Below are positions 1 through 64,000 of a stretch of DNA of 64,000 bases, one piece after another; the first letter of the stretch is position 1, and the number at the start of each line of letters is the position of its first letter. This DNA is from Pseudoxanthomonas gei (lineage in GTDB: Bacteria > Pseudomonadota > Gammaproteobacteria > Xanthomonadales > Xanthomonadaceae), in assembly GCF_010119615.1 (NCBI RefSeq), contig NZ_QOVG01000007.1, positions 62,001-126,000 on the forward strand, written 5' to 3'. Below the pieces are notes generated by a model. That model searched no databases. It was not told where the DNA came from and saw nothing but the letters and a program-made list of their open reading frames with translations. The translations under genes and the position numbers were made by a program.

Positions 1-1232
1 TGCAGGCCGGCCACCGCGATCTTCAATGCCGCCGCCGCCAGGTCACGCACGCTGCCGCCGCGGAAGGGCAGCTTCAATGCATGCCGGGGCACGCCGTCGC
101 GCAGTGCATTGCGTTCTTCCATGCTGAAGTCCTTGACCAGGTCCCAGGCCGCATCCAGCGCCGTCTGGTCGTAGAGCAGGCCGACCCAGAACGCCGGCAG
201 CGCGCACAGCCGGCCCCAGGGGCCGCCGTCGGCGCCGCGCATCTCCAGGAATTTCTTCATCCGCACTTCCGGGAACGCGGTGGTCATGTGGTCCGACCAG
301 TCGGTCATCGTCGGCAGTGCGCCCGGCAACGCCGGCAGCGTGCCGGCCATGAAATCGCGGAAGCTCTGCCCGGAACAATCGATGTATTCGCCATTGCGGT
401 AGCTGAAGTACATGGGCACGTCGAGCAGGTAGTCGACGTAGCGTTCGTAGCCGAAGCCGTCCTCGAAAACGAAGTCGAGCATGCCGGTGCGATCGTTGTC
501 GGTATCGGTCCAGATGTGCGAACGGTAGCTCTGGTAGCCGTTGGGCTTGCCCTCGGTGAACGGCGAATCGGCGAACAGCGCAGTGGCGATGGGCTGCAGC
601 GCCAGCGACACGCGGAACTTCTTCACCATGTCCGCTTCGCTGGAGAAATCCAGGTTGACCTGCACGGTGCAGGTGCGTTTCATCATGTCCAAACCCAGGG
701 TGCCGACCTTGGGCATGTAGTTGCGCATGATCTGGTAGCGGCCCTTGGGCATCCATGGCATCTCCTCGCGCGTCCACTTGGGCTGGAAGCCCATGCCCAG
801 GAAGCCGAGCTGCAACTCATCGGCAACGGTTTTCACTTCCTTCAGGTGGGTGCCGACTTCGCTGCAGGTCTGGTGGATGTTTTCAAGCATGCCACCCGAC
901 AGTTCCAGTTGACCGGCCGGCTCCAGGGTGACCGAGGCGGTGTCGCGCAACAGGGCGATGACATGGCCGTGTTCTTCGACCGGGTCCCAACCGAAGCGGG
1001 TCAGGCCCTTGAGCAGCGCCTCGATGCCCCGCTCGCCCTCGAAGGTCGGCGGACGCAGGTCATCGAGGCGGAATCCGAACTTCTCGTGCTCGGTGCCGAT
1101 GCGCCAGTCGGCCTTCGGCTTCTCGCCTGAAGCGATGTACTCGACCAGTTGCCTGCGGTCGGTGATGGGCGTACCCGCAACGTGGCTCGGACTGGACAAG
1201 GGGATACTCTGCGTCGGAAGACTGGGGGACAT
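1..1232 (-). CDS. gshA: Glutamate--cysteine ligase (partial, C-terminus outside window)
   Basis: Joins L-glutamate and L-cysteine with ATP to gamma-glutamylcysteine, the first step of glutathione synthesis, in the cytoplasm. The frame is open for about 410 codons from an ATG at 1232 to the window edge. It shows motifs of the plant/alphaproteobacterial-type ligase: GTEHEKFGF at residues 46-54, then [12 protein letters not shown] and [11 protein letters not shown] further on. Family members in xanthomonads run to about 450 residues (from memory), so a few dozen C-terminal residues are missing. It is divergent from the peptide-binding protein gene at 1280, only 47 nt away, so the two promoters must share this short gap. 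Family assignment is secure; the start is the first good ATG. Confidence 0.93.
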
Positions 1233-1279
1233 CGGGCCGCGGGCCTGATATCGCAAGGCCCGCACTATATCCTGAGCCG

Positions 1280-2860
1280 ATGCGCCCTATCGTTGCCGCC
1301 CTGCTGTTTCTGTGTTCCGCCAGCGCTCTGGCGCAGGCCGGCAATGAAGTCCGCCAGCTCGAGCGCGGCAATGGACCCGAACCTTCCACGCTGGATGCGC
1401 ACCGCTGCCAGGAAGTGGCGTGCGGCAACGTGCTGCGCGATCTCTACGAAGGCCTGGTTACCGAGGACGCGGCCGGGCGCCTGATCCCCGGCATGGCCGA
1501 ACGCTGGGAGGTGTCGGCCGATGGCCGTACCTGGACCTTCCACCTGCGCGATGGACTGCGCTGGTCGAATGGCGCGCCACTGGATGCGGCACAGGTCGTG
1601 GCCAGTTTCCGGCGCGCGTTCTCGCCGCAGACCGCCGCGCCTTTCGCCGAGTTGTTCGACGCCTTGCAGAACGCACAGGCGGTGCAGGCCGGCCAACTGC
1701 CACCGGCGTCGCTGGGCGTGGCCGCACCGGATCCGCGACGCGTGGTGTTCACACTCAGTCGCAGCGCTGCCCTGCCCGCCCTGCTGACCTTGCCGATCGC
1801 CTTTCCGGTGTACCTGCCGGCGGTGCAGCGTTTCGGCGCGCAGCACACGCGGCCCGGCCGACTGGTGGGCAACGGCGCGTACTCGTTGCTGGCATGGACG
1901 CCACAGGCGAACCTGAGCGTGCAGAAGAATCCGCACTTCCACGCGGCCGCGGACGTGTCGATCGCGCGGGTGCGCTACCAGGTGACCGAGGATGCTTCGG
2001 CGGAACTGCAGCGCTTTGCCGCCGGCGACCTGCACATCACCGAAACCGTGCCGCCGCAGCCGCTGCAGGCCCTGCGCGAACGCTTTGGCGGCCGGCTCCG
2101 CATCGCGCCCTATCTGGGCGCGTTCTGGCTGGGGTTGAACCTGACCAGGCCACCGTTCAAGGACGCTCCGGCATTGCGCGAGGCACTGTCACTGGCGGTC
2201 GATCGCGACAAACTGACCCGCCACGTCACCGGCCTGGGTGAGCAGCCGGCGTACGGCCTGGTGCCCACCGGCATTCCCGGCTATGCGGGCGCGCAGACGA
2301 CCTGGGCCCGGGCAAGCCAGGCCCAACGCGAGGCGCGGGCGAAGGCGCTGTATCGCGCTGCCGGCTACTCGGAAGGAAAACCGCTGGTGCTGGAGTTGCG
2401 CTACAACACCTCCACTCCGCACCGGCGCATGGCCCTGGCCGTGGCTTCGATGTGGCGGGACGTGCTTGGGGTGCAGGTGCGGCTGCGCAACGAGGAATGG
2501 AAAGTGTTCGTGCAGAATCGCAAGCAGCGCACGATTACCCAGGTGTTCCGTGGCGGCTGGGTCGGCGACGTGGTCGACGCGCGCAATTTCATCGCCGCCT
2601 TCGGCAGCGACGGGCCGCTCAACTGGACCGGCTACGACGATGCCGGTTTCCGCGAGCGCCTGGCCAGGGCCGACGCCGCGAAAACCGAGGCGGCTCGCAA
2701 CGCCTGGCTGCATGCAGCCGAGCAGACGCTGCTCAACGACCACATGGCGATTCCGCTGTATTTCTACACCTCCAAGCACCTGGTCGGACCGGAGCTGGAG
2801 GGCTTCGAGGCCAATCCACTCGACCGCCACGCCTCGCGCTGGTTACGCTGGCGACATTGA
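1280..2860 (+). CDS. Peptide ABC transporter substrate-binding protein, OppA/DppA type
   Basis: Predicted periplasmic solute-binding protein (SBP_bac_5 family) that would deliver oligopeptides to an inner-membrane ABC importer. It has 526 residues. Residues 1-19 form a Sec signal peptide ending ALAQA, followed by family landmarks: [17 protein letters not shown], the [17 protein letters not shown] segment and a C-terminal [12 protein letters not shown] segment. A VIT-family gene follows 17 nt later and then an OppB-type permease, so transporter parts are interleaved with an unrelated gene. No OppC or ATPase gene is in the window, so the importer must be completed elsewhere or be incomplete. 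The ligand cannot be told from sequence. Confidence 0.9.
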
Positions 2861-2877
2861 ATACGGGGAGGACACGC

Positions 2878-3573
2878 ATGCGCACCACGCACCCGGAAAC
2901 ACACCGCTCCGATCGGGTCGGCTGGCTGCGTGCGGCCGTGCTGGGCGCCAACGACGGCATCGTCTCCACCGCCGGCCTGGTCGTGGGCGTGGCCGCCAGC
3001 GGCTCCAGCGCATCCACCGTGCTGATGAGCGGGGTGGCGGGACTGGTCGCCGGGGCAATGTCCATGGCTGCGGGCGAATACGTCTCGGTGCAATCGCAGG
3101 CAGACACCGAGAACGCCGACCTGGCGCGGGAAAAGCGCGAACTGGCTGAAACACCAGGCCCGGAGCTGGCCGAGCTGACGCATATCTATGTGCGCCGCGG
3201 CCTGGCACCGGACCTGGCCCGGCAAGTGGCCGAGCAACTGACCGCCCACGACGCGCTGGGTGCGCATGCGCGCGACGAACTTGGCATCACCGAAACCCTG
3301 CGCGCGCGTCCGGTCCAGGCGGCCCTCGCCTCGGCGGCATCGTTTGCCGTAGGCGCGGTATTGCCGTTGGCTGCAGTGCTGCTGGCCCCTGCCGGCCAGC
3401 TGCAGCCGGTGATCATCGTCACCACCCTGGTCAGCCTGCTGCTGTCCGGTGCCCTGGCCGGGCATGTTGGCGGCGCCTCCCCGCTGCGCGGTGCCCTGCG
3501 GGTCACCTTCTGGGGTGCGTTGGCGATGGCGGCCTCCTATCTGATTGGCCGCCTGTTCGACGTGCAGGTCTGA
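2878..3573 (+). CDS. VIT-family (VIT1/CCC1) membrane transporter
   Basis: A 231-residue membrane protein of the vacuolar iron transporter family, which in eukaryotes moves Fe2+ or Mn2+; the bacterial substrate is not established. It shows the diagnostic N-terminal segment GANDGIVSTAGLVVGVA (about residues 23-39), then SGVAGLVAGAMSMAAGEYVSV, a charged cytoplasmic region (about 75-140) and two or three C-terminal hydrophobic segments. The ATG at 2878 has a GGGGAGG ribosome site upstream. It lies between oppA- and oppB-like genes on the same strand, suggesting co-transcription although the functions look unrelated. Confidence 0.9.
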   Translation: MRTTHPETHRSDRVGWLRAAVLGANDGIVSTAGLVVGVAASGSSASTVLMSGVAGLVAGAMSMAAGEYVSVQSQADTENADLAREKRELAETPGPELAELTHIYVRRGLAPDLARQVAEQLTAHDALGAHARDELGITETLRARPVQAALASAASFAVGAVLPLAAVLLAPAGQLQPVIIVTTLVSLLLSGALAGHVGGASPLRGALRVTFWGALAMAASYLIGRLFDVQV

Positions 3574-3597
3574 TGGTCACGGCAGCGCGCTGACCGG

Positions 3598-4515
3598 ATG
3601 CGGCGATTTTTCGCGCGCCTGCTGGAAGCGCTGGTCACCCTGTGGCTTCTGGCCACGCTGTGCTTCGTGTTGTTGCGCGCCGCGCCCGGCGGCCCGTTCG
3701 ACACCGAGAAGTCCGCGCCCCCGGAAGTACAGGCGGCACTCGCCTCGCAGTACCGGCTCGACCAGCCGCTGCTCGCGCAATACGGAGCGTGGCTGGGAGA
3801 CGTGGCCCGTGGCGACCTGGGGCCTTCGTTCCAGTACCCGGACTACACGGTCAACCAGCTGATCGCGCAAGCGCTGCCGGTATCGGCCGTCAATGGCGGG
3901 CTGGCCCTGTTGCTTGCCCTGGTCCTCGGCATTCCGCTGGGGGTGCTCGCGGCCCTGTGTGCGGGCAGGTGGATCGACCGCGCGCTGATGCTGCTGGCGG
4001 GGCTGGGACTGGCGATCCCGAAGTTCGTCGCCGCGCCCTTGCTGGTGCTGCTGTTCGCGGTGACCCTGCACTGGTTGCCGGCCGGTGGCTGGGGCGAGTG
4101 GCGCAACCTGGTGTTGCCGGTGATCGCCCTGGCCCTGCCCAACATCGCCTACTGCGCCCGCCTGAGCCGGGTGGCGATGCTGGAGACCCTGTCGGCCGAC
4201 TACCTGCGCGCGGCGCGTGCACGCGGATTCTCGGAAAGCCGGTTGCTGTTCTCGCATGCCTTGAAGCCGGCCATGCTGCCGGTCGTGGCCTGGCTGTCGC
4301 CGGCGCTCATCAACGTGGTCACCGGTTCGGCCGTGGTCGAACAGGTGTTCGGCATCCCCGGCATGGGCCGCTACTTCGTGCAGGGCGCCCTGAACCGCGA
4401 TTACACCCTGGTGCTGGGCGTGGTGCTGGTGGTCGGCGCGCTGATCGTGGCGATCAATACGCTGGTGGACCTGCTGCGCGGCTGGATGGATCCGCGCCTG
4501 CAGGGCGAAGGCTAG
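3598..4515 (+). CDS. ABC transporter permease, OppB/DppB type
   Basis: Inner-membrane permease of a peptide-type ABC importer (305 residues). It begins with a hydrophobic helix (residues 10-28) followed by RAAPGGPFD, typical of OppB/DppB, and has about six membrane segments. The EAA loop that contacts the ATPase reads ADYLRAARARGFSESRL (about residues 200-216). The ending, VEQVFGIPGMGRYFVQGALNRDY, is also typical. It lies 24 nt after the VIT gene and ends 3 nt before the convergent engB stop. The usual OppC, OppD and OppF partners do not follow. Together with the binding protein at 1280 this is a split, partial transporter set. Confidence 0.9.
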   Translation: MRRFFARLLEALVTLWLLATLCFVLLRAAPGGPFDTEKSAPPEVQAALASQYRLDQPLLAQYGAWLGDVARGDLGPSFQYPDYTVNQLIAQALPVSAVNGGLALLLALVLGIPLGVLAALCAGRWIDRALMLLAGLGLAIPKFVAAPLLVLLFAVTLHWLPAGGWGEWRNLVLPVIALALPNIAYCARLSRVAMLETLSADYLRAARARGFSESRLLFSHALKPAMLPVVAWLSPALINVVTGSAVVEQVFGIPGMGRYFVQGALNRDYTLVLGVVLVVGALIVAINTLVDLLRGWMDPRLQGEG

Positions 4516-4518
4516 GAA

Positions 4519-5172
4519 CTAGCCCTGGCTGTCGTCGCGTCCTGCGGGGGGACGCGGATCGGCCTGCGGCCGCCCGAAACCCAGCCACCCATTCACCACC
4601 GCGCGGGCCTCGTCCACGCCCTGCTTGGATTCGCCGGAGAAGGTCTGCACGCTGACCGTGTCGCCGAACTTGGTGAACAGCTCCTTGCGCACGGCCTGCA
4701 GGGTATTGCCCTGCTGGCCGCGGCCCAGCTTGTCGGCCTTGGTCAGCAGGGCGTGGGCGGGAATCCCGCTTTCCACCGCGTAGCTGATCATGTGCAGGTC
4801 GTATTCCTTGAGCGGATGACGGATATCCATCACCACCACCAAGCCCTTGAGGGCTTCGCGGGTACGGAAGTAGCGGTCCAGGAACGCCTGCCAGTGGTCC
4901 TTCAGCTCGTGCGGGACCTTGGCATAGCCATAGCCGGGCAGGTCGACCAGGTACTTGTTGGGCTCGACCTCGAAAAACACCAGCTGTTGGGTGCGGCCCG
5001 GGGTCTTGGAGACGCGGGCCAGCGAGTTCTGCCGGGTCAGCGCATTGAGCGCGGTCGACTTGCCGGCGTTGGAGCGCCCGGCAAAGGCCACTTCATGGCC
5101 GGTGTCGTCGGGAAGCTGCTGGGGAAGATGGGCCGCCAGCAGGTATTTGGCTTTTTCTAGGGGATTGAACAT
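4519..5172 (-). CDS. engB: Ribosome biogenesis GTPase EngB (YihA/YsxC)
   Basis: Small TRAFAC-class GTPase needed for 50S subunit assembly. It has 217 residues from the ATG at 5172. Visible motifs are the G1 loop GRSNAGKS (residues 32-39), the G2 region KTPGRTQQ, the G3 motif DLPGYG and the G4 motif TKAD. An upstream ATG in frame at 5268 would add 32 Arg/Ala-rich residues with no family match, so I reject it. The C-terminal tail (about 18 residues, Pro/Arg/Asp-rich) extends past the GTPase fold. It is convergent with the OppB gene and divergent from cytochrome c4. Confidence 0.96.
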   Translation of the reverse strand: MFNPLEKAKYLLAAHLPQQLPDDTGHEVAFAGRSNAGKSTALNALTRQNSLARVSKTPGRTQQLVFFEVEPNKYLVDLPGYGYAKVPHELKDHWQAFLDRYFRTREALKGLVVVMDIRHPLKEYDLHMISYAVESGIPAHALLTKADKLGRGQQGNTLQAVRKELFTKFGDTVSVQTFSGESKQGVDEARAVVNGWLGFGRPQADPRPPAGRDDSQG

Positions 5173-5233
5173 GCGCCTAGGATCGCACGCCGACGCCCGC
5201 GGCCGGGCATCATGTCCGCTGCAAAGCGCGGTA

Positions 5234-5255
5234 AAAGCCCGACGATGCGGGCTTT
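5234..5255. repeat. Perfect 8-bp inverted repeat in the engB/cytochrome c4 spacer
   Basis: AAAGCCCG (5234-5241) and CGGGCTTT (5248-5255) form a perfect stem with a 6-nt loop. Read on the minus strand the stem is followed by TTTT, so it resembles a weak intrinsic terminator or leader hairpin facing engB. It sits about 60 nt upstream of the engB start. Function is unproven. Confidence 0.4.
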
Positions 5256-5345
5256 CATTGACCCGCAAGGCCCGCCGCGACGATAATTCCCCAGTTTCGC
5301 GGCTGCCGCACGGCGCTGCCTTTTCATGATTTCCGGAGCTTTAGC

Positions 5346-6194
5346 ATGCGCCACGCTCGCGTTTTTGGACTTGCCGGACTGGCCATTGCGGCCGTCGGTG
5401 CAGTCGCATTTGCCCAGACCACCGTGGCCCCCCTGCCCGACAACGCGCCGGTGGTCACCGCGCCGCTGGAGATCGACCTCAGCAAGACCATGTGGGGCGA
5501 TGCCAAGGCCGGCCAGACCAAGGCCTCGGCCTGCGCGGCCTGCCATGGCGCCGATGGCAATGCCAGCGACCCGCAGTACCCCAACATCGCCGGCCAGAGC
5601 GAACGCTACGTGGCCCACCAGATCGCCCTGATCGCCACCGGCCAGCGCACCGGCCCGGCCGTGGCCATGGTCCCGTTCGTGCAGAACCTGACCCCGCAGG
5701 ACATGCGCGACATCGGCGCCTACTTCGCGACCCAGAAGGCCAGCGCCGGCCTCGCCGACGACACCCTGATCGCCGACGGCGCCTACAAGGGCATGAAGTT
5801 CTACGAAGTAGGCCAGCAGCTGTACCGCGGCGGCGACGCCACCCGCGGCATCCCGGCCTGCATGGCCTGCCACGGTCCCAGCGGCGCCGGCAACCCCGGC
5901 CCCGCCTATCCGCACCTGGGTGGCCAGCGCCAGGATTACGCGGCACGGCGCCTGCAGGAATACCGCAGCGGCACCACCACCGAGAAGAATCCGGCGCAGT
6001 TCAACATCATGGCCCAGGTCGCCAACAAGCTGACCGACCAGGAAATCCAGGCGCTGGGCACCTACGTGCAGGGCCTGCATGACCGCGCCGATGACGCCGC
6101 CTCGACGGGCAAGGCCCCGGCACCGGCGGCACCTGCCGCACCCGCTCCGGCCGCACCCGCGCCCGCCGCCGAGCCCGCCCCGCAGCAGTCCTGA
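5346..6194 (+). CDS. Cytochrome c4 (di-heme c-type cytochrome)
   Basis: Periplasmic electron carrier feeding terminal oxidases, 282 residues. It has a Sec signal peptide (residues 1-23, ending AFAQ) and two heme c attachment motifs, CAACH at 63-67 and CMACH at 172-176, one per class-I cytochrome domain, as in the c4 family. The last 26 or so residues are an Ala/Pro repeat tail (APAPAAPA type) that is not part of the fold and may be a flexible spacer. An intrinsic terminator follows at 6240-6270, directly ahead of dsbA. In xanthomonads c4 next to DsbA fits a shared need for periplasmic thiol chemistry in cytochrome c maturation; this is inference. Confidence 0.94.
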   Translation: MRHARVFGLAGLAIAAVGAVAFAQTTVAPLPDNAPVVTAPLEIDLSKTMWGDAKAGQTKASACAACHGADGNASDPQYPNIAGQSERYVAHQIALIATGQRTGPAVAMVPFVQNLTPQDMRDIGAYFATQKASAGLADDTLIADGAYKGMKFYEVGQQLYRGGDATRGIPACMACHGPSGAGNPGPAYPHLGGQRQDYAARRLQEYRSGTTTEKNPAQFNIMAQVANKLTDQEIQALGTYVQGLHDRADDAASTGKAPAPAAPAAPAPAAPAPAAEPAPQQS

Positions 6195-6239
6195 ACTTAG
6201 CGCGCGTGGCGCGGTCGCATCACAGGTCTTGTTCATCGC

Positions 6240-6270
6240 GCCGGCCCAATCATGGCCGGCGTTTCTTTTT
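6240..6270 (+). terminator. Intrinsic terminator after cytochrome c4, 18 nt before dsbA
   Basis: GCCGGCC (6240-6246), a 7-nt loop, GGCCGGC (6254-6260), then GTTTCTTTTT. The perfect 7-bp GC stem with T-rich tail is a classic rho-independent terminator. The dsbA start codon is at 6289, leaving no room for a promoter between them. Confidence 0.85.
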
Positions 6271-6288
6271 GTGCCCGGAGCCCGCCTG

Positions 6289-6933
6289 ATGAAATCACCT
6301 CTGTTGCTTGTGCTGCTCGCGCTGGTGCCGCTGTTCGCCAGTGCCGCCCCGTCCACTGCACCGGCTACGCCGGTCGAGGGCACCGACTACGTCGTGATTG
6401 CCGGGGGCAAGCCGTATGCCGCGCTGGCTGGCAAGGTGGAAGTGGCGGAAGTATTCGGCTACACCTGCATCCACTGCGCCCATTTCCAGCCGGTGCTCAG
6501 CGCCTGGCAGAAGAAGCAGCCGTCATGGGTGCGTTTTACCCCGGTGCCGGCGGCGTTTGGCGGCTACTGGACGCCGTATGCGCGCGCCTACTACGCGGCC
6601 GCCAAATTGCGCGTGCTGGCCAAATCGCATGATGCGATGTTCAAGGCCGTGCACGAGACCGGCACGCTGCCCATACAGAATGTGTCGAACCAGGAAATCG
6701 CCGCGTTCTACGCCGGCTATGGCGCCGACCCCAAGGCCTTCGTCGCGGCCATGGACAGCCCGGCCACCGACCTGCTGATCGACCGCGCCCGGGACTTCGC
6801 CACCGTGACCGGGGTCGAGGGCACGCCCACCCTGATCGTCAACGGCAAATACCGGGTGCTGGGACGCAGCTTCGATGACAGCCTGCGCATCACCGACTTC
6901 CTGGTGGCGCGGGAGCGCGCGGCCCGCAAGTGA
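6289..6933 (+). CDS. dsbA: Thiol:disulfide interchange protein, DsbA family (CIHC active site)
   Basis: Predicted periplasmic oxidase introducing disulfides into exported proteins. It has 214 residues, with a signal peptide (about 1-19, ASA/AP) and a DsbA thioredoxin fold. The active site is CIHC at residues 60-63 instead of the usual CPHC, and the cis-Pro loop is GVEGTPTL. I took the ATG at 6289; frames upstream run through the terminator. The following gene encodes a close paralogue sharing the segments VEVAEVFGYTC, PVPAAFGGYW and LVARERAA, so this is a tandem duplication. Which copy is the main oxidase cannot be told; a His-to-dipeptide change tunes redox potential in this family. Confidence 0.92.
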   Translation: MKSPLLLVLLALVPLFASAAPSTAPATPVEGTDYVVIAGGKPYAALAGKVEVAEVFGYTCIHCAHFQPVLSAWQKKQPSWVRFTPVPAAFGGYWTPYARAYYAAAKLRVLAKSHDAMFKAVHETGTLPIQNVSNQEIAAFYAGYGADPKAFVAAMDSPATDLLIDRARDFATVTGVEGTPTLIVNGKYRVLGRSFDDSLRITDFLVARERAARK

Positions 6934-7019
6934 CGCCTGCGTAACGCCTCGCGTATGAAACTGCCTGCTTCGCGGGCATAGTGCTGGCCCGCAATCCACC
7001 TTCCACGCCGGAGTTGTCA

Positions 7020-7817
7020 ATGAAGTTTCCTTCCAGACTGATCGCCTTGGCGCTGGTCGCCGTGTTGCCGCTCCTGTCCGCCTGCGGCCCGAAAGACGCA
7101 GCTACCGAGACCCCGGCCCCGGTCACCGCCGCCCCGCCCGCGGAAGTGGCGGCCCCGGCCGCAGTTGCGGCCACGCCGGCCGCGGCCGAGACCGCGCCGG
7201 CAGCGCCGGTCACCGCCACGCCACCGGCGGGACCCGAACCCGTGGCCGGCACCGACTACACCGAAATCGACGCCGGCCAGCCCTATGCCCCACAGGCGGG
7301 CAAGATCGAAGTGGCTGAGGTATTCGGCTACACCTGCCCGCATTGCGCGCAGTTCGAACCGCTGATCACCGCCTGGAAACGCAAGCAGCCGGCCGATGTG
7401 CAGGTCACCCCGGTCCCGGCGGCGTTCGGTGGTTACTGGATCACCTACGCGCGCGCCTTCTATGCCGCCGAAACCCTGGGCGTGATGGAAAAGAGCCACG
7501 ACGCGGTGTTCAACGCCCTGCACGTGCAGCACAGCCTCGAACTCAATTCGACTCCCGAGCAGATTGGCGCCTTCTATGCCAAATACGGCGTCGACGCCAA
7601 GACCTTCGCCAGCACCATGTCCAGCTTCGGCGTGGAAACCAAGCTCAACCGCGCCAAGCAGTTCGCGGTGCGCTCCAAGGTCGAAGGCACGCCCTCGCTC
7701 GTGGTCGCCGGCAAATACCTGGTGTCGGTGGACCAGCGCGGCTATGACGTGATGTTCAACACGGTCGAGCACCTGGTCGCGCGCGAACGGGCGGCGATGT
7801 CTGGCCCGGCGAAGTAA
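7020..7817 (+). CDS. dsbA: DsbA-family lipoprotein (CPHC active site)
   Basis: Second DsbA copy, 265 residues from the ATG at 7020. It differs from its neighbour in three visible ways. The signal sequence ends in a lipobox, LLSAC followed by GPKD, so it should be lipid-anchored; no Asp at +2, which permits outer-membrane sorting by the usual rule. A linker of about 50 residues, almost all Ala/Pro/Thr, separates anchor and catalytic domain. The active site is the classic CPHC (residues 106-109). It lies 86 nt after the first copy on the same strand. A lipid-anchored DsbA is unusual in E. coli but known in Neisseria and in xanthomonads. Confidence 0.92.
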   Translation: MKFPSRLIALALVAVLPLLSACGPKDAATETPAPVTAAPPAEVAAPAAVAATPAAAETAPAAPVTATPPAGPEPVAGTDYTEIDAGQPYAPQAGKIEVAEVFGYTCPHCAQFEPLITAWKRKQPADVQVTPVPAAFGGYWITYARAFYAAETLGVMEKSHDAVFNALHVQHSLELNSTPEQIGAFYAKYGVDAKTFASTMSSFGVETKLNRAKQFAVRSKVEGTPSLVVAGKYLVSVDQRGYDVMFNTVEHLVARERAAMSGPAK

Positions 7818-7836
7818 GCCCCCAGATCCTTCCCAC

Positions 7837-8604
7837 GTGACCGTGACCACGGACACGCGCCGGCTCAGGCTGCTCAGCGCGAACATCCAGGCCGGCTCCA
7901 GCACGCGTCGCTACAGCGACTACGTGACCCGCAGCTGGTCGCATGCGATTTCGGCCGGCAAGCGGGTCAGCCTGGATTCGATCGCGAAAATGGCTGGCGA
8001 ACACGACATCGTCGGTTTGCAGGAAGCCGATCCCGGCAGCCTGCGCTCCGGCTTCACCAACCAGACCCACTACCTGGCCGAGCAGGGCGGCTTCGATTTC
8101 TGGAGCCACCAGACCAATCGCAACGTCGGACGCGTGGCGTCCAGCGCCAACGGCCTGCTGAGCAAGGTCGAGCCGATGGAAGTCAGCGACCATGCGCTGC
8201 CCGGCCGCATCGGCGGCCGCGGCGTGCTGATGGCGCGCTTCGGCACCGGTGACGACGGCCTGGTGGTGGCGGTGGCGCACCTGTCGCTGGGCGCGGCGTC
8301 GCGCCATTCGCAACTGGCCTTCATCGCCGAACTGCTGGCCGACCATCCGCATGCGGTGCTGATGGGTGATTTCAACTGCGTGCCGGACCGCCCGGAAATG
8401 GAACTGCTCTACAAGCGCACCCACCTGCGCCCACCGAGCTTCTGCGTGCCCACCTTCCCGAGCTGGCGCCCGCAGCGGGCCATCGACCATATCCTGGTCA
8501 GCGAACGCATCCAGTTCGCCGATGCGCGCGCCATTCCCGCGGCGTTCTCCGATCATCTGGCCCTGGCGATGAGCATCGACGTTCCGCACAGCGCCCTGCG
8601 CTGA
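7837..8604 (+). CDS. Endonuclease/exonuclease/phosphatase (EEP) family protein
   Basis: A 255-residue protein with the EEP fold: LLSANIQAGSS at the N-terminus (metal/DNase I-like strand), HDIVGLQEAD with the metal-binding Glu, VAHLSLG, LMGDFNCVPD with the catalytic Asp/Asn pair, and IDHILVS near the C-terminus with the catalytic His. Family members cut DNA or RNA or hydrolyse phosphoesters of lipids and sugars; substrate cannot be assigned. There is no signal peptide. The start is a GTG 19 nt after the DsbA stop. A bidirectional terminator follows. Confidence 0.87.
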   Translation: MTVTTDTRRLRLLSANIQAGSSTRRYSDYVTRSWSHAISAGKRVSLDSIAKMAGEHDIVGLQEADPGSLRSGFTNQTHYLAEQGGFDFWSHQTNRNVGRVASSANGLLSKVEPMEVSDHALPGRIGGRGVLMARFGTGDDGLVVAVAHLSLGAASRHSQLAFIAELLADHPHAVLMGDFNCVPDRPEMELLYKRTHLRPPSFCVPTFPSWRPQRAIDHILVSERIQFADARAIPAAFSDHLALAMSIDVPHSALR

Positions 8605-8640
8605 GAGAGTCATGCGGCAAGCGTGACGACCCGCAATGAC

Positions 8641-8670
8641 GAAGGCCGGCGATGCCGGCCTTCTTCGTTT
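8641..8670. terminator. Bidirectional intrinsic terminator
   Basis: GAAGGCCGGC (8641-8650), loop GAT, GCCGGCCTTC (8654-8663) and TTCGTTT. A perfect 10-bp stem lies between the convergent EEP gene and the TonB receptor gene, with pyrimidine-rich sequence after it on the plus strand. Confidence 0.75.
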
Positions 8671-8689
8671 CGGCAGTCCGGTCCGATCA

Positions 8690-11647
8690 CTAGAACTTCA
8701 GGTCCGCGCGCAGGTAGAAGAAGCGCCCGCCCGGGATGTCATAGGTGGAGGCTTCGTAGCCGTTGAGCGAGCACGACGTACACACCGGCGGATCCTCGTC
8801 GAACAGGTTGTTGACGCCGGCGGTGAGCTGCAGCCCCTTCAGCACGTCGAAGGCATAGCCGACCTGGGCGTCGTGGTAGGTGGTGGCGTCCAGCGTGTTG
8901 CTGCCTCCGGCAGGATCGCTGCAATAGGTGGCCGGATCGGCGGCCAGGCAGGTTTCCTCCATTTCCGAAAGGTGCCGCACCGTCCACGAGGCGCTCCAGT
9001 CGCTGGACTCCCACCCGAGCACCGCCGTGGATGTCCACTCCGGAATCGCGCTGTCGTTGACCACGATGCCCGGGCCCTGCGGCTGCAACTGGCCGCCGGC
9101 GCCGCGTGCCTCGTAGCGGGTGACGAAGGTGTTCTGCCATGCCAGCTTGAACTGACCCCAGCTGGTCTCAGGCAGGGTCCAGAACAGGTCCACGTCCCAG
9201 CCATCGGTCTTGATCGAACCCAGGTTGACCAGGAAGTTGCTGAAGGTATCGATCTCGCCCGATGCCAGCCGGGTGATGCCGTCGCAGTACTGCGATGCCT
9301 GGGTGTTGGCGCACAGGTCCAGCTGGGTCTGCGCGTCGATGGCCTGGATCGCGCCCTGCAGGTCGTGGCGATAGAAGGTGACCTCGAAATCGAGTTTCTC
9401 CGACCACGGGGCATCGACCGCGAACGCCGGACTGAAGACCATGCCGACGCTGAAGCTGCGGGCGCGTTCGGGATCCAGGGCAGGGTTGCCGCCGGTAAGG
9501 ACCGGGATCTGCGGGTCGTTCTGGCGCGCGCCTACCGGAACCCCTGGGCACGCGATCGGGGCGAGCGAGCCAAGCGGGGCGGTGGGCGGCACCAGGCAGG
9601 GATCCACCAACAGTGCATCGAAGCGGCTTTGCGAGCCATACAGCTCGCCGATTGAGGGCGCGCGGAAGCCTTCGGCATAGGTTGCCCGCAACAACAGCTC
9701 CTCGGCCACCTGCCAGCGCAAGCCGTATTTCGGGGTGAACTCGCCGCCGAAGGTCGAGTAATCCGAATAGCGGCCTGCCAGGCTGAGGTCGAGCTTCTGG
9801 CTGCCGCCGTCCTGGGCAAACAAGGGCACGTTGAATTCGACGAACACCTCGTTGACGTCGTAGCTGCCCGAGGTTGGCAGCGACGGCACGCCGTTGTACT
9901 CGCCTGCCACGGTCTGCGGATCCGGGTTGTAGCTGCCCTGGTACTTGCGGTACTCGTAACCGGTGGCGAATTCGACGTCGCCTGCCCAGCCTTCGAACAG
10001 CACGCCGCTGAGGTTGGCCGTGGCCTGGGTCAGTTCCTGTTGGCTGCGGTCGCGGAACAGCGGACTGATGTAGGCGAGCATCGCCGGGGTGATGGTGCCG
10101 AAGCCGAAGATGTCCAGCGGCGTGCAGCCCGGCGTGGCGGCGCACACCGCGGGGTCACCCAGCGCAGTGGCGATGTTGCGCGAGTTGTAACTGCCGCGGT
10201 TGGTCTGTTCGGCCTCGTTCTTGCTGTAGGCCGCGTTGACGTCCCAGAAGAACCGGCGCTGGCCGCCGAAGGAGCCTTCCAGCCCGGCGGCGAAGTACTG
10301 CGTGTCCACCTGCTGCTCGAAGATGCGCGGCCCGCCTTCCAGCGGACGCCGGCGGATCGTACCGATGTTGCCGCCCTCGCCACCAACCAGCTCGAAGCCG
10401 AAGGGATTGAAGGGGTGGTTGGCGGGGATGACCACGTTGGCGGTGTAGGCCGTGCCGGCGCCGGGACCCAGGTCGATCGGCTCGGGCGCGGCGCGGTTGG
10501 TCGATTCGCGGCGGTTGAACAGCGCCTTGGCGTAGAAGCTGGTGTTCTCGGTGAACTGGAAGCGGTATTGACCGAACACGCCCAGGCGCTCGGAAGGCGT
10601 TACCAGCATGTTGAAGCGCGCGAAATTGAAGGCGTCGGTACCGAAGTCGAAGCAATGGAAATCGTCGGTGCGTGCCACGCCCGATTCGCAATCGGGCAGC
10701 CCAGGGGTATAGACCGGATTGGAGAGCCCGGCGTTGGTGGTGAGGTCGTATTCATTGCCGTCCGGGTCGGTGAACGCGAAGCGACCGCCGGGAACGCGCG
10801 AACTGCCGCCCTGCAGGGGGATCGCGCTGATCGCGCGATCATCCGAACTCACTTCCTTCTGCTTGGTATAGCTGAGGCTGAGGAACAGGTTGCTGCGGTC
10901 GGTATTGAAACCCCAGGACAGGTCGGCGCCGCCGAGCTGGCCATCGCCTTCGCCGTACTGGCCGTAGTGCACCGTCACCTGCCCGCCCTCCACATTGCGG
11001 CGGGTGATGATGTTGACCACGCCGGCGATGGCGTCGGAGCCGTAGATCGACGAGGCGCCGTCCTCCAGCACTTCGATGCGGTCGACCAGCGCCAGCGGGA
11101 TGGTGTTGACGTCGACCGCGGCGCTGACGCCCGATGCCGAGGATTCATTGACCCAGCGCAGGCCATCGACCAGCACCAGCACGCGCTTGGGACCCAGGTT
11201 GCGCAGGTCCACCTGCGCCGACCCCGCACCGACACCGTCGCCATTGGGCGAGAAGCCGAAGTTGCCGGAAGAATTGAACTTGGTGTTGAGTGCCGACCCC
11301 GAGCCGGTGAGTTCCTGCACGATCTCGCCGATGGAGGTCAGTCCGGTGCGTTCGATGTCCTCGCGGGTCAGGGTCTGCACCGGCACGCGGCCTTCCAGCT
11401 CGGCGCGCTTGATGCGGCTACCGGTCACGGTCACGGTTTCGAGTGTCTTGGCCTGCTCTTCCTGGGCCAGCGCCAGGACTGGCATGGTGAAGGCGGGCAC
11501 GGCGAGCAACAGGCTGAGGTGGACGGCGCGGGACAATCTTTGCCGGCGCAGGCCGGCCTCGCGCAGACCTTGATGGTACGGGGTGGGGATGAGCAGGCTT
11601 TGACGGAACGGGCTTGGACGTAACGGGCTTGAACCGAGGATGTTCAT
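8690..11647 (-). CDS. TonB-dependent outer-membrane receptor
   Basis: Large outer-membrane transporter, 985 residues, powered by TonB-ExbBD. After a long basic N-region (about 40 residues) and hydrophobic core, cleavage is likely after ALAQ (about residue 62). A TonB box-like ETVTVTG follows, then the plug domain ([64 protein letters not shown]). The 22-strand barrel ends in a terminal Phe (LRADLKF) as required for Bam recognition. Paired cysteines occur in barrel loops, including a CTSC near the end. The ligand is unknown. The first 15 codons contain tandem repeats (listed separately). It is monocistronic: opposite strand to both neighbours at its 3' end, terminator at 8641. Confidence 0.95.
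11592..11636. repeat. Three tandem degenerate 15-bp repeats at the 5' end of the TonB receptor gene
   Basis: Units at 11592-11606, 11607-11621 and 11622-11636 share the core ACGGGCTTG (one unit diverged). In the coding direction they encode [10 protein letters not shown] and SLLIP within the positively charged N-region of the signal sequence. In-frame unit length means copy number can change without breaking the gene. Confidence 0.7.
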
Positions 11648-11713
11648 GGCGTCTCTCTTCTGCGGGAAGGAAGATCGACCGCTCGCCCCTGCTCCAGCGA
11701 TCTCCGCGCAGTT

Positions 11714-11731
11714 TGTAAAGGAAAGGTAAAG
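11714..11731 (-). promoter_or_regulatory. Candidate two-repeat activator site upstream of the TonB receptor
   Basis: TGTAAAG (11714-11720) and GGTAAAG (11725-11731) are 7-bp direct repeats separated by GAAA, an 11-bp period. The spacing matches a PhoB-type site, but the repeat bases match the Pho consensus only partly. It lies 67-84 bp upstream of the start codon at 11647. Weak, by spacing only. Confidence 0.25.
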
Positions 11732-11779
11732 CCGGCAAGTGAAACGAAGCCGAATGTAATCCCGGTTCTCGCCTTCGCT

Positions 11780-12559
11780 TTACACGAGCAGCGAGACCGC
11801 GACGGCTATCAGAAAGGCGGCAAAGATCCGTTTCAGCGCCAGCCCGCTGATCCGGTGCGCCAGGCGCATGCCATACGGCGCGGCCAGTACCGAGGCAGCG
11901 GCCACGCCGATGGCGGCAGGCAGGTAGACGTAACCGATGGCGTGCTCCGGAAGCGCGCCCGCCGGGGCATGCAAGGCATAGCCCAGCGCGCTGGCCAGAC
12001 CGATCGCCACGCCGCAGGCACTGGAAGTGCCCACCGCCCTTACCGGCGCCACCCCGCGCCACACCAGCAAGGGCACGGTCATGCTGCCGCCGCCGATGCC
12101 GACCACCGCCGACATCGCACCGATGCCCACGCCAGCGGCCGACATCGGCAGGCCGGTCGGCGCACGCGCCAGCGCCGCCGCGTCGCCCGCGCGGGTCTTG
12201 CCGAACAGCAGCTGCAGCGCCGCCAGCACGCAATACCCGGCGACCACCCAGCGCAGCACCTGATCATCCATTTTCACGGCGATGCCGCTGCCCAGCCAGC
12301 CACCCAGCAGCAGGCCGGGCACCATCCATTTCACCGTCGGCCACAGCACGCTGCCACGGCCATGGTGGGCGTAGGCCGAAGAGGCGGCGGTCAGTACGAT
12401 GCTGGCCAGCGAACTGGCCAGCGCCGCATGCATCGCGGCTTCGCGGGGAATGCCATGCAAAGGCAACAGCCAGGCCAGTGCCGCCACCAGCACCAGGCCA
12501 CCGCCGACACCCAGCAAGCCCGCCAGTACGCCGGCCACGATCCCAAGCAGCGGGAACAT
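11780..12559 (-). CDS. Sulfite exporter TauE/SafE family permease
   Basis: Inner-membrane protein of 259 residues with about eight hydrophobic segments and the paired glycine-rich motifs of the family: LAGLLGVGGGLVLVAAL near the N-terminus and AVVGIGGGSMTVPLLV in the middle. Members export sulfite, sulfoacetate or related organic anions; substrate unknown here. I chose the ATG at 12559 because AAGGA lies 6 nt upstream; a longer frame starts at 12622 without such a site. It is divergent from slt at 12672. Confidence 0.88.
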   Translation of the reverse strand: MFPLLGIVAGVLAGLLGVGGGLVLVAALAWLLPLHGIPREAAMHAALASSLASIVLTAASSAYAHHGRGSVLWPTVKWMVPGLLLGGWLGSGIAVKMDDQVLRWVVAGYCVLAALQLLFGKTRAGDAAALARAPTGLPMSAAGVGIGAMSAVVGIGGGSMTVPLLVWRGVAPVRAVGTSSACGVAIGLASALGYALHAPAGALPEHAIGYVYLPAAIGVAAASVLAAPYGMRLAHRISGLALKRIFAAFLIAVAVSLLV

Positions 12560-12671
12560 CCAGATTCCTTCAACCACACCCACCCCGTTGCTGACCGACC
12601 AGGACCATGCGGGCGCCTGCACGGGCGCGGCGGGAAAGGCTGTTCACCCTCCATCCTTTAGTATCCCGCGC

Positions 12672-14648
12672 ATGCAAATTCCACGCCTCGCCATCGTACT
12701 CGCTGCCGCCTGCCTGCTCTCGTCCGCACCGCGCGCCGCTGCGCAGAACCTCGATGCACAGCGCCCGCAGCTCAAGGCCGCACTGGCGGCCGCTGAAAGC
12801 GGACGTTTCGATGCGGCCCAGTACCCGGGCCTCGCCGCTCACCCACTCTTCGGCTGGGTGGAACTGGCCGACCTGAAACGCAATATCGACACCTTGCCGA
12901 CCTCGCAGGCGCAGTCCTTCCTCAGGCGCTACGACGGCCAGGCGGTGGCCGAGGCGTTCCGCGCCCTGTGGTTGCCCGCACTGTCGCGTCGCCAGGACTG
13001 GCCGACCCTGCGCGCTGCCTGGAAGCCGACTTCCAACGTCGGCCTGCAATGCGCCGAACTCAACGCGCGCCAGGCCCTGGGCAAGGCCGATGCACAGTGG
13101 GCCAGCGACGCGCAAAAAATCTGGACCAGCACCGGCAAGGCGCTGCCCGACAGCTGCGACCCGGTGTTCGCCCTCCTCGCCACCCAGGGCGGCTTGCCCG
13201 CTTCATTGCGCTGGGAACGCATCGACAAGGCCGCCGCCGAACAGCAGTCGGCGGTCATGCGCAGTGCCGCGCGCGGGCTGCCCATGGCCGATGCGGCGCT
13301 GGCGAATGATTACGCGGCTTTCCTGGATAGCGTACATGCGCGCGCGCTCGGCTGGCCGAAGACCGAACGCAGCCGGCGCATGGCCATGTACGGGCTGATG
13401 CGGCTGGCCAAGTCAGCCCCGGCCAGCGCCGAACTGCAGCTTCCGCAGTACGCCAGCGCGTTGGGCATGGGCGAAGGCGAGCGCGGCAAGGTGCTGTACG
13501 AGGTGGCGTTGTGGACGGTGGCTTCCTACGAGCCGGATTCGGCGCGCCGCCTCAATGCGGTGCCCGAATCGGTCTATGACGACAAGCTGCACGAGTGGCG
13601 CGCCCGCGAGGCCATGGCGCGCGGCGACTGGCGCGCGGCACTGGCGGCCGTGCGCAAGATGCCGAAGGCGCAACGCGAGGATTCGCGTTGGCGCTATTTC
13701 GAGGCGCGGCTGGCTGAAAAGACCGGCGACAACACCGAAGCCCAGCGCCTGTTCCGCGAAGCGGCGAAGACCACGACGTTCCATGGCTTCCTGGCCGCCG
13801 ACCGCCTGCAACAGCCGTATGCGCTGTGCGCATGGATTCCCAACGACGGCGCGGCCGCGCGCACCGCCGTGGCCCGCGATCCGGCCATCGTCCGCGCCAT
13901 GGAATTGTGGAAACTGGAGCGGCCGGGCTGGGCGACCAGTGAATGGAACAGCGCGCTGGCGCGCTTCAACGACACCCAGCGCCGCATCGCGGTGGAAGTG
14001 GCGCGCGACAACGGCTGGTTCGACCGCGCGGTGTTCTCGCTGGGCAGCGTGCGTGGTGAAAGCCGACCCGATGAGCAGCGCCTGTACGAATTGCGCTTTC
14101 CGCTGCACCACGTCGACACCATCCGCCGCGAAGCCGCGAAAAACGCCATCGATCCGGCCTGGGTCGCCGCCGAGATACGCGCCGAAAGCATCTTCAACCC
14201 CAAGGCGCGTTCGGGCGCCAACGCCATGGGCCTGATGCAGGTGCTGCCGAGCACCGGCGCGGCCACCGCCAAAAGCCTGGGCCTGGCCTGGGGCGGCGCG
14301 GCCAGCCTGTACGAGTCGGATACCAACATCATGCTGGGCACCGCCTACCTGCGGCAGATGGAAAACAAGTACGGCGTGCCTTACGTGGCCATCGCCGCCT
14401 ACAACGCCGGCCCCGCGCCGACCGCGCGCTGGCAGTCGCAGCGTCCCAACTACGATCCGGATTTCTGGATCGAGACCATCAGCTACAAGGAAACCCGCGA
14501 GTACGTGGCCCGCGTGCTGGCCTTCAGCGTGATCTACGACTGGCGCTTGAACGGCGATGCGCTGCCGTTGACTGATCGCATGCTCGGCCGCGTGCAGGCC
14601 AGGCGCAAATCCTTCACCTGCCCAAGCGCGCAGTTGCCGAAGAGCTGA
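12672..14648 (+). CDS. slt: Soluble lytic murein transglycosylase
   Basis: Periplasmic enzyme cleaving the MurNAc-GlcNAc bond of peptidoglycan to give 1,6-anhydroMurNAc. It has 658 residues: signal peptide (1-24, ending AAA-Q), a long alpha-helical superhelix (about 25-470) of the Slt70 U/L type, and the C-terminal SLT domain. Catalytic Glu505 is in the EIRAES motif; the rest of the domain reads [15 protein letters not shown] and [11 protein letters not shown]. Length and order match E. coli Slt70. The ATG at 12672 begins the signal peptide; the longer open frame upstream is rejected. cca follows 53 nt later. Confidence 0.95.
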
Positions 14649-14701
14649 GGCTTGCTTCCCTGCCACGGCGCCTGAAGGGAGAAGTCAGGCATCATCGCTG
14701 C

Positions 14702-15943
14702 ATGAAAACCTATCTGGTCGGCGGCGCGGTACGCGACCGGTTGCTGGGCCTGCAACCCGGTGACCGCGACCATGTCGTGGTCGGCAGCACGCCTGCAGAG
14801 ATGCTGGCGCAGGGCTTCAAGCCGGTCGGCCGCGATTTCCCCGTGTTCCTGCATCCGCAAACCGGAGAGGAATACGCACTGGCGCGCACCGAACGCAAGA
14901 GCGGCCGCGGCTACCGCGGCTTCGTGGTCGACAGCGATCCTTCGGTCACCCTGGAAGAAGACCTGCGCCGTCGTGATTTCACCATCAACGCAATCGCCCA
15001 GGACGAGCACGGCACGCTGTCCGACCCGCTGGGAGGCGCCCGCGACCTGGACGCGCGCGTCCTGCGCCACGCCGGCAGCGCCTTCGTCGAGGATCCCTTG
15101 CGCGTGCTGCGGGCGGCGCGTTTCATGGCGCGCTTCGCCGGGCTGGGATTTTCGATTGCGCCGGAAACGCTGCAGCTGATGCGGGCCATGGCCGAAGGCG
15201 GCGAGCTGGCCGAACTGGTGCCCGAGCGGGTCTGGCAGGAACTGCTCCGCGCGCTGCGCGCGCCAACGCCGTCGGCCTTCCTGCGGACGTTGCGCCAGTG
15301 CAATGCGCTGGTGCAGGTATTGCCGGAAGTCGACGCCCTGTACGGGGTGCCGCAGCGTGCCGAATACCATCCGGAGATCGACACCGGCATGCACCAGGAA
15401 CTGGTCAGCGACATGGCGGCAAGACTCGCCCCGGGCGACGACGTGATCGGCTTCGCCGCGCTGGTCCACGACCTGGGCAAGGCCCTGACGCCCGCCGGGG
15501 TGCTGCCGAAACACATCGGCCACGAGCGCGCCGGCCTCGCCCCCCTGAAAACATTGTGCGAACGCCTGAGAGTGCCCACCGCCCACCGCGAGCTGGCGAT
15601 CATGGCCTGCCGCGAGCACCTCAACGTGCATCGCCTGGACGAACTTCGCGATGCCACCGTGTTCGAGCTGCTGGCGCGCTGCGATGGCTTCCGCAAGCCC
15701 GAGCGGATCGCCCAGCTGGCGCTGGTGTGCGAGGCCGACAAGCGCGGTCGCCTCGGCAGCGAGGAGGCGGACTATGCGCAAGGACCCGAGCTGGTGCGCC
15801 TCCATCGCGTTGCCCTGGCCGTCAGCGCCCGCGACCTGCCCGAGCAGGCCAGCGGCCCGGCGCTGGGACTGGCCCTGAAGCAGGCGCGGATCCTGGCGAT
15901 TGCCAGCGCGCGTGGGCCGCAGGGCGACGCGGGGCCGGGCTGA
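14702..15943 (+). CDS. cca: Multifunctional CCA tRNA nucleotidyltransferase
   Basis: Adds or repairs the 3' CCA of tRNA. It has 413 residues. The nucleotidyltransferase head starts with [12 protein letters not shown] and carries the metal-binding pair D21/D23 (GDRDHVVVG); [11 protein letters not shown] and the [11 protein letters not shown] strand follow. The C-terminal half contains an HD phosphohydrolase domain ([10 protein letters not shown]256/D257), which in gammaproteobacterial enzymes gives phosphatase and 2',3'-cyclic phosphodiesterase activity. ATG at 14702 gives the exact family N-terminus (MKTYLVGG). Confidence 0.97.
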
Positions 15944-16108
15944 CGGAGCCGTTTCAGCGGTAAATGTGACGCAGCTTGCACTTTGTGCCCTAAACGGACG
16001 CCGTCGTTTGCACTGCGCCGGGGCGCAAGCGACTCAAAACACCGAATCCTGACTTGGCATGGCTATTGCTTATACTGTCGGGTTTGCCACGCCGGCGCCT
16101 GGATTGCC

Positions 16109-17533
16109 ATGTACACGATCGACACCGCCATGGCCCCGGACCCGACCTCCGACCCGTTGCCAGATTCGTACGTCGCGCAGCCGGTGCCAGCGACCGCATC
16201 GGCGGTGTCGCGCAAGACCCTGTATATGCCGCTTCGGCTGAAATTCGCCGTGGTCCTGGCATTCGCATCCTCGTGGATGGCCTTGAGCGTCTGGCTCTCG
16301 CAGTCCTGGTTAGGCGAGCTGTCGCATGTGGTGGGTTTAGGCCTGGCTGTGGTAGTCATCGCCTTCATTGCCTACGTGCCCGGCTTCATGAATGCCTTCC
16401 TGATCGGCTCGATACTCGCTGACCACCGACCGCCGCGGCGCGAGTTCGCCCATTACCCCCAGGTCTGCGTGCTAGTGGCCTGCTACAACGAAGGCGAGAA
16501 CATCGCCGACACGCTGCAGAGCCTGGCGCAACAGGACTACACCGGTGCTGTGGAAGTGCTGGTAATAGACGATGGATCCACGGATGACAGCCTTTCCATC
16601 GCAAGGTCCGCGGCCGCTTCACTGTCGCGCCAGGGCATGCTGATACGTGTCATCGCCCAGCCCCGCAATGCGGGCAAGTCGGCGGCGCTGAACCGCGGGT
16701 TCGCCGAAACCGGCCAGGCGCTGGTGGTGACGGTGGACGGCGACTCCTACCTGCGCACCGATGCCTTGCGCAAGATCGTCCAGCGCTTTCTCTCAGACCC
16801 CGCCGGCACGGTGGCGGTGGCCGGCGCGGTCCTGGTGCGCAACTCACGCGATAACTGGCTCGCGCGTGCGCAGGAGTGGGACTATTTTCACGGCATCGCT
16901 GCGGTCAAGCGCATGCAGAGCATGTACCACGGCACGCTGGTGGCCCAGGGCGCGTTCTCGCTGTACACGCGCGAAGCGCTGGCACAGGTCGGCGGCTGGC
17001 CCGAATGCGTAGGCGAGGACATCGTGGTGTCGTGGGCACTGCTGGCGACCGGCGCGCGCATCGGCTATTGCGAGGATGCGTGCCTGTTCACCAAGGTGCC
17101 CACCAGCTTCAGGCAGTTCTCGCGCCAGCGCCAGCGCTGGTCGCGCGGCCTGATGGAAGCCTTCGCGCGCCACGGCCGCCTGCTGCTGGCGCCGCGCATG
17201 AGCACGCTGTTCATCTGGTGGAACCTGCTGTTCCTGCCGCTGGACCTGGTCTATACGCTGGCCTTCCTGCCCGGCCTGGTCCTGGCCTTGTTCGGCTACT
17301 ACTGGATCGCCGGGCTCATGACCCTGCTGGTGCTGCCGCTGGCCATGGTCTGGAACATCGTGATCTTCGGCGTGCAGACCCGCATGTTCAAGCAGCAGGG
17401 CCTGCGAGTGCGGCGGAACTGGGGCGGCTTCCTGTTCTATTCGGTGGGATACACGATGCTGCTGCAACCGGTTTGCGTGATGGGATATGCCGCCGAACTG
17501 TTCCGCTTCCGCAAGACCTGGGGCACGAAATGA
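16109..17533 (+). CDS. Family 2 glycosyltransferase, PgaC/IcaA-like processive polysaccharide synthase
   Basis: Inner-membrane processive glycosyltransferase (474 residues) resembling poly-beta-1,6-GlcNAc synthases. It has two N-terminal membrane helices (about 45-105), then a GT-A domain with CVLVACYNEGENI, VLVIDDGSTDDS, the metal-binding DGD at 210-212, a GEDIVVSW acceptor motif and the processivity motif QRQRW at 340-344; two or three C-terminal membrane segments follow. The start is the ATG at 16109; an upstream in-frame ATG (15983) gives no family-like residues. The stop overlaps the next start (ATGA), so it is translationally coupled to a predicted outer-membrane barrel. No PgaB deacetylase or PgaD gene is adjacent. 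A TATACT hexamer at 16071-16076 may be its -10. Confidence 0.88.
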   Translation: MYTIDTAMAPDPTSDPLPDSYVAQPVPATASAVSRKTLYMPLRLKFAVVLAFASSWMALSVWLSQSWLGELSHVVGLGLAVVVIAFIAYVPGFMNAFLIGSILADHRPPRREFAHYPQVCVLVACYNEGENIADTLQSLAQQDYTGAVEVLVIDDGSTDDSLSIARSAAASLSRQGMLIRVIAQPRNAGKSAALNRGFAETGQALVVTVDGDSYLRTDALRKIVQRFLSDPAGTVAVAGAVLVRNSRDNWLARAQEWDYFHGIAAVKRMQSMYHGTLVAQGAFSLYTREALAQVGGWPECVGEDIVVSWALLATGARIGYCEDACLFTKVPTSFRQFSRQRQRWSRGLMEAFARHGRLLLAPRMSTLFIWWNLLFLPLDLVYTLAFLPGLVLALFGYYWIAGLMTLLVLPLAMVWNIVIFGVQTRMFKQQGLRVRRNWGGFLFYSVGYTMLLQPVCVMGYAAELFRFRKTWGTK

Positions 17534-18447
17534 AACCGGCGATCCTCGCACTCACCTTTGCGCTCGGCCTGGGGCTGGCCGCCGAGGCGGCGGCCGACGA
17601 TGCGCCGGGCCAGGCGCTCAGGCCGGAACTGTGGTTCTCCTCGGATGCCGATGGCAATGAAACATCGAAGCAGGCCCTTGGCTGGGACCTGCGCCGCGTG
17701 GATGAGGACCACTGGCTGGGCGTGAAGCTCGAACACGCGCGCTTTGCCGGCGACGACTGGTCCAGGTCGGAAAACCGCCTGTATGGCCGGGCGGCAGGCG
17801 GCCGGGGCAACTGGCGCTGGAAGGTGGATGCCGGCACCAATGGCGAGGACCTGCTGGGTAGCGCGTCCCTCCACAGCCAGGATGCGCGCCGCAAGGAGTT
17901 CTTCATCGAGCGCGAACTGCTGGAGACGCGGCAAGGCGTCGAGCGCGACCTCATGCTGACGTTCGCCGGCGCCGCCATCGATCTTCCGCTCGGCGCGCGC
18001 TGGACCGCCACCGCGCTGGCGGGGCTGCAGGATTTCGGTTCGGGCACAAACCTGCGCACCCACATGCGCGGCAACCTTGTTTTCGCTGCGCTGCCCGAGC
18101 AGGGGATCAGCGTGCAGGTGCGCACCCGCTATTTCCGCAACAGCGTTGCCCACGAAGGGGACTACTACTCGCCGGAATGGCATGGCGAGGCGCTGGGCGT
18201 GCTGGCCTTGCGAAGGAATCGTGGCGGCTACCAGTGGCGCGCGATCATCGGCGCAGGCCGGCAACGCAACGATGCCGAAAGCTGGCGCAGTGCGCGCCTG
18301 CTGGAAGTCGGGGTCGATACACCCCACTGGAAGAAGGCGTGGCTGCGCGCCAATGCCGGCTACCGCGACACCCCGGTGGTGGGCCAGACCGGCAACGGGA
18401 CGTATGCCTATCGCTTCGCGAGCATCGAGGCGGTCATAGACCTCTGA
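17530..18447 (+). CDS. Predicted outer-membrane beta-barrel protein, possible polysaccharide export porin
   Basis: 305 residues with a Sec signal peptide (1-22). The mature part is made of alternating hydrophobic/polar strands rich in Trp, Arg, Tyr and Gly (NRLYGRAAGGRGNWRWKVDAG, RTRYFRNSVAHEGDYYSPEW, WLRANAGYRDTPVVG), as in barrel proteins. It begins inside the glycosyltransferase stop codon. Length and context recall the C-terminal porin domain of PgaA, without the TPR part, or a YaiO-like barrel; I cannot confirm homology by eye. Role by inference: outer-membrane exit for the polymer made by its neighbour. Confidence 0.6.
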   Translation: MKPAILALTFALGLGLAAEAAADDAPGQALRPELWFSSDADGNETSKQALGWDLRRVDEDHWLGVKLEHARFAGDDWSRSENRLYGRAAGGRGNWRWKVDAGTNGEDLLGSASLHSQDARRKEFFIERELLETRQGVERDLMLTFAGAAIDLPLGARWTATALAGLQDFGSGTNLRTHMRGNLVFAALPEQGISVQVRTRYFRNSVAHEGDYYSPEWHGEALGVLALRRNRGGYQWRAIIGAGRQRNDAESWRSARLLEVGVDTPHWKKAWLRANAGYRDTPVVGQTGNGTYAYRFASIEAVIDL

Positions 18448-18474
18448 GCGGAGTCGGCGCGTCGGAACGATGCG

Positions 18475-19545
18475 TCACACTTTCAGATGCCAGCCGAGAC
18501 GGTCCAGGCCGCGCACCACGGCCCACCAGAACAGGACGAAGGCCAGTGCGAACACCAGCGAGGGAAAGGTCGGGCCGAATTGCGGCGCCAGCCCGTTGCT
18601 GAAGCCCAGGCGATAGAGGGGCTCCCACCAGCCCAGGCCGGCCAGCACATAGACCATCGCGGCTGATCCGGCGTAGGCCGCGATCGCATTGACTCCGAAA
18701 CTCCGGCCCAGCGGCGGCCACCGGCGCCTGTCCACCAGCGCATGCGCAAGCCACAGCGCCAGCATGGCCCAGCCCGCGGTCCACAGGACGTAGGAAGAGG
18801 TCCACAGGTTCTTGTTCAACGGCAGCCACTGCGACCACAGCCCGCCCACCGCCACGGCCAGGACCGAGGCCGGCAACAGGCGCCAAGATTCCCCACTGCG
18901 CAGCCACTGGCCCGCGCGCAGGCCCAGCAGCGTGGTGGCAATTGCCGACAGCGTGCTCAGCAATCCTTCGGGGTCGTGTCCACGGCCGGTAGATGCATCG
19001 TACTGATAGGCCAGTGGACCCAGCATCGCGCCATCGATGCGGCTGGCAAGGTTCTCCCACGGCGCATACGAACCCCCTGCGGCCAGCAATGCCCAGTAGC
19101 CGAGCAGCAACGCCGCAACCAGTGCCCATTGCAGCCAGGCACGCGTCGCGGTCGCCAACAGTCCAACGATGCCGAAGCAGAGGCCTATGCGTTGCAGCAC
19201 GCCCCACGGCCGGAAGGCAGGCTTGCCCAGCAACCACATCGCCAGCAGGTGCAGCAGCAATCCCAATCCGATGATCTTCGCCGCGCGCAGGCACACTGCT
19301 TGACGCAGAGGGGCGGGCTCCGCACCTGCTTCCACGCGCGGCACGATGCCCAGCGCGATGGATACCCCGACGATGAAAAGGAAAAACGGGAATACCAGGT
19401 CGGTCGGCGTGCATCCATGCCACTGCGCATGCAGCAGTGGCGCGTAGACATGTCCCCAGTCGCCTGGATTGTTTACCAGCAACATCGCCGCCACGGTCAG
19501 GCCGCGCAAGGCGTCGACCGAGGCCAGGCGTGGCGCCTCGTTCAC
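18475..19545 (-). CDS. nagX: NagX-like membrane acyltransferase (HGSNAT/DUF5009 family)
   Basis: Polytopic inner-membrane protein (356 residues, about ten hydrophobic segments) of the heparan-alpha-glucosaminide N-acetyltransferase-like family. The start SVDALRGLTVAAMLLVNNPG and the motif HAQWHGCTPTDLVFPFFLF hold the His (H39) equivalent to the acetyl-accepting His of human HGSNAT. It is the last gene of the leftward nag operon; its ATG overlaps the nagA stop by 4 nt (ATGA). NagX is a conserved member of GlcNAc loci in Xanthomonas and Shewanella, usually called a transmembrane protein of unknown role. Acetyl transfer to sugar across the membrane is plausible, not shown. Confidence 0.88.
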   Translation of the reverse strand: MNEAPRLASVDALRGLTVAAMLLVNNPGDWGHVYAPLLHAQWHGCTPTDLVFPFFLFIVGVSIALGIVPRVEAGAEPAPLRQAVCLRAAKIIGLGLLLHLLAMWLLGKPAFRPWGVLQRIGLCFGIVGLLATATRAWLQWALVAALLLGYWALLAAGGSYAPWENLASRIDGAMLGPLAYQYDASTGRGHDPEGLLSTLSAIATTLLGLRAGQWLRSGESWRLLPASVLAVAVGGLWSQWLPLNKNLWTSSYVLWTAGWAMLALWLAHALVDRRRWPPLGRSFGVNAIAAYAGSAAMVYVLAGLGWWEPLYRLGFSNGLAPQFGPTFPSLVFALAFVLFWWAVVRGLDRLGWHLKV

Positions 19546-20681
19546 TGTTTGCCGCGGATCCAGGTCGCGACCACCTGCAGCTCGGCATCCAGCGCCACGA
19601 AGTCGGCGTGGTAACCCATTGCAATGCGGCCGTAACGGTCGCCGATGCCGAGGAACTCGGCCGGGTAGGTGGACGCCATGCGCGCGGCTTCGGCCAGCGG
19701 CACACCCAGCATCGCCACGCTGTTGCGCACCGCCGTGGCCATGTCGAGCGCCGAGCCGGCCAGCGCGCCGGCTGCGTTGCGCACCATGCCATCGCGCGCG
19801 GTGATGGTTTCACCGTACAGCTCGTAGCTGGGATTGTCGGCGCCCACCGGCGGCATGGCGTCGGTGACCAGGAACAGCTTGCCGCGCGGCTTGGCCGCCA
19901 GTGCCACGCGCAGGCTGGCTGCATGCACGTGATGGCCGTCGACGATGACGCCGCACCAGGTATCGGGATCTTCCAGCGCCGCACCGACTGCACCGGGTTC
20001 GCGCCCGGTCAGCGGCGACATGGCGTTGTACAGGTGGGTGAAGCCACGGACGCCCGCCGCAATCCCGGCGCGCGCCTGTTCGTAGGTCGCAGCGGTGTGG
20101 CCGGCGCAGACGATGGCGCCGCGCGCGACCATGGCGGCGATGGTTTCGGCGCCCACCTGTTCCGGCGCCAGCGTGATCAGGGTCAGGCCGTTGCCCAGTG
20201 AAGTGGCCAGCTCGATCTCTTCGGCGCCCGGTATCCGGAACTGGCCGGCGTCATGGGTGCCCTTGCGGGCCGGCGCCAGGTACGGGCCTTCCAGATGGAT
20301 GCCGAGCACGCCGGGCACTTCCTTGGCGATGGCCGCTTCGGTGGCGCCGATGGCCGCGCGCATGCGCGCGGCATCGTCGCTGATCAGGGTGGGCAGGAAG
20401 CCGGTGGTCCCGAATCTGCGATGCGCCGCGCCAATGCGGCGCAGGGCCGCGACATCGGTGGCGTTGTTGAACAACACGCCGCCACCGCCGTTGACCTGGC
20501 AATCGATGAAACCGGGCAGCAGCGTGGCGCCTTGCAGGTCGTGGCTTTCATCGGCGCGCTGAAGGGCTTCGTGGCGCGTGGTGACTGCCGCAACGCGGCC
20601 GCCTTCCACCAGCACCGCCAGTCCGTCCTCGATGCCGCGATCGGTCAGCACCCTTCCATTGAAAAGCGCGAGGCCGCTCAT
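19542..20681 (-). CDS. nagA: N-acetylglucosamine-6-phosphate deacetylase
   Basis: Converts GlcNAc-6-P to glucosamine-6-P and acetate. It has 379 residues with an amidohydrolase fold: the N-terminal beta-sandwich ends LLPGFIDCQVNGGGG; then metal-site motif HLEGPYLAP, AGHTAATYEQA, FTHLYNAMSPL and the catalytic Asp region FLVTDAMPP. The ATG at 20681 begins MSGLALFNGRVL, a family-like N-terminus, and overlaps the nagB-II stop by 4 nt; a longer frame to 20843 is antisense read-through of no merit. It sits between nagB-II and nagX in a three-step coupled operon. Confidence 0.95.
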   Translation of the reverse strand: MSGLALFNGRVLTDRGIEDGLAVLVEGGRVAAVTTRHEALQRADESHDLQGATLLPGFIDCQVNGGGGVLFNNATDVAALRRIGAAHRRFGTTGFLPTLISDDAARMRAAIGATEAAIAKEVPGVLGIHLEGPYLAPARKGTHDAGQFRIPGAEEIELATSLGNGLTLITLAPEQVGAETIAAMVARGAIVCAGHTAATYEQARAGIAAGVRGFTHLYNAMSPLTGREPGAVGAALEDPDTWCGVIVDGHHVHAASLRVALAAKPRGKLFLVTDAMPPVGADNPSYELYGETITARDGMVRNAAGALAGSALDMATAVRNSVAMLGVPLAEAARMASTYPAEFLGIGDRYGRIAMGYHADFVALDAELQVVATWIRGKQ

Positions 20682-21730
20682 GTGGTTTCGGTGACCTTGT
20701 TCAGATGCGGCGGCACATCGGGATTGTGGCCGCGGCGCAACGCCAGCGCGTTGATGGCCCGATAGAAACTCTGGATGGTCAGCAGCGGTGCGCAGGCCGG
20801 GTGCGAGGCCTGCACCAGTGGCAGATCGCCGTGCGCCGAACACACCCAGACCCCGGCCCCGCGCGCCCGGAACTCCTGCGCCAGCGCCAGCATGCCGGCT
20901 TCGGTTTCATCGGGCTGGGCGAAGCACAGCACCGGAAAGCCCGGGCCGACCAGCGCCATGGGGCCATGCTTCACTTCCGCCGAGCTGTAGGCCTCGGCGT
21001 GCAGGCCACAGGTTTCCTTGAACTTGAGCGCCGCTTCCTGCGCGGCGGCCAGGCCCAGGCCACGGCCGAGCACGAACAGGTTGTGGGCCTCGACCAGGCC
21101 TTCGGTGAGTGGCGACCAATCCGCCTGCCAGGCCGCGCGCAGGCGGTCGGGCAGCACTTCCAGCGCGTCGAGCAAGGGCTTTTCGTTCTTCCAGTTGGCC
21201 GCAAGCTGCAGGATCGCCGACAGCGAGGACAGGTAACTCTTGGTCGCCGCGACACTGCGCTCCGGCCCGGCATGCAACGGGACCACCGTATGCGCCAGCT
21301 GGGCCAGCGGGGAATCCTCCACGTTGACCAGTGCGACCACGCGCGCGCCGGCCTCGCGCGCGGCTTCGGCATTGCGCAGCAGGTCAGGACTCTTTCCCGA
21401 CTGCGAGATCACCAGATACAGCGCGCCATCCAGCTTCTGTCTCGCTTCGTAGACCGAGCCCACCGACGGCGACGCCGAAGCGGTGACGATGCCCAGCTGG
21501 GTTTCGAACAGGTACTTGGCGTAGGTGGCAGCATGGTCGGAACTGCCACGCGCGCAGGTCACCACGAACGGCGGGGGATCGCGGCGCAGGTCCGCAGCCA
21601 GCTCGGCAAGCACGGCCTGGTTGCGCTGGAACTGGGCCTGGACCACGTCGGCCGCTTGCGCGGCCTCGGCAAACATCAGGGTTCCGGTCGGGTCGGGCAG
21701 GTCAAGCGGGCGGATAGGTGCGGCACTCAT
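20678..21730 (-). CDS. nagB-II: SIS-domain glucosamine-6-phosphate deaminase, NagB-II type
   Basis: Predicted to convert glucosamine-6-P to fructose-6-P and ammonia using the isomerase fold of GlmS, not the classical NagB fold. It has 350 residues with two SIS domains: first VTCARGSSDHAATYAKYLFE and LVISQSGKSPDLL, second LFVLGRGLGLAAAQEAALKFKE and SSAEVKHGPMAL, ending in a GlmS-like tail near HLNKVTET. There is no glutaminase domain, so it cannot make GlcN-6-P from glutamine. NagB-II replaces NagB in Shewanella and xanthomonads. The start overlaps neither side upstream; the regulator ends 15 nt before its ATG. Confidence 0.92.
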   Translation of the reverse strand: MSAAPIRPLDLPDPTGTLMFAEAAQAADVVQAQFQRNQAVLAELAADLRRDPPPFVVTCARGSSDHAATYAKYLFETQLGIVTASASPSVGSVYEARQKLDGALYLVISQSGKSPDLLRNAEAAREAGARVVALVNVEDSPLAQLAHTVVPLHAGPERSVAATKSYLSSLSAILQLAANWKNEKPLLDALEVLPDRLRAAWQADWSPLTEGLVEAHNLFVLGRGLGLAAAQEAALKFKETCGLHAEAYSSAEVKHGPMALVGPGFPVLCFAQPDETEAGMLALAQEFRARGAGVWVCSAHGDLPLVQASHPACAPLLTIQSFYRAINALALRRGHNPDVPPHLNKVTETT

Positions 21731-21745
21731 ATGGATGACCTGGCC

Positions 21746-22807
21746 TCAGTCGTTGCGCGGACGGACCGGCGCAGTGGAACCGCGCACCACCAGTTGCGGG
21801 ACGAAACCCTGGTTGTGCAGCGGCGCGGGATGGTCGTCATAGGCGTCGCTGCGCAGGCCTGCGATCAGCAGGCGCGCGGCTTGCCTGGCGATGTCCTCGG
21901 TGGCCTGCTTGGCGGTGGTCAGCGCCGGCCACGACTGTTTGGAAAACGGACTGTCCTCGAAGCCGGCGATCGACAGGTCGTAGGGCACGTTCATGCCCGC
22001 CGATTTGGCGGCCGCCAGTACGCCGGCGGCTATTTCGTCGTTGGATCCGAAGATCGCGGTGGGCGGTTCGCGCAGCGCCAGCAGCCGGCGCGCGCCGCGG
22101 AAGCCGTCGTCGAAGGTGTAGTCACCGGGGATGACCAGGTGCTTGTCCAGGGTGATGCCGTATTCCTTCAGCGCACGTTCGTAGCCGGTGTAGCGCTCGG
22201 TGCTGGAGCGGTGCGCCAGCCCGCCCCATAGGAAGCCGATGCGCTGGTGGCCCAGCTGGATCAGGTGCTCGGTGATTTCGTAGGCGGCGTCGTGGTCGTC
22301 CACGTAGATGCAGGGGTAGCCGTCGTTGGGATCCTCGGTCGCGGCGATGATGCGTACGAGCTTCACGCCGCGCGCGGCCAGTGCCGCGACCAGGTCCATG
22401 CGCTCTGACATCGGTGCAGTCAGCACCAGGCCTGCCAGTCGCGAGCGCTGAACGAACTCGGCCAACTCCTCGGCCAGCAACGGCGAGGTCGAATCGCATG
22501 GATGGATCTGCAGGCCGAATCCGGTTTCGCGGCAGGCGGCCAGCACGCCGTTCTGCACGCCGATGATGTGGTACGGGTTGGGGTTGTCGTAGATCAGCCC
22601 GATCACGAACGGGGTGCCGCTGCGCAGGTTGCGCGCGGACGGGTCCGGCTCGTAGTCGAGTTCGGCGATCGCATGCAGCACGCGCGCGCGGGTGCCCTGC
22701 ATCACCGAGGGCTCGTTGTTGATGACGCGCGATACGGTCTTCAGGGAAACCTTCGCGTGCGCGGCGACGTCCCGTATGGTCGGTCGGCGCGTGCCCTGCT
22801 CAGCCAT
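21746..22807 (-). CDS. LacI-family transcriptional regulator of the GlcNAc locus
   Basis: DNA-binding repressor, 353 residues. The N-terminal helix-turn-helix reads TIRDVAAHAKVSLKTVSRVI (about residues 10-29), followed by a hinge and a periplasmic-binding-protein-like effector domain. The ATG at 22807 has GGGAG upstream; a longer open frame to 22879 adds unrelated residues. It is first in the leftward nagB-II-nagA-nagX operon and divergent from the kinase gene. A perfect LacI-type palindrome lies at 23194-23207 and an imperfect copy at 22959-22972. Likely the NagQ/NagR-type repressor, relieved by GlcNAc-6-P or a related sugar phosphate; effector is inferred. Confidence 0.9.
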   Translation of the reverse strand: MAEQGTRRPTIRDVAAHAKVSLKTVSRVINNEPSVMQGTRARVLHAIAELDYEPDPSARNLRSGTPFVIGLIYDNPNPYHIIGVQNGVLAACRETGFGLQIHPCDSTSPLLAEELAEFVQRSRLAGLVLTAPMSERMDLVAALAARGVKLVRIIAATEDPNDGYPCIYVDDHDAAYEITEHLIQLGHQRIGFLWGGLAHRSSTERYTGYERALKEYGITLDKHLVIPGDYTFDDGFRGARRLLALREPPTAIFGSNDEIAAGVLAAAKSAGMNVPYDLSIAGFEDSPFSKQSWPALTTAKQATEDIARQAARLLIAGLRSDAYDDHPAPLHNQGFVPQLVVRGSTAPVRPRND

Positions 22808-22958
22808 GCTCTGTTGCTCCCGGTGTGGCCCGCCTGTTCGTCCTGCCCGGCCGCGTGAATATTCCGCGGGCGGCAACAACGCCTTCTCGCTTTCCGGCCG
22901 TACGTGGGAAGTGGGCTGGCGAGCGTGTCCTCAACCCTGGGCCCCAAGTAATGACCGG

Positions 22959-22972
22959 GGCTAACGTTGTCA
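22959..22972. promoter_or_regulatory. Imperfect copy of the nag operator
   Basis: Right half CGTTGTCA (22965-22972) and the central AAC match the perfect palindrome at 23194-23207; the outer three bases of the left half are mostly mismatched. It lies about 150 bp upstream of the regulator start, so it could serve the leftward operon (autoregulation). Confidence 0.5.
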
Positions 22973-23062
22973 TACTTTGTCGCGTCGGGCTACTTTCATG
23001 GCGCATCCACGAGACCTGTCACTCCCCCCGTCCACGTCGACGTCGGCCGACGGGTACTTCTT

Positions 23063-23091
23063 TTGACCGCAAGCAAAGCATCATTTATGAA
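23063..23091 (+). promoter_or_regulatory. Candidate sigma70 promoter reading toward the kinase
   Basis: TTGACC (23063-23068), 17-bp spacer, TATGAA (23086-23091). Good -35 and spacing, moderate -10. It is about 100 bp upstream of the operator palindrome, so a bound repressor would act as a roadblock rather than block binding. Confidence 0.45.
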
Positions 23092-23192
23092 CGTATAAGG
23101 CTAGTCTTTATTCAAAAAATCAGACTCGTGCGTATTCAGTTCCATCAATGACATTAATACGACGGCATCTTCAAATTTTATGTGACAGCCCG

Positions 23193-23222
23193 TTGACAAC
23201 GTTGTCAGAACGCTCCCACACT
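23193..23222 (+). promoter_or_regulatory. LacI-type operator overlapping a consensus -35
   Basis: TGACAACGTTGTCA (23194-23207) is a perfect 14-bp palindrome with the central CG typical of LacI-family operators. Its left half is the consensus -35 hexamer TTGACA (23193-23198). A weak -10 (CACACT, 23217-23222) follows after 18 bp. A repressor bound here would occlude polymerase. The kinase start is 57 nt further. Confidence 0.75.
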
Positions 23223-23278
23223 CCGGCGCCAATGCCCTGCGATTCGTTGCAGCGGGGCACGAGAACACGGGGAGCACT

Positions 23279-24307
23279 GTGGTCGCCAACGCCAATCCAA
23301 CGCCGGACTCTCCAGCCTCGCTGCGGGCGCCTTTCATCGCCGCCGATGTGGGGGGGACGCACGTACGCATTGGCCTGGTGCGGGGAAGTGGCGACGCGGC
23401 GCATCCAGTCAGCGTGCTGCAGTACCGCAAATACGTCTGCGCGCAATACCCCGGCCTGGCCGAAATCATCGAGGATTTCATCGGCACCCTGCACGGCGAG
23501 CCGGTCACCCACGGCGTCATCGCCAGCGCCGGCTATCCGCTCGAAGACGGCACGGTGATCACCGCCAACCTGCCCTGGCGCCTGTCGCCCAAGGCTATCT
23601 GCGAACGACTGGGCTTCCGCGAACTGCTGCTGGTCAACGATTTCGAAGCGGTGGCGCATGCGGCCGCCTACGTGGATGCCAGCGAAGTGCTGCATCTCAG
23701 CGGCCCGGAAACCGCACCCGTGTCCGGCCCCACCCTGGTACTTGGGCCTGGCACCGGTCTTGGCGCCGCGGTCTGGATCCCGGCCGGCAAGCGCGCGCTG
23801 GTCCTGGCCACCGAGGCCGGCCAGGCTGCGCTGACCCCGGGCAACGCGCTGGAAATGGCCGTGCTTTCGGAAATGCTCAAGGACCGCAGCCACGTGCCGG
23901 TCGAGTACGCGCTTTCCGGGCCCGGCCTGATGAACCTGCACAACGCGCTGTGTGCAATGCGCGGCGGCCGCAATCCGTACCGCACGCCGGACGAGATCAC
24001 TGCCGCCGCCATTTCAGGTAGCGACGCGCAGGCGCATGAAAGCCTGGAGGTCTTCTGCGGCCTGCTGGGCAGCGCGGTGGGTGACATGGCCCTGCTGTAC
24101 GGCGCGCAGGGCGGCGTCTACCTGGCCGGCGGCATCCTGCCGCATATCCGCGAATTCCTCTTGAACAGCAGCTTCGTCGAACGCTTCCTCAACAAGGGAC
24201 CGATGCGCGCGGCGCTGGAACGCATACCCGTGCGCCTGGTCGAGCACGGACAACTCGGCGTCATCGGCGCCGCGAACTGGTACCTCGGCCAATGTGAGGG
24301 TGATTAG
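23279..24307 (+). CDS. Glucokinase-family sugar kinase, probable GlcNAc kinase of the nag locus
   Basis: Phosphorylates a hexose at C6 with ATP. It has 342 residues of the Glk family (not ROK): phosphate-1 motif AADVGGTHVRIGL, NDFEAVAHAA with the catalytic Asp, LVLGPGTGLGAA, and adenosine motif VYLAGGILPHI. The start is a GTG at 23279 with GGGGAG just upstream. It is the first gene of the rightward nag arm, directly under the palindromic operator. Context makes GlcNAc the likely substrate, giving GlcNAc-6-P for NagA; fold alone would suggest glucose. The TonB receptor gene follows 136 nt later. Confidence 0.88.
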   Translation: MVANANPTPDSPASLRAPFIAADVGGTHVRIGLVRGSGDAAHPVSVLQYRKYVCAQYPGLAEIIEDFIGTLHGEPVTHGVIASAGYPLEDGTVITANLPWRLSPKAICERLGFRELLLVNDFEAVAHAAAYVDASEVLHLSGPETAPVSGPTLVLGPGTGLGAAVWIPAGKRALVLATEAGQAALTPGNALEMAVLSEMLKDRSHVPVEYALSGPGLMNLHNALCAMRGGRNPYRTPDEITAAAISGSDAQAHESLEVFCGLLGSAVGDMALLYGAQGGVYLAGGILPHIREFLLNSSFVERFLNKGPMRAALERIPVRLVEHGQLGVIGAANWYLGQCEGD

Positions 24308-24443
24308 GAGAAGTCGTCGCACCGAATGGATTGACTGCTTGAACGCAGGCGGATCCTCCAGCAAGTGATCGCGTAGTTGCAATGAAGCACATGCATGGCA
24401 GCCGTCTTCGCTGCCTCAACTCAACCAGCGATAGGGAAGCATC

Positions 24444-27134
24444 ATGAACTGCAAGCAATCAATCCTTTCGGCCGCGATCGTGGCAAGCCTTGGCTTCGCC
24501 GCACAACTGCATGCGCAGGAGGTGGCAACAGCGCCTGCGGATGCAGCGACAGACCTCGACACGATCGTCGTCACCGGCATCCGGGGCAGCATCGAGAAAT
24601 CTCTGGATGTGAAACGCGAGGCCAAGTCGCATGTCGAAGTCATCACCGCCGAGGACATCGGCAAGATGCCCGACAAGAATGTCGCCGACTCGCTGCAGCG
24701 CCTTCCCGGCGTCACCATAAGCTCGGCCGGCGCGACCGAGGGCGGCTTCGACGAGAACGACCGCGTGTCCATGCGCGGCACCAATCCCAGCCTCACCCTG
24801 ACCCAGATCAATGGCCACCCGGTCTCCTCGGGTGACTGGTTCGTACTGAACCAGAGCGACAACGCCGGCCGCAGCGTCAGCTATACCCTGTTGCCGTCGA
24901 GCCTGGTAAGCCAGGTATTGGTGCACAAGACCTCGCAGGCCAAGTTGAACGAGGGTGGCGTCACCGGCACCGTCGACATCATTACCCGCAAGCCGACCGA
25001 ATTCGCCGAAACCTTCACCGCAAGCGGTTCGGTGGGCGCCGTCTACGCCACCCTGCCGGGCGAGACCGATCCGCAGATCAATGCGCTGCTCAACTTCCGC
25101 AACGAGGCCTCGACCTTCGGCGTACTGGTGCAGGCTTTCTCTGAAGATCGCACCCTGCGTCGCGACGGCGTGGAGGTTTTGGGCTACGACCAGATCGCCC
25201 CCGGCTCGGCCAGCCCGCTGGCGGGTGTCTGGTATCCACGCGCGATTGGCGCGGCGCTTTTCGAGCAGAAGCGCGAACGCCGCGGTGGCCTGGTCGAGGT
25301 CCAGTTCAAGCCGACGGACAACCTGAGTTTCGATCTGTCCGGCTTCGTGTCCAAGCTGGATGCCTCCAACTACAACCGCAACTATCTGTTGTACAACCCG
25401 CGCATCCTCGGCGCCGGCCAGCTGCCATTGCCCGGGTATGTCGTGCGCAACAATACCCTGGTGTCGGCGGAATTTGCCCCGACGCCAGGGGTCAACACCG
25501 GCCTGTACGACATGATTTCGCGTCCGGATGAAAGCGCCAGCACCACCTACGTGGCCTTCGAAGCCGATTGGAAGGCGAGCGACAAGCTCAACCTGGACTT
25601 CAAGCTGGGCACCTCCACCGGCCATGGCGAAACCCCGACCCAGGACGTCGCCGAATGGACCGTCGGCCAGGGCACTGGCGCCTCCTACGCCCTCAACGGC
25701 ATCGACCGGGCGCCTTCCTTCAACCTCAATGATTCCACGGCCACTCCGCCGGCCAACCTGGCGCTGGACTGGATCTTCGGCCTGCAGAACCTGGACATCG
25801 AGGACAAGGACACCTGGGGCCAGATCGACGCCCAGTACTTCATCGAGAGCGGCGTGTTCGAGTCGCTGGACTTCGGTGTCCGGGTGGCCAACCACGATCG
25901 CGAGTCGGCGAACGTGGTGGCGCAGGGACCCAACTGGGGTGCCAGCCCGTTTGATCCGGCAACGTTCCCGCAGGGCTACAGCAACTATCCCGGTGACTAC
26001 GCCAGTGGCCTGGGCGGCAACTTCCCGCGCGACATCTGGTACTTCACCGCCGAGCAGATGGCGGCATGGAATGCCGTGCAGGCCAATCGTGACCCGGTCG
26101 TTCGCCGCTACCCCTTCTACGATTTCTCGCTGGAGGAAAAGACCCAGGCTGCCTACGTGCAGGCCAACCTGTCCGGCGACCGCTGGAGCGGCAACGTCGG
26201 CGTGCGCCTGGTCAAGACCCGCACGGAAGTGCTGCAGTATGTGCCGGGCGGCACCACTACCACACCGGGCGCCATCCAGGGTTCGGCCTTCGGCATCTTC
26301 TCGCCGTTCACGATAAAGAACGACTACACCGACGTCCTGCCCAGCGCCAACTTCAGGTTCGAGCTGAGCGACACCCTGGTCGCGCGCGTGGCTGCCACCC
26401 GCACCATGGGCCGGCCCGACTACTCGGCACTGGCCGGAGGCCTGAACCTCTCGCCGCCGGCCGACGAGAACGACGTCGGTGGCGGCAATTCCAGCAACCC
26501 GAACCTCAAGCCGATCTACTCCAACAACTACGACGCCGCACTGGAGTGGTACTACGCGCCGCGCTCGCTGTTGTCTGCCAGCGTGTTCTACATGGACATG
26601 TCGAGTTATGTCAGCCAGGGCGCCAGCAACCAGCAATTCCTGACTTTCGATGCGGCCCACCCGGACGGCTACCTGGGCAACTACCTGGTCACCTCGCCGA
26701 TCAACGCCCCGGCCTCGGCCAAGGGCATCGAACTTTCGTGGGAACAGCCGCTGGGCGAACATTTCGGCTTCAACACCAACTACACCTACACGGACGCAGA
26801 AGAAGATGATGGCGACCCGGTGGTCGGCGCTTCGCGCAACACCTTCAACCTGGTGGGGTATTTCGAGAACGAACACTTCAATGCCCGTGTCGCCTACAAC
26901 TACCGTTCGCACTTCTACAGCGGCCTGGATCGCCGGTCTGCGTTCAACCAGGACGACACGCAGTCGGTCTCGGCCTCGGTGGGCTGGACCTTCAACGACA
27001 TGGTCAGCGTCTCGCTGGACGGCATGAACCTGAGCAACGAGAAATTGAAATACTACGCGGACAACAAAGACCAGCCACGCGGCATTTACAACAATGGCCG
27101 CCAGTATTACCTGAACCTGCGTTTCAAGTTCTGA
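24444..27134 (+). CDS. TonB-dependent receptor, Xanthomonas/Caulobacter type, probable chitooligosaccharide uptake
   Basis: Outer-membrane active transporter, 896 residues. It has a signal peptide (1-25, LHAQ), a TonB-box-like DTIVVTG, then the plug (HVEVITAEDIGKMPDKNVAD, RLPGVTIS, DRVSMRGTNPSLTLTQINGH), and a barrel ending in YYLNLRFKF with the C-terminal Phe. The plug wording KMPDKNVADSLQRLPGV marks the large TonB-Xanth-Caul subgroup, often linked to sugars. AGGGAAG precedes the ATG. It lies between the nag kinase and the hexosaminidase, so a GlcNAc polymer or oligomer is the likely cargo. A strong terminator follows the stop codon. Confidence 0.92.
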   Translation: MNCKQSILSAAIVASLGFAAQLHAQEVATAPADAATDLDTIVVTGIRGSIEKSLDVKREAKSHVEVITAEDIGKMPDKNVADSLQRLPGVTISSAGATEGGFDENDRVSMRGTNPSLTLTQINGHPVSSGDWFVLNQSDNAGRSVSYTLLPSSLVSQVLVHKTSQAKLNEGGVTGTVDIITRKPTEFAETFTASGSVGAVYATLPGETDPQINALLNFRNEASTFGVLVQAFSEDRTLRRDGVEVLGYDQIAPGSASPLAGVWYPRAIGAALFEQKRERRGGLVEVQFKPTDNLSFDLSGFVSKLDASNYNRNYLLYNPRILGAGQLPLPGYVVRNNTLVSAEFAPTPGVNTGLYDMISRPDESASTTYVAFEADWKASDKLNLDFKLGTSTGHGETPTQDVAEWTVGQGTGASYALNGIDRAPSFNLNDSTATPPANLALDWIFGLQNLDIEDKDTWGQIDAQYFIESGVFESLDFGVRVANHDRESANVVAQGPNWGASPFDPATFPQGYSNYPGDYASGLGGNFPRDIWYFTAEQMAAWNAVQANRDPVVRRYPFYDFSLEEKTQAAYVQANLSGDRWSGNVGVRLVKTRTEVLQYVPGGTTTTPGAIQGSAFGIFSPFTIKNDYTDVLPSANFRFELSDTLVARVAATRTMGRPDYSALAGGLNLSPPADENDVGGGNSSNPNLKPIYSNNYDAALEWYYAPRSLLSASVFYMDMSSYVSQGASNQQFLTFDAAHPDGYLGNYLVTSPINAPASAKGIELSWEQPLGEHFGFNTNYTYTDAEEDDGDPVVGASRNTFNLVGYFENEHFNARVAYNYRSHFYSGLDRRSAFNQDDTQSVSASVGWTFNDMVSVSLDGMNLSNEKLKYYADNKDQPRGIYNNGRQYYLNLRFKF

Positions 27135-27170
27135 TCGACAGACAAGGCATCAATTGATGTGCTTCCCTCA

Positions 27171-27202
27171 CGGGCCTGGACTTGTCCGGGCCCGATTTTT
27201 TT
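27171..27202 (+). terminator. Strong intrinsic terminator between the TonB receptor and the hexosaminidase
   Basis: Arms CGGGCC (27171-27176) and GGCCCG (27189-27194) are extended by a T-G wobble and GGAC/GTCC, then a run of seven T (27196-27202). This is the strongest intrinsic terminator in the window. The next start codon is at 27219, only 16 nt on, so the hexosaminidase can be reached only by read-through or by a transcript beginning inside the hairpin. Confidence 0.88.
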
Positions 27203-27218
27203 GCGAGAGACTGGCGAC

Positions 27219-29561
27219 ATGACAAGAACATCCAAGCGGCAAGCTGGCTACCGGTTCCGGGTTCTGCTTTCGGCCATGCTGGCACTGGCCGTACCTTTGG
27301 CCTGCAATGCGATCGCCGGGCCCACGGGCTCGCCCGCCACGGCGACGGAAACGGGTTACTCACTGGTGCCTCTGCCGGCAAGCCTGCAGCCAGCCAAGGG
27401 CAGCTTCCGCATTTCCAGTACTACATCCCTGCTGGCCGAGGGCGATGCGGCCAGTGCAGTCGCCAGGCAGTTTGCCGATTACCTGCGGACGACACGCAAG
27501 CTTGAGGTGCCGCTATCGCGCCCCGGCAACACGGCAAAAGGCGGAGTGATCGAGTTCGTGATCGATGCAGGCATCGGCGGAGGCCCGGAGAGCTACCGGT
27601 TGGACGTAAACCCGCATCACGTCCGGGTGGCGGCAGCCGAGCCGCGCGGCCTGTTCTATGGCGCAGTGACGCTGTGGCAACTGGCGACGGCGAACCCGGA
27701 GGTGCCGATCACGATCCCCGCATTGCGCATCGAAGATGCACCACGCTTCGGCTGGCGCGGCCTGATGCTGGATTCGGCGCGCCACTTCCAGTCGGTGGGG
27801 GAGATCAAGCAGCTGCTCGATGCGATGGCGTTGCACAAGCTCAACACCTTCCACTGGCACCTTACCGACGACCAAGGCTGGCGCATCGAGATCAAGCGCT
27901 ATCCGAAACTGACCGAAGACGGCGGCTGCCGCATTCCCGCGGGCGATGGCGGCATTGGCGCCGACGGCAAGCCCAGGCCCTATTGCGGCTTCTACACGCA
28001 GGATCAGGTACGCGAGGTGGTGCGCTATGCCGCCGAACGCCACATCACCATCGTGCCCGAGATCAACGCACCGGGGCATGCACAGGCGGCGGTGTCGGCG
28101 TACCCGGAGCTCGGCGTCACCGGCAAGCAGCTTCCCGTGCTCAACGAATGGGGCGTCAACACCACCTTGTTCAACGTGGAGGAAAGCACCTTCCAGTTCC
28201 TGGAGAACGTGCTGGCTGAAGTGGTCGAGCTGTTTCCGGGCACCTACGTGCATGTCGGCGGCGACGAGGCGGTCAAGGACCAGTGGAAGGCTTCGGCACG
28301 CGTGCAGGAACGCATGCGCGAGCTAGGCGTTAAGGACGAGGCCGGCATGCAGAGCTACCTGGTCAAACGCATGGAGAAGTACCTGGTCGCACACAAACGC
28401 CGCCTGATCGGCTGGGACGAGATCCTGGAGGGCGGCCTGCCCGAGGAAGCCACGGTGATGTCGTGGCGCGGCATCGAAGGCGGCGTCACCGCAGCCGGCT
28501 TGGGCCACGACGTGGTCATGGCGCCCTCCTCGGAGCTGTATCTGGACTATCTGCAGACCGACTCCCCGAACGAGCCGCCCGGGCGTCCGGCGCTGATCCC
28601 GTTGCAGCAGGTATACGCCTTCGAGCCGATTCCGGCGGCGCTTCCCGCAGACCAGCGCGCGCACATCCTCGGCCTGCAGGCCAATGTGTGGACCGAGCAC
28701 ATGCGCAGCTACGGCCGGGTCCAGCATGCGATTTTTCCGCGGATCGCCGCGCTGGCCGAGACCGCCTGGTCGCCACGTCAGAAAAAGGACTGGGCCGGAT
28801 TCCGCGCCCGCCTGGCGGCACAGTTGCAGCGCTATCGCCTGCTGGGCATCGACTACGCGCAAACGCCGTTCGAGGTACGCAGCGTGGTCAGCGACCAGCC
28901 CCAGGGCAAGGCGCTGGTCACCTTGTCCAATCCCCTGGGTTATCCGCAGATGCGTTACACCATCGATGGCGGCGCACCTTCCGCGCGATCGGCTGCGTAC
29001 AAGGCGCCTTTCGAAGTGAAGCTGCCGGCCGAACTGCGTGCGGCGGTCTTCGTGCAGGGGCTACCGCTGGTCCCCGCGCAAGCACGCAAGCTGGATGTTT
29101 CGTCGCTGCTGAGCCGCAGCGACGAGGAACTGGCCATGTGCACCGGCGCGCTGACGCTGCGCCTGGAAGACGACGGTCCGCTGGAAGGAGAACGCGCCCT
29201 CTTCAACGTCGACATCTTCAATCCGTGCTGGCTGTGGAAAGCGGCCGGACTGGATGGCATCGCCCGCATCGAAGTGCGGGCAGGCCGCATGCCCTATTAC
29301 TTCCAGCTTGCCCATGACGAACCGGCGCGCAAGTTCAAGCCGGCGCGCACGCCGCATGGCGAACTGGAAATCCGCGCGGGCTGCGCAGGTGCCGTGCTCG
29401 CAAGCGTGCCTTTGCCGGCCGCCACCGATGCCGATGGATTCGTGATCCTGGGAGCCATGCTGAAACCATCGCCGGGCAAGCAGGACCTGTGCGTGTTCTT
29501 CACCGGTGACACCCGTCCGACAATGTGGGTGCTGGACCGGTTGACCCTGCAACCCCGGTAA
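27219..29561 (+). CDS. Beta-N-acetylhexosaminidase, GH20
   Basis: Exported exo-glycosidase releasing GlcNAc from chitooligosaccharides or glycans. It has 780 residues: signal peptide (about 1-35), GH20b N-terminal domain, then the catalytic (beta/alpha)8 barrel starting RFGWRGLMLDSARHF with FHWHLTDDQGW, and the substrate-assisted pair D349-E350 in VHVGGDEAVK. A C-terminal Fn3-like piece (MRYTIDGGAPS) and a further domain of about 150 residues (ending CVFFTGDTRPTMWVLDRL) that could bind carbohydrate follow. The ATG at 27219 begins a normal signal peptide. Last gene of the rightward nag arm, preceded by a terminator. Confidence 0.94.
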   Translation: MTRTSKRQAGYRFRVLLSAMLALAVPLACNAIAGPTGSPATATETGYSLVPLPASLQPAKGSFRISSTTSLLAEGDAASAVARQFADYLRTTRKLEVPLSRPGNTAKGGVIEFVIDAGIGGGPESYRLDVNPHHVRVAAAEPRGLFYGAVTLWQLATANPEVPITIPALRIEDAPRFGWRGLMLDSARHFQSVGEIKQLLDAMALHKLNTFHWHLTDDQGWRIEIKRYPKLTEDGGCRIPAGDGGIGADGKPRPYCGFYTQDQVREVVRYAAERHITIVPEINAPGHAQAAVSAYPELGVTGKQLPVLNEWGVNTTLFNVEESTFQFLENVLAEVVELFPGTYVHVGGDEAVKDQWKASARVQERMRELGVKDEAGMQSYLVKRMEKYLVAHKRRLIGWDEILEGGLPEEATVMSWRGIEGGVTAAGLGHDVVMAPSSELYLDYLQTDSPNEPPGRPALIPLQQVYAFEPIPAALPADQRAHILGLQANVWTEHMRSYGRVQHAIFPRIAALAETAWSPRQKKDWAGFRARLAAQLQRYRLLGIDYAQTPFEVRSVVSDQPQGKALVTLSNPLGYPQMRYTIDGGAPSARSAAYKAPFEVKLPAELRAAVFVQGLPLVPAQARKLDVSSLLSRSDEELAMCTGALTLRLEDDGPLEGERALFNVDIFNPCWLWKAAGLDGIARIEVRAGRMPYYFQLAHDEPARKFKPARTPHGELEIRAGCAGAVLASVPLPAATDADGFVILGAMLKPSPGKQDLCVFFTGDTRPTMWVLDRLTLQPR

Positions 29562-29566
29562 TCAGC

Positions 29567-29589
29567 AGGCGCGGGCCTCGCCCGCGCCT
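29567..29589. terminator. GC hairpin between convergent hexosaminidase and VanZ genes
   Basis: AGGCGCGGGC (29567-29576), CTC loop, GCCCGCGCCT (29580-29589): a perfect 10-bp stem overlapping the VanZ stop codon. No T-run on either side, so efficiency as a terminator is uncertain. Confidence 0.4.
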
Positions 29590-29989
29590 ACCCGGGCAGG
29601 CGCTGCTCGATGCGCAGCAACAGGTCGCGCCATGGCGTCAACGCCATGGCCATGCCAAGCGCCACGCCCAGCGAGTTGAACAGCGCATCGACTGGATCGG
29701 CCGACCGGTAAGCCGTCATCCCCTGCGCGAACTCGATGGCGATTCCCAGCACCACCAGCGCCGCGGCGGCCTGCCACAGCAGGCGGCCGCGATACAACTG
29801 CACCGCCGCCGCCGACAAGCTGAAATATCCCAGCAGGTGCTCGACCTTGTCGCTGTTTTCAGGCAACGGCGGCAACCCGTCCAGCGGCACCAGGCAGATC
29901 ACGACCAACGCCACTACCGCCAGTGACCACAGCCCCACCCACACTCGCGGCCACCGCAGCGGCTTGAGGCCCGTGCTCACAACCGCCAT
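29588..29989 (-). CDS. VanZ-like membrane protein
   Basis: 133 residues with four hydrophobic helices and the VanZ-family features DKVEHLLGYFSLSAA (about 46-60) and a Glu/Asp-rich FAQGMTAYRSADPVDALFNSLG. VanZ gives low-level teicoplanin resistance in enterococci; roles of chromosomal homologues are unknown. Its 5' end overlaps the 3' end of the methyltransferase gene by 13 nt, so the two are co-transcribed and probably coupled. Confidence 0.82.
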   Translation of the reverse strand: MAVVSTGLKPLRWPRVWVGLWSLAVVALVVICLVPLDGLPPLPENSDKVEHLLGYFSLSAAAVQLYRGRLLWQAAAALVVLGIAIEFAQGMTAYRSADPVDALFNSLGVALGMAMALTPWRDLLLRIEQRLPG

Positions 29990-31158
29990 GACAGGTCACC
30001 GGCCAGGAAGGACGCGCCCAATTCGACATCGCGCGCGAACCCCATCACCTGGAAGCGCTCGCCCATTTCGCTGGGCAGGGTCAAGGTCTTGGCCTCGTTG
30101 CGCAGCTTCTGCAACTGGATCTCGCTGGCCCGCGACTCGGCGTCCTCCAGCAATTGCGGCAGGCCGTTGCCGAGCAGGAAGCTGGACTGGTTGCAATAAC
30201 CGGCCAGGTCGAAGCCGGCCTGCGTGCCCGCCTCGGCCAGCGCGGTGAAATCAACCGATGCGGTGAGGTCCTGCAAGCCCGGCCACCGGTAGGCATCGTT
30301 GTGGACCAGATGGCGGTAGAACGCGCGCAGCGTGCCGTTGTCGCGCTGGGGCAGGTAGAACTCGCGGCGCGGGTAACCATAATCGACGAACAGCATCGCG
30401 CCGGCGTCCAGCCCGCCCATCACCGCCTGGATCCAGTACGGCAGTTGCGGCAGGATCTCGGAGCGATAGCCATCGGGGAAGGTGTAGCCCAGCGTTCGCT
30501 CTAGATGGCGCACGGCAGCGGCCAGCAAGGGATCGGCGGGCCGGTCAGTGCGGAGGAAGTGGCCTTGCCCATCCAGCGCTACATGTTCCTCGAAGACTTC
30601 GCCTTCGTGCAGGGTGAAGCGCGAGGTCGGCAACGCATCGATCACCTCGTTGGCGAACAGCACGCCGTTCCACGCCGGTTCGGGCGGGCCATCCAGCCAT
30701 TCGACCAGGTCGAACACCGGCGGAATCAATCCGCGACCCAGCCGCTCACGCTGGCGTTCACGCAGGTCCGCACTGGGTTCCAGGATCGCGTACCGCGCGG
30801 GCAGCGCATCCATCGCCAGCAGGCGCTTGAGCATGACCTCGGCGAAGGCGCCACTGCCGCCGCCAATTTCCACGAACTCCGCTTCAGGCCCCAGCTGCCG
30901 CAATACCGGCGCCACTGCCTCGGCCATGCAACCGGCAAACAACGGGCCGAGCTCGGGTGCGGTGACGAAATCACCGGCAGCGCCGAACTTGGTGCTGCCG
31001 GCGCTGTAATAACCCAGGCCCGGTGCGTACAGGCAGCGCTCCATGAAGCGCGAGAACGGCAGCGTGCCACCGGAAGCGGCGATTTCTTCACCAATCAGGG
31101 ACGTCAGGGCGTCGCTGTGGCGGGCTGCATCGGGATCGGGAAGGGGAAGTTCGGGCAT
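29977..31158 (-). CDS. SAM-dependent methyltransferase, MidA/NDUFAF7 family (DUF185)
   Basis: Cytoplasmic class I methyltransferase of 393 residues. The N-terminus has the family phrase GGTLPFSRFMERCLYAPGLGYY and GDFVTAPELGPLFA; the SAM site is EFVEIGGGSGAFAEVMLKRL. Later conserved elements are LFANEVIDALP and MLFVDYGYPRREFY. Mitochondrial members methylate an arginine of complex I NDUFS2; bacterial substrates are not settled. The ATG at 31158 is 117 nt from the divergent Anbu start. Confidence 0.9.
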   Translation of the reverse strand: MPELPLPDPDAARHSDALTSLIGEEIAASGGTLPFSRFMERCLYAPGLGYYSAGSTKFGAAGDFVTAPELGPLFAGCMAEAVAPVLRQLGPEAEFVEIGGGSGAFAEVMLKRLLAMDALPARYAILEPSADLRERQRERLGRGLIPPVFDLVEWLDGPPEPAWNGVLFANEVIDALPTSRFTLHEGEVFEEHVALDGQGHFLRTDRPADPLLAAAVRHLERTLGYTFPDGYRSEILPQLPYWIQAVMGGLDAGAMLFVDYGYPRREFYLPQRDNGTLRAFYRHLVHNDAYRWPGLQDLTASVDFTALAEAGTQAGFDLAGYCNQSSFLLGNGLPQLLEDAESRASEIQLQKLRNEAKTLTLPSEMGERFQVMGFARDVELGASFLAGDLSWRL

Positions 31159-31275
31159 CGGACGATGGCGGGGAGCGGGTGCGCCATCTTACGCGTCGGC
31201 CATGCGCGCTAGCCAAGCACAGGTGGCCCGCATAGAATCGTTGGTGCACAGCACAATGGCAGTACAAACAGCCAC

Positions 31276-32112
31276 ATGACCTATTGCGTCGGCATAGAAA
31301 CGGACGAAGGCCTGGTCTTCGCGGCGGATACGCGCACCAGCGCTTCCTTCGACGACGTGCGGGTGTACCGCAAGATGCACATCTTCGAGTACCCGGGCGA
31401 CCGGGTCTTCGTGATCATGTCGGCCGGCAACCTGGCCACGACCCAGCTCACCATTTCGCGGCTGATGCACGACGCCGAAGATGCCAGGTCGACGCGCAGC
31501 CTGCGCACGTTCACGCACCTGTACGAAGTGGCTGAATACGTGGGCGAAGTACTGGTCGCCAGCCAGATCAGGATGAAGGACGAGGCGCAGCAGAGCGGGG
31601 TCAGCGTGCAATCCACCCTGATCCTGGGCGGTCAGATCGACGGCGAGCGCCCCGGCCTGTACATGATCTATCCCTTGGGCAACTGCATCGCCACCTCGCC
31701 CGAAACTCCCTATCTGCAGATTGGCGAATCCAAGTACGGAAAGCCGATCCTGGATCGCATCCTGCGCCCGCAGACCACGCTGGAGGATGCGGCGCGCTGC
31801 GCGCTGGTGTCTCTGGATTCCACCATCCGTTCGAACCTGTCGGTCGGCCTGCCGATCGACATCGCCCTGATCCGTGCCGGCGACCTCAAGGTCACCCAGA
31901 AGATGCGCATGGAAAGCGACACACCGCTGTATTCGGAAATCCACGAAACCTGGTCGCGCAAGCTCGAGGCCGCCGTGCACAGCCTGCCGCGCTTTCCATG
32001 GGAGCCGGCGCGTGCCGAGGAGGAGCAGGCCTCTTCATCGGTCCCGGCGCTGCCGCCGCGGCGGGTCGCGCCCAGGCCGGACCCCGGCGATGCGTCGGGG
32101 CAACAGCAGTAG
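31276..32112 (+). CDS. Anbu proteasome-like peptidase
   Basis: 278 residues, N-terminal nucleophile hydrolase of the Anbu (ancestral beta subunit) family. MTYCVG exposes Thr as residue 1 after Met removal; LVFAADTRTSASFDD gives Asp17 and YRKMHIF gives the Lys of the proteasome triad. VLVASQIRMKDEAQQSG and LQIGESKYGKPILDR are Anbu-typical. The last 40 residues are Pro/Glu/Arg-rich and disordered-looking. Anbu rings are open helical assemblies; peptidase activity has been hard to show. Most anbu genes sit with an alpha-E protein, a transglutaminase-like protease and an ATP-grasp gene; none of these is present here. Confidence 0.9.
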   Translation: MTYCVGIETDEGLVFAADTRTSASFDDVRVYRKMHIFEYPGDRVFVIMSAGNLATTQLTISRLMHDAEDARSTRSLRTFTHLYEVAEYVGEVLVASQIRMKDEAQQSGVSVQSTLILGGQIDGERPGLYMIYPLGNCIATSPETPYLQIGESKYGKPILDRILRPQTTLEDAARCALVSLDSTIRSNLSVGLPIDIALIRAGDLKVTQKMRMESDTPLYSEIHETWSRKLEAAVHSLPRFPWEPARAEEEQASSSVPALPPRRVAPRPDPGDASGQQQ

Positions 32113-32136
32113 CCGACAGGCTTCGGCGCCAACCGG

Positions 32137-32760
32137 TCACGACAACGGCAATGCGGTCTGCATCGGGTCGATGCTGCCTTCACCGCGCGCGATCTTCTTG
32201 TACTCGGCGCGACTGACCGACACGTAGCGCTCGTTGCCGCCGATTTCCACCTGCGGCCCGTCCTGCACCGCACGCCCCTGCTCGTCCACGCGCACAGTCA
32301 TCGTGGCTTTCTTTCCCGAGTGGCAGATGGTCTTGATTTCGGTCAGCTCGTCGGCCCAGGCCAGCAGGTACTGGCTGCCTTCGAACAGTTCGCCACGAAA
32401 GTCGGTGCGCAATCCGTAACACAGCACCGGGATGCGCAAGTTGTCCACCACCTCGCTGAGTTGCCAGACCTGTGCGCGCGACAGGAACTGGGCTTCGTCC
32501 ACCAGCACGCAATCAAGCTTACCGTGACTGGCGATATCGGCATGGACCAGGTGCTCCAGGTCGGTGCCGCGCTCGAAGGCGATGCCCTCGGCGCTCAATC
32601 CGATCCGCGAAGCCACCACGCCGCTGCCGGCGCGATGATCCAGCTTGGGCGTCAGTATCGCCACCCGCATGCCGCGCTCGCTGTAGTTGTGCGCCGACTG
32701 CAGCAAGGTTGTGGTCTTGCCGGCGTTCATCGCCGAATAATAGAAATAGAGCTTGGCCAT
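32137..32760 (-). CDS. tdk: Thymidine kinase, with degraded zinc site
   Basis: Phosphorylates thymidine in the salvage pathway. It has 207 residues, type II TK: P-loop SAMNAGKTT (9-17), SRIGLSA, catalytic Glu89 in [31 protein letters not shown] and the lasso loop [12 protein letters not shown]. coli Tdk binds zinc with Cys145, Cys147, Cys182 and His185; here the matching positions are Cys146, Ser148, Ser183 and Glu186, so three of four ligands are gone. The fold motifs otherwise are intact, so it is likely active without zinc. Convergent with anbu. Confidence 0.95.
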
Positions 32761-32876
32761 CCGGCGATTCTATCGCCGAGCCGTCGGCCGGTCACCGTCG
32801 CTGGCAGCCCTCATCTTCTGCCTGGCACGAGCCAGGCACGACAATGCAGCTCCTTGCGCCACATCCAAGAACATGC

Positions 32877-33674
32877 TCATGGCGGATCCTTGGCCGCAGG
32901 CGCTGGCTTGTCCGCGCTCTCGAGTTCGCCAACCTGGACCTTGCCCTTGCGTGCCCCGGGGGCATCCCATACCTCGTCCTGCCACTTGAAATATTCCTCT
33001 GCACGCCAGTACTTGGGCGCGTAGTACTCGTCGCCGCGTATGGTCATGCCGCTACCCGCGTCGGGGCCGGTAAACGGGATGATCTGCAGGTTGCCCACGA
33101 AGCCGACGCGGCTGCCGGAGGTCATGCGCTGCTTGCGCAGGATTTTGGCCATGCGCGGCTTGGCCGCCGCGTCGCCGTATTCCACCAGCAGCGACTGCCC
33201 GCGCGCGATCGCGTCGCGCTGTTCTGCTTCCGACAATGTCCCCCAGTACTGTTCGCGCTTGATCACGAAATTGGAATAGAAGCGCTCGGCAGCCAGGTCC
33301 ATCCATGCGTAGCCCAGTGCACGATCCTGCGGCACGCCAATGCCCTTCCAGTGCATCTCGGCGATCATCGCCTGCGCCGGCTTGTCGGCATAGCGCGCCG
33401 AACGCAGGAAGTACTGCATGGCCTCGTCGTAGCGCTTGTTGGTGTAGGCGTGCAGGGCCTCGCGCCGCCAGCGCAAGTCCGGATGCGCCGACAGGAAGCC
33501 TTCCGTCATCACATTGGCCGGGATTCCCGCTTCGCCGACGTAATTACCTTGCCTGGGACGCTCCATCGGCTGTTCCAGCTCGGCCTTGAAGGGAGGCGGT
33601 GCCTCGGCCACTCCGGCAAGCACCGGCCCCGAGGCCATTGCCAACGCCAGCAGCGTGAATTGATGAAGCTTCAT
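32877..33674 (-). CDS. Exported Sel1-like/TPR-like protein of unknown function
   Basis: 265 residues with a signal peptide (1-20, PVLA-G). One or two Sel1-like helical pairs are visible: NKRYDEAMQYFLRSARYADKP, and AMIAEMHWKGIGVPQDRALG followed by a WMDLA element. The C-terminal third has a distinct segment (GFVGNLQIIPF...GMTIRGDEYYAPKYW) I do not recognise. It is likely a periplasmic scaffold or adaptor. It stands alone, divergent from rep and following tdk on the same strand after 116 nt. Confidence 0.75.
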   Translation of the reverse strand: MKLHQFTLLALAMASGPVLAGVAEAPPPFKAELEQPMERPRQGNYVGEAGIPANVMTEGFLSAHPDLRWRREALHAYTNKRYDEAMQYFLRSARYADKPAQAMIAEMHWKGIGVPQDRALGYAWMDLAAERFYSNFVIKREQYWGTLSEAEQRDAIARGQSLLVEYGDAAAKPRMAKILRKQRMTSGSRVGFVGNLQIIPFTGPDAGSGMTIRGDEYYAPKYWRAEEYFKWQDEVWDAPGARKGKVQVGELESADKPAPAAKDPP

Positions 33675-33844
33675 ACGGAGTTCCTTTCGTCATGTGGCAG
33701 TCATTACCGGGCCCCGTTCCATGGGCGTAACCAGGAGTACGTCGGCGGGCGGCAGTTCGTCGCCGCGTGCTCCTTGTGGGGCGAAGCTTAGGCGGGTACT
33801 TCACCCAATGTCTGTAAACTGATGGCATATACGACGGCTCCTGC

Positions 33845-35830
33845 ATGAACTCCCTCAACTCTCCCCAACGCGACGCAGTCAGGCACTGCGAAGGTCCCCT
33901 GCTGGTCCTCGCAGGCGCGGGCAGCGGCAAGACCCGCGTCATCATCGAAAAGATCGCGCACCTGGTCACTTCGGGCCGCGTACCGGCCAAGCGCATCGCC
34001 GCGATCACCTTCACCAACAAGGCCGCCAAGGAAATGCGCGAGCGCCTGGGCAAGCGCCTGAGGGGCGATGCCGCCGAAGGTCTGACCCTGTGCACCTTCC
34101 ATGCGTTGGGGTTGAAGTTCCTGCAGATCGAGCATGCCTCGGTAGGCCTCAAGCGCGGCTTCTCCATCTTCGATGCCGACGACAGCAATGCCCAGATCAA
34201 GGACCTGATGCCAGGCGCCAAGAATGACGCGATCGAGGCGGCCAAGAACCTGATCTCGCGGGCCAAGAATGCGGGGCTCTCGCCAGAGGAAGCACTGGCT
34301 GCCTCAAAAACGACACGCGAGCTGGAAGCGGCCAAGTTGTACGCGCGCTACCAGGCGCGGCTGGCCACGTTCAATGCGGTGGATTTCGACGACCTGATCC
34401 GCCTGCCGGTGCAGGTGCTGGAAAACGACCATGAGATCGCCCTGGCCTGGCGCGAGCGCATCGGCTACCTGCTGGTGGACGAGTGCCAGGACACCAACGA
34501 CGCCCAGTACCGGCTGTTGAAGATGCTGGCCGGCCCGCGCGGTGATTTCACCTGCGTGGGCGACGACGACCAGAGCATCTATGCCTGGCGCGGCGCCAAC
34601 CCGGACAACCTGCTGCAGATGGCGCAGGACTATCCGGCCCTGCAGGTGATCAAGCTGGAGCAGAACTACCGCTGCAGCAACCGCGTGCTGCGCGCGGCCA
34701 ATACGCTGATCGCCAACAATCCGCACGAACACCCCAAGAAGCTGTGGAGCGACCAGCCCGACGGCGACCGCATCCGCGTGTGGGAATGCCGCGACAACGA
34801 GCACGAAGCCGAGAAGGTCGCCGCCGAGATTTCCTACCTGCATGTGGCGCGCGACGCGGCGTGGAGTGATTTCTGCATCCTGTTCCGCGGGAACCACCAG
34901 TCGCGGCCGCTGGAAAAGGCGATGCAGCTGCTGCGCATCCCCTACCACCTCACCGGTGGCACCGCCTTCCTGGAACGCCAGGAAGTGAAGGACGCCCTGT
35001 CGTGGCTGCGCCTGGTGGTCAATCCGGACGACGACGCCGCCTTCCTGCGCGCGGTGCAATCGCCCAAGCGCGAAGTCGGTGCGACTTCGCTGGCCAAGTT
35101 GGCGGAAATGGCCCAGCACGCGCAGTTGCCGATGTCGCGCGCCGCCGAGTCGATGGGCGCACTGAAAGCCCTCACGCCACGCGCGGCCAACGGGCTGAGC
35201 GCTTTCGTAGATATCCTGCGCGACCTGCGCACGCAATCTGCGCAACTGTCGGCGGCCGACCTGGTGCGCCGCCTGGCCGAACGTTCGGGCTTGCTGGCCG
35301 AACTGCGCGCGCAATGCAAGGACGATGCCTCGTTCGCGCGCCGCCGCGCCAACCTGGATGAACTGGCCGACTGGTTCGAGCACACCAGCGGCAACGAGCG
35401 CCGCGGCAACGCCGGCGACCTGGCCGCGCAACTGGCGTTGCTCTCGCGCAACGACAAGGACGATGGCGGCAACCAGGTGCGGCTGATGAGCCTGCATGCG
35501 GCCAAGGGCCTGGAATTCCGCTACGTCTTCATCATCGGTTGCGAGGACGGCACCCTGCCGCATGAGATGAGCCTGGAGGAAGGCAACCTGGCCGAGGAGC
35601 GCCGGCTGATGTACGTGGGTATCACCCGCGCCAAGCAGGGCCTGTACCTCAGTCACAGCCGCGAAACGCGCCGCTTCGGCGATCGCCTCAGGCTCAAGCC
35701 CAGCCGCTTCCTGGATGAACTGCCGCAGGCGGAGCTGCAACGCGACGGCGCCGACCCCGAGTTGGACGCAGCCAGCAAGAAGGAACGCGCCAGCGCCGGT
35801 CTGGCGGCGATCCAGGCCCTGTTCGACTGA
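33845..35830 (+). CDS. rep: ATP-dependent DNA helicase Rep
   Basis: 3'-5' superfamily 1A helicase that assists replication forks. It has 661 residues: Q motif LNSPQRDAV, Walker A AGAGSGKT (residues 22-29), motif Ia TFTNKAAKEM, Walker B LLVDECQDTN, motif III GDDDQSIYAWRGA, motif IV LEQNYRCS, motif V LMSLHAAKGLEF, motif VI EERRLMYVGITRAK. The absence of the longer C-terminal Tudor tail and the closeness to Rep motifs favour Rep over UvrD or PcrA. ATG at 33845 gives the expected N-terminus. Confidence 0.95.
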   Translation: MNSLNSPQRDAVRHCEGPLLVLAGAGSGKTRVIIEKIAHLVTSGRVPAKRIAAITFTNKAAKEMRERLGKRLRGDAAEGLTLCTFHALGLKFLQIEHASVGLKRGFSIFDADDSNAQIKDLMPGAKNDAIEAAKNLISRAKNAGLSPEEALAASKTTRELEAAKLYARYQARLATFNAVDFDDLIRLPVQVLENDHEIALAWRERIGYLLVDECQDTNDAQYRLLKMLAGPRGDFTCVGDDDQSIYAWRGANPDNLLQMAQDYPALQVIKLEQNYRCSNRVLRAANTLIANNPHEHPKKLWSDQPDGDRIRVWECRDNEHEAEKVAAEISYLHVARDAAWSDFCILFRGNHQSRPLEKAMQLLRIPYHLTGGTAFLERQEVKDALSWLRLVVNPDDDAAFLRAVQSPKREVGATSLAKLAEMAQHAQLPMSRAAESMGALKALTPRAANGLSAFVDILRDLRTQSAQLSAADLVRRLAERSGLLAELRAQCKDDASFARRRANLDELADWFEHTSGNERRGNAGDLAAQLALLSRNDKDDGGNQVRLMSLHAAKGLEFRYVFIIGCEDGTLPHEMSLEEGNLAEERRLMYVGITRAKQGLYLSHSRETRRFGDRLRLKPSRFLDELPQAELQRDGADPELDAASKKERASAGLAAIQALFD

Positions 35831-35951
35831 GCACGGCCTGATCCTCGTTGCGGCTCTGATGGCGCGTCGTGCGTCGGTTTTCATGGGCCGATACGGCCCG
35901 CCACCATCGCTGCGTTACGCTGGACGCCCTCGTTGACCGCGCGCGAATCCC

Positions 35952-36338
35952 ATGACCCGATCCAGTCCTGCCTGGTTGCTGATCGCCTTCCTCATCGCTT
36001 TTGTCGGCGTGGGTTTCCGCTACTGGCAGATTCCGTACCCGCAGGTCTCGTTGCCCGAATCCCTGTACGGGCCGGGCCTGGTTGCCGTAGGCGTGGTCGC
36101 GATGCTGGCGCGCGCGTTCGGGATCGCGCGGTTCTGGAAAGTGTGGCTGTCGATCGCCGCCAGTATTCCGTGCGCCGTGCTGGCGCGCCTGCTGGTGGAA
36201 AGCTCCACCCATCCCGGCGCCAACGACCTGTGGCCGGCGGACCTGGCCGTGGCGGCCGGCACCGGCCTGGCGGTTGCGCTTGCCGGCACGCTGCTGGGCA
36301 GCCTGTTCCTGCTACGCAGCAGCAGGCGACCGGCCTGA
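35952..36338 (+). CDS. Small integral membrane protein of unknown function
   Basis: 128 residues with four hydrophobic segments (about 8-24, 42-56, 63-82, 97-119) and a short basic C-terminus (RSSRRPA). GC and codon use match its neighbours, which supports a real gene. No family recognised. It lies 121 nt after rep and converges on yceH with 8 nt between the stops. Confidence 0.65.
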   Translation: MTRSSPAWLLIAFLIAFVGVGFRYWQIPYPQVSLPESLYGPGLVAVGVVAMLARAFGIARFWKVWLSIAASIPCAVLARLLVESSTHPGANDLWPADLAVAAGTGLAVALAGTLLGSLFLLRSSRRPA

Positions 36339-36346
36339 GGCTGGAC

Positions 36347-37003
36347 TCAGGCTTGCGTCAACGCGGCGATGGCCGCGCGCAATTCGGCCACTTCGCCTTC
36401 CAGTGCCTGCACGCGCGCTTCCAGCGCCGGCGAGGCTGATTCAGCCGGGGAGGACGAGGACGCGATCCTCGCCGTCACCGCAGCCACGTCGACCGCGCCG
36501 CTGAGCAGGTGCACGTAGCGGTCCTCGCGCTGGCCCGGACCGCGCGGAATCTGCTGGACAAGTGCCGGCTGCCGCGCGATCAGGCGATCAAGATGGTGGC
36601 GCACGTCGTCGGCATCATTGAACGTGGCCAGGCGCTCGCTGCGCGCCAGCAGTTCATGCACCGTCTGCGCCCCGCGCAGCAGCAGCAGGCCCACCAGCGT
36701 GAGTTGCTGCCGGGACAGGTCCAGGGTCTTGTCGGCGCGGTGTTCGTAACGTTCGGCGCGCGAGGAGAACACCTGCCTGGCCAGGCCTTTCTGTTCCAGC
36801 TGGCGCAACGCATGGCTCGCATCGCCGACGTTCAGGGCCATGGCCGGGTCGCGCGCGGTCTTCTGGTTGGCGGCGACCAGCGCCGCATTGATCGTCAGGG
36901 GATAGGCATCGGGCGTGGTGGCTTCCTTTTCGATCAGGCAACCCAGCACACGTGCTTCGGCAAGGGTGAGCACCAGTGCGGTCTCGTCGTGGGTCGTATC
37001 CAT
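36347..37003 (-). CDS. yceH: YceH family protein (DUF480)
   Basis: 218 residues of winged-helix type. Family text is clear: [30 protein letters not shown]-like opening, [15 protein letters not shown], and [23 protein letters not shown] coiled-coil ([18 protein letters not shown]) ends the protein. Function is unknown, though linked to the flagellar or cell-surface regulator group in some species. I took ATG 37003 because AGAGG lies 8 nt upstream; a longer frame adds 9 residues. Confidence 0.9.
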
Positions 37004-37113
37004 ATGCGCTACCTCTTGAACAGCGCGCAAGGATAGCGGACCGGGCAGCGCCGCAAGCGCCGACCGTCATCGGCAGCCGCTAAACTGCGCCCTTTCCACG
37101 TCGAAGATCTCCC

Positions 37114-38028
37114 ATGCGCCGACTGCTGCTTGCCACCTGTGTCCTGCTTCCACTTAGCGCATGCAAGCGCGTCGAAGCGCCGGTCATCCCCGCCCCGGCC
37201 ACGACCGCCGCCGCGCCCGTGAAGGCGGCGGCGCCGGCCCCAGCAAGCGTCGTGTCAGCGCATGACAACCTCAATGCCGTGGCCTGGGTCCAGACCTCGG
37301 TGGAATACCGCGCGCTCAGTGAGCAGACCTACCGCGCCGCCGCCGAGCAGCTGGACAAGGCGCTGAAGGAAAAGAACTGGGACGCGCTGGTGCCCGAGGA
37401 GCGCGGCAACGCCGCCACCGGCCTGAAGCCGGCCGTGGTCATGGACGTCGACGAGACCGTGCTGGACAACTCGCCCTACCAGGCACGCCTGATCCGCGAC
37501 GGCGCCGATTACGACGAGGTGACCTGGGCGCAATGGGTGGCGGAAAAAAAGGCCAAACCTGTACCCGGAGTGGTGGACTTCGCCAAAGCCGCCTCCGCCA
37601 AGGGCGTGACGATCCTCTATATCTCCAATCGTGCCGAGCATCTCAAGGAAGCGACCCTGGCCAACCTGAAGTCCGCGGGCCTGCCAGTCGCCGACGACAG
37701 CGTGTTCCTGGGCTTGGGCACCTTCGTCAAGGATTGCGAGCAGAACGGCAGCGAGAAGAACTGCCGGCGCAAACTGGCCGGGCAGAAGTACCGGGTGCTG
37801 ATGCAGTTTGGCGACCAGATCGGCGACTTCGTCGAGGTGCAGGTCAATACCCGCCAGGGCCGCGACAGCCTGTATGACGAATACAACGACTGGTTCGGCG
37901 AACGCTGGTGGATGCTGCCCAACCCCACCTATGGTTCATGGGAGCCGGCCCTGTTTAACAACGAATGGGCCAAGCCGGCCGAAGCGCGGCGCCAGGACAA
38001 GCGCGCCGCGCTGGACTACGCACCGTGA
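37114..38028 (+). CDS. Acid phosphatase lipoprotein, HAD superfamily subfamily IIIB (e(P4) type)
   Basis: Lipid-anchored phosphomonoesterase, 304 residues. Lipobox LSAC puts the acylated Cys at residue 17, followed by an Ala/Pro linker. The catalytic HAD motif is D111-V-D113-ETVLDN, with YISNRAE (motif II) and FGDQIGDF (motif IV) in the order of class C acid phosphatases such as Haemophilus e(P4), which strips phosphate from NMN and nucleotides. Its TGA overlaps the pyrF GTG start, linking external nucleotide salvage with pyrimidine synthesis; that link is inference. Confidence 0.9.
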
Positions 38029-38738
38029 CGGCGCGCGCCAAACTCGAGTTGGCGCCGCGTGACCGCCTGATCTTCGCGCTGGACGCCCCCAGTCGCGAGC
38101 AGGCGCTGGACTGGGTGGACCGCCTCGGCGATGCGGTGGGCTTCTACAAGATCGGCATGGAGCTGCTGGCGTCCGGCGACTACTTCGCCGTGCTGGACGA
38201 ACTGGCCCGCCGCGACAAGAAGATCTTCGTCGACCTGAAATTCTTCGACATACCCGCCACCGTGGCCGGCGTCATCCGCGGACTGTCACGCTGGCCAGTG
38301 ACCTTTGCCACGATCCATGGCTGGCATGCCGGCATGATGCAGGCCGCCGCCGAGGCCCGTACCGGTGAATTGCGCCTGCTGGCGGTGACGGTGCTCACTT
38401 CTATGGATGCCAACGACCTGCATGAGATGGGCATTTCCGGCGATCCTGCGGCTATCGTCGTCCAACGCGCATTGGCGGCGCAGGCGTGCGGGATTGATGG
38501 GGTGATCGCCTCGGGCCAGGAAGCAGCGCCTCTCCGCCAGGCCTGCGGCCCCGGTTTCTCCATCGTCTGCCCAGGCATCCGTCCCGGGGGTCGGGCGGGG
38601 GACGACCAGAAGCGCACGGTGGGTGCCGCCGAAGCATTCGAGCTTGGAGCTGATGCCATCGTAGTGGGGCGGCCGATCAGCCTGGCCGCCGACCCCCGTG
38701 CAGCCGCGGAGGCAATCCAGCGGGAAATCATCGGGTAA
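38025..38738 (+). CDS. pyrF: Orotidine 5'-phosphate decarboxylase
   Basis: Makes UMP from OMP, last step of de novo pyrimidine synthesis. It has 237 residues: [17 protein letters not shown] (substrate Asp), YKIGMELL, the catalytic [13 protein letters not shown] tetrad region, [21 protein letters not shown], and [11 protein letters not shown] at the phosphate end. The start is a GTG at 38025 inside the phosphatase stop codon (GTGA overlap); a frame from 37965 is only read-through of the preceding gene. Confidence 0.95.
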
Positions 38739-38779
38739 GCTGAAGCAAATCAAACAGTTGCAGCAATTCAATTGAAGTG

Positions 38780-38808
38780 TTGCATTAACTTTTTACGCGA
38801 CCTAAGAT
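38780..38808 (+). promoter_or_regulatory. Sigma70-type promoter of the predicted small RNA
   Basis: TTGCAT (38780-38785), exact 17-bp spacer, TAAGAT (38803-38808). Upstream are the palindrome CAATTCAATTG (38764-38774) and two GTTGCA copies (38757-38762, 38779-38784) 22 bp apart. Expected transcription start near 38815. Confidence 0.7.
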
Positions 38809-38814
38809 GGCCGC

Positions 38815-38911
38815 GTCCGGTCTTGGCCGGAAATGTGCCACAACAATGTCTACCGGCTTCGGCCGGCTTCAGAGGCCCTCTGGTTCCGCAAGGAAACACG
38901 GCCTCTTTTTT
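38815..38911 (+). ncRNA. Predicted small RNA or attenuated leader, about 97 nt
   Basis: Bounded by a good promoter and an intrinsic terminator. Three hairpins: TCCGG/CCGGA (38816-38831); CCGGC-TTCG-GCCGG (38853-38866), a UUCG tetraloop; and the terminator AGAGGCC/GGCCTCT (38871-38906), whose loop contains a nested TTCC-GCAA-GGAA hairpin with a GNRA tetraloop (38884-38895). Between the first two is an unpaired A/C-rich stretch (about 38832-38852) suited to base pairing. No coding frame with a ribosome site is seen. I do not recognise a known RNA family. It could also be a conditional leader of the lipoprotein gene at 39002. Confidence 0.62.
38871..38911 (+). terminator. Intrinsic terminator of the predicted small RNA
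   Basis: AGAGGCC (38871-38877) pairs with GGCCTCT (38900-38906), followed by a run of six T (38906-38911). The 22-nt loop itself folds as TTCC-GCAA-GGAA. Confidence 0.75.
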
Positions 38912-39001
38912 ATGCTGGCGGCCGGCACTGCGCGTGATGGCGGTACTTGTGGACGACCTTCGCAGCCAGCACCATGCGGCTGGATTGGGGACGCCTTGAT
39001 C

Positions 39002-39925
39002 ATGCCGCCACGTTTAGCTTCGCCAACAACAAGCCTGCTCGCCCTGCTGCTGTGCACGCTGGGCGCCTTGACGGGCTGCAAACCCGATGCCAGGCCGCCG
39101 CCGGTGGTGGCCAGCGGTCCCGAGGCAGCCGTCAGGCAGCTGGCCCGACACCTGCATGACAACGACCTGCAAGGGTTCGCCCGCGATGCCGTGCCGGCAG
39201 CCGATTACGCGCGTCTGGAATCCGCCTGGCGCGACGGACGCAGCCGCTGGCCGTTGACGGAACTGCCGCTGGACGACCAGCTGGAGCCGCTGCTCACCAC
39301 CCTGGCCGCACCCGATGCCGAACGCACCCTGCAGCAGGGGTTCAAGCGCAATTTCGCCAACCAGGGCAAGGACCTGAAGGACGCGGCCCGTTCGCTGGGC
39401 CTGTTCGGCGTGCAGTACGTCAAGCGCGAGGGTGTGTTCACCGACGAGGAACGCGTCCACTACGCGCAGGTGATCGCGGCCCTGGGGGACTGGGCCGAAC
39501 GCGCGCCACTGTCTGATCCGAAGCGCGGTGCCGCGGCCATTCCCCCACTGGTGGCGGCCGCGCGCAGGACCGGCCTGAGCACGGCCCAGAGCTTCCACGA
39601 CGCCGGCATGACCGGCAGCCTGCACCGGCTTTCGCCGTTCCTGGCCCAGGCCAAGGCGGTGCTGGCGGACTACGGGCTGCCGCTGGACCGCAGCCTGGCC
39701 GAACTGGACACCACCCTGGTCGAGCAGAAGGGCGATCTGGCCCGGGTCCGCATCGCCTATCCGCTGGGTCGGCGCAGGATCGATACCGTGGTCAGCCTGC
39801 AGCGGCGTGGTGGGCGCTGGTACCTGAGCGACCACCTGCGCCGGGCCGAACAGGCGCTGGCAGCGCCGGCCGGCGAAACGGCCGCGGCCGAAATCCTGCC
39901 GGTCCCTGCCGCCAAGGCCGATTGA
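39002..39925 (+). CDS. Lipoprotein of unknown function
   Basis: 307 residues from the ATG at 39002. The signal sequence ends in lipobox LTGC, then KPD. The rest is mostly alpha-helical (AVRQLARHLHDNDLQGFARDA..., LEPLLTTLAAPDAERTLQQGF), and near the end has a strand-rich piece (RIDTVVSLQRRGGRWYLSDHL). It is probably a conserved xanthomonad protein; no domain recognised. It lies 90 nt downstream of the small-RNA terminator and 37 nt upstream of plsB, with which it may be co-transcribed. Confidence 0.72.
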   Translation: MPPRLASPTTSLLALLLCTLGALTGCKPDARPPPVVASGPEAAVRQLARHLHDNDLQGFARDAVPAADYARLESAWRDGRSRWPLTELPLDDQLEPLLTTLAAPDAERTLQQGFKRNFANQGKDLKDAARSLGLFGVQYVKREGVFTDEERVHYAQVIAALGDWAERAPLSDPKRGAAAIPPLVAAARRTGLSTAQSFHDAGMTGSLHRLSPFLAQAKAVLADYGLPLDRSLAELDTTLVEQKGDLARVRIAYPLGRRRIDTVVSLQRRGGRWYLSDHLRRAEQALAAPAGETAAAEILPVPAAKAD

Positions 39926-39962
39926 TGGCCGCACCCGGGGCCAAACGGGCGCCTGGGCCATA

Positions 39963-42611
39963 ATGTCGCCGATGCCAGAACAGAATTCCCTGCCGTTCCC
40001 CGACGCGCCGCCGCCACCGTCGCCCGAACCCGCCCCGGAACCCACGCCGCCGCTGGATCCGTTGCTGGCGCCTCCGCGTCCACCTGCACGGCCGGTCAAG
40101 CGCTCGCTGTGGGCCGCGCTGATGAGCAAGCTGGCCGATCCCTGGCTGACGCCCAGCATCGAACCGGAAGACCCGCGCCAGTACGTCGACGCGCGGCCGG
40201 TCTGCTACGTGCTGGAGGATTACGGCTTGTCCAACGCGCTGATCCTGGACCGCGCCTGCCGCGATGCCGGCATGCCTTCGCCGCTGTCGCCGCTGCCGGG
40301 CGACCCGCTGGGGCGCAAGCGCGCCTATGTGGCCCTGTCACGACGCAACGCGGGTCCCTCGCCGCTCGGCGTGCTGAAGGCGCCGGAGCCGCGCAGCAGC
40401 AAGACCCACTCCGGGTCGCTGGCGCGCCTGTTGCAGGCCCACCGCGCCAATCCCGAGCTGGACGTGCAACTGGTGCCCGTGTCGATCTTCGTCGGCCGCT
40501 CGCCGGACAAGGCCAGCGGCTGGTTCTCGGTGCTGTTCTCGGAAAACTGGGCCATCGTCGGCCGCTTCCGCCGGCTTCTGGCGATCCTGTTGAACGGCCG
40601 CGACACCATCGTGCGTTTCGCCGCGCCGGTCTCGATTCGCGACAGCATTGCCGAGGACCTGCCGCCCGAACGCACCGTGCGCAAACTCTCGCGGGTGCTG
40701 CGCACCCACTTCCATCGCATCCGCGAAGCGGTGATCGGCCCGGACCTGTCGACGCGCCGCCTGCTGGTGGACCAGGTGCTGGCCGCCGAACCGGTGCGCG
40801 AGGCGATCGCCTCGCAGGCCAGGCGCGACAACATCAAGCCCGAGGACGCGTGGAAGAAAGCCCACGCCTATGCCTGGGAAGTGGCTGCGGATTACTCGGC
40901 CCCGGCGGTGCGCTCGGCCAGCTTCCTGCTGAGCCACGTCTGGAACCGCATCTTCGACGGCATGCTGGTCCACCACCTGGACAAGTTCAAGGAAGCCGCG
41001 CCCGGTCACGAAGTGGTCTACGTGCCCTGCCATCGCAGCCACATGGATTACCTGGTGCTGTCGTACCTGCTGTACGAACGCGGCATCGTGCCACCGCACA
41101 TTGCCGCCGGCATCAACCTCAACCTGCCGGTGGTCGGCACCCTGCTGCGCAAGGGGGGCGCCTTCTTCATGCGCCGCAGCTTCCGCGGCAATCCGCTGTA
41201 CTCGGCGGTGTTCACCGAGTACGTGGCGCAACTGGTGTCCGGCGGCTATTCGCTGGAATACTTCATCGAGGGCGGGCGCTCGCGTACCGGCCGCCTGCTG
41301 CAGCCCAAGGGCGGCATGATCACCATGACGGTGCGCGCGTTCCTGCGCCAGCCCAAGCGCCCGGTGCTGTTCCAGCCGGTCTACATCGGCTACGAGAAGC
41401 TGCTGGAAGGCACCAGCTACCTGGACGAACTCAGCGGCCGCCCCAAGGAAAAGGAATCGATCTGGGAGGTGCTGTGGAGCATCCCCAAGGTGCTGCGGCA
41501 GAACTACGGCCAGGTGGTGGTGAATTTCGGCGAAGTCATTTCGCTTTCCGACATGCTGGCCAGGCACGCACCCGAATGGGACGGCGAGGCCCTGGGCGAG
41601 GAAGAAAAGCCGGCCTGGCTGTCCGACACCGTCGATGCGCTGGCCGAGCAGATCAACGTGCGCATCAACGCCGCCGCCGACGTCAACCCGATCAACCTGC
41701 TGGCCCTGGCCCTGCTGTCCACGCCCAAGCACGCGATGGGCGAGGCCGACCTCATCGCGCAGATCGAGCTGTGCAAGACGCTGCTGTCGGAAATGCCGTA
41801 TTCGGACCGGGTCACCATCACCCCGCACACGCCCGAACGCATCATCGCCCACGGCGTGGAGATCAACGTCCTGCAGCGCATCCAGCATCCGCTGGGCGAC
41901 GTGCTGGACGTGGTCAGTGAAGACACCGCGGTGCTGATGAGCTACTACCGCAACAACGTGCTGCACCTGTTCACCGCCGCGGCGTGGATCGCCTGCTGCT
42001 TCCAGAGCAACCGGCGCATGGCGCGCGGACGGGTGATCAAGCTGGGCCGCTCGCTGTACCCGTTCCTGCAGGCGGAACTGTTCCTGCCCTGGACCGAGGA
42101 CGAGTTCGCCGAACGCATCGACCGGACCATCGAGGTCTTCGTGCGCGAAGGCCTGCTGGAACAGGTCAACGAGGACGCCGGCGGCATCCTGCAGCGCAAC
42201 GCAGGCCAGACCGACGAAGTGTTCCGCCTGCGCGCCATCGGCCACTCCCTGCAGCAGGCGTTCGAGCGCTACTACATCGCCATTTCGGTGCTGGTGAAGA
42301 ACGGCCCCGGCGTGCTGGGCACCGCGGAACTGGAAAGCCTGTGCCAGCAGGCGGCGCAGCGCCTGAGCCTGCTGTACGCACCGGCCGCCCCGGAGTTCTT
42401 CGACAAGGCGCTGTTCCGCGGCTTCATCCAGAAGCTGCGCGAGCTGAAACTGGTATGGCCCGACCAGAACAGCAAGCTGGTGTTCGACGAGCGCCTGGAT
42501 GCCTGGGCCAAGGACGCCAAGGTCATCCTCGGCCGCGAGCTGCGCCACACCATCGAGCGCGTGAGTCCGGAAGCGGCAAGGCCCGAGGTCGAGCCCACGT
42601 CGCAGGACTGA
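39963..42611 (+). CDS. plsB: Glycerol-3-phosphate 1-O-acyltransferase
   Basis: Membrane-bound enzyme making lysophosphatidic acid from acyl-ACP or acyl-CoA, first step of phospholipid synthesis. It has 882 residues: a Pro-rich leader (about 12-45) not found in E. coli, ISxALDR-like region, then the acyltransferase domain with H357-x4-D362 (PCHRSHMDYL), the GAFFMRRSF block, FIEGGRSRTG and PVYIGYEKL. Size matches PlsB. The first ATG (39963) lies within a -10-like CATAAT; the second ATG (39972) is an equally good start. Confidence 0.95.
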   Translation: MSPMPEQNSLPFPDAPPPPSPEPAPEPTPPLDPLLAPPRPPARPVKRSLWAALMSKLADPWLTPSIEPEDPRQYVDARPVCYVLEDYGLSNALILDRACRDAGMPSPLSPLPGDPLGRKRAYVALSRRNAGPSPLGVLKAPEPRSSKTHSGSLARLLQAHRANPELDVQLVPVSIFVGRSPDKASGWFSVLFSENWAIVGRFRRLLAILLNGRDTIVRFAAPVSIRDSIAEDLPPERTVRKLSRVLRTHFHRIREAVIGPDLSTRRLLVDQVLAAEPVREAIASQARRDNIKPEDAWKKAHAYAWEVAADYSAPAVRSASFLLSHVWNRIFDGMLVHHLDKFKEAAPGHEVVYVPCHRSHMDYLVLSYLLYERGIVPPHIAAGINLNLPVVGTLLRKGGAFFMRRSFRGNPLYSAVFTEYVAQLVSGGYSLEYFIEGGRSRTGRLLQPKGGMITMTVRAFLRQPKRPVLFQPVYIGYEKLLEGTSYLDELSGRPKEKESIWEVLWSIPKVLRQNYGQVVVNFGEVISLSDMLARHAPEWDGEALGEEEKPAWLSDTVDALAEQINVRINAAADVNPINLLALALLSTPKHAMGEADLIAQIELCKTLLSEMPYSDRVTITPHTPERIIAHGVEINVLQRIQHPLGDVLDVVSEDTAVLMSYYRNNVLHLFTAAAWIACCFQSNRRMARGRVIKLGRSLYPFLQAELFLPWTEDEFAERIDRTIEVFVREGLLEQVNEDAGGILQRNAGQTDEVFRLRAIGHSLQQAFERYYIAISVLVKNGPGVLGTAELESLCQQAAQRLSLLYAPAAPEFFDKALFRGFIQKLRELKLVWPDQNSKLVFDERLDAWAKDAKVILGRELRHTIERVSPEAARPEVEPTSQD

Positions 42612-42614
42612 TCC

Positions 42615-43343
42615 TCAGATCGCGCTGTTCTCCGGGAAGGCGCGCATCAGCCAGCCACTGGCGGCATGGCCGGCGGCAGCATTGCTAACCAGGCCGTACA
42701 ACGGCGAGGCGCACTCCTGCAGCAGCAGCGCGTCGTCGACCACCAGGACCATGCGCAGCAAGGCCACACCGCTCGGCAACACCGCTGGAGGCAGGTACTC
42801 GCGGAAGCCGTAGTGCTCGAACACGCTATGCAGGAAGGGCTCGCAGGCGAGCAGGCAGAACTGGATTCCATTCTCGCTCGCGTGCCGGTACATCTCCTCC
42901 ATCAGCGCGTCGACCACCGCCTTGACACGCTGGTCGGCCTGCACCGCAAAACGCGTGCACGCCGCCACCCGCTCAGGCGGCCAGGCTTCGGCGAAGCGGT
43001 CGATCTCGAACAGGCGGCCGTACTCGACCTGCACCGCCGGGCTTGCGAAGTCATGCAAGCGCAACGTGGCCGCGGCCTGCAGGCCGGCCTCGACCACCAC
43101 CACGGTGCCGCTGGCATCCAGGCCGTCGGCGATGCGCCGGCTGCGACGCTGGTCATCGCGCCCCTGCTCCTGGAAGTACACCTCGCGGCGCAGACGCTGC
43201 ACGTCGCCCAGGGACTCGCCCGGGTAGATGCGTCGGGCCCGCAACGATGCCCCCGGCTCGCGCCAGTCCGCGCGCGGCACGCCGCGAACACCCCCCTCGG
43301 GAGCGACGGTCGGTACCGGCGTGTGCACAGCGTGCTCGTTCAC
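42615..43343 (-). CDS. FeeM-like/GNAT-fold N-acyltransferase
   Basis: 242 residues if started at the GTG at 43343, which has AGGA 5 nt upstream; an earlier GTG (43379) lacks such a site. The segment YPGESLGDVQRLRREVYFQEQG and VEYGRLFEIDRF resemble N-acyl amino acid synthases and the acyltransferases attached to PEP-CTERM/exosortase systems, which share the acyl-homoserine-lactone synthase fold and use acyl-ACP. CTRFAVQADQRVK and LLACEPFLHSVFEHYGFREY follow. No exosortase genes are near. It converges on plsB with 3 nt between stops. Confidence 0.65.
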   Translation of the reverse strand: MNEHAVHTPVPTVAPEGGVRGVPRADWREPGASLRARRIYPGESLGDVQRLRREVYFQEQGRDDQRRSRRIADGLDASGTVVVVEAGLQAAATLRLHDFASPAVQVEYGRLFEIDRFAEAWPPERVAACTRFAVQADQRVKAVVDALMEEMYRHASENGIQFCLLACEPFLHSVFEHYGFREYLPPAVLPSGVALLRMVLVVDDALLLQECASPLYGLVSNAAAGHAASGWLMRAFPENSAI

Positions 43344-43541
43344 CTGGATCCTGCAGAGCGGGAATGCGCATTGGGTCACGCAAACATCGCGCCAATGCAG
43401 GTCCAGGCTTGAAGACAGGGGGTCCGGCCGCTCGCAGACCGGACCGGACCGTACTCAGGAGTGACGCATCGCGTCAGAAAGCAACGGCATGCGTGAACTG
43501 CATGCGCGGGCCGGGCCGGTGTCAGCCCGTGGTTGCGGAAC

Positions 43542-43748
43542 CTAGGCCGGCTCGTCGGGAATCAGCGCGCTTTCCAGCCGCGAGATGCAGTCCTTCAACC
43601 ACAACTTGCGCTTCTTCAGGCGCTTGATCGCTATCTCGTCGCCCTGGATGTCGGCGACCAGCCGGTCGATCTCGGCGTCGAGGTTGCGGTGCTCGAGCTT
43701 CAGCTCGGACACGCGGCGGGTTATCTCGGAAAGGCTGAGGGATTCCAC
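43542..43748 (-). CDS. YdcH family protein (DUF465)
   Basis: 68 residues, almost entirely one or two alpha-helices with heptad character ([44 protein letters not shown]), the family hallmark. Function unknown; such small coiled-coil proteins are common in proteobacteria. It is divergent from ttcA with about 96 nt between start codons. Confidence 0.88.
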
Positions 43749-43844
43749 CGGTCCAGCCTACACCGGCGCTGGCGTCGACGTCACCGCAGCCGTGGCCTGG
43801 CGCGGGTCGGAGCGCGGCGGGCGGCGGGTACAATGGCCGCTCGC

Positions 43845-44717
43845 ATGAACAACGCATCGGCACAACCGCTTCTGGCACCCCGCTTCCCCCACCCAGGTTC
43901 CGTTCGCGCCGCTGGCGCAGGCGGCGACGGCCTGCGTCGCCTGGTCGGCCAGGCCATCGCCGACTACGGAATGATCGAGGACGGCGACAAGGTCATGGTC
44001 TGCCTGTCCGGCGGCAAGGACAGCTACACCTTGCTGGACCTGCTGCTGCAGCTGCAGAAGAAGGCGCCGGTGGATTTCGAGTTGGTGGCCGTGCACCTGG
44101 ACCAGAAGCAGCCGGGCTACGACGCCACCGTCCTGCCCGGGTACCTGAAGTCGCTGGGCGTGCCGTTCCAGATCATCGAGCAGGACACCTACTCGGTGGT
44201 CAGCCGGGTGATCCCCGAAGGCCGCACCATGTGTTCGCTGTGTTCGCGGCTGCGGCGCGGGGCGCTGTACGCACATGCCGCAAGGCATGGCTTCAGCAAG
44301 ATCGCACTGGGCCATCACCGTGACGACATGGTGGCCACCTTCTTCCTCAACCTGTTCTTCCACGCCAAGCTCAGCGGCATGCCACCCAAGCTGTTGAGCG
44401 ACGATGGCCGGCATGTGGTGATCCGGCCCCTGGCCTATGCCAGCGAAGCGGACATCGCCACGCACGCCGAGGCCATGGCCTTCCCGATCATTCCCTGCGA
44501 CCTGTGCGGCTCGCAGGACAACCTGCAGCGCAGGCAGGTGCAGAACATGATGGCGGCGTGGGAAGCCGCGACGCCCGGCCGCATCGACCAGATCGCGCGC
44601 GCGCTGGCCCGGGTGGAACCTTCGCAGCTGGCCGATCCGAAGCTGTTCGATTTCCTGGGGTTGTCCTCGAAACAGGACCCCGATCATCCGGCTGCCGGCG
44701 CATCACCGCACGCCTAG
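43845..44717 (+). CDS. ttcA: tRNA 2-thiocytidine(32) synthetase TtcA
   Basis: Thiolates C32 of some tRNAs with ATP and an Fe-S cluster. It has 290 residues from ATG 43845: PP-loop [12 protein letters not shown], first Cxx[11 protein letters not shown], second CDLC in [28 protein letters not shown]. An in-frame ATG at 43833 overlaps a TACAAT hexamer (43829-43834) that looks like the -10 box, so the later ATG is preferred. The last 20 residues are low-complexity ([13 protein letters not shown]). Confidence 0.93.
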
Positions 44718-44804
44718 CTGGACCCGCAGCCACCCAGGCTGACCGCGCCGAGTAGTCCTTTTCTTTCCCCCTTTTTCCATTCCCCTTTCACCACCGGATT
44801 CCTG

Positions 44805-45710
44805 ATGTTCTTTCGCAACCTGACTTTCTTCCGCTTCCCCACCACCCTCGATTTCTCCCAGCTCGACAGCCTGCTTGCCGAAGTGCCGCTCAAGCCGGTG
44901 GGTGCGCTTGAACTTTCCTCGCGCGGTTTCGTGTCGCCGTTCGGGCGCGATTCCGAGGAAATCTCGCATCGCGTCGCCGAATCCATCTGGCTGACCCTGG
45001 GCAGCGAGGATCGCCTGCTGCCGTCGTCGGTGGTCAACGACCTGCTGGGCAAGAAGCTGGCCGAGATCGAACAGAAGGAAGGCCGCAAGCCCGGTGGGCG
45101 CACGCGCAAGCGGATCAAGGAAGACCTGGTGCACGAGCTGCTGCCGCGCGCCTTCGTCAAGCCCTCGCGCACCGACGCCCTGCTCGACCTGGAGCACGGT
45201 TTCATCGCCGTGGACAGTTCCTCGCGCAAGGGCGCCGAGAACCTGGTCTCCGAGATCCGCCATGCGATGGGCAGTTTCCCGGCCCTGCCGTTGAATGCAG
45301 AAGTGGCGCCGCGCTCGATCCTGACCGGCTGGATCGCCGGCGAGCCTCTGCCCGAGGGCCTGGCCCTGGGCGAGGAATGCGAGATGAAGGACGCGATGGA
45401 AGGCGGCGCCGTGGTCAAGTGCCAGAACCAGGACCTGCAGGGCGACGAAATCGCCAAGCACCTGGAATCGGGTAAGCAGGTCACCAAGCTGGCCCTGACC
45501 CTGGATGACCATCTGTCGTTCGTGCTCGGCGAGGACCTGATCGTGCGCAAGCTCAAGTTCCTCGATGGCGCGGTCGACCAGCTGGAAAACACCGAACGCG
45601 AGGACCTGCGTGCCGAACTGGACGCGCGCTTCGCGTTGATGAGTGGCGAAGTAAAGCGGCTGTTCGTGGTGCTCGAAAGCGCGCTGAAGCTGAGCAAGGC
45701 CGAAGCCTGA
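44805..45710 (+). CDS. rdgC: Recombination-associated protein RdgC
   Basis: Ring-forming DNA-binding protein that limits RecA activity. It has 301 residues with the family opening MFFRNLTFFRFP, PVGALELSSRGFVSPFG, IKEDLVHELLPRAFVK, and ILTGWIAGEPLPEGLALGEECEMKD. Length and motifs match the gammaproteobacterial family. ATG at 44805 follows a T/C-rich leader. Confidence 0.96.
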   Translation: MFFRNLTFFRFPTTLDFSQLDSLLAEVPLKPVGALELSSRGFVSPFGRDSEEISHRVAESIWLTLGSEDRLLPSSVVNDLLGKKLAEIEQKEGRKPGGRTRKRIKEDLVHELLPRAFVKPSRTDALLDLEHGFIAVDSSSRKGAENLVSEIRHAMGSFPALPLNAEVAPRSILTGWIAGEPLPEGLALGEECEMKDAMEGGAVVKCQNQDLQGDEIAKHLESGKQVTKLALTLDDHLSFVLGEDLIVRKLKFLDGAVDQLENTEREDLRAELDARFALMSGEVKRLFVVLESALKLSKAEA

Positions 45711-46077
45711 GTTCGCGACGGCATCAAGTCCGGGGCCTTGCCACCATGGCCAGCCAGGTGCCGGACCCTGACGCCGGGTTTGAACTGGCCGGCAGCCAAG
45801 GGCCTGGATGCTGATTTTGCGAACGCCTGCCATCCCAATAGCCGCGGGCAACGGCGCAGCGCACCGAGCGCCTGGCCGCCCCCGACCACAGCGAGCCTTC
45901 GCTTGCTGTCCCTGCACGGTATTCAGGGCAATCCTCCCTGTGGGCCACGCGCCGGGGCACATGCTCGCGGCAGTGGACTGCGACGACCGGGCGCGACGGG
46001 TCGTATAGTCGGTGCATGCCGGTCAGATGGCTGGTCTGCGGCTTGGTCGAAACCACCCCAACCAGGAAGGAATCCAC
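45711..46077. other. Intergenic region without a recognisable gene
   Basis: 367 bp between rdgC and a small exported protein. Short open frames exist in several frames but none has a plausible start site or family-like sequence. A TATAGT hexamer at 46004-46009 may be the -10 for the next gene; its -35 is poor. No terminator-like hairpin was seen after rdgC. Confidence 0.5.
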
Positions 46078-46440
46078 ATGAAAATGCTCAAGCTCGCAAT
46101 GCTGGCACTGTCCCTCGCACCGCCCCTGGCCCTGGCCCAATCTGTTTCCGCAAGCGAATCCTTGCGGGTGCCCGGAATAATGACCCCCAGCGGCCAACGC
46201 TTCGCCAGCACCTGCACCGACGCTGCCTTTGCCCAAGCGGCTGATTCAGCCAGATTGGCGCGTCGCTGCCAGACCCTGCTGGCGCACTGGCGCGGTGAAG
46301 CCGAACTGGCGCTCGTCCGGCGCGACAACCCCCGCGTTCGCGCTGTTGCCATTCTCGTACCCGACAGCAACGCGCTCCTGCCGTTCGACACGGTCGCCGC
46401 GCTGCGCACGATGCCGTTGCAGATGAGCTCCGGCAGGTAG
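46078..46440 (+). CDS. Small exported protein of unknown function
   Basis: 120 residues. The ATG at 46078 follows GGAAGGAA at normal distance and opens a signal peptide (MKMLKLAMLALSLAPPLALA-Q). The mature part of about 100 residues has two cysteines (in STCTDA and ARRCQTLL) that could form a disulfide, and no recognised domain. A frame extending 22 codons upstream lacks merit. Confidence 0.7.
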   Translation: MKMLKLAMLALSLAPPLALAQSVSASESLRVPGIMTPSGQRFASTCTDAAFAQAADSARLARRCQTLLAHWRGEAELALVRRDNPRVRAVAILVPDSNALLPFDTVAALRTMPLQMSSGR

Positions 46441-46556
46441 TTCGATGCACCGCGGCGGCACAGGGCCAACGGGCTCCGCTGCCCGGTAATGCCAGCGCCG
46501 CCGCGCCCCCTGCCCGCGGCGGGCGTTTTCACAGGCAATGGCCGCATACTTGCGGC

Positions 46557-47342
46557 ATGTCGTTGCGCCGTCTTCTGCTCAAGCCCTCGCCTTCCATCGA
46601 GCGCGATACCGTGCTGGTACAACTGCCCGACCAGCAACTGGAAGTCCAGCGTGTGCGCGACCCACGCGCCAAGCGCATCAAGCTGAGCGTGGACGAACGG
46701 GGTGCGCGCCTGACCCTGCCGCTGCGCGCCAGCCTGGTCTCGGGCGATCGCTTCCTGCACGAACACCGCCAGTGGCTGGCACTGCAACTGGACAAGTACG
46801 CCGGCGACGACAACGCGGCGGTGCTGGCGCGCAACGTGACGTCAGAGCTGCCGCTGCGCGGCGCCACGCTTCCGCTGGCCTGGCACGAGGGCCGCTATTC
46901 ACGGCTGACCCGCGATGAGCACGGCCTGCATTTCCATCTGCCGGGCCGGGCCAGCGACGCCACCCTGCAGCGCACGCTGAGGGAGTTCTACGAGGCCGAA
47001 GCACGCGCCGATATCGGCCGCTGGCTGCCCCGCTACCTGCCTGGCCTGCCGCGCGGCCCGGCCCGGCTGCGCTTGAAGGTGATGTCCTCGCAATGGGGCT
47101 CGCTGAGCCCCGATGGCTCGCTGGCGCTGGATCTGGCGCTGGTACTGGGGCGTCCGTCGGCGTTCGAGTACGTGCTGGTCCACGAGCTGTGCCACCTGAT
47201 CCATGCCAACCACTCGCCGCGGTTCTGGCACGAGGTGGAAGCGCGCTTTCCCGAATGGCGCGATGAGCGGGAATATTTCCATGCCCACGGTCGCGGCCTC
47301 AAGGCGAGCCTGCGCGCCCTGCTGGCGACTCCATCCCGGTAG
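46557..47342 (+). CDS. YgjP/SprT-like M48-type metal-dependent hydrolase (DUF45)
   Basis: 261 residues. The zinc site is HELCHLIHANHSPRFW (about 200-215), HExxH with Cys inside, plus a downstream His/Glu, as in the YgjP family. VMSSQWGSLSPDGSLALDLALVLG is the other conserved family block. No signal peptide, so cytoplasmic. Members are called metallopeptidases; a nucleotide-hydrolysing role has been proposed for E. coli YgjP. Substrate unassigned. Confidence 0.88.
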   Translation: MSLRRLLLKPSPSIERDTVLVQLPDQQLEVQRVRDPRAKRIKLSVDERGARLTLPLRASLVSGDRFLHEHRQWLALQLDKYAGDDNAAVLARNVTSELPLRGATLPLAWHEGRYSRLTRDEHGLHFHLPGRASDATLQRTLREFYEAEARADIGRWLPRYLPGLPRGPARLRLKVMSSQWGSLSPDGSLALDLALVLGRPSAFEYVLVHELCHLIHANHSPRFWHEVEARFPEWRDEREYFHAHGRGLKASLRALLATPSR

Positions 47343-47433
47343 ACGCCAGCTTCGGTCTCCGCTGCGCCTACAGGGGCGAGCGGATGAGCAAACATTGCAT
47401 GCGAGACGGCGGCTGAGCGCCACCGGCCGGTCA

Positions 47434-48285
47434 TCAGCGGTTGAGGAAATCGCCGATGGCCTGCGCTACTTCGGCCGGCTTTTCCATGTGCAGGTGATGG
47501 TTGCCCTGGATGACGAAGAGTTCGCCATCGGGCAGCAACGCTGCGCGGGCACGACGCAGCGGATCGGGCAGGTAGCTCTGCGCCGGGTCGGCGAAGACGA
47601 CGCGCGCAGGGCATTCGATGCCCCGGACCAGGTCGGCGACCTGCTCTTCGGTCATGCGCTGCAGCGCCGGCAGGGTCAGGCGCGGGTCGCTGCTCCAGGC
47701 GTAGCCGCCCTCGACGGCAACCACCCCGCGCTCGACCAGCAGGCGGGCGCTGGCTTCGCTGAGCTGGTTGGCCTGCATGCGCGCACGGATGGGGGCGGCC
47801 AGGTCGGGGAACACGCGCAGCTTCTTGCCGGGCAGTGCGCGCATGTCGGCCACGCTTTGGCGCAGGCGCAAGGCGGTGCGCCCGGGTGTTTCGGCCAGCG
47901 CGCCCAGTGCCTCGATCGCGACTAGGCGCCGGACACGCTGCGGCAGCGAGGCGGCCAGGATGCTGCCGATGCCCGCGCCCATCGAATGGCCCAGCACCGC
48001 GAAGCTTTCCCAACCCAGGCCATCGACCACGTCGAGGATCGCGTTGAGGGTGACCGACAAGGTGTAGTCGGCGCCGGCGGCCAGGTGCGCGCTGCGGCCA
48101 TGGCCGGGCAGGTCCAGCATCACCAGGTCCAGGCCGGGCAGCTCGGCGGCCAGCGGCGCGAAGCTGGCCGCGTTGTCCAGCCAGCCATGCAGGGCCAGCA
48201 CCCGGGGTTGCCCCGGTGACCCGCTGCGCAGGGCGGCCAGGCGACCCAGCTGGACCTCGAAGCCGGTCTCGACCGGGATTGTCAC
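47434..48285 (-). CDS. Alpha/beta hydrolase
   Basis: 283 residues from a GTG at 48285 that overlaps the hemH stop (GTGA). Classic fold marks: [14 protein letters not shown] (oxyanion loop), [12 protein letters not shown], and the nucleophile elbow [12 protein letters not shown] with Ser; a C-terminal acid and [11 protein letters not shown] with His. A cap domain of about 90 residues lies between. Substrate unknown. The longer open frame into hemH is rejected. Confidence 0.88.
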
Positions 48286-49283
48286 CGGCGCGCTTCGGCG
48301 CGCTGGGCCAGCGCCACCAGCGCCTCGGCATGTTCCGGCGAATCGTTGAGACAGGGGATGTAGCGAAGCTCGCCGCCCTGTTCGGTGAACCCTTCGGCAA
48401 ACTGCATCGCCACTTCTTCCAGCGTTTCCAAACAGTCCACCGCGAAACCGGGACACACCACGTCGACCCGGCGCAGGCCGCGCGTGGACAGGTGCTGCAG
48501 CATCGTATCGGTGGAAGGCAGCAGCCAGCGCTCCTTGCCGAAGCGCGACTGGTAGGTCAGCGTCCACTCGTCGGCGCCGAGCCCCAGGGCGGCGGTGATC
48601 GCCTTGACGCTGGCCTCGCAGCGCTGCGGATACGGGTCGCCGGCATCGGCGATGCGCTGCGGCAGGCCGTGGAAGGAAAACAGCAGGTGCTCGCCGCTGC
48701 CATGCCGCTGGCGCCAGCTGCGGATCGAATCGGCCACTGCGACCACCCAGCGCGCGTCCATGGAGTAGTCATCGACCATGGTCACCGGCATGGCACCGGA
48801 CCCGCCCGGGAGTCCGCGCTGCAGTTCGAGTTCTCGATCCACTACGTCACGGATGGAAGCGGTGGTGGTGGTCGAATACTGCGGGTACAGCGGCAGCACC
48901 ACCACGCGCTGGAATCCTTCTTCCCGCAGCCGTTTCAATTCCTCCTTCAACGCCGGCCGGCCATAACGCATGGCATGCACCACCCGCCACGCCGGCAGCC
49001 GCGCCTGCATGGCGGCGGCCAGCCGCTGCGTGTAGACCGCCAGCGGCGAACCTTCCGGCAACCACACGCTGGCGTACTTGCGCGCCGCCTTGGGGCCGCG
49101 CAGCGGCAGGATCACGAAATGCAGCAGCGGGCACCAGATCCAGCGGCTGAGCTGGACCACCCGGTGGTCGTGCAGGAACTCGGCCAGGTAACGGCGCACG
49201 GCCTTGGCCGTGGGCGCATCGGGGGTACCTAGATTGGCGACCACCAGTGCAATCCGTGGCGGGCTATCGGGGGCTTGGTGCAT
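48282..49283 (-). CDS. hemH: Ferrochelatase
   Basis: Inserts Fe2+ into protoporphyrin IX, the last step of heme synthesis. It has 333 residues from the ATG at 49283: [24 protein letters not shown] opening, the middle [28 protein letters not shown] with the active-site His, [11 protein letters not shown], and [16 protein letters not shown]. No [2Fe-2S] cysteine cluster at the C-terminus. Coupled to the hydrolase gene downstream. Confidence 0.96.
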
Positions 49284-49447
49284 GTCCACATGATGACAGA
49301 AGGGCTGCGAGCCTCGTCCGCGGAACCCCACCTGCAATACTCATCATCGATTCACGTTTTCGCGACTAGGCTGAACTTTCAAGGTGTTAGCGTGCATTCC
49401 TTCCGCGACACCTTCTTTTCAAACCACCGCGACACCCGGAGTCCGCC

Positions 49448-50347
49448 ATGCCTGTCCTGAATTGCTTTCCAGCGTCGCGCCTGTCGCGTCTGGCCGTCGT
49501 CCTGGCCGCCAGCACCTTCGCCAGCCATGCCATGGCCGGCCCCGTCGAGGACCAGCGCGCCACCAATGCGGTGCGCGTACTCACTGAAATCCAGCAGATC
49601 CCCGAACAGGGCATCCCCGACAAGCTGCTGGACGAAGGCAAGGCCGTGGTGGTCATCCCCGATACCCTCAAGGTCGGGCTGGTGGTCGGCGCCCGCCGCG
49701 GCCACGGCCTGATGTCGGTGAAGAACCGTGATGGCAGCTGGTCGCAGCCGGTGTTCGTGAAGCTCACTGGCGGCAGCATCGGATTCCAGGCCGGGGTGCA
49801 GTCTTCGGACGTGGTGCTGGTATTCCGCAACGACCGCAATCTTGAAAACATCGTCAACGGCAAGGTCACCCTGGGCGCCGATGCGGGCGTGGCCGCCGGT
49901 CCGGTCGGGCGCAATGCCTCGGCGTCCACCGATGGCCAGCTCAAGGCCGAGATCTGGTCGTGGTCGCGCGCCCGTGGCCTGTTCGCCGGCGTGGCCCTGG
50001 ACGGCGCGGTGCTGCAGATCGACGATGACGCCAACGTGGCCGTGTACGGCAGCGCCGCCACCCCCCGGGCGATTTTCGAAAGCCGCGCCGAGCTGCCTTC
50101 CGACGCCGTGGTCGGCTTCCGCGACCAGCTGGAGGAAGCCACGGCCATCGCCCGCGCCGCGCGCAGCGACGGCACCACGGCCACAACGGACAAGCCGGCT
50201 GCGATCGCCGCGCCGGTGACCGTGACCGGCTCGTCGGCGGCCCAGGTGCAGCCAGTGGCCGGCGTGGAAACCCAGACCCAGGGTTTCCAGCCCATCGCCG
50301 ATGGCGAGATCCGCAGCGAAGTGCTGGCCGAACCGGGTACGCCGTGA
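49448..50347 (+). CDS. Lipid-binding SYLF-domain protein (YSC84-like)
   Basis: 299 residues with a signal peptide (about 1-30, SHAMA-G). The SYLF domain (about 50-215) reads IPDKLLDEGKAVVVIPDTLKVGLVVGARRGHG, VKLTGGSIGFQAGVQSSDVVLVF and GPVGRNASASTDGQLKAEIWSWSRARGLFAG. The family binds phospholipids. The last 65 residues are a Thr/Ala/Gln-rich tail without a fold. Divergent from hemH. Confidence 0.88.
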   Translation: MPVLNCFPASRLSRLAVVLAASTFASHAMAGPVEDQRATNAVRVLTEIQQIPEQGIPDKLLDEGKAVVVIPDTLKVGLVVGARRGHGLMSVKNRDGSWSQPVFVKLTGGSIGFQAGVQSSDVVLVFRNDRNLENIVNGKVTLGADAGVAAGPVGRNASASTDGQLKAEIWSWSRARGLFAGVALDGAVLQIDDDANVAVYGSAATPRAIFESRAELPSDAVVGFRDQLEEATAIARAARSDGTTATTDKPAAIAAPVTVTGSSAAQVQPVAGVETQTQGFQPIADGEIRSEVLAEPGTP

Positions 50348-50427
50348 CCGGGGCACGGGCCGCCGGCGCAGTCCGCCGGCCCGTCGCTGCGTTATCCTGA
50401 GCACCCTCATTTCATTGCGAGCACACC

Positions 50428-50649
50428 ATGGGCGGTTTGAGCATCTGGCATTGGATCATCGTGCTGGTGGTGGTGTTGCTGGTCTTCGGCACCAAGCGCC
50501 TGCGCAACGCCGGGCAGGACCTGGGCGAGGCGGTGAAGGGTTTCAAGAAGGGCATGAAGGACGACGACAAGCCCGGCCAGCTGGGCGACGACTCGCGCAG
50601 CGACGAAACCCCCAGCGAGTCCCGGGACCGCGACCGCGACGCGCGTTGA
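50428..50649 (+). CDS. tatA: Sec-independent translocase TatA
   Basis: Pore-forming subunit of the twin-arginine export system. It has 73 residues: one N-terminal helix (about 6-20), the [24 protein letters not shown] hinge and amphipathic helix with the canonical FG, then a charged tail. First gene of tatABC; tatB begins 21 nt later. Confidence 0.95.
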
Positions 50650-50670
50650 TACCGGGGGCATAACCCGGCC

Positions 50671-51084
50671 ATGTTCGGCATCAGCAGCGGCGAGCTTTTC
50701 TTCATCGCCCTCATCGCCTTGATCGTGCTCGGTCCCGAGCGCCTGCCCAAGGCCACGCGCCTGGCCGGCATGTGGGTGCGCCGGGCGCGTACCCAGTGGC
50801 ATACGGTGAAGGACGAGCTGGAACGCGAACTGGCCGCCGAGGAACTCAAGCGCAGCCTGCAGGATGCACAGACGGCGCTGCGCGATACCGAGCAGAAGAT
50901 CCGCGACAGCGGCCACGAGGCCCGCCGCGAGTTCGAACAGATGCGTGCTTCGGTGCAGGACGGGCCTGAAGCGGCCGCCGGTCCGGCAGTGGCCGGTCCT
51001 GCAAGCGAGGCGCAGGCCGCCCAAGCATCGCCGGAGGGCATGCAACCGACACAGGACCCGGGCGATGAACCGCGCAACGCCTGA
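50671..51084 (+). CDS. tatB: Sec-independent translocase TatB
   Basis: Receptor subunit for twin-arginine signal peptides together with TatC. It has 137 residues: MFGISSGELFFIALIALIVLGPERLP, an amphipathic helix, a long Glu/Arg coiled stretch and an Ala/Pro tail. The stop lies 20 nt inside tatC, so translation is coupled. Confidence 0.94.
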   Translation: MFGISSGELFFIALIALIVLGPERLPKATRLAGMWVRRARTQWHTVKDELERELAAEELKRSLQDAQTALRDTEQKIRDSGHEARREFEQMRASVQDGPEAAAGPAVAGPASEAQAAQASPEGMQPTQDPGDEPRNA

Positions 51085-51808
51085 CTCCGAGGCCGAATCC
51101 AGCCTGCTCAGCCACCTGATCGAGCTGCGCTCGCGCTTGATGCGCGGGCTGGCGGGCGTATTCGTGGTGTTGCTGGCACTGCTTCCCTTCACCAGCAGGC
51201 TCTACAACTGGATCGCCGAGCCACTGATCGGGCGCCTGCCCGCCGGGCAGACCATGATCGCCACCGATCCGGCCGGCGGCTTCATCGCGCCGGTGAAGCT
51301 GGCGCTGTTCGCGGCGATCTTCGTGGCGGCACCGTGGTTGCTGTACCAGGCCTGGGCCTTCGTCGCACCGGGGCTGTACCAGCGCGAGAAGAAACTGGCG
51401 CTGCCGATGCTGGCCTCGGCGGTGACGCTGTTCTATTCGGGCTGCGCCTTCGCCTACTTCGTGGTGCTGCCGTCGCTGTTCAAGTTCGTCATCAACTTCA
51501 CCCCCGATGTCATCGCGGTGACGCCGGACGCCAGCGCCTACCTGGATTTCGTGCTGGTGATCTTCCTGGCCTTCGGCGCCAGCTTCGAGCTGCCGGTGGC
51601 GCTGGTGATCCTGGTGTTGCTGGGCTGGGTGACGCCAGCGCAGCTGAAGGAAGCGCGTGGCTACGCGCTGGTCGGCATCTTCGTGCTGGCGGCCATCATC
51701 ACCCCGCCCGACGTGGTCTCCCAGCTGCTGCTGGCGATCCCGATGTACCTGCTGTACGAGGCCGGCATCATCGCTTCGAAATGGGTCAGACCGCGCGAAG
51801 CCGAATGA
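51065..51808 (+). CDS. tatC: Sec-independent translocase TatC
   Basis: Polytopic core of the Tat translocase, 247 residues with six membrane segments. The N-terminus reads SEAESSLLSHLIELRSRLMR, with the signal-peptide binding HLIELR; further PAGGFIAPVKLALF, YQAWAFVAPGLYQREKK and a C-terminal ITPPDVVSQLLLAIPMYLLYE. The ATG at 51065 overlaps tatB by 20 nt. Confidence 0.95.
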   Translation: MNRATPDSEAESSLLSHLIELRSRLMRGLAGVFVVLLALLPFTSRLYNWIAEPLIGRLPAGQTMIATDPAGGFIAPVKLALFAAIFVAAPWLLYQAWAFVAPGLYQREKKLALPMLASAVTLFYSGCAFAYFVVLPSLFKFVINFTPDVIAVTPDASAYLDFVLVIFLAFGASFELPVALVILVLLGWVTPAQLKEARGYALVGIFVLAAIITPPDVVSQLLLAIPMYLLYEAGIIASKWVRPREAE

Positions 51809-51852
51809 CCGCGTAGACCCGAGCTTGCCCGGCGCAACGAAAAAAGATGCGG

Positions 51853-52731
51853 TCAGGCCTCGAAGTGGGTGGCCATCGCGGACGGATCCACCGTAGCGCC
51901 GCTGCCCAGCATCTGCCGCCACGCATAGAAGACGGCTCCGGCCATGACCGGCATCAGCACGGCCATCAGCAGCAGGTTGGACACCCACATGGCCGCCATC
52001 GGCCCGGCCAGCAGCTGCACCACCATGGCCAGCAACTGGATGCCGATGCTCAGCGCGAACAGGGTGATCAGCAGCAGCAGGTAGAACACGGCCATTGCCA
52101 GCAGGTTGTGCGCGCAGGCGCGGAAACTGTTGCGCATGGCGGTGAGCCCGCCGTTGCCGCCAAAGACGATGTCCGGCACCGCCACGAACGTGATCAGGCT
52201 CACCACGATCACCGCGGCAAACAGCATCAGCACCCACAGCAGCAGGCGTCCGACCGGCAGGGCCTGCACCAGCGCCGGATCGGGCTGGCCGCCGGACTGC
52301 GCGGTTTCCTGCAGCTTGGCCATCACCTCGGCCAGGTGCTGCAGCTCGCCGGGGCCTACCATCACGATCAGCAGCAGGCCCAGCAGCAAGGCGGCCGCCA
52401 GCTGGGGCAGCAAGGTGGCCAGCAGGCCGGGGATCTTGTCGCCATGCAAGGCATGCAGCAGGTGCGAAGGCAACGCCGGCCTGCCTTCATCGACCTCGTG
52501 CACCGCCCACAGCAACCCGGCGAACAACAACGGACCGACCAGCGCCAGCCCCAGCTGCAGCAACAGCCCCAGGGTCACGTTCAAGGCCATGGCCTGCACG
52601 GCCACCATCGACAGCAATCCCCAGATCGCCCCCAGCAGAGCCAGCGCCAGCGGCGCCTTGCGAAGCAGCGCAAACGCGCCCAGCAGCCATTCCGCGCCGG
52701 CACCCGCCGGCACTTTGTTGATCGTCGACAT
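51853..52731 (-). CDS. BPSS1780-type integral membrane protein
   Basis: 292 residues with about six hydrophobic segments. The N-terminal INKVPAGAGAEWLLGAFALLRKAPLA, VQAMALNVTLGLLLQLG, GPLLFAGL and PDIVFGGNGGLTAMRNSFRA match the BPSS1780 family of uncharacterised proteobacterial membrane proteins. No function assigned. It is convergent with tatC (44 nt between stops). Confidence 0.82.
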   Translation of the reverse strand: MSTINKVPAGAGAEWLLGAFALLRKAPLALALLGAIWGLLSMVAVQAMALNVTLGLLLQLGLALVGPLLFAGLLWAVHEVDEGRPALPSHLLHALHGDKIPGLLATLLPQLAAALLLGLLLIVMVGPGELQHLAEVMAKLQETAQSGGQPDPALVQALPVGRLLLWVLMLFAAVIVVSLITFVAVPDIVFGGNGGLTAMRNSFRACAHNLLAMAVFYLLLLITLFALSIGIQLLAMVVQLLAGPMAAMWVSNLLLMAVLMPVMAGAVFYAWRQMLGSGATVDPSAMATHFEA

Positions 52732-52797
52732 CCAGGGTTTTTCCGATGGTCTTGGTGAAAGGTGGGTGCGGCTGCGTCCCGACGCAGCCCTTATAGA

Positions 52798-53535
52798 TCA
52801 GCGCGCGTGCAGGCCGCGTGCGTGCTTGACGAAGCGCCGCAACAGTTTGCGCGCCTGCGGCGCCGCCGTCACCTCGCGCGCGATGCTGGCGGGACAACGG
52901 CCGGCCTGTTTCAACTCTTCGCCGCGGAAAGCGACGTAGCCACGCATGTGGTGGGTGGCGAATTCGGGATGGAACTGCACGCCCCAGGCCCGGTCGCGCC
53001 AACGGAAGGCATGGCAATCGTCCTGCCCGGATTTCGCCAGCACGGTGGCGCCGTCCGGTGGACGCAGCACCGTCTGCACGTGGGTGGCATGGGCGGGAAA
53101 GCTCAGTGGCATGCCCGCGAACAGCGGGTCTTCGTGCGCCGGCGGATGCAGGTCGATGTTGACCGTGCCCGACTCGCGACCGGCCGGGTTGTAGGCCACC
53201 TCGCCGCCCAGCGCGTGGGCCAGCAGCTGGTGCCCGTAGCAGATGCCCAGCAGCGACATGCCGTCGTGGGCCGCATCGCGCAGCCAGTCGGCGCTGCGTT
53301 CGCTCCATTCGGCCTTGTCTGTGACCATCGCCGCCGAGCCGGTGACGATGACGCCGGCGAAGCCCTCGCGCCGCGGCAGCGCGTCGCCCTGTTCCACGTT
53401 CACCACTACCGCCTCGCTGGCTTCCAGGCCGGCGGCCACGCGAATCCAGTGCGGGAAGCGCCCATACCTTCGCAGACGCAGTGCCGGCTGGCCGGTTTCG
53501 ACGATCAGGAACGGGGCTTGGTGGAAGGTCTTCAC
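52798..53535 (-). CDS. Class I glutamine amidotransferase-like protein
   Basis: 245 residues. Triad visible: nucleophile Cys in LLGICYGHQLLAHALGG, His and Glu in WGVQFHPEFATHH. VIVTGSAAMVTDKAEWS is the substrate-side loop found in the GMP-synthase-like free-standing group (YfeJ/GuaA-like GATase1). The partner synthetase is unknown. I prefer the GTG at 53535 (MKTFHQAPFLIVETG); the longer frame reads into glyQ in antisense. Confidence 0.88.
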   Translation of the reverse strand: MKTFHQAPFLIVETGQPALRLRRYGRFPHWIRVAAGLEASEAVVVNVEQGDALPRREGFAGVIVTGSAAMVTDKAEWSERSADWLRDAAHDGMSLLGICYGHQLLAHALGGEVAYNPAGRESGTVNIDLHPPAHEDPLFAGMPLSFPAHATHVQTVLRPPDGATVLAKSGQDDCHAFRWRDRAWGVQFHPEFATHHMRGYVAFRGEELKQAGRCPASIAREVTAAPQARKLLRRFVKHARGLHAR

Positions 53536-53602
53536 TACGGGAAATGGAGGCCGGTCAGTGGCTTGCGCCCTTATACTAGCCCGCTTTTCCGCAGTGCAAT
53601 AA

Positions 53603-54532
53603 ATGCCGATGACCGGACCCACCTTCCAGGCCTTGATCCAGACCCTCAATGCCTATTGGGCAGCGCAGGGCTGCGTGCTGATCCAGCCGCTCGACATCGA
53701 GGTAGGCGCCGGCACCTTCCACCCGGCAACCTTCCTGCGCGCGCTGGGCCCGGAGCCGTGGAGCGCCGCCTACGTGCAGCCCTGCCGCCGCCCCACCGAC
53801 GGCCGCTATGGGGAGAACCCCAACCGCCTGCAGCATTACTACCAGTACCAGGTGGTGATGAAACCCAATCCCGACAACATCCAGGAACTGTACCTGGAAT
53901 CGCTGAAGGCCCTGGGCATCGACCCACGCGTGCACGACCTGCGCTTCGTCGAGGACAACTGGGAATCGCCGACGCTGGGTGCCTGGGGGCTGGGCTGGGA
54001 AGTCTGGTTGAACGGCATGGAAGTCACCCAGTTCACCTATTTCCAGCAGGCCGGCGGCCTGGAATGCCGCCCGGTGCTGGGCGAGATCACCTACGGCCTC
54101 GAGCGCCTGTGCATGTACCTGCAGAACGTGGACAACGTCTACGACCTGGTCTGGACCGATGGCCCGCAGGGTGTGGTGACCTACGGTGATGTCTACCACC
54201 AGAACGAAGTGGAGCAGAGCACCTACAACTTCGAGATCGCCGACGTGGCCGAGCTGCTGCATCGCTTCGACGCCTGCGAGGCCGAATCGCAGAAGCTGGT
54301 CGAGGCCGGCCTGCCGCTGCCCGCCTACGAGCAGGTATGCAAGGCCAGCCACTGCTTCAACCTGCTGGATGCGCGCCGCGCGATCTCGGTGACCGAACGC
54401 CAGCGCTACATCCTGCGCGTGCGCAAGCTGGCCCAGGCTGTGGCCGAGTCCTACCTGGCCCAGCGCGAGAAGCTGGGCTTCCCGGGCCTGCGCAACACCA
54501 GGCAGCTCCACAACAGGGATGTCGCCGCGTGA
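53603..54532 (+). CDS. glyQ: Glycine--tRNA ligase, alpha subunit
   Basis: Catalytic subunit of the tetrameric bacterial GlyRS. It has 309 residues with the conserved text [50 protein letters not shown] and [13 protein letters not shown]. Start is ATG 53603 or 53609. Its stop overlaps the start of a GST gene (GTGA), and the beta subunit gene comes two genes later. Confidence 0.97.
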
Positions 54533-55170
54533 TCCTCATCGGCATGTTCGATTCGCCTTACGTGCGGCGCGTCGCCATTGCCATGACCCTGCTCGGGCTG
54601 GAGTTCGAGCATCGCAACTGGTCGGTCGGCAAGGATTTCGACCGCATCCGCCAGTACAGCCCGATCGGCCGGGTGCCGGCACTGGTCCTGGACTCGGACG
54701 AAGTGCTGGCCGAGTCGGCGATGATCCTGGATTACCTGGACAGCCTGGTCGGCCCGCAGCGCGCGCTGTTGCCGGTCGAAGGCGCGGCGCGCCGGCAGGC
54801 GCTGCGCCTGATCGGCCTGGCCACCGGCGCGGCCGACAAGGGCATCATGGTCGTGATCGAGCGCGTGTTCCGGCCCGAGGAAAAACGCCATGCGCCATGG
54901 ACCGATCGTTGCCTGGTGCAGCTGCGGGGCGCGTTGGCCGAGCTGGACAGACAATGCGCCGCGCGCCCTGGCCAGTGGCTGGTCGGCGAGGCGATGACGC
55001 TGGCTGACATCACCGTGGCCTGCGATGCGACTTACGTGGGCGAAGCGGTGCCGCTGGACCTTGCCGCATACCCCAGCCTGCAGGCGCACGTCGCACGCTG
55101 CGAAGCCTTGCCGGTGTTCCAGCGATTCCACATTCCGTTCGATCCGCCGACGGCCCCGCCGCCACCATGA
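54529..55170 (+). CDS. Glutathione S-transferase-like protein
   Basis: 213 residues with thioredoxin-like N-domain [49 protein letters not shown] (glutathione-binding VPxL and SA) and an alpha-helical C-domain, [15 protein letters not shown]. The start is a GTG inside the glyQ stop, and the end overlaps the cupin start, so it is coupled on both sides inside the gly operon. Substrate unknown. Confidence 0.88.
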
Positions 55171-55532
55171 AAGAACGCCTGACCCCGCAACACGCGCTGG
55201 CGATGCTGGCGCGCAATGCCGACAACCTGCCTTTCGTGGAGTTGTTCCAGCATGGCTCGCTGTCGGTGGAGATGTACCAGCCGCTGGGCCAGGACCTGCA
55301 GGCGCCACATACGCGCGACGAGGTCTACGTGGTGGCGTCAGGCAGCGGCGAGTTCGTCAACAATGGGCAGCGCAGGCCTTTCGAACCGGGCGAACTGCTG
55401 TTCGTGCCGGCCGGCGTCGAACACCGTTTCGAGAATTTCAGCGACGACTTCGCCGCCTGGGTGATCTTCTATGGTCCCGAGGGTGGCGAACAATCAAGAG
55501 CCCCTCTCCCATTGGGAGAGGGGTTGGGGTGA
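55167..55532 (+). CDS. Cupin-domain protein whose C-terminus runs into a REP element
   Basis: 121 residues; a single beta-barrel cupin: HTRDEVYVVASGSGEFVNNGQ, motif 2 PGELLFVPAGVEHRFENFSDD. Metal ligands by pattern are His48 and nearby acids in motif 1 and His in motif 2. The last 10 codons (about APLPLGEGLG) and the TGA stop are encoded by the left palindrome of the repeat at 55501, so the original 3' end has been replaced. The ATG overlaps the GST stop (ATGA). Confidence 0.85.
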   Translation: MKERLTPQHALAMLARNADNLPFVELFQHGSLSVEMYQPLGQDLQAPHTRDEVYVVASGSGEFVNNGQRRPFEPGELLFVPAGVEHRFENFSDDFAAWVIFYGPEGGEQSRAPLPLGEGLG

Positions 55533-55622
55533 GGGTCCGGCGAAACCATCGGCATTCCAACCCCATTACCTCCGCCGCACCCTCATCCGCCCTGCGGGCA
55601 CCTTCTCCCGAAGGGGAGAAGG
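55501..55622. repeat. REP-like double-palindrome element in the gly operon
   Basis: Left palindrome CCCCTCTCCC-ATT-GGGAGAGGGG (55501-55523), right palindrome CCTTCTCCC-GAAG-GGGAGAAGG (55601-55622), with TGAGGGT/ACCCTCA inner arms. The form matches the intergenic repeats common in xanthomonads. It separates cupin from glyS. Confidence 0.85.
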
Positions 55623-55644
55623 GAAATAAACGAAGGCTCGAAAC

Positions 55645-57816
55645 ATGACTGATATGAAACCCCTACTGATCGAACTAGGCACCGAAGAACTCCCGGTCAA
55701 GGCCCTGCCCGGCCTGGCCCAGGCGTTCTTCGATGGCGTCATCGATGCGCTGCAGAAGCGCGGTATCGAATTCGATCGCGGCAACGCCAGGCCGCTGTAC
55801 ACGCCGCGCCGCCTGGCGGTGCTGCTGCCGGCGGTGGCGACCGAGCAGCCCGAGCAGAACTCGGAAGTGCTGGGGCCCTACCTCAACATCGCGCTGGATG
55901 CCGAAGGCCAGCCCACCCGGGCGCTGCAGGGTTTCGCGGCCAAGGCCGGCATCGACTGGGCGCAGCTGGAGCGTACGAGTGATGCCAAGGGCGAGCGCTT
56001 CGTGCACCGTTCCAGCAAAGCGGGCGCCCGCACCGCGGACCTGCTGGGCGAAATCGTGCGCGAGTCGCTGGCCGCCATGCCGATCCCCAAGCCGATGCGC
56101 TGGGGCAACCACGACCACGCCTTCGCCCGCCCGGTGCACTGGCTGGTAGTGCTGCTGGGCCAGGACGTGGTGGAGCTGGAGATCATGGGCGTGCGCAGCG
56201 ACCGCATGAGCCGCGGCCATCGCTTCGAGCACGCCAAGCCGGTGTGGATCGGCACACCGGGCGACTACATCGACGCCCTGCGCGGCGCCCACGTGCTGGT
56301 GGATGCCGACGAGCGCCGCGCGCGCATCGAGCAGCAGGTGCAGGAAGCCGCAGGAAAGGCTGGCGGCGTGGCCCGCATCACCGAAGACAACCTGGAACAG
56401 GTCAACTGCCTGGTGGAATGGCCGTCGGCGGTGCTGTGCAGCTTCGAGCCTGAATTCCTGGCGGTGCCGCAGGAAGCGCTGGTCGCGACCATGGAGGCGA
56501 ACCAGAAGTTCTTCCCGGTGCTGGGCGAAGGCGGCAGGTTGACCGAGCACTTCATCGGCATCGCCAACATCGAATCGCAGGACGTGCGTGAAGTCAGCAA
56601 GGGCTACGAGCGGGTGATCCGCCCGCGTTTCGCCGACGCCAAGTTCTTCTTCGACGAAGACCTGAAGCAGGGGCTGGTGTCGATGGGCGAGGGCCTGAAG
56701 ACCGTCACCTACCAGGCCAAGCTGGGCTCGGTCGCTGACAAGGTCGCGCGCGTGGCGGCGCTGGCAGAAACGATCGCGAAGGAAATTGGCGTGGACCCGG
56801 CCCTGGCCCGGCGCGCGGCGGAGCTGTCGAAGAACGACCTGCAGTCGCGCATGGTCAACGAGTTTCCGGAACTGCAGGGCATCGCTGGCCGGCACTACGC
56901 GGTTGCCGCGGGTGAAGGGAACGAGATTGCGCTGGCGATCGATGAGTCCTACCAGCCACGCTTCGCCGGTGACGACATCGCGTTGTCGCCGGTGGGCAAG
57001 GTGCTGGCGATTGCGGAGCGGCTGGATACGCTGGCCGGCGGGTTTGCGGCCGGGCTGAAGCCGACTGGCAACAAGGATCCGTTTGCTTTGCGTCGTAATG
57101 CCTTGGGCTTGGCGCGGACGGTCATTGAGAGCGGGTTCAATCTGGACTTCTGGGGCTTGCTTCGCGATGCGGTAGTCGAATCCGCAGGTGCTGTTTCACT
57201 AACTGAACTCGGCAAGAAAGTGGCCGCCGCTGAATCAGCCAAAGGGCAAGGCGCTGAGATCCCAACTGCCCAGTTCTCCACTCGCAGCATCGACATTTCT
57301 CAGGTCGATGAAATCTATGATTTTGTGTTGGACCGCCTCCGCGGCTACTACGCCGACAAGGGCGCGCCCGCCTCGCACTTCAATGCGGTCGCCGAGCTGC
57401 GTCCGCATTCGCTCTACGACTTCGACACCCGCCTCGACGCCATCGGCCAGTTCGCCACGTTGCCCGAGGCCGAGGCCCTGGCCGCAGCCAACAAGCGCAT
57501 CAACAACATCCTGAAAAAGGCTGACGTGGCAATCCCGCACGCCATCGACCGCGGCCTGCTCAACGATCCGGCCGAGAGCGCGCTGGCCGAAGCCGTGGAA
57601 GCGGCCATCGGCGACACCGACGAAGCCCTGCACCGCCACGACTACATCAGCGTGCTCAGCCGCCTGGCGTTGCTGCGCCCGCAGGTCGATGCCTTCTTCG
57701 ACAGCGTGATGGTGAACGTGGACGACGTGGCCGTGCGTGGCAATCGCCTGGCGCTGCTCAAGCGACTGGCCGATCGCTTCCGCGCCGTGGCCGCGATCGA
57801 GCACCTCTCCAGCTGA
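55645..57816 (+). CDS. glyS: Glycine--tRNA ligase, beta subunit
   Basis: tRNA-binding subunit of GlyRS. It has 723 residues: [98 protein letters not shown] and a C-terminal anticodon-binding-like domain. E. coli GlyS is 689 residues; the extra length lies near residues 513-554, where codon choice also shifts (see findings). ATG at 55645 or 55654 both fit. Confidence 0.96.
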
Positions 57817-57832
57817 GGTGCAGTCGCTGGCG

Positions 57833-57949
57833 TTGTAGGAGCGACGCAAGTCGCGAAGCTGACAATGCCAACACCTCGCGCCTGCCGTGCGATCGCAATA
57901 GCGCTCGCCTGAGGGGTTAAGAGTTTCGCGACTTGCGTCGCTCCTACAA
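57833..57949. repeat. REPIN: two inverted REP copies
   Basis: Two 25-bp arms, 57833-57857 and 57925-57949, are perfect inverted copies containing TAGGAGCGACGCAAGTCGCG. They are separated by 67 bp. The GTAGGAGCGAC core is the common REP of Pseudomonas and xanthomonads, mobilised by RAYT transposases. It lies in the glyS-tamA spacer and may terminate or stabilise glyS mRNA. Confidence 0.93.
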
Positions 57950-58043
57950 GGACATGGCTGCCGAGGGCACCTATGGCCGTATTGCGCGATTGCAGGTCAC
58001 GCGCCTTTAACCCGGCCCAGGCCACGCCCGGTATCCTGTGCGC

Positions 58044-59849
58044 ATGCGCTTATCCCCCCTGCTCGCCGCCGCCCTGTTCACCCTCACCGGCACGGCGCAC
58101 GCAGCTTCCACCATCGACAAGGTGGAGATCCGCGGCTTGAACGCGGACAACGAAGTCGAAGCGCTGATGATCGAGAACATCAACGTGGCGCTGTCGCTGA
58201 ACGACGTGGTCGGCCGGCGCCAGGGCGAGTCGCGGCTGGAGTACCTGATGACCGAGGCCAAGGCCGAGGCGCGCGAGGCGATGGAGCCGTTCGGCTACTA
58301 CTCGCCGGAGATCAGCGTGGAGGCTGCGCGGCCCGGTGGCGAGGACGAACGCATCACCGTGGTGGTCAGCGTCGACAAGGGCGAGCCGGTGCGGGTGCGC
58401 CGATCGGACCTGAGCATCGAAGGTGCCGGCGGCAAGGATCGCTATCTCAAGGAAGACCTGGCTGCTTTCATCCCGCAGGTCGGCGACATCTTCGACCACA
58501 CCACCTACGAAACCAGCAAGACCCGGATCGTGCGCAGGCTGGCCGAGCGCGGCTATTTCGATGCCGACTTCGTCAATCGCCGGGTCGAAGTCACCCGCGC
58601 CGAGCACGCCGCCGACATCGACCTGACCTGGGCCAGCGGCATCCGCTACGACATGGGGCCGACCACTTTCCACCAGACCTATTTCCGCCAGGGCCTGCTG
58701 GACAAGCTGGTGTACTGGGAACAAGGCAGCTATTTCCACCAGGGCAAGCTTGATCGCCTGCGCCAGTCGCTGGCCGGGCTGGACTACTTCTCCAGCATCG
58801 ACATCCAGGCCAAGCCCGAGGACGCGGTGGATGGCCAGGTACCCGTCGACGTGACCCTGGCCCTGGCCAAGCGCGACGTCTACACCATGGGCGTGAGCTA
58901 TGGCACCGAGAGCGGCGCCGGCGTGCGCCTGGGACTGGAGCGGCGCTACGTGAATTCGCGCGGCCACAAGCTCTCCACCCAGCTGGACTACGCCCAGAAG
59001 CGCAAGAACCTGGTCACCCAGTACCGCATTCCCGCGTTCAAATGGCTGGACGGCTGGTACACGGTGCTGGCCCAGGGCTATGACGAGCAGACCGACTACA
59101 TCGACACCCGCCTGCTCAAGCTCAGCGTGGCACGCAGTGGCGAAATCAATGAATACCTGACCGCCAACGCCTCGCTCAACGCGGTGCGCGAACGCTGGGC
59201 CTATTCCCTGCCCGACGATGGCAGCGGCGTGGTGGTGCCGGTGGACTACCGCTATGCCACCTTTACCTATCCCGAGTTGTCGGCAAGCTACGTGGACGTG
59301 GACAACCGCACCTTCCCGCGGCGCGGCATCGCCAGCACCATGACCCTGCGCGGTGGCCTGGAAGGCGCCGGTTCGGACGCCAACTTCGCCCAGGTGCACC
59401 TGGAGGCGCGCTGGTTCAAGGGCATCGGCGCCAGCGACCGTTTCATCGCGCGCGGCGAGCTGGGCCATACCTTCACCGATGCCCTCAACGCCATGCCGCC
59501 GAGCCTGCGCTATTACGCCGGCGGCGACCGCAGCATCCGCGGCTACCAGTACCGTGAAGTCGGGCCGCGCGTGGACACCGGCGAAGGCAAGTTTTCGGTC
59601 GGCGCCAAGAACGTGCTGACCGCCAGCGCCGAGTACGAGCATTACTTCAACGGCAGCTGGGGCGGCGCGGTGTTCGTCGACAGTGGCAGCGCCTTCGATA
59701 GCGGCAATGACCTGCAGTGGCGCACCGGCGTGGGCGTGGGCCTGCGCTGGAAATCGCCGGTGGGCGCGGTGCGCGTCGACCTGGCGCGCGGGCTCGATGC
59801 TCCGGATTCCTCCTTCACCATCGGCCTGGGCATCGGAGCGGAATTCTGA
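58044..59849 (+). CDS. tamA: Translocation and assembly module TamA
   Basis: Omp85-family outer-membrane barrel that with TamB moves lipids or autotransporters between membranes. It has 601 residues: signal peptide (1-21, AHA-A), three POTRA domains (about 24-265) and a 16-strand barrel with the conserved YYAGGDRSIRGYQYREVGPR motif (RGF/Y loop) ending in GIGAEF with terminal Phe. I took ATG 58044; a GTG two codons earlier is also possible. The stop overlaps the tamB start (TGATG). Confidence 0.94.
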   Translation: MRLSPLLAAALFTLTGTAHAASTIDKVEIRGLNADNEVEALMIENINVALSLNDVVGRRQGESRLEYLMTEAKAEAREAMEPFGYYSPEISVEAARPGGEDERITVVVSVDKGEPVRVRRSDLSIEGAGGKDRYLKEDLAAFIPQVGDIFDHTTYETSKTRIVRRLAERGYFDADFVNRRVEVTRAEHAADIDLTWASGIRYDMGPTTFHQTYFRQGLLDKLVYWEQGSYFHQGKLDRLRQSLAGLDYFSSIDIQAKPEDAVDGQVPVDVTLALAKRDVYTMGVSYGTESGAGVRLGLERRYVNSRGHKLSTQLDYAQKRKNLVTQYRIPAFKWLDGWYTVLAQGYDEQTDYIDTRLLKLSVARSGEINEYLTANASLNAVRERWAYSLPDDGSGVVVPVDYRYATFTYPELSASYVDVDNRTFPRRGIASTMTLRGGLEGAGSDANFAQVHLEARWFKGIGASDRFIARGELGHTFTDALNAMPPSLRYYAGGDRSIRGYQYREVGPRVDTGEGKFSVGAKNVLTASAEYEHYFNGSWGGAVFVDSGSAFDSGNDLQWRTGVGVGLRWKSPVGAVRVDLARGLDAPDSSFTIGLGIGAEF

Positions 59850-62800
59850 TGGCCCGACGTCGCCGCCCGCAAGTTGCCGACGACCTGTCGCCCGAGGAGC
59901 GCGACGCGCGCATCGCCGAATTGCGTGCGCAGCGGCGCGCGCGCATGCGCGTGCTGGCCATACGCAGCGGCATCGCCTCGACTGCCTTGCTGGTGCTGCT
60001 GGCCGTGGCGCTGTACTGGCTGGTGCAGACGGTGGCCGGGCGCGACGTACTGCTCAACCAGATCATCGCGCGGCTGCCGGCGGGTTCTTCCTTTACCTGG
60101 ACAAAAGCCGAAGGCCCGCTGGCCGGACCGTTGACGCTGCATGGCGTGGATTTCCGCTACGGCAAGATCCACTTCACCGCCGAACGCGTGTACCTGGACC
60201 CCGACCTGCGTCCGCTGCTGGGCAAGCGCCTGCGCCTGGATGCGTTGCACCTGACCCATGCGACGCTGGACATCCCCAGGAGTGACGAACCCTTCAAGCT
60301 GCCCACCTGGCCCGAGCTGCTGCCGCAGATCGGGATGCCGCTGGCGATCCAGGCCGACACGCTGGAAATCGACGGCCTGCGCATTACCCAGAGCACCCAG
60401 CCGCTGATCGACATCGCGCGCGCGCGCGGTGGACTGGATATCGGCAACGGCTATTTCAAGGCCCAGCAGCTGGCCATCGACAGCGACCGTGGCCGCCTGC
60501 ACCTGCACGGTAGCTACGAGCCCAACGATGGCTACGCCACCAACCTGGTGGTGACGGCGGTATTTCCCGCTGCGCTGGGACGCACGCCGGCGCGGCTTGG
60601 GCTGGTGGCACGCGGCAACCGCCAGCGCATGGACATGGGCCTGGCCGGCAATGCGCCCGCGCCCGTGCGCATCACCTTGGGCGTGCGCGGAGAAGAGAAC
60701 CCGACCTGGAGCTTCAGCGGCCAGACCGAATCACTGGACCTTGCCGTGCTGGGGCTGGTGGAAGAGTCCATGCCGCTGGCCTTCGACCTGAAGGCGCGCG
60801 GCGCCGGTGGCGTGGCCGACCTGCAGGGACGCGTGCAGCAAGGCGGGTTCGTTGCCGTACTGGAACCTTCGAAAATTCGCATCGCCGACGAAGTGCTGAG
60901 CGTCGAGCCGCTGGCGGTGCGCGCCTTCGACGGGCTGACCACATTGCGCGGGCGCGCCGACTTCAAGGATCCGGAGAACCCGCTGTTCAAGTTCTCCGCC
61001 AATGCGCGCGGCCTGCGCTGGGGCGGCACCGCGAGCGGTCCCGGCCAAGCGGTCGAAGGCGAGGTTGTCGCCAATGCGGACCTGGGTTTTGCCGGGCAGA
61101 TGAAGGACTGGGCGGCCATCGGCAAGGCCACGCTGGTGCGCGAGCAGCAGACGGCGAAGGTCGATTTCGATGGCCGCGGCAATGCCGACCAGCTGGTCCT
61201 GAACAAGCTGCTGGCGAGCATGCCGACCGGCACGCTGGATGCGACCGGCGTGGTGGGCTGGGAGCCGCGACTGCGCTGGGACCTGGGCGCGAAACTGGTC
61301 GGCTTCGACCCCGGCTATTTCCTGCCCGACTGGAAAGGCAACGTGTCCGGCGACCTGGCCAGCAAGGGGCAGGCGCGCGAGACCGGCGGCTACGACGCGA
61401 GCCTGGACGTGCCCCGCATCGGCGGCAGCCTGCGCGGACGCAAACTCGACGGGCGTGGAAAATTCGCCTTGCGCGGCAACGAGGGCGAGGGCGAGCTGGC
61501 GCTTGCACTGGGCAACAGCCGCGTCGATGCCAAAGGCAAGGTCGGCGATACCCTGGACATCGATGCCAACCTGCAGCCGCTGCAGCTGGATGACCTGTTG
61601 CCGGACGCCAGCGGACGCATTGCCGGCACGCTCAGGCTGACCGGCAAGCGCAATGCACCGAACGTGGCCGCGGACCTGTCCGGCAGCGGCCTGAAGTGGA
61701 GCGGTTATGCCGCCGACACGCTCAGCGTGCGCGGATCGCTGCCCTGGCAGGGCGGCAATGGCGCACTGGCAATCCGTGGTTCTGGTGTGGATGTGGGCAT
61801 GCTCCTGGACAGCGTGCGCGTGGAGGCACGCGGCGCGGTGGAAAACCTGCAGTTCGACGGCGACGCGGGCAACAGCATGGGGTCGGTCTCACTCGCCGGC
61901 ACCGCGCTCAAGCGCGGCGCCAACTGGCAGGGCAGCCTGGATGCCCTGCAGCTGACTCCTTCCAAAGGCAGCAGCTGGCGCCTGCAGCAGGCGGCGCGCT
62001 TTGCCCAGAATGGCGCCGCATTTACCCTGACCCCGGCCTGCCTGGCCGCCAGTGGCGGCGGCGCGCTTTGCGCACAGGCCAACTGGCCGAAACAAGGGCT
62101 GCAGCTGCATGCCGACGCGTTGCCGCTGACCCTGGTGCAACCGTGGCTGCCGCCGGCCAATGGACGCCCGCTGACCCTGCGCGGGGCGATCAAGCTGGAT
62201 GCGTTCGTCAAGCCGGCCGGCAAGGCCTGGCTGGGCGAAGTGCACCTGTCCTCGCTGGAGGGCGGGCTGAAGCTGGGAACCAACGCGCGTGGCGAGATCG
62301 TGCGCTACGACAACTTCACCCTGGACGCCGAGTTCAACCCGCAGACCATCAAGGGACGCCTGGGCACCGGCTTCAAGGGTGACGGCTATGTCGATGCCAC
62401 CATCGCCACCGGCTGGGACAGCTTCGCGCCGCTGAAGGGCGACATCTATTTCAACAATTCGCGGCTGTTCTGGCTGGAGCTGTTCTCGCCCGACCTGGTG
62501 CGCCCGACCGGTGACCTGCGCGGGCATGTCGGCCTGGCCGGCACGCGTGGCACCCCGGCGCTGACGGGCGACGCGCAGCTGACCCAGTTCAAGGGCGAAC
62601 TGCCTTCGCTGGGCATCACCCTGACCGACGGCACGGTCAATCTGAATGCGCAGGCCGATGGCAGCGCCACCATCAACGGCACGCTGAAGTCGGTGTCTTC
62701 CACCGGCGGCACCGCCAACGGCGGCACCCTGGCCGTGGACGGCACCCTGGACTGGAAAGTGGAAGGCGCGCCGCTGCAGTTCAACGTGCGCGGTCAGGAT

Positions 62801-63712
62801 TTCCTGATCGCCGATACCGCCGACCTGCATGCGGTGGCCTCACCGAACCTGCGCGTGGCCTTTGCCAACAACACCATCCAGGTGCGTGGCGAAGTGGTGG
62901 TGCCGGAAGCGACCATCGACGTGGAAAAACTCGATGACGGCGTGTCGGTGTCCGAGGATGTGGTGGTGCTGGACCCGGTGGATCCCGAACGCGTGCCCGG
63001 CTCGCGGCTGGACCTGGACATGGCCATCACCCTGGGCGATGCGGTGCAATTGAACGGCTACGGGCTGGACGGCAAGCTGGCCGGAACCCTCAACGTGCGT
63101 TCGCGCGTGGGCCGCGAGATGGTGGCGACCGGGCGCCTGGACGTGGATGGACGCTACACCGCCTACGGGCAGAAGCTGCTGATCACCCGCGGCGAGCTGC
63201 TCTGGAGCAATACCGTGGTTTCCGACCCGCGCATCAACATCCGCGCCGAGCGTGAAGTGGTCAGCGCCGGCGTCACCGCCGGCATCGATGTCAGCGGGCG
63301 CGCCAGCAGTCCCAAGGCCACCATCTGGTCGAACCCGGCCATGGAAGAATCGGCGGCGCTGGCCTACCTGGTGCTCGGTCGCTCGCTCAACACCGCCAGC
63401 ACCGATGAAAGCCAGAAGATCAACGCGGCCTCGTCGGCCCTGACCGCCGGTGCGGGCCTGCTGGCCTCGCAGCTCGGCGCGAAGATCGGCCTAGACGATG
63501 CCGGCGTGCTCGAATCGCGCACGCTGGGGGGCTCGGTATTCGGCGTGGGCAAGTACCTGTCGCCGAAACTCTACGTGAGCTACGGCGTGTCGATGGTCGG
63601 CAGCGGTTCTGCGCTGACCCTGAAATACCTGCTGCGCAAGGGCTTCGACGTGGAGATCGAATCGAGCACGGTGGAAACGCGTGGCTCGGTGAACTGGCGC
63701 AAGGAAAAATAA
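59849..63712 (+). CDS. tamB: Translocation and assembly module TamB
   Basis: AsmA-like inner-membrane-anchored protein spanning the periplasm, 1287 residues. One membrane helix (about 35-57) after a basic cytoplasmic head, then a long repeated beta-groove (AsmA/DUF490 type), and the TamB C-terminal domain (about the last 350 residues) with ARLxxxxxRGTPALTGDAQL-like repeats, ending GFDVEIESSTVETRGSVNWRKE. The ATG at 59849 lies in the tamA stop. Length matches E. coli TamB (1259). Confidence 0.95.
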   Translation: MARRRRPQVADDLSPEERDARIAELRAQRRARMRVLAIRSGIASTALLVLLAVALYWLVQTVAGRDVLLNQIIARLPAGSSFTWTKAEGPLAGPLTLHGVDFRYGKIHFTAERVYLDPDLRPLLGKRLRLDALHLTHATLDIPRSDEPFKLPTWPELLPQIGMPLAIQADTLEIDGLRITQSTQPLIDIARARGGLDIGNGYFKAQQLAIDSDRGRLHLHGSYEPNDGYATNLVVTAVFPAALGRTPARLGLVARGNRQRMDMGLAGNAPAPVRITLGVRGEENPTWSFSGQTESLDLAVLGLVEESMPLAFDLKARGAGGVADLQGRVQQGGFVAVLEPSKIRIADEVLSVEPLAVRAFDGLTTLRGRADFKDPENPLFKFSANARGLRWGGTASGPGQAVEGEVVANADLGFAGQMKDWAAIGKATLVREQQTAKVDFDGRGNADQLVLNKLLASMPTGTLDATGVVGWEPRLRWDLGAKLVGFDPGYFLPDWKGNVSGDLASKGQARETGGYDASLDVPRIGGSLRGRKLDGRGKFALRGNEGEGELALALGNSRVDAKGKVGDTLDIDANLQPLQLDDLLPDASGRIAGTLRLTGKRNAPNVAADLSGSGLKWSGYAADTLSVRGSLPWQGGNGALAIRGSGVDVGMLLDSVRVEARGAVENLQFDGDAGNSMGSVSLAGTALKRGANWQGSLDALQLTPSKGSSWRLQQAARFAQNGAAFTLTPACLAASGGGALCAQANWPKQGLQLHADALPLTLVQPWLPPANGRPLTLRGAIKLDAFVKPAGKAWLGEVHLSSLEGGLKLGTNARGEIVRYDNFTLDAEFNPQTIKGRLGTGFKGDGYVDATIATGWDSFAPLKGDIYFNNSRLFWLELFSPDLVRPTGDLRGHVGLAGTRGTPALTGDAQLTQFKGELPSLGITLTDGTVNLNAQADGSATINGTLKSVSSTGGTANGGTLAVDGTLDWKVEGAPLQFNVRGQDFLIADTADLHAVASPNLRVAFANNTIQVRGEVVVPEATIDVEKLDDGVSVSEDVVVLDPVDPERVPGSRLDLDMAITLGDAVQLNGYGLDGKLAGTLNVRSRVGREMVATGRLDVDGRYTAYGQKLLITRGELLWSNTVVSDPRINIRAEREVVSAGVTAGIDVSGRASSPKATIWSNPAMEESAALAYLVLGRSLNTASTDESQKINAASSALTAGAGLLASQLGAKIGLDDAGVLESRTLGGSVFGVGKYLSPKLYVSYGVSMVGSGSALTLKYLLRKGFDVEIESSTVETRGSVNWRKEK

Positions 63713-63783
63713 GCGGCGACGGGCGGGGGCAAGGTTTCTTCAACAAGCCAATTCATGCGCGAGTCGCGAAACCTCGCGATGGA

Positions 63784-64000
63784 TCATTGCAGCGAGCCAG
63801 GCAAGGCTTGCGGGCGCGTTGCAGCCGCGGCGGCCGCAACGCGCGCACCACGCAAGACCGGCTTGCCCTCCACCACATCGGTCCACACCACGTAGCCGAC
63901 GCCCTTGAGAACGACCATCTGCGGAAATCCGGTAGCGCGTCCGCGCCCCTGCAGGCGGGCAATGCGCACGCGCTGGAGTTCCTTGCCCAGGTCGGCGCGA
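63784..64000 (-). CDS. Unidentified protein, C-terminal part only
   Basis: About 72 codons are open from the window edge to the stop at 63784. The phrase GFPQMVVLKGVGYVVWTDVVEGKPVLRGAR looks like a strand-loop-strand of a beta-propeller or sialidase-type repeat, followed by an Ala-rich tail. Too short to assign. The gene converges on tamB. Confidence 0.45.
   Translation of the reverse strand, partial: RADLGKELQRVRIARLQGRGRATGFPQMVVLKGVGYVVWTDVVEGKPVLRGARVAAAAAATRPQALPGSLQ

Follow-up and report, generated by a model that had tools for sequence, protein, structure and literature searches.

The window, a stretch of 64,000 nucleotides from Pseudoxanthomonas gei, contains a 263-bp gap (38739-39001) between the stop codon of pyrF and the ATG of the downstream gene at 39002. 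Elements from a promoter to a terminator were located at 38780-38911 within this gap, whose length agrees with that given in an earlier reading of the DNA letters (the sequence-only reading). The features of the locus are listed below; counts refer to an alignment of 54 homologous sequences.

37114-38028, + strand: acid phosphatase gene (HAD IIIB; PF03767)
38025-38738, + strand: pyrF, orotidine 5'-phosphate decarboxylase, putative start (PF00215, OMPdecase)
38748-38760, + strand: IHF-consensus box AATCAAACAGTTG, fitting WATCAANNNNTTR, 67 bases before the predicted start
38773-38783, + strand: T-N-A-N-G-T-R-TTGC element overlapping the -35 hexamer; its other letters vary somewhat
38780-38785, + strand: -35 hexamer TTGCAT; 51 of 54 sequences carry TTG[CT] 34-38 bases upstream
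38803-38808, + strand: -10 hexamer TAAGAT, 17-bp spacer from the -35; promoter region conserved
38815-38911, + strand: sRNA of about 97 nt with predicted ends, homologous to sX14/sRNA-Xoo3; RF02233 positions 1-92 align to 38815-38908
38816-38831, + strand: hairpin 1 at the 5' end, CUUG loop; 5 of 6 pairs changed on both sides
38837-38844, + strand: unpaired linker GCCACAAC, probable seed; weighted conservation 0.79-1.00 per base
38848-38854, + strand: second conserved linker element, GTCTACC (family consensus GTCCTCC), its last two bases opening hairpin 2
38853-38866, + strand: hairpin 2, UUCG loop; pairing in 98.5% of alignment cells, two-sided changes in 1 of 5 pairs
38871-38911, + strand: intrinsic terminator with stem 38871-38877/38900-38906, inner GCAA hairpin 38884-38895 and T-run 38906-38911
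39002-39925, + strand: lipoprotein-like gene, signal peptide by eye, no Pfam match

The TTGCAT-17-TAAGAT promoter, the UUCG and GCAA hairpins, the unpaired stretch and the T-run terminator described in the sequence-only reading are all present, and the promoter region is conserved in the homologues. Transcription is predicted to start near G38815, and the sRNA ends 90 bp before the next gene on the same strand. The 97-nt stretch has a folding energy of -39.2 kcal/mol (z = -3.24, with 2 of 200 shuffles equally stable), in line with the earlier argument from stability. The gap had also been described as having no coding frame, which is literally untrue: a frame at 38807-39925 stays open across it, in frame with the lipoprotein-like gene. 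A coding role for the sRNA stretch is nevertheless unlikely, because homologue lengths (78-102 nt) fall into all three classes modulo 3 (23/20/11, n = 54), and a small-ORF reading was rejected on this ground. Open frames themselves were uninformative, with 39, 47 and 42 of the 54 sequences open in frames one to three. Generic consensus scans of the window flagged 0 promoters and 0 terminators at the sRNA, probably owing to the poor fit of the hexamers to the consensus and to a terminator loop longer than the scan allows. The case for the sRNA therefore rests on conservation.

Distribution and gene context

Of 61 genomes searched at the DNA level, 29 (the window genome counted) contained the stretch, all 29 from the same genus. 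The regions after pyrF in the named loci were combined into a 23-sequence alignment (A1), from which a covariance model (R1) was built; R1 matched 239 of 395 family genomes, representing 30 of 54 genera. The model from a wider alignment (R3) raised this to 269 of the 395 sampled family genomes and 33 of 54 genera, which answers the earlier proposal of a covariance search across Xanthomonadaceae. Positive genomes carried one copy each, except for two copies in three of the 269 (G097, G214 and G393). R3 gave no match in 126 of the 395 family genomes, including one of the same genus (G010); these misses are no proof of absence, because stricter filters apply above 40 genomes. An order-wide draw yielded matches in 60 of 299 genomes, all 60 belonging to the same family.

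In the window, and in most of the Pseudoxanthomonas loci read, the RNA comes directly after pyrF and has the same orientation. A set of 20 loci representing 18 other genera has the acid phosphatase gene upstream of the RNA in 19 cases, the exception being L150, whose contig starts 154 bases before the RNA. pyrF was detected in 8 of the 20 loci; the 12 where it was not include this short contig. A second set of eight loci comprised three from genomes already represented in the first 20 and five new ones (L165-L169); the acid phosphatase gene was found in all five (a weak partial match in L169) and pyrF in four.

The position behind pyrF would suit an RNA that merely forms the terminal part of the pyrF transcript, with its terminator. 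This is highly improbable given that the promoter region is conserved along with the RNA, that pyrF went undetected in 12 of the 20 loci (one of which starts 154 bases before the RNA), that another gene intervenes in two Stenotrophomonas-type loci, and that the 5' end of the Xanthomonas homologue is reported as mapped by RACE (PMC3039613). A leader or attenuator of the downstream lipoprotein and plsB genes, as the shared strand and the 90-bp distance to the next gene would allow, has a very slim chance of being correct: plsB lies downstream in 9 of the 20 loci only, as far as stretches of limited length reach, while the RNA persists; a terminator stem and T-rich end occur in nearly all aligned sequences; and the genes flanking the X. 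oryzae RNA are described as differing in orientation (PMC3039613).

In the two Stenotrophomonas-type loci (L047 and L144), roughly 1.1 kb containing the extra gene separate pyrF from the sX14 homologue. By eye, this gene encodes a trypsin-like serine protease, with 274 residues including the stop in L047.

Conserved fold and the cross-paired alternative

The wide alignment (A2) comprised 54 sequences including the window, drawn from 57 sources searched, with none from L049, L051 and L053; 23 of the 54 had been in the training set of the model. On A2, standard pairs filled 98.1% of the cells of hairpins 1 and 2, and 6 of their 11 pairs (19 cells) had changed on both sides, a level matched by 0 of 500 shuffles. 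All seven pairs of the terminator stem had changed on both sides, with 78.7% of cells paired. Across the whole structure this amounts to 13 of 18 pairs and a covariation score of 0.334 compared with 0.178 in shuffles, so that the stems do show the compensatory changes that the sequence-only reading had named as a check. The window terminator ends in six T, and a run of at least five T occurs near the end of 51 of the 54 sequences.

The single-sequence minimum-energy fold of the window copy, as of many homologues, is not the three-hairpin structure. Hairpins 1 and 2 both use CCGG arms, and for this reason they can exchange them to form one long cross-paired stem. The RNA might then be bistable, with switching as its function. 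Consistent with this, only 11 of the 54 sequences have a minimum-energy fold that keeps 80% or more of the pairs of hairpins 1 and 2, and RNAalifold applied to the 23 close sequences of A1 also returned the cross-paired fold, which was used in R1. On A2, however, 88.0% of cross-pair cells were paired versus 88.4% in shuffles (a value reached or surpassed by 445 of 500 shuffles) and 1 of 12 cross pairs had changed on both sides, whereas the local pairs covary beyond shuffles; this comparison is biased towards the local pairs, as A2 had been fitted to their fold. Furthermore, the local helices of the g36 copies have probabilities of 0.59-1.0, and the first 45 nt of the window RNA fold as hairpin 1. 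We regard a bistable RNA as unlikely.

RNAalifold rerun on A2 gave the three local hairpins, and the cross-paired fold of R1 was set aside after the wide alignment and the pair counts. A model with the local fold (R2) outscored R1 in 7 of the 11 places scored by both in named loci and the window, including the window with 98.2 versus 94.9 bits, although the window itself belonged to the R2 training set. R2 scored below R1 in the other four (L050, L052, L061 and L062). Based on the covariation, we adopt a fold in which hairpin 1 is followed by the linker, hairpin 2 and the terminator. This is the three-hairpin drawing of the sequence-only reading, from which the minimum-energy fold of the window copy departs.

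By eye, many homologues have GGA triplets just behind hairpins 1 and 2, as might be expected of a sponge for the RsmA/CsrA protein. Such a function is scarcely likely, considering that these triplets lie outside the hairpin loops and that only two remain in the window copy, one behind hairpin 1 and the other within the terminator.

The Arenimonas copies (L060, L061 and L062) are distant homologues with a different 5' part. By eye, GTCATC/GTCGTC near their 5' end could pair with GATGAC/GACGAC beyond a CCACAAC linker, and such pairing would place the linker inside a larger loop.

Relationship to sX14/sRNA-Xoo3

Schmidtke 2012 is reportedly the paper that named sX14. Rfam at curated cut-offs finds nothing in the window. 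Ten homologous loci were scanned against Rfam at a permissive threshold, and the sX14/sRNA-Xoo3 family (RF02233, gathering cut-off 80 bits) matched four g36 loci, located by the Pseudoxanthomonas-built R1, with 106.9-119.2 bits over the same span as R1. Judging from these matches, genus g36 is probably Xanthomonas. Intermediate scores were obtained for three g26 loci (45.8-53.9 bits) and a g48 locus (47.3 bits). Of two g35 loci, L161 scored 24.0 bits and L165 had no RF02233 match in the permissive scan. The window copy matches end to end (model positions 1-92) with 27.4 bits (E 0.0038 for 501 bases). This is 53 bits short of curated RF02233 membership, so that default Rfam scans miss it.

In a whole-genome scan of the window genome with RF02233, the sRNA place ranked first of four weak matches (next 22.1 bits). 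The known place came first in 9 of 10 genomes scanned in this way (exception G345) and lay above the cut-off in 2 of 10. Matches off the locus reached 26.7 bits, and 5 of 14 control genomes had matches with E up to 1. Because 27.4 bits is barely above this background, the assignment of the window copy rests on the intermediates and the shared locus. The scores form a chain of 119-107, 54-46 and 37-24 bits; pyrF and the acid phosphatase gene (a weak match in L169) lie upstream in the four g36 loci as in the window; and the aligned homologues have the hairpin-linker-hairpin-terminator fold.

The window copy shares with sX14/sRNA-Xoo3 the locus after acid phosphatase and pyrF, the ends, three hairpins, the UGCCAC linker, a similar length, the -35 TTGC and the IHF-consensus box, which is perfect in L166-L169. 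In contrast, the arms of hairpin 1 are CCGA/UCGG in sX14/sRNA-Xoo3 and CCGG/CCGG in the window copy, which also has another hairpin 2 loop and a longer terminator with the inner GCAA hairpin. The g36 linkers read GCCACUC or GCCACGC followed by GUCCACC, whereas the window has GUCUACC, which counts against identity, as does a divergence that leaves 27.4 bits against a cut-off of 80.

The conserved ends, stems, linker and promoter of the 54 aligned sequences strongly support the sequence-only reading in its claim that a promoter and a terminator of its own delimit a discrete sRNA of about 97 nt. The statement in that reading that no described family was recognised fails by the standard it had set, a match to a known Rfam family, since the RNA is a divergent sX14/sRNA-Xoo3, though below the Rfam cut-off. 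The best explanation of these data, and one we consider probable, is an independently transcribed sX14/sRNA-Xoo3 orthologue that would act by Hfq-assisted pairing in trans through the linker. Judged by model matches, the sX14-type RNA is widespread in the family; this wide range, the covariation-supported fold and the probable IHF site are the new parts of the description. An unannotated RNA is now tied to an experimentally known Hfq-dependent sRNA. The Rfam cut-off of 80 hides homologues beyond one genus: 2 of the 10 tested genomes pass, g36 copies alone exceed the cut-off, and syntenic homologues from other genera score 24-54 bits.

Published Xanthomonas sRNAs include an sX/asX series as well as sRNA-Xoo1 to Xoo8, and Rfam contains some of these (PMC4652430, PMC12189769, PMC3039613). 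In X. oryzae pv. oryzae, sRNA-Xoo3 was reported as 93 nt long by 5' RACE and a cloned 3' end and as about 80 nt on Northern blots, with a peak in early growth and a strong drop in an hfq mutant (PMC3039613). The same report describes deletion mutants with no obvious phenotype; loss of this sRNA nevertheless left 18 proteins decreased (seven of them linked to oxidation-reduction, including superoxide dismutase) and eight increased. Its Table 3 places the RNA in Xanthomonas and not in two Xylella strains. In X. campestris pv. vesicatoria, lack of Hfq was reported to lower sX14 accumulation strongly, and ectopic hfq to restore it (PMC3771888); X. campestris pv. raphani was also found to express the RNA (PMC4652430). 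Among the matches listed by our literature search, which covered few subscription papers, there was no report of sX14 outside Xanthomonas. Pseudoxanthomonas is referred to as a non-pathogenic genus (PMC3771888), and the homologue found here offers such a genus for working out the role of sX14.

Three further sRNAs were compared. sX13 (RF02232) is likewise a Xanthomonadaceae sRNA with three stems; it is described as lying downstream of polA, with C-rich apical loops and with abundance and activity unaffected by hfq mutation (PMC3771888). Identity with sX13 was rejected, as the window RNA neighbours acid phosphatase and pyrF, has CUUG, UUCG and GCAA loops and gives no Rfam match at the cut-off. 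sRNA-Xcc1 (RF02221), a small Xanthomonas RNA of 88 nt (PMC2996969), was also rejected, having no Rfam match in the window and being described as integron-encoded (in a title cited by PMC12189769). SorX (RF02784) gave weak matches of 21.6-25.4 bits to g36 copies (cut-off 46.6), probably by chance, and did not match the window even with E values as high as 10 allowed.

Upstream elements, linker and proposed mode of action

The window carries a perfect WATCAANNNNTTR at the fixed distance from the predicted start. The consensus is perfect in 28 of the 54 sequences (window included) and has one mismatch in 19 more, giving 47 of 54, and in 43 of these 47 it stands at -66 to -68. Dinucleotide shuffles (200 rounds) gave 0.25 perfect sequences and 3.6 with at most one mismatch; the sequences are related, so that the count is not a probability, yet they span about twenty genera. 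This conserved box is a probable IHF site. The sequence-only reading had looked upstream for regulated expression and pointed to a palindrome (38759-38784) and to GTTGCA repeats 22 bp apart (38757 and 38779). Both exist in the window and neither is conserved in the homologues; a different upstream element, the IHF-consensus box, is conserved.

In the T-N-A-N-G-T-R-TTGC element, T 38773 and A 38775 are invariant in all 51 sequences anchored on TTG[CT]. Such conservation goes beyond the needs of a plain -35, and the element is a possible regulator site. It forms one half of a perfect GCAATAC-N5-GTATTGC dyad in L044, L071 and L165. As a family-wide operator this dyad was rejected: it is good (at least 6/7) in 7 of 51 sequences and scores 2/7 in the window, and its mean of 3.06 is nearly all explained by the 2.93 that remained after re-dealing the left halves among the sequences.

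Transcription of the sRNA would begin at its own sigma-70-type promoter, with IHF assisting by bending the DNA at -67, and would end at its own terminator, with Hfq stabilising the RNA through the 3' U-run. It may then repress or activate mRNAs in trans via the exposed linker between hairpins 1 and 2 (GCCACAAC, then GUCUACC). Hfq-assisted antisense pairing through this linker is the most likely mode of action suggested by our analysis, and we propose GCCACAAC as the main seed from its conservation. Dependence of accumulation on Hfq has been shown in Xanthomonas; the pairing and the targets are what we infer. The second linker element (GTCCTCC) resembles an anti-Shine-Dalgarno stretch in many genera and not in the clade of the window, and for this reason anti-Shine-Dalgarno pairing is unlikely to be the general mode. 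The 54-sequence alignment marks the linker, hairpin 1 and the IHF box as parts worth mutating.

A wider role can be put forward tentatively: instead of being peculiar to Xanthomonas, sX14 may be a single-copy core sRNA widespread in the family, with an IHF-dependent promoter and GCCACAAC pairing with a conserved set of mRNAs, and could thereby link redox and energy metabolism to the state of the nucleoid and of growth.

Target prediction with the linker, another check named earlier, returned no conserved target. The complement GTTGTGGCA occurs at 23 places in the window genome versus 40 for the reversed control, with no enrichment, and at 20 versus 45 in G026; one place in each genome is the sRNA gene itself. 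argH is the only gene with GTTGTGGCA at its start codon in both genomes (by eye). Of 30 argH starts compared, 29 were readable (all but L238), and only 10 of these 29 retain GTTGTGGCA, which does not support this start as a conserved target. In the window genome (L172) and a close relative (L207), the first codons of argH contain a 10-base linker complement, UGUUGUGGCA, a weak target lead.
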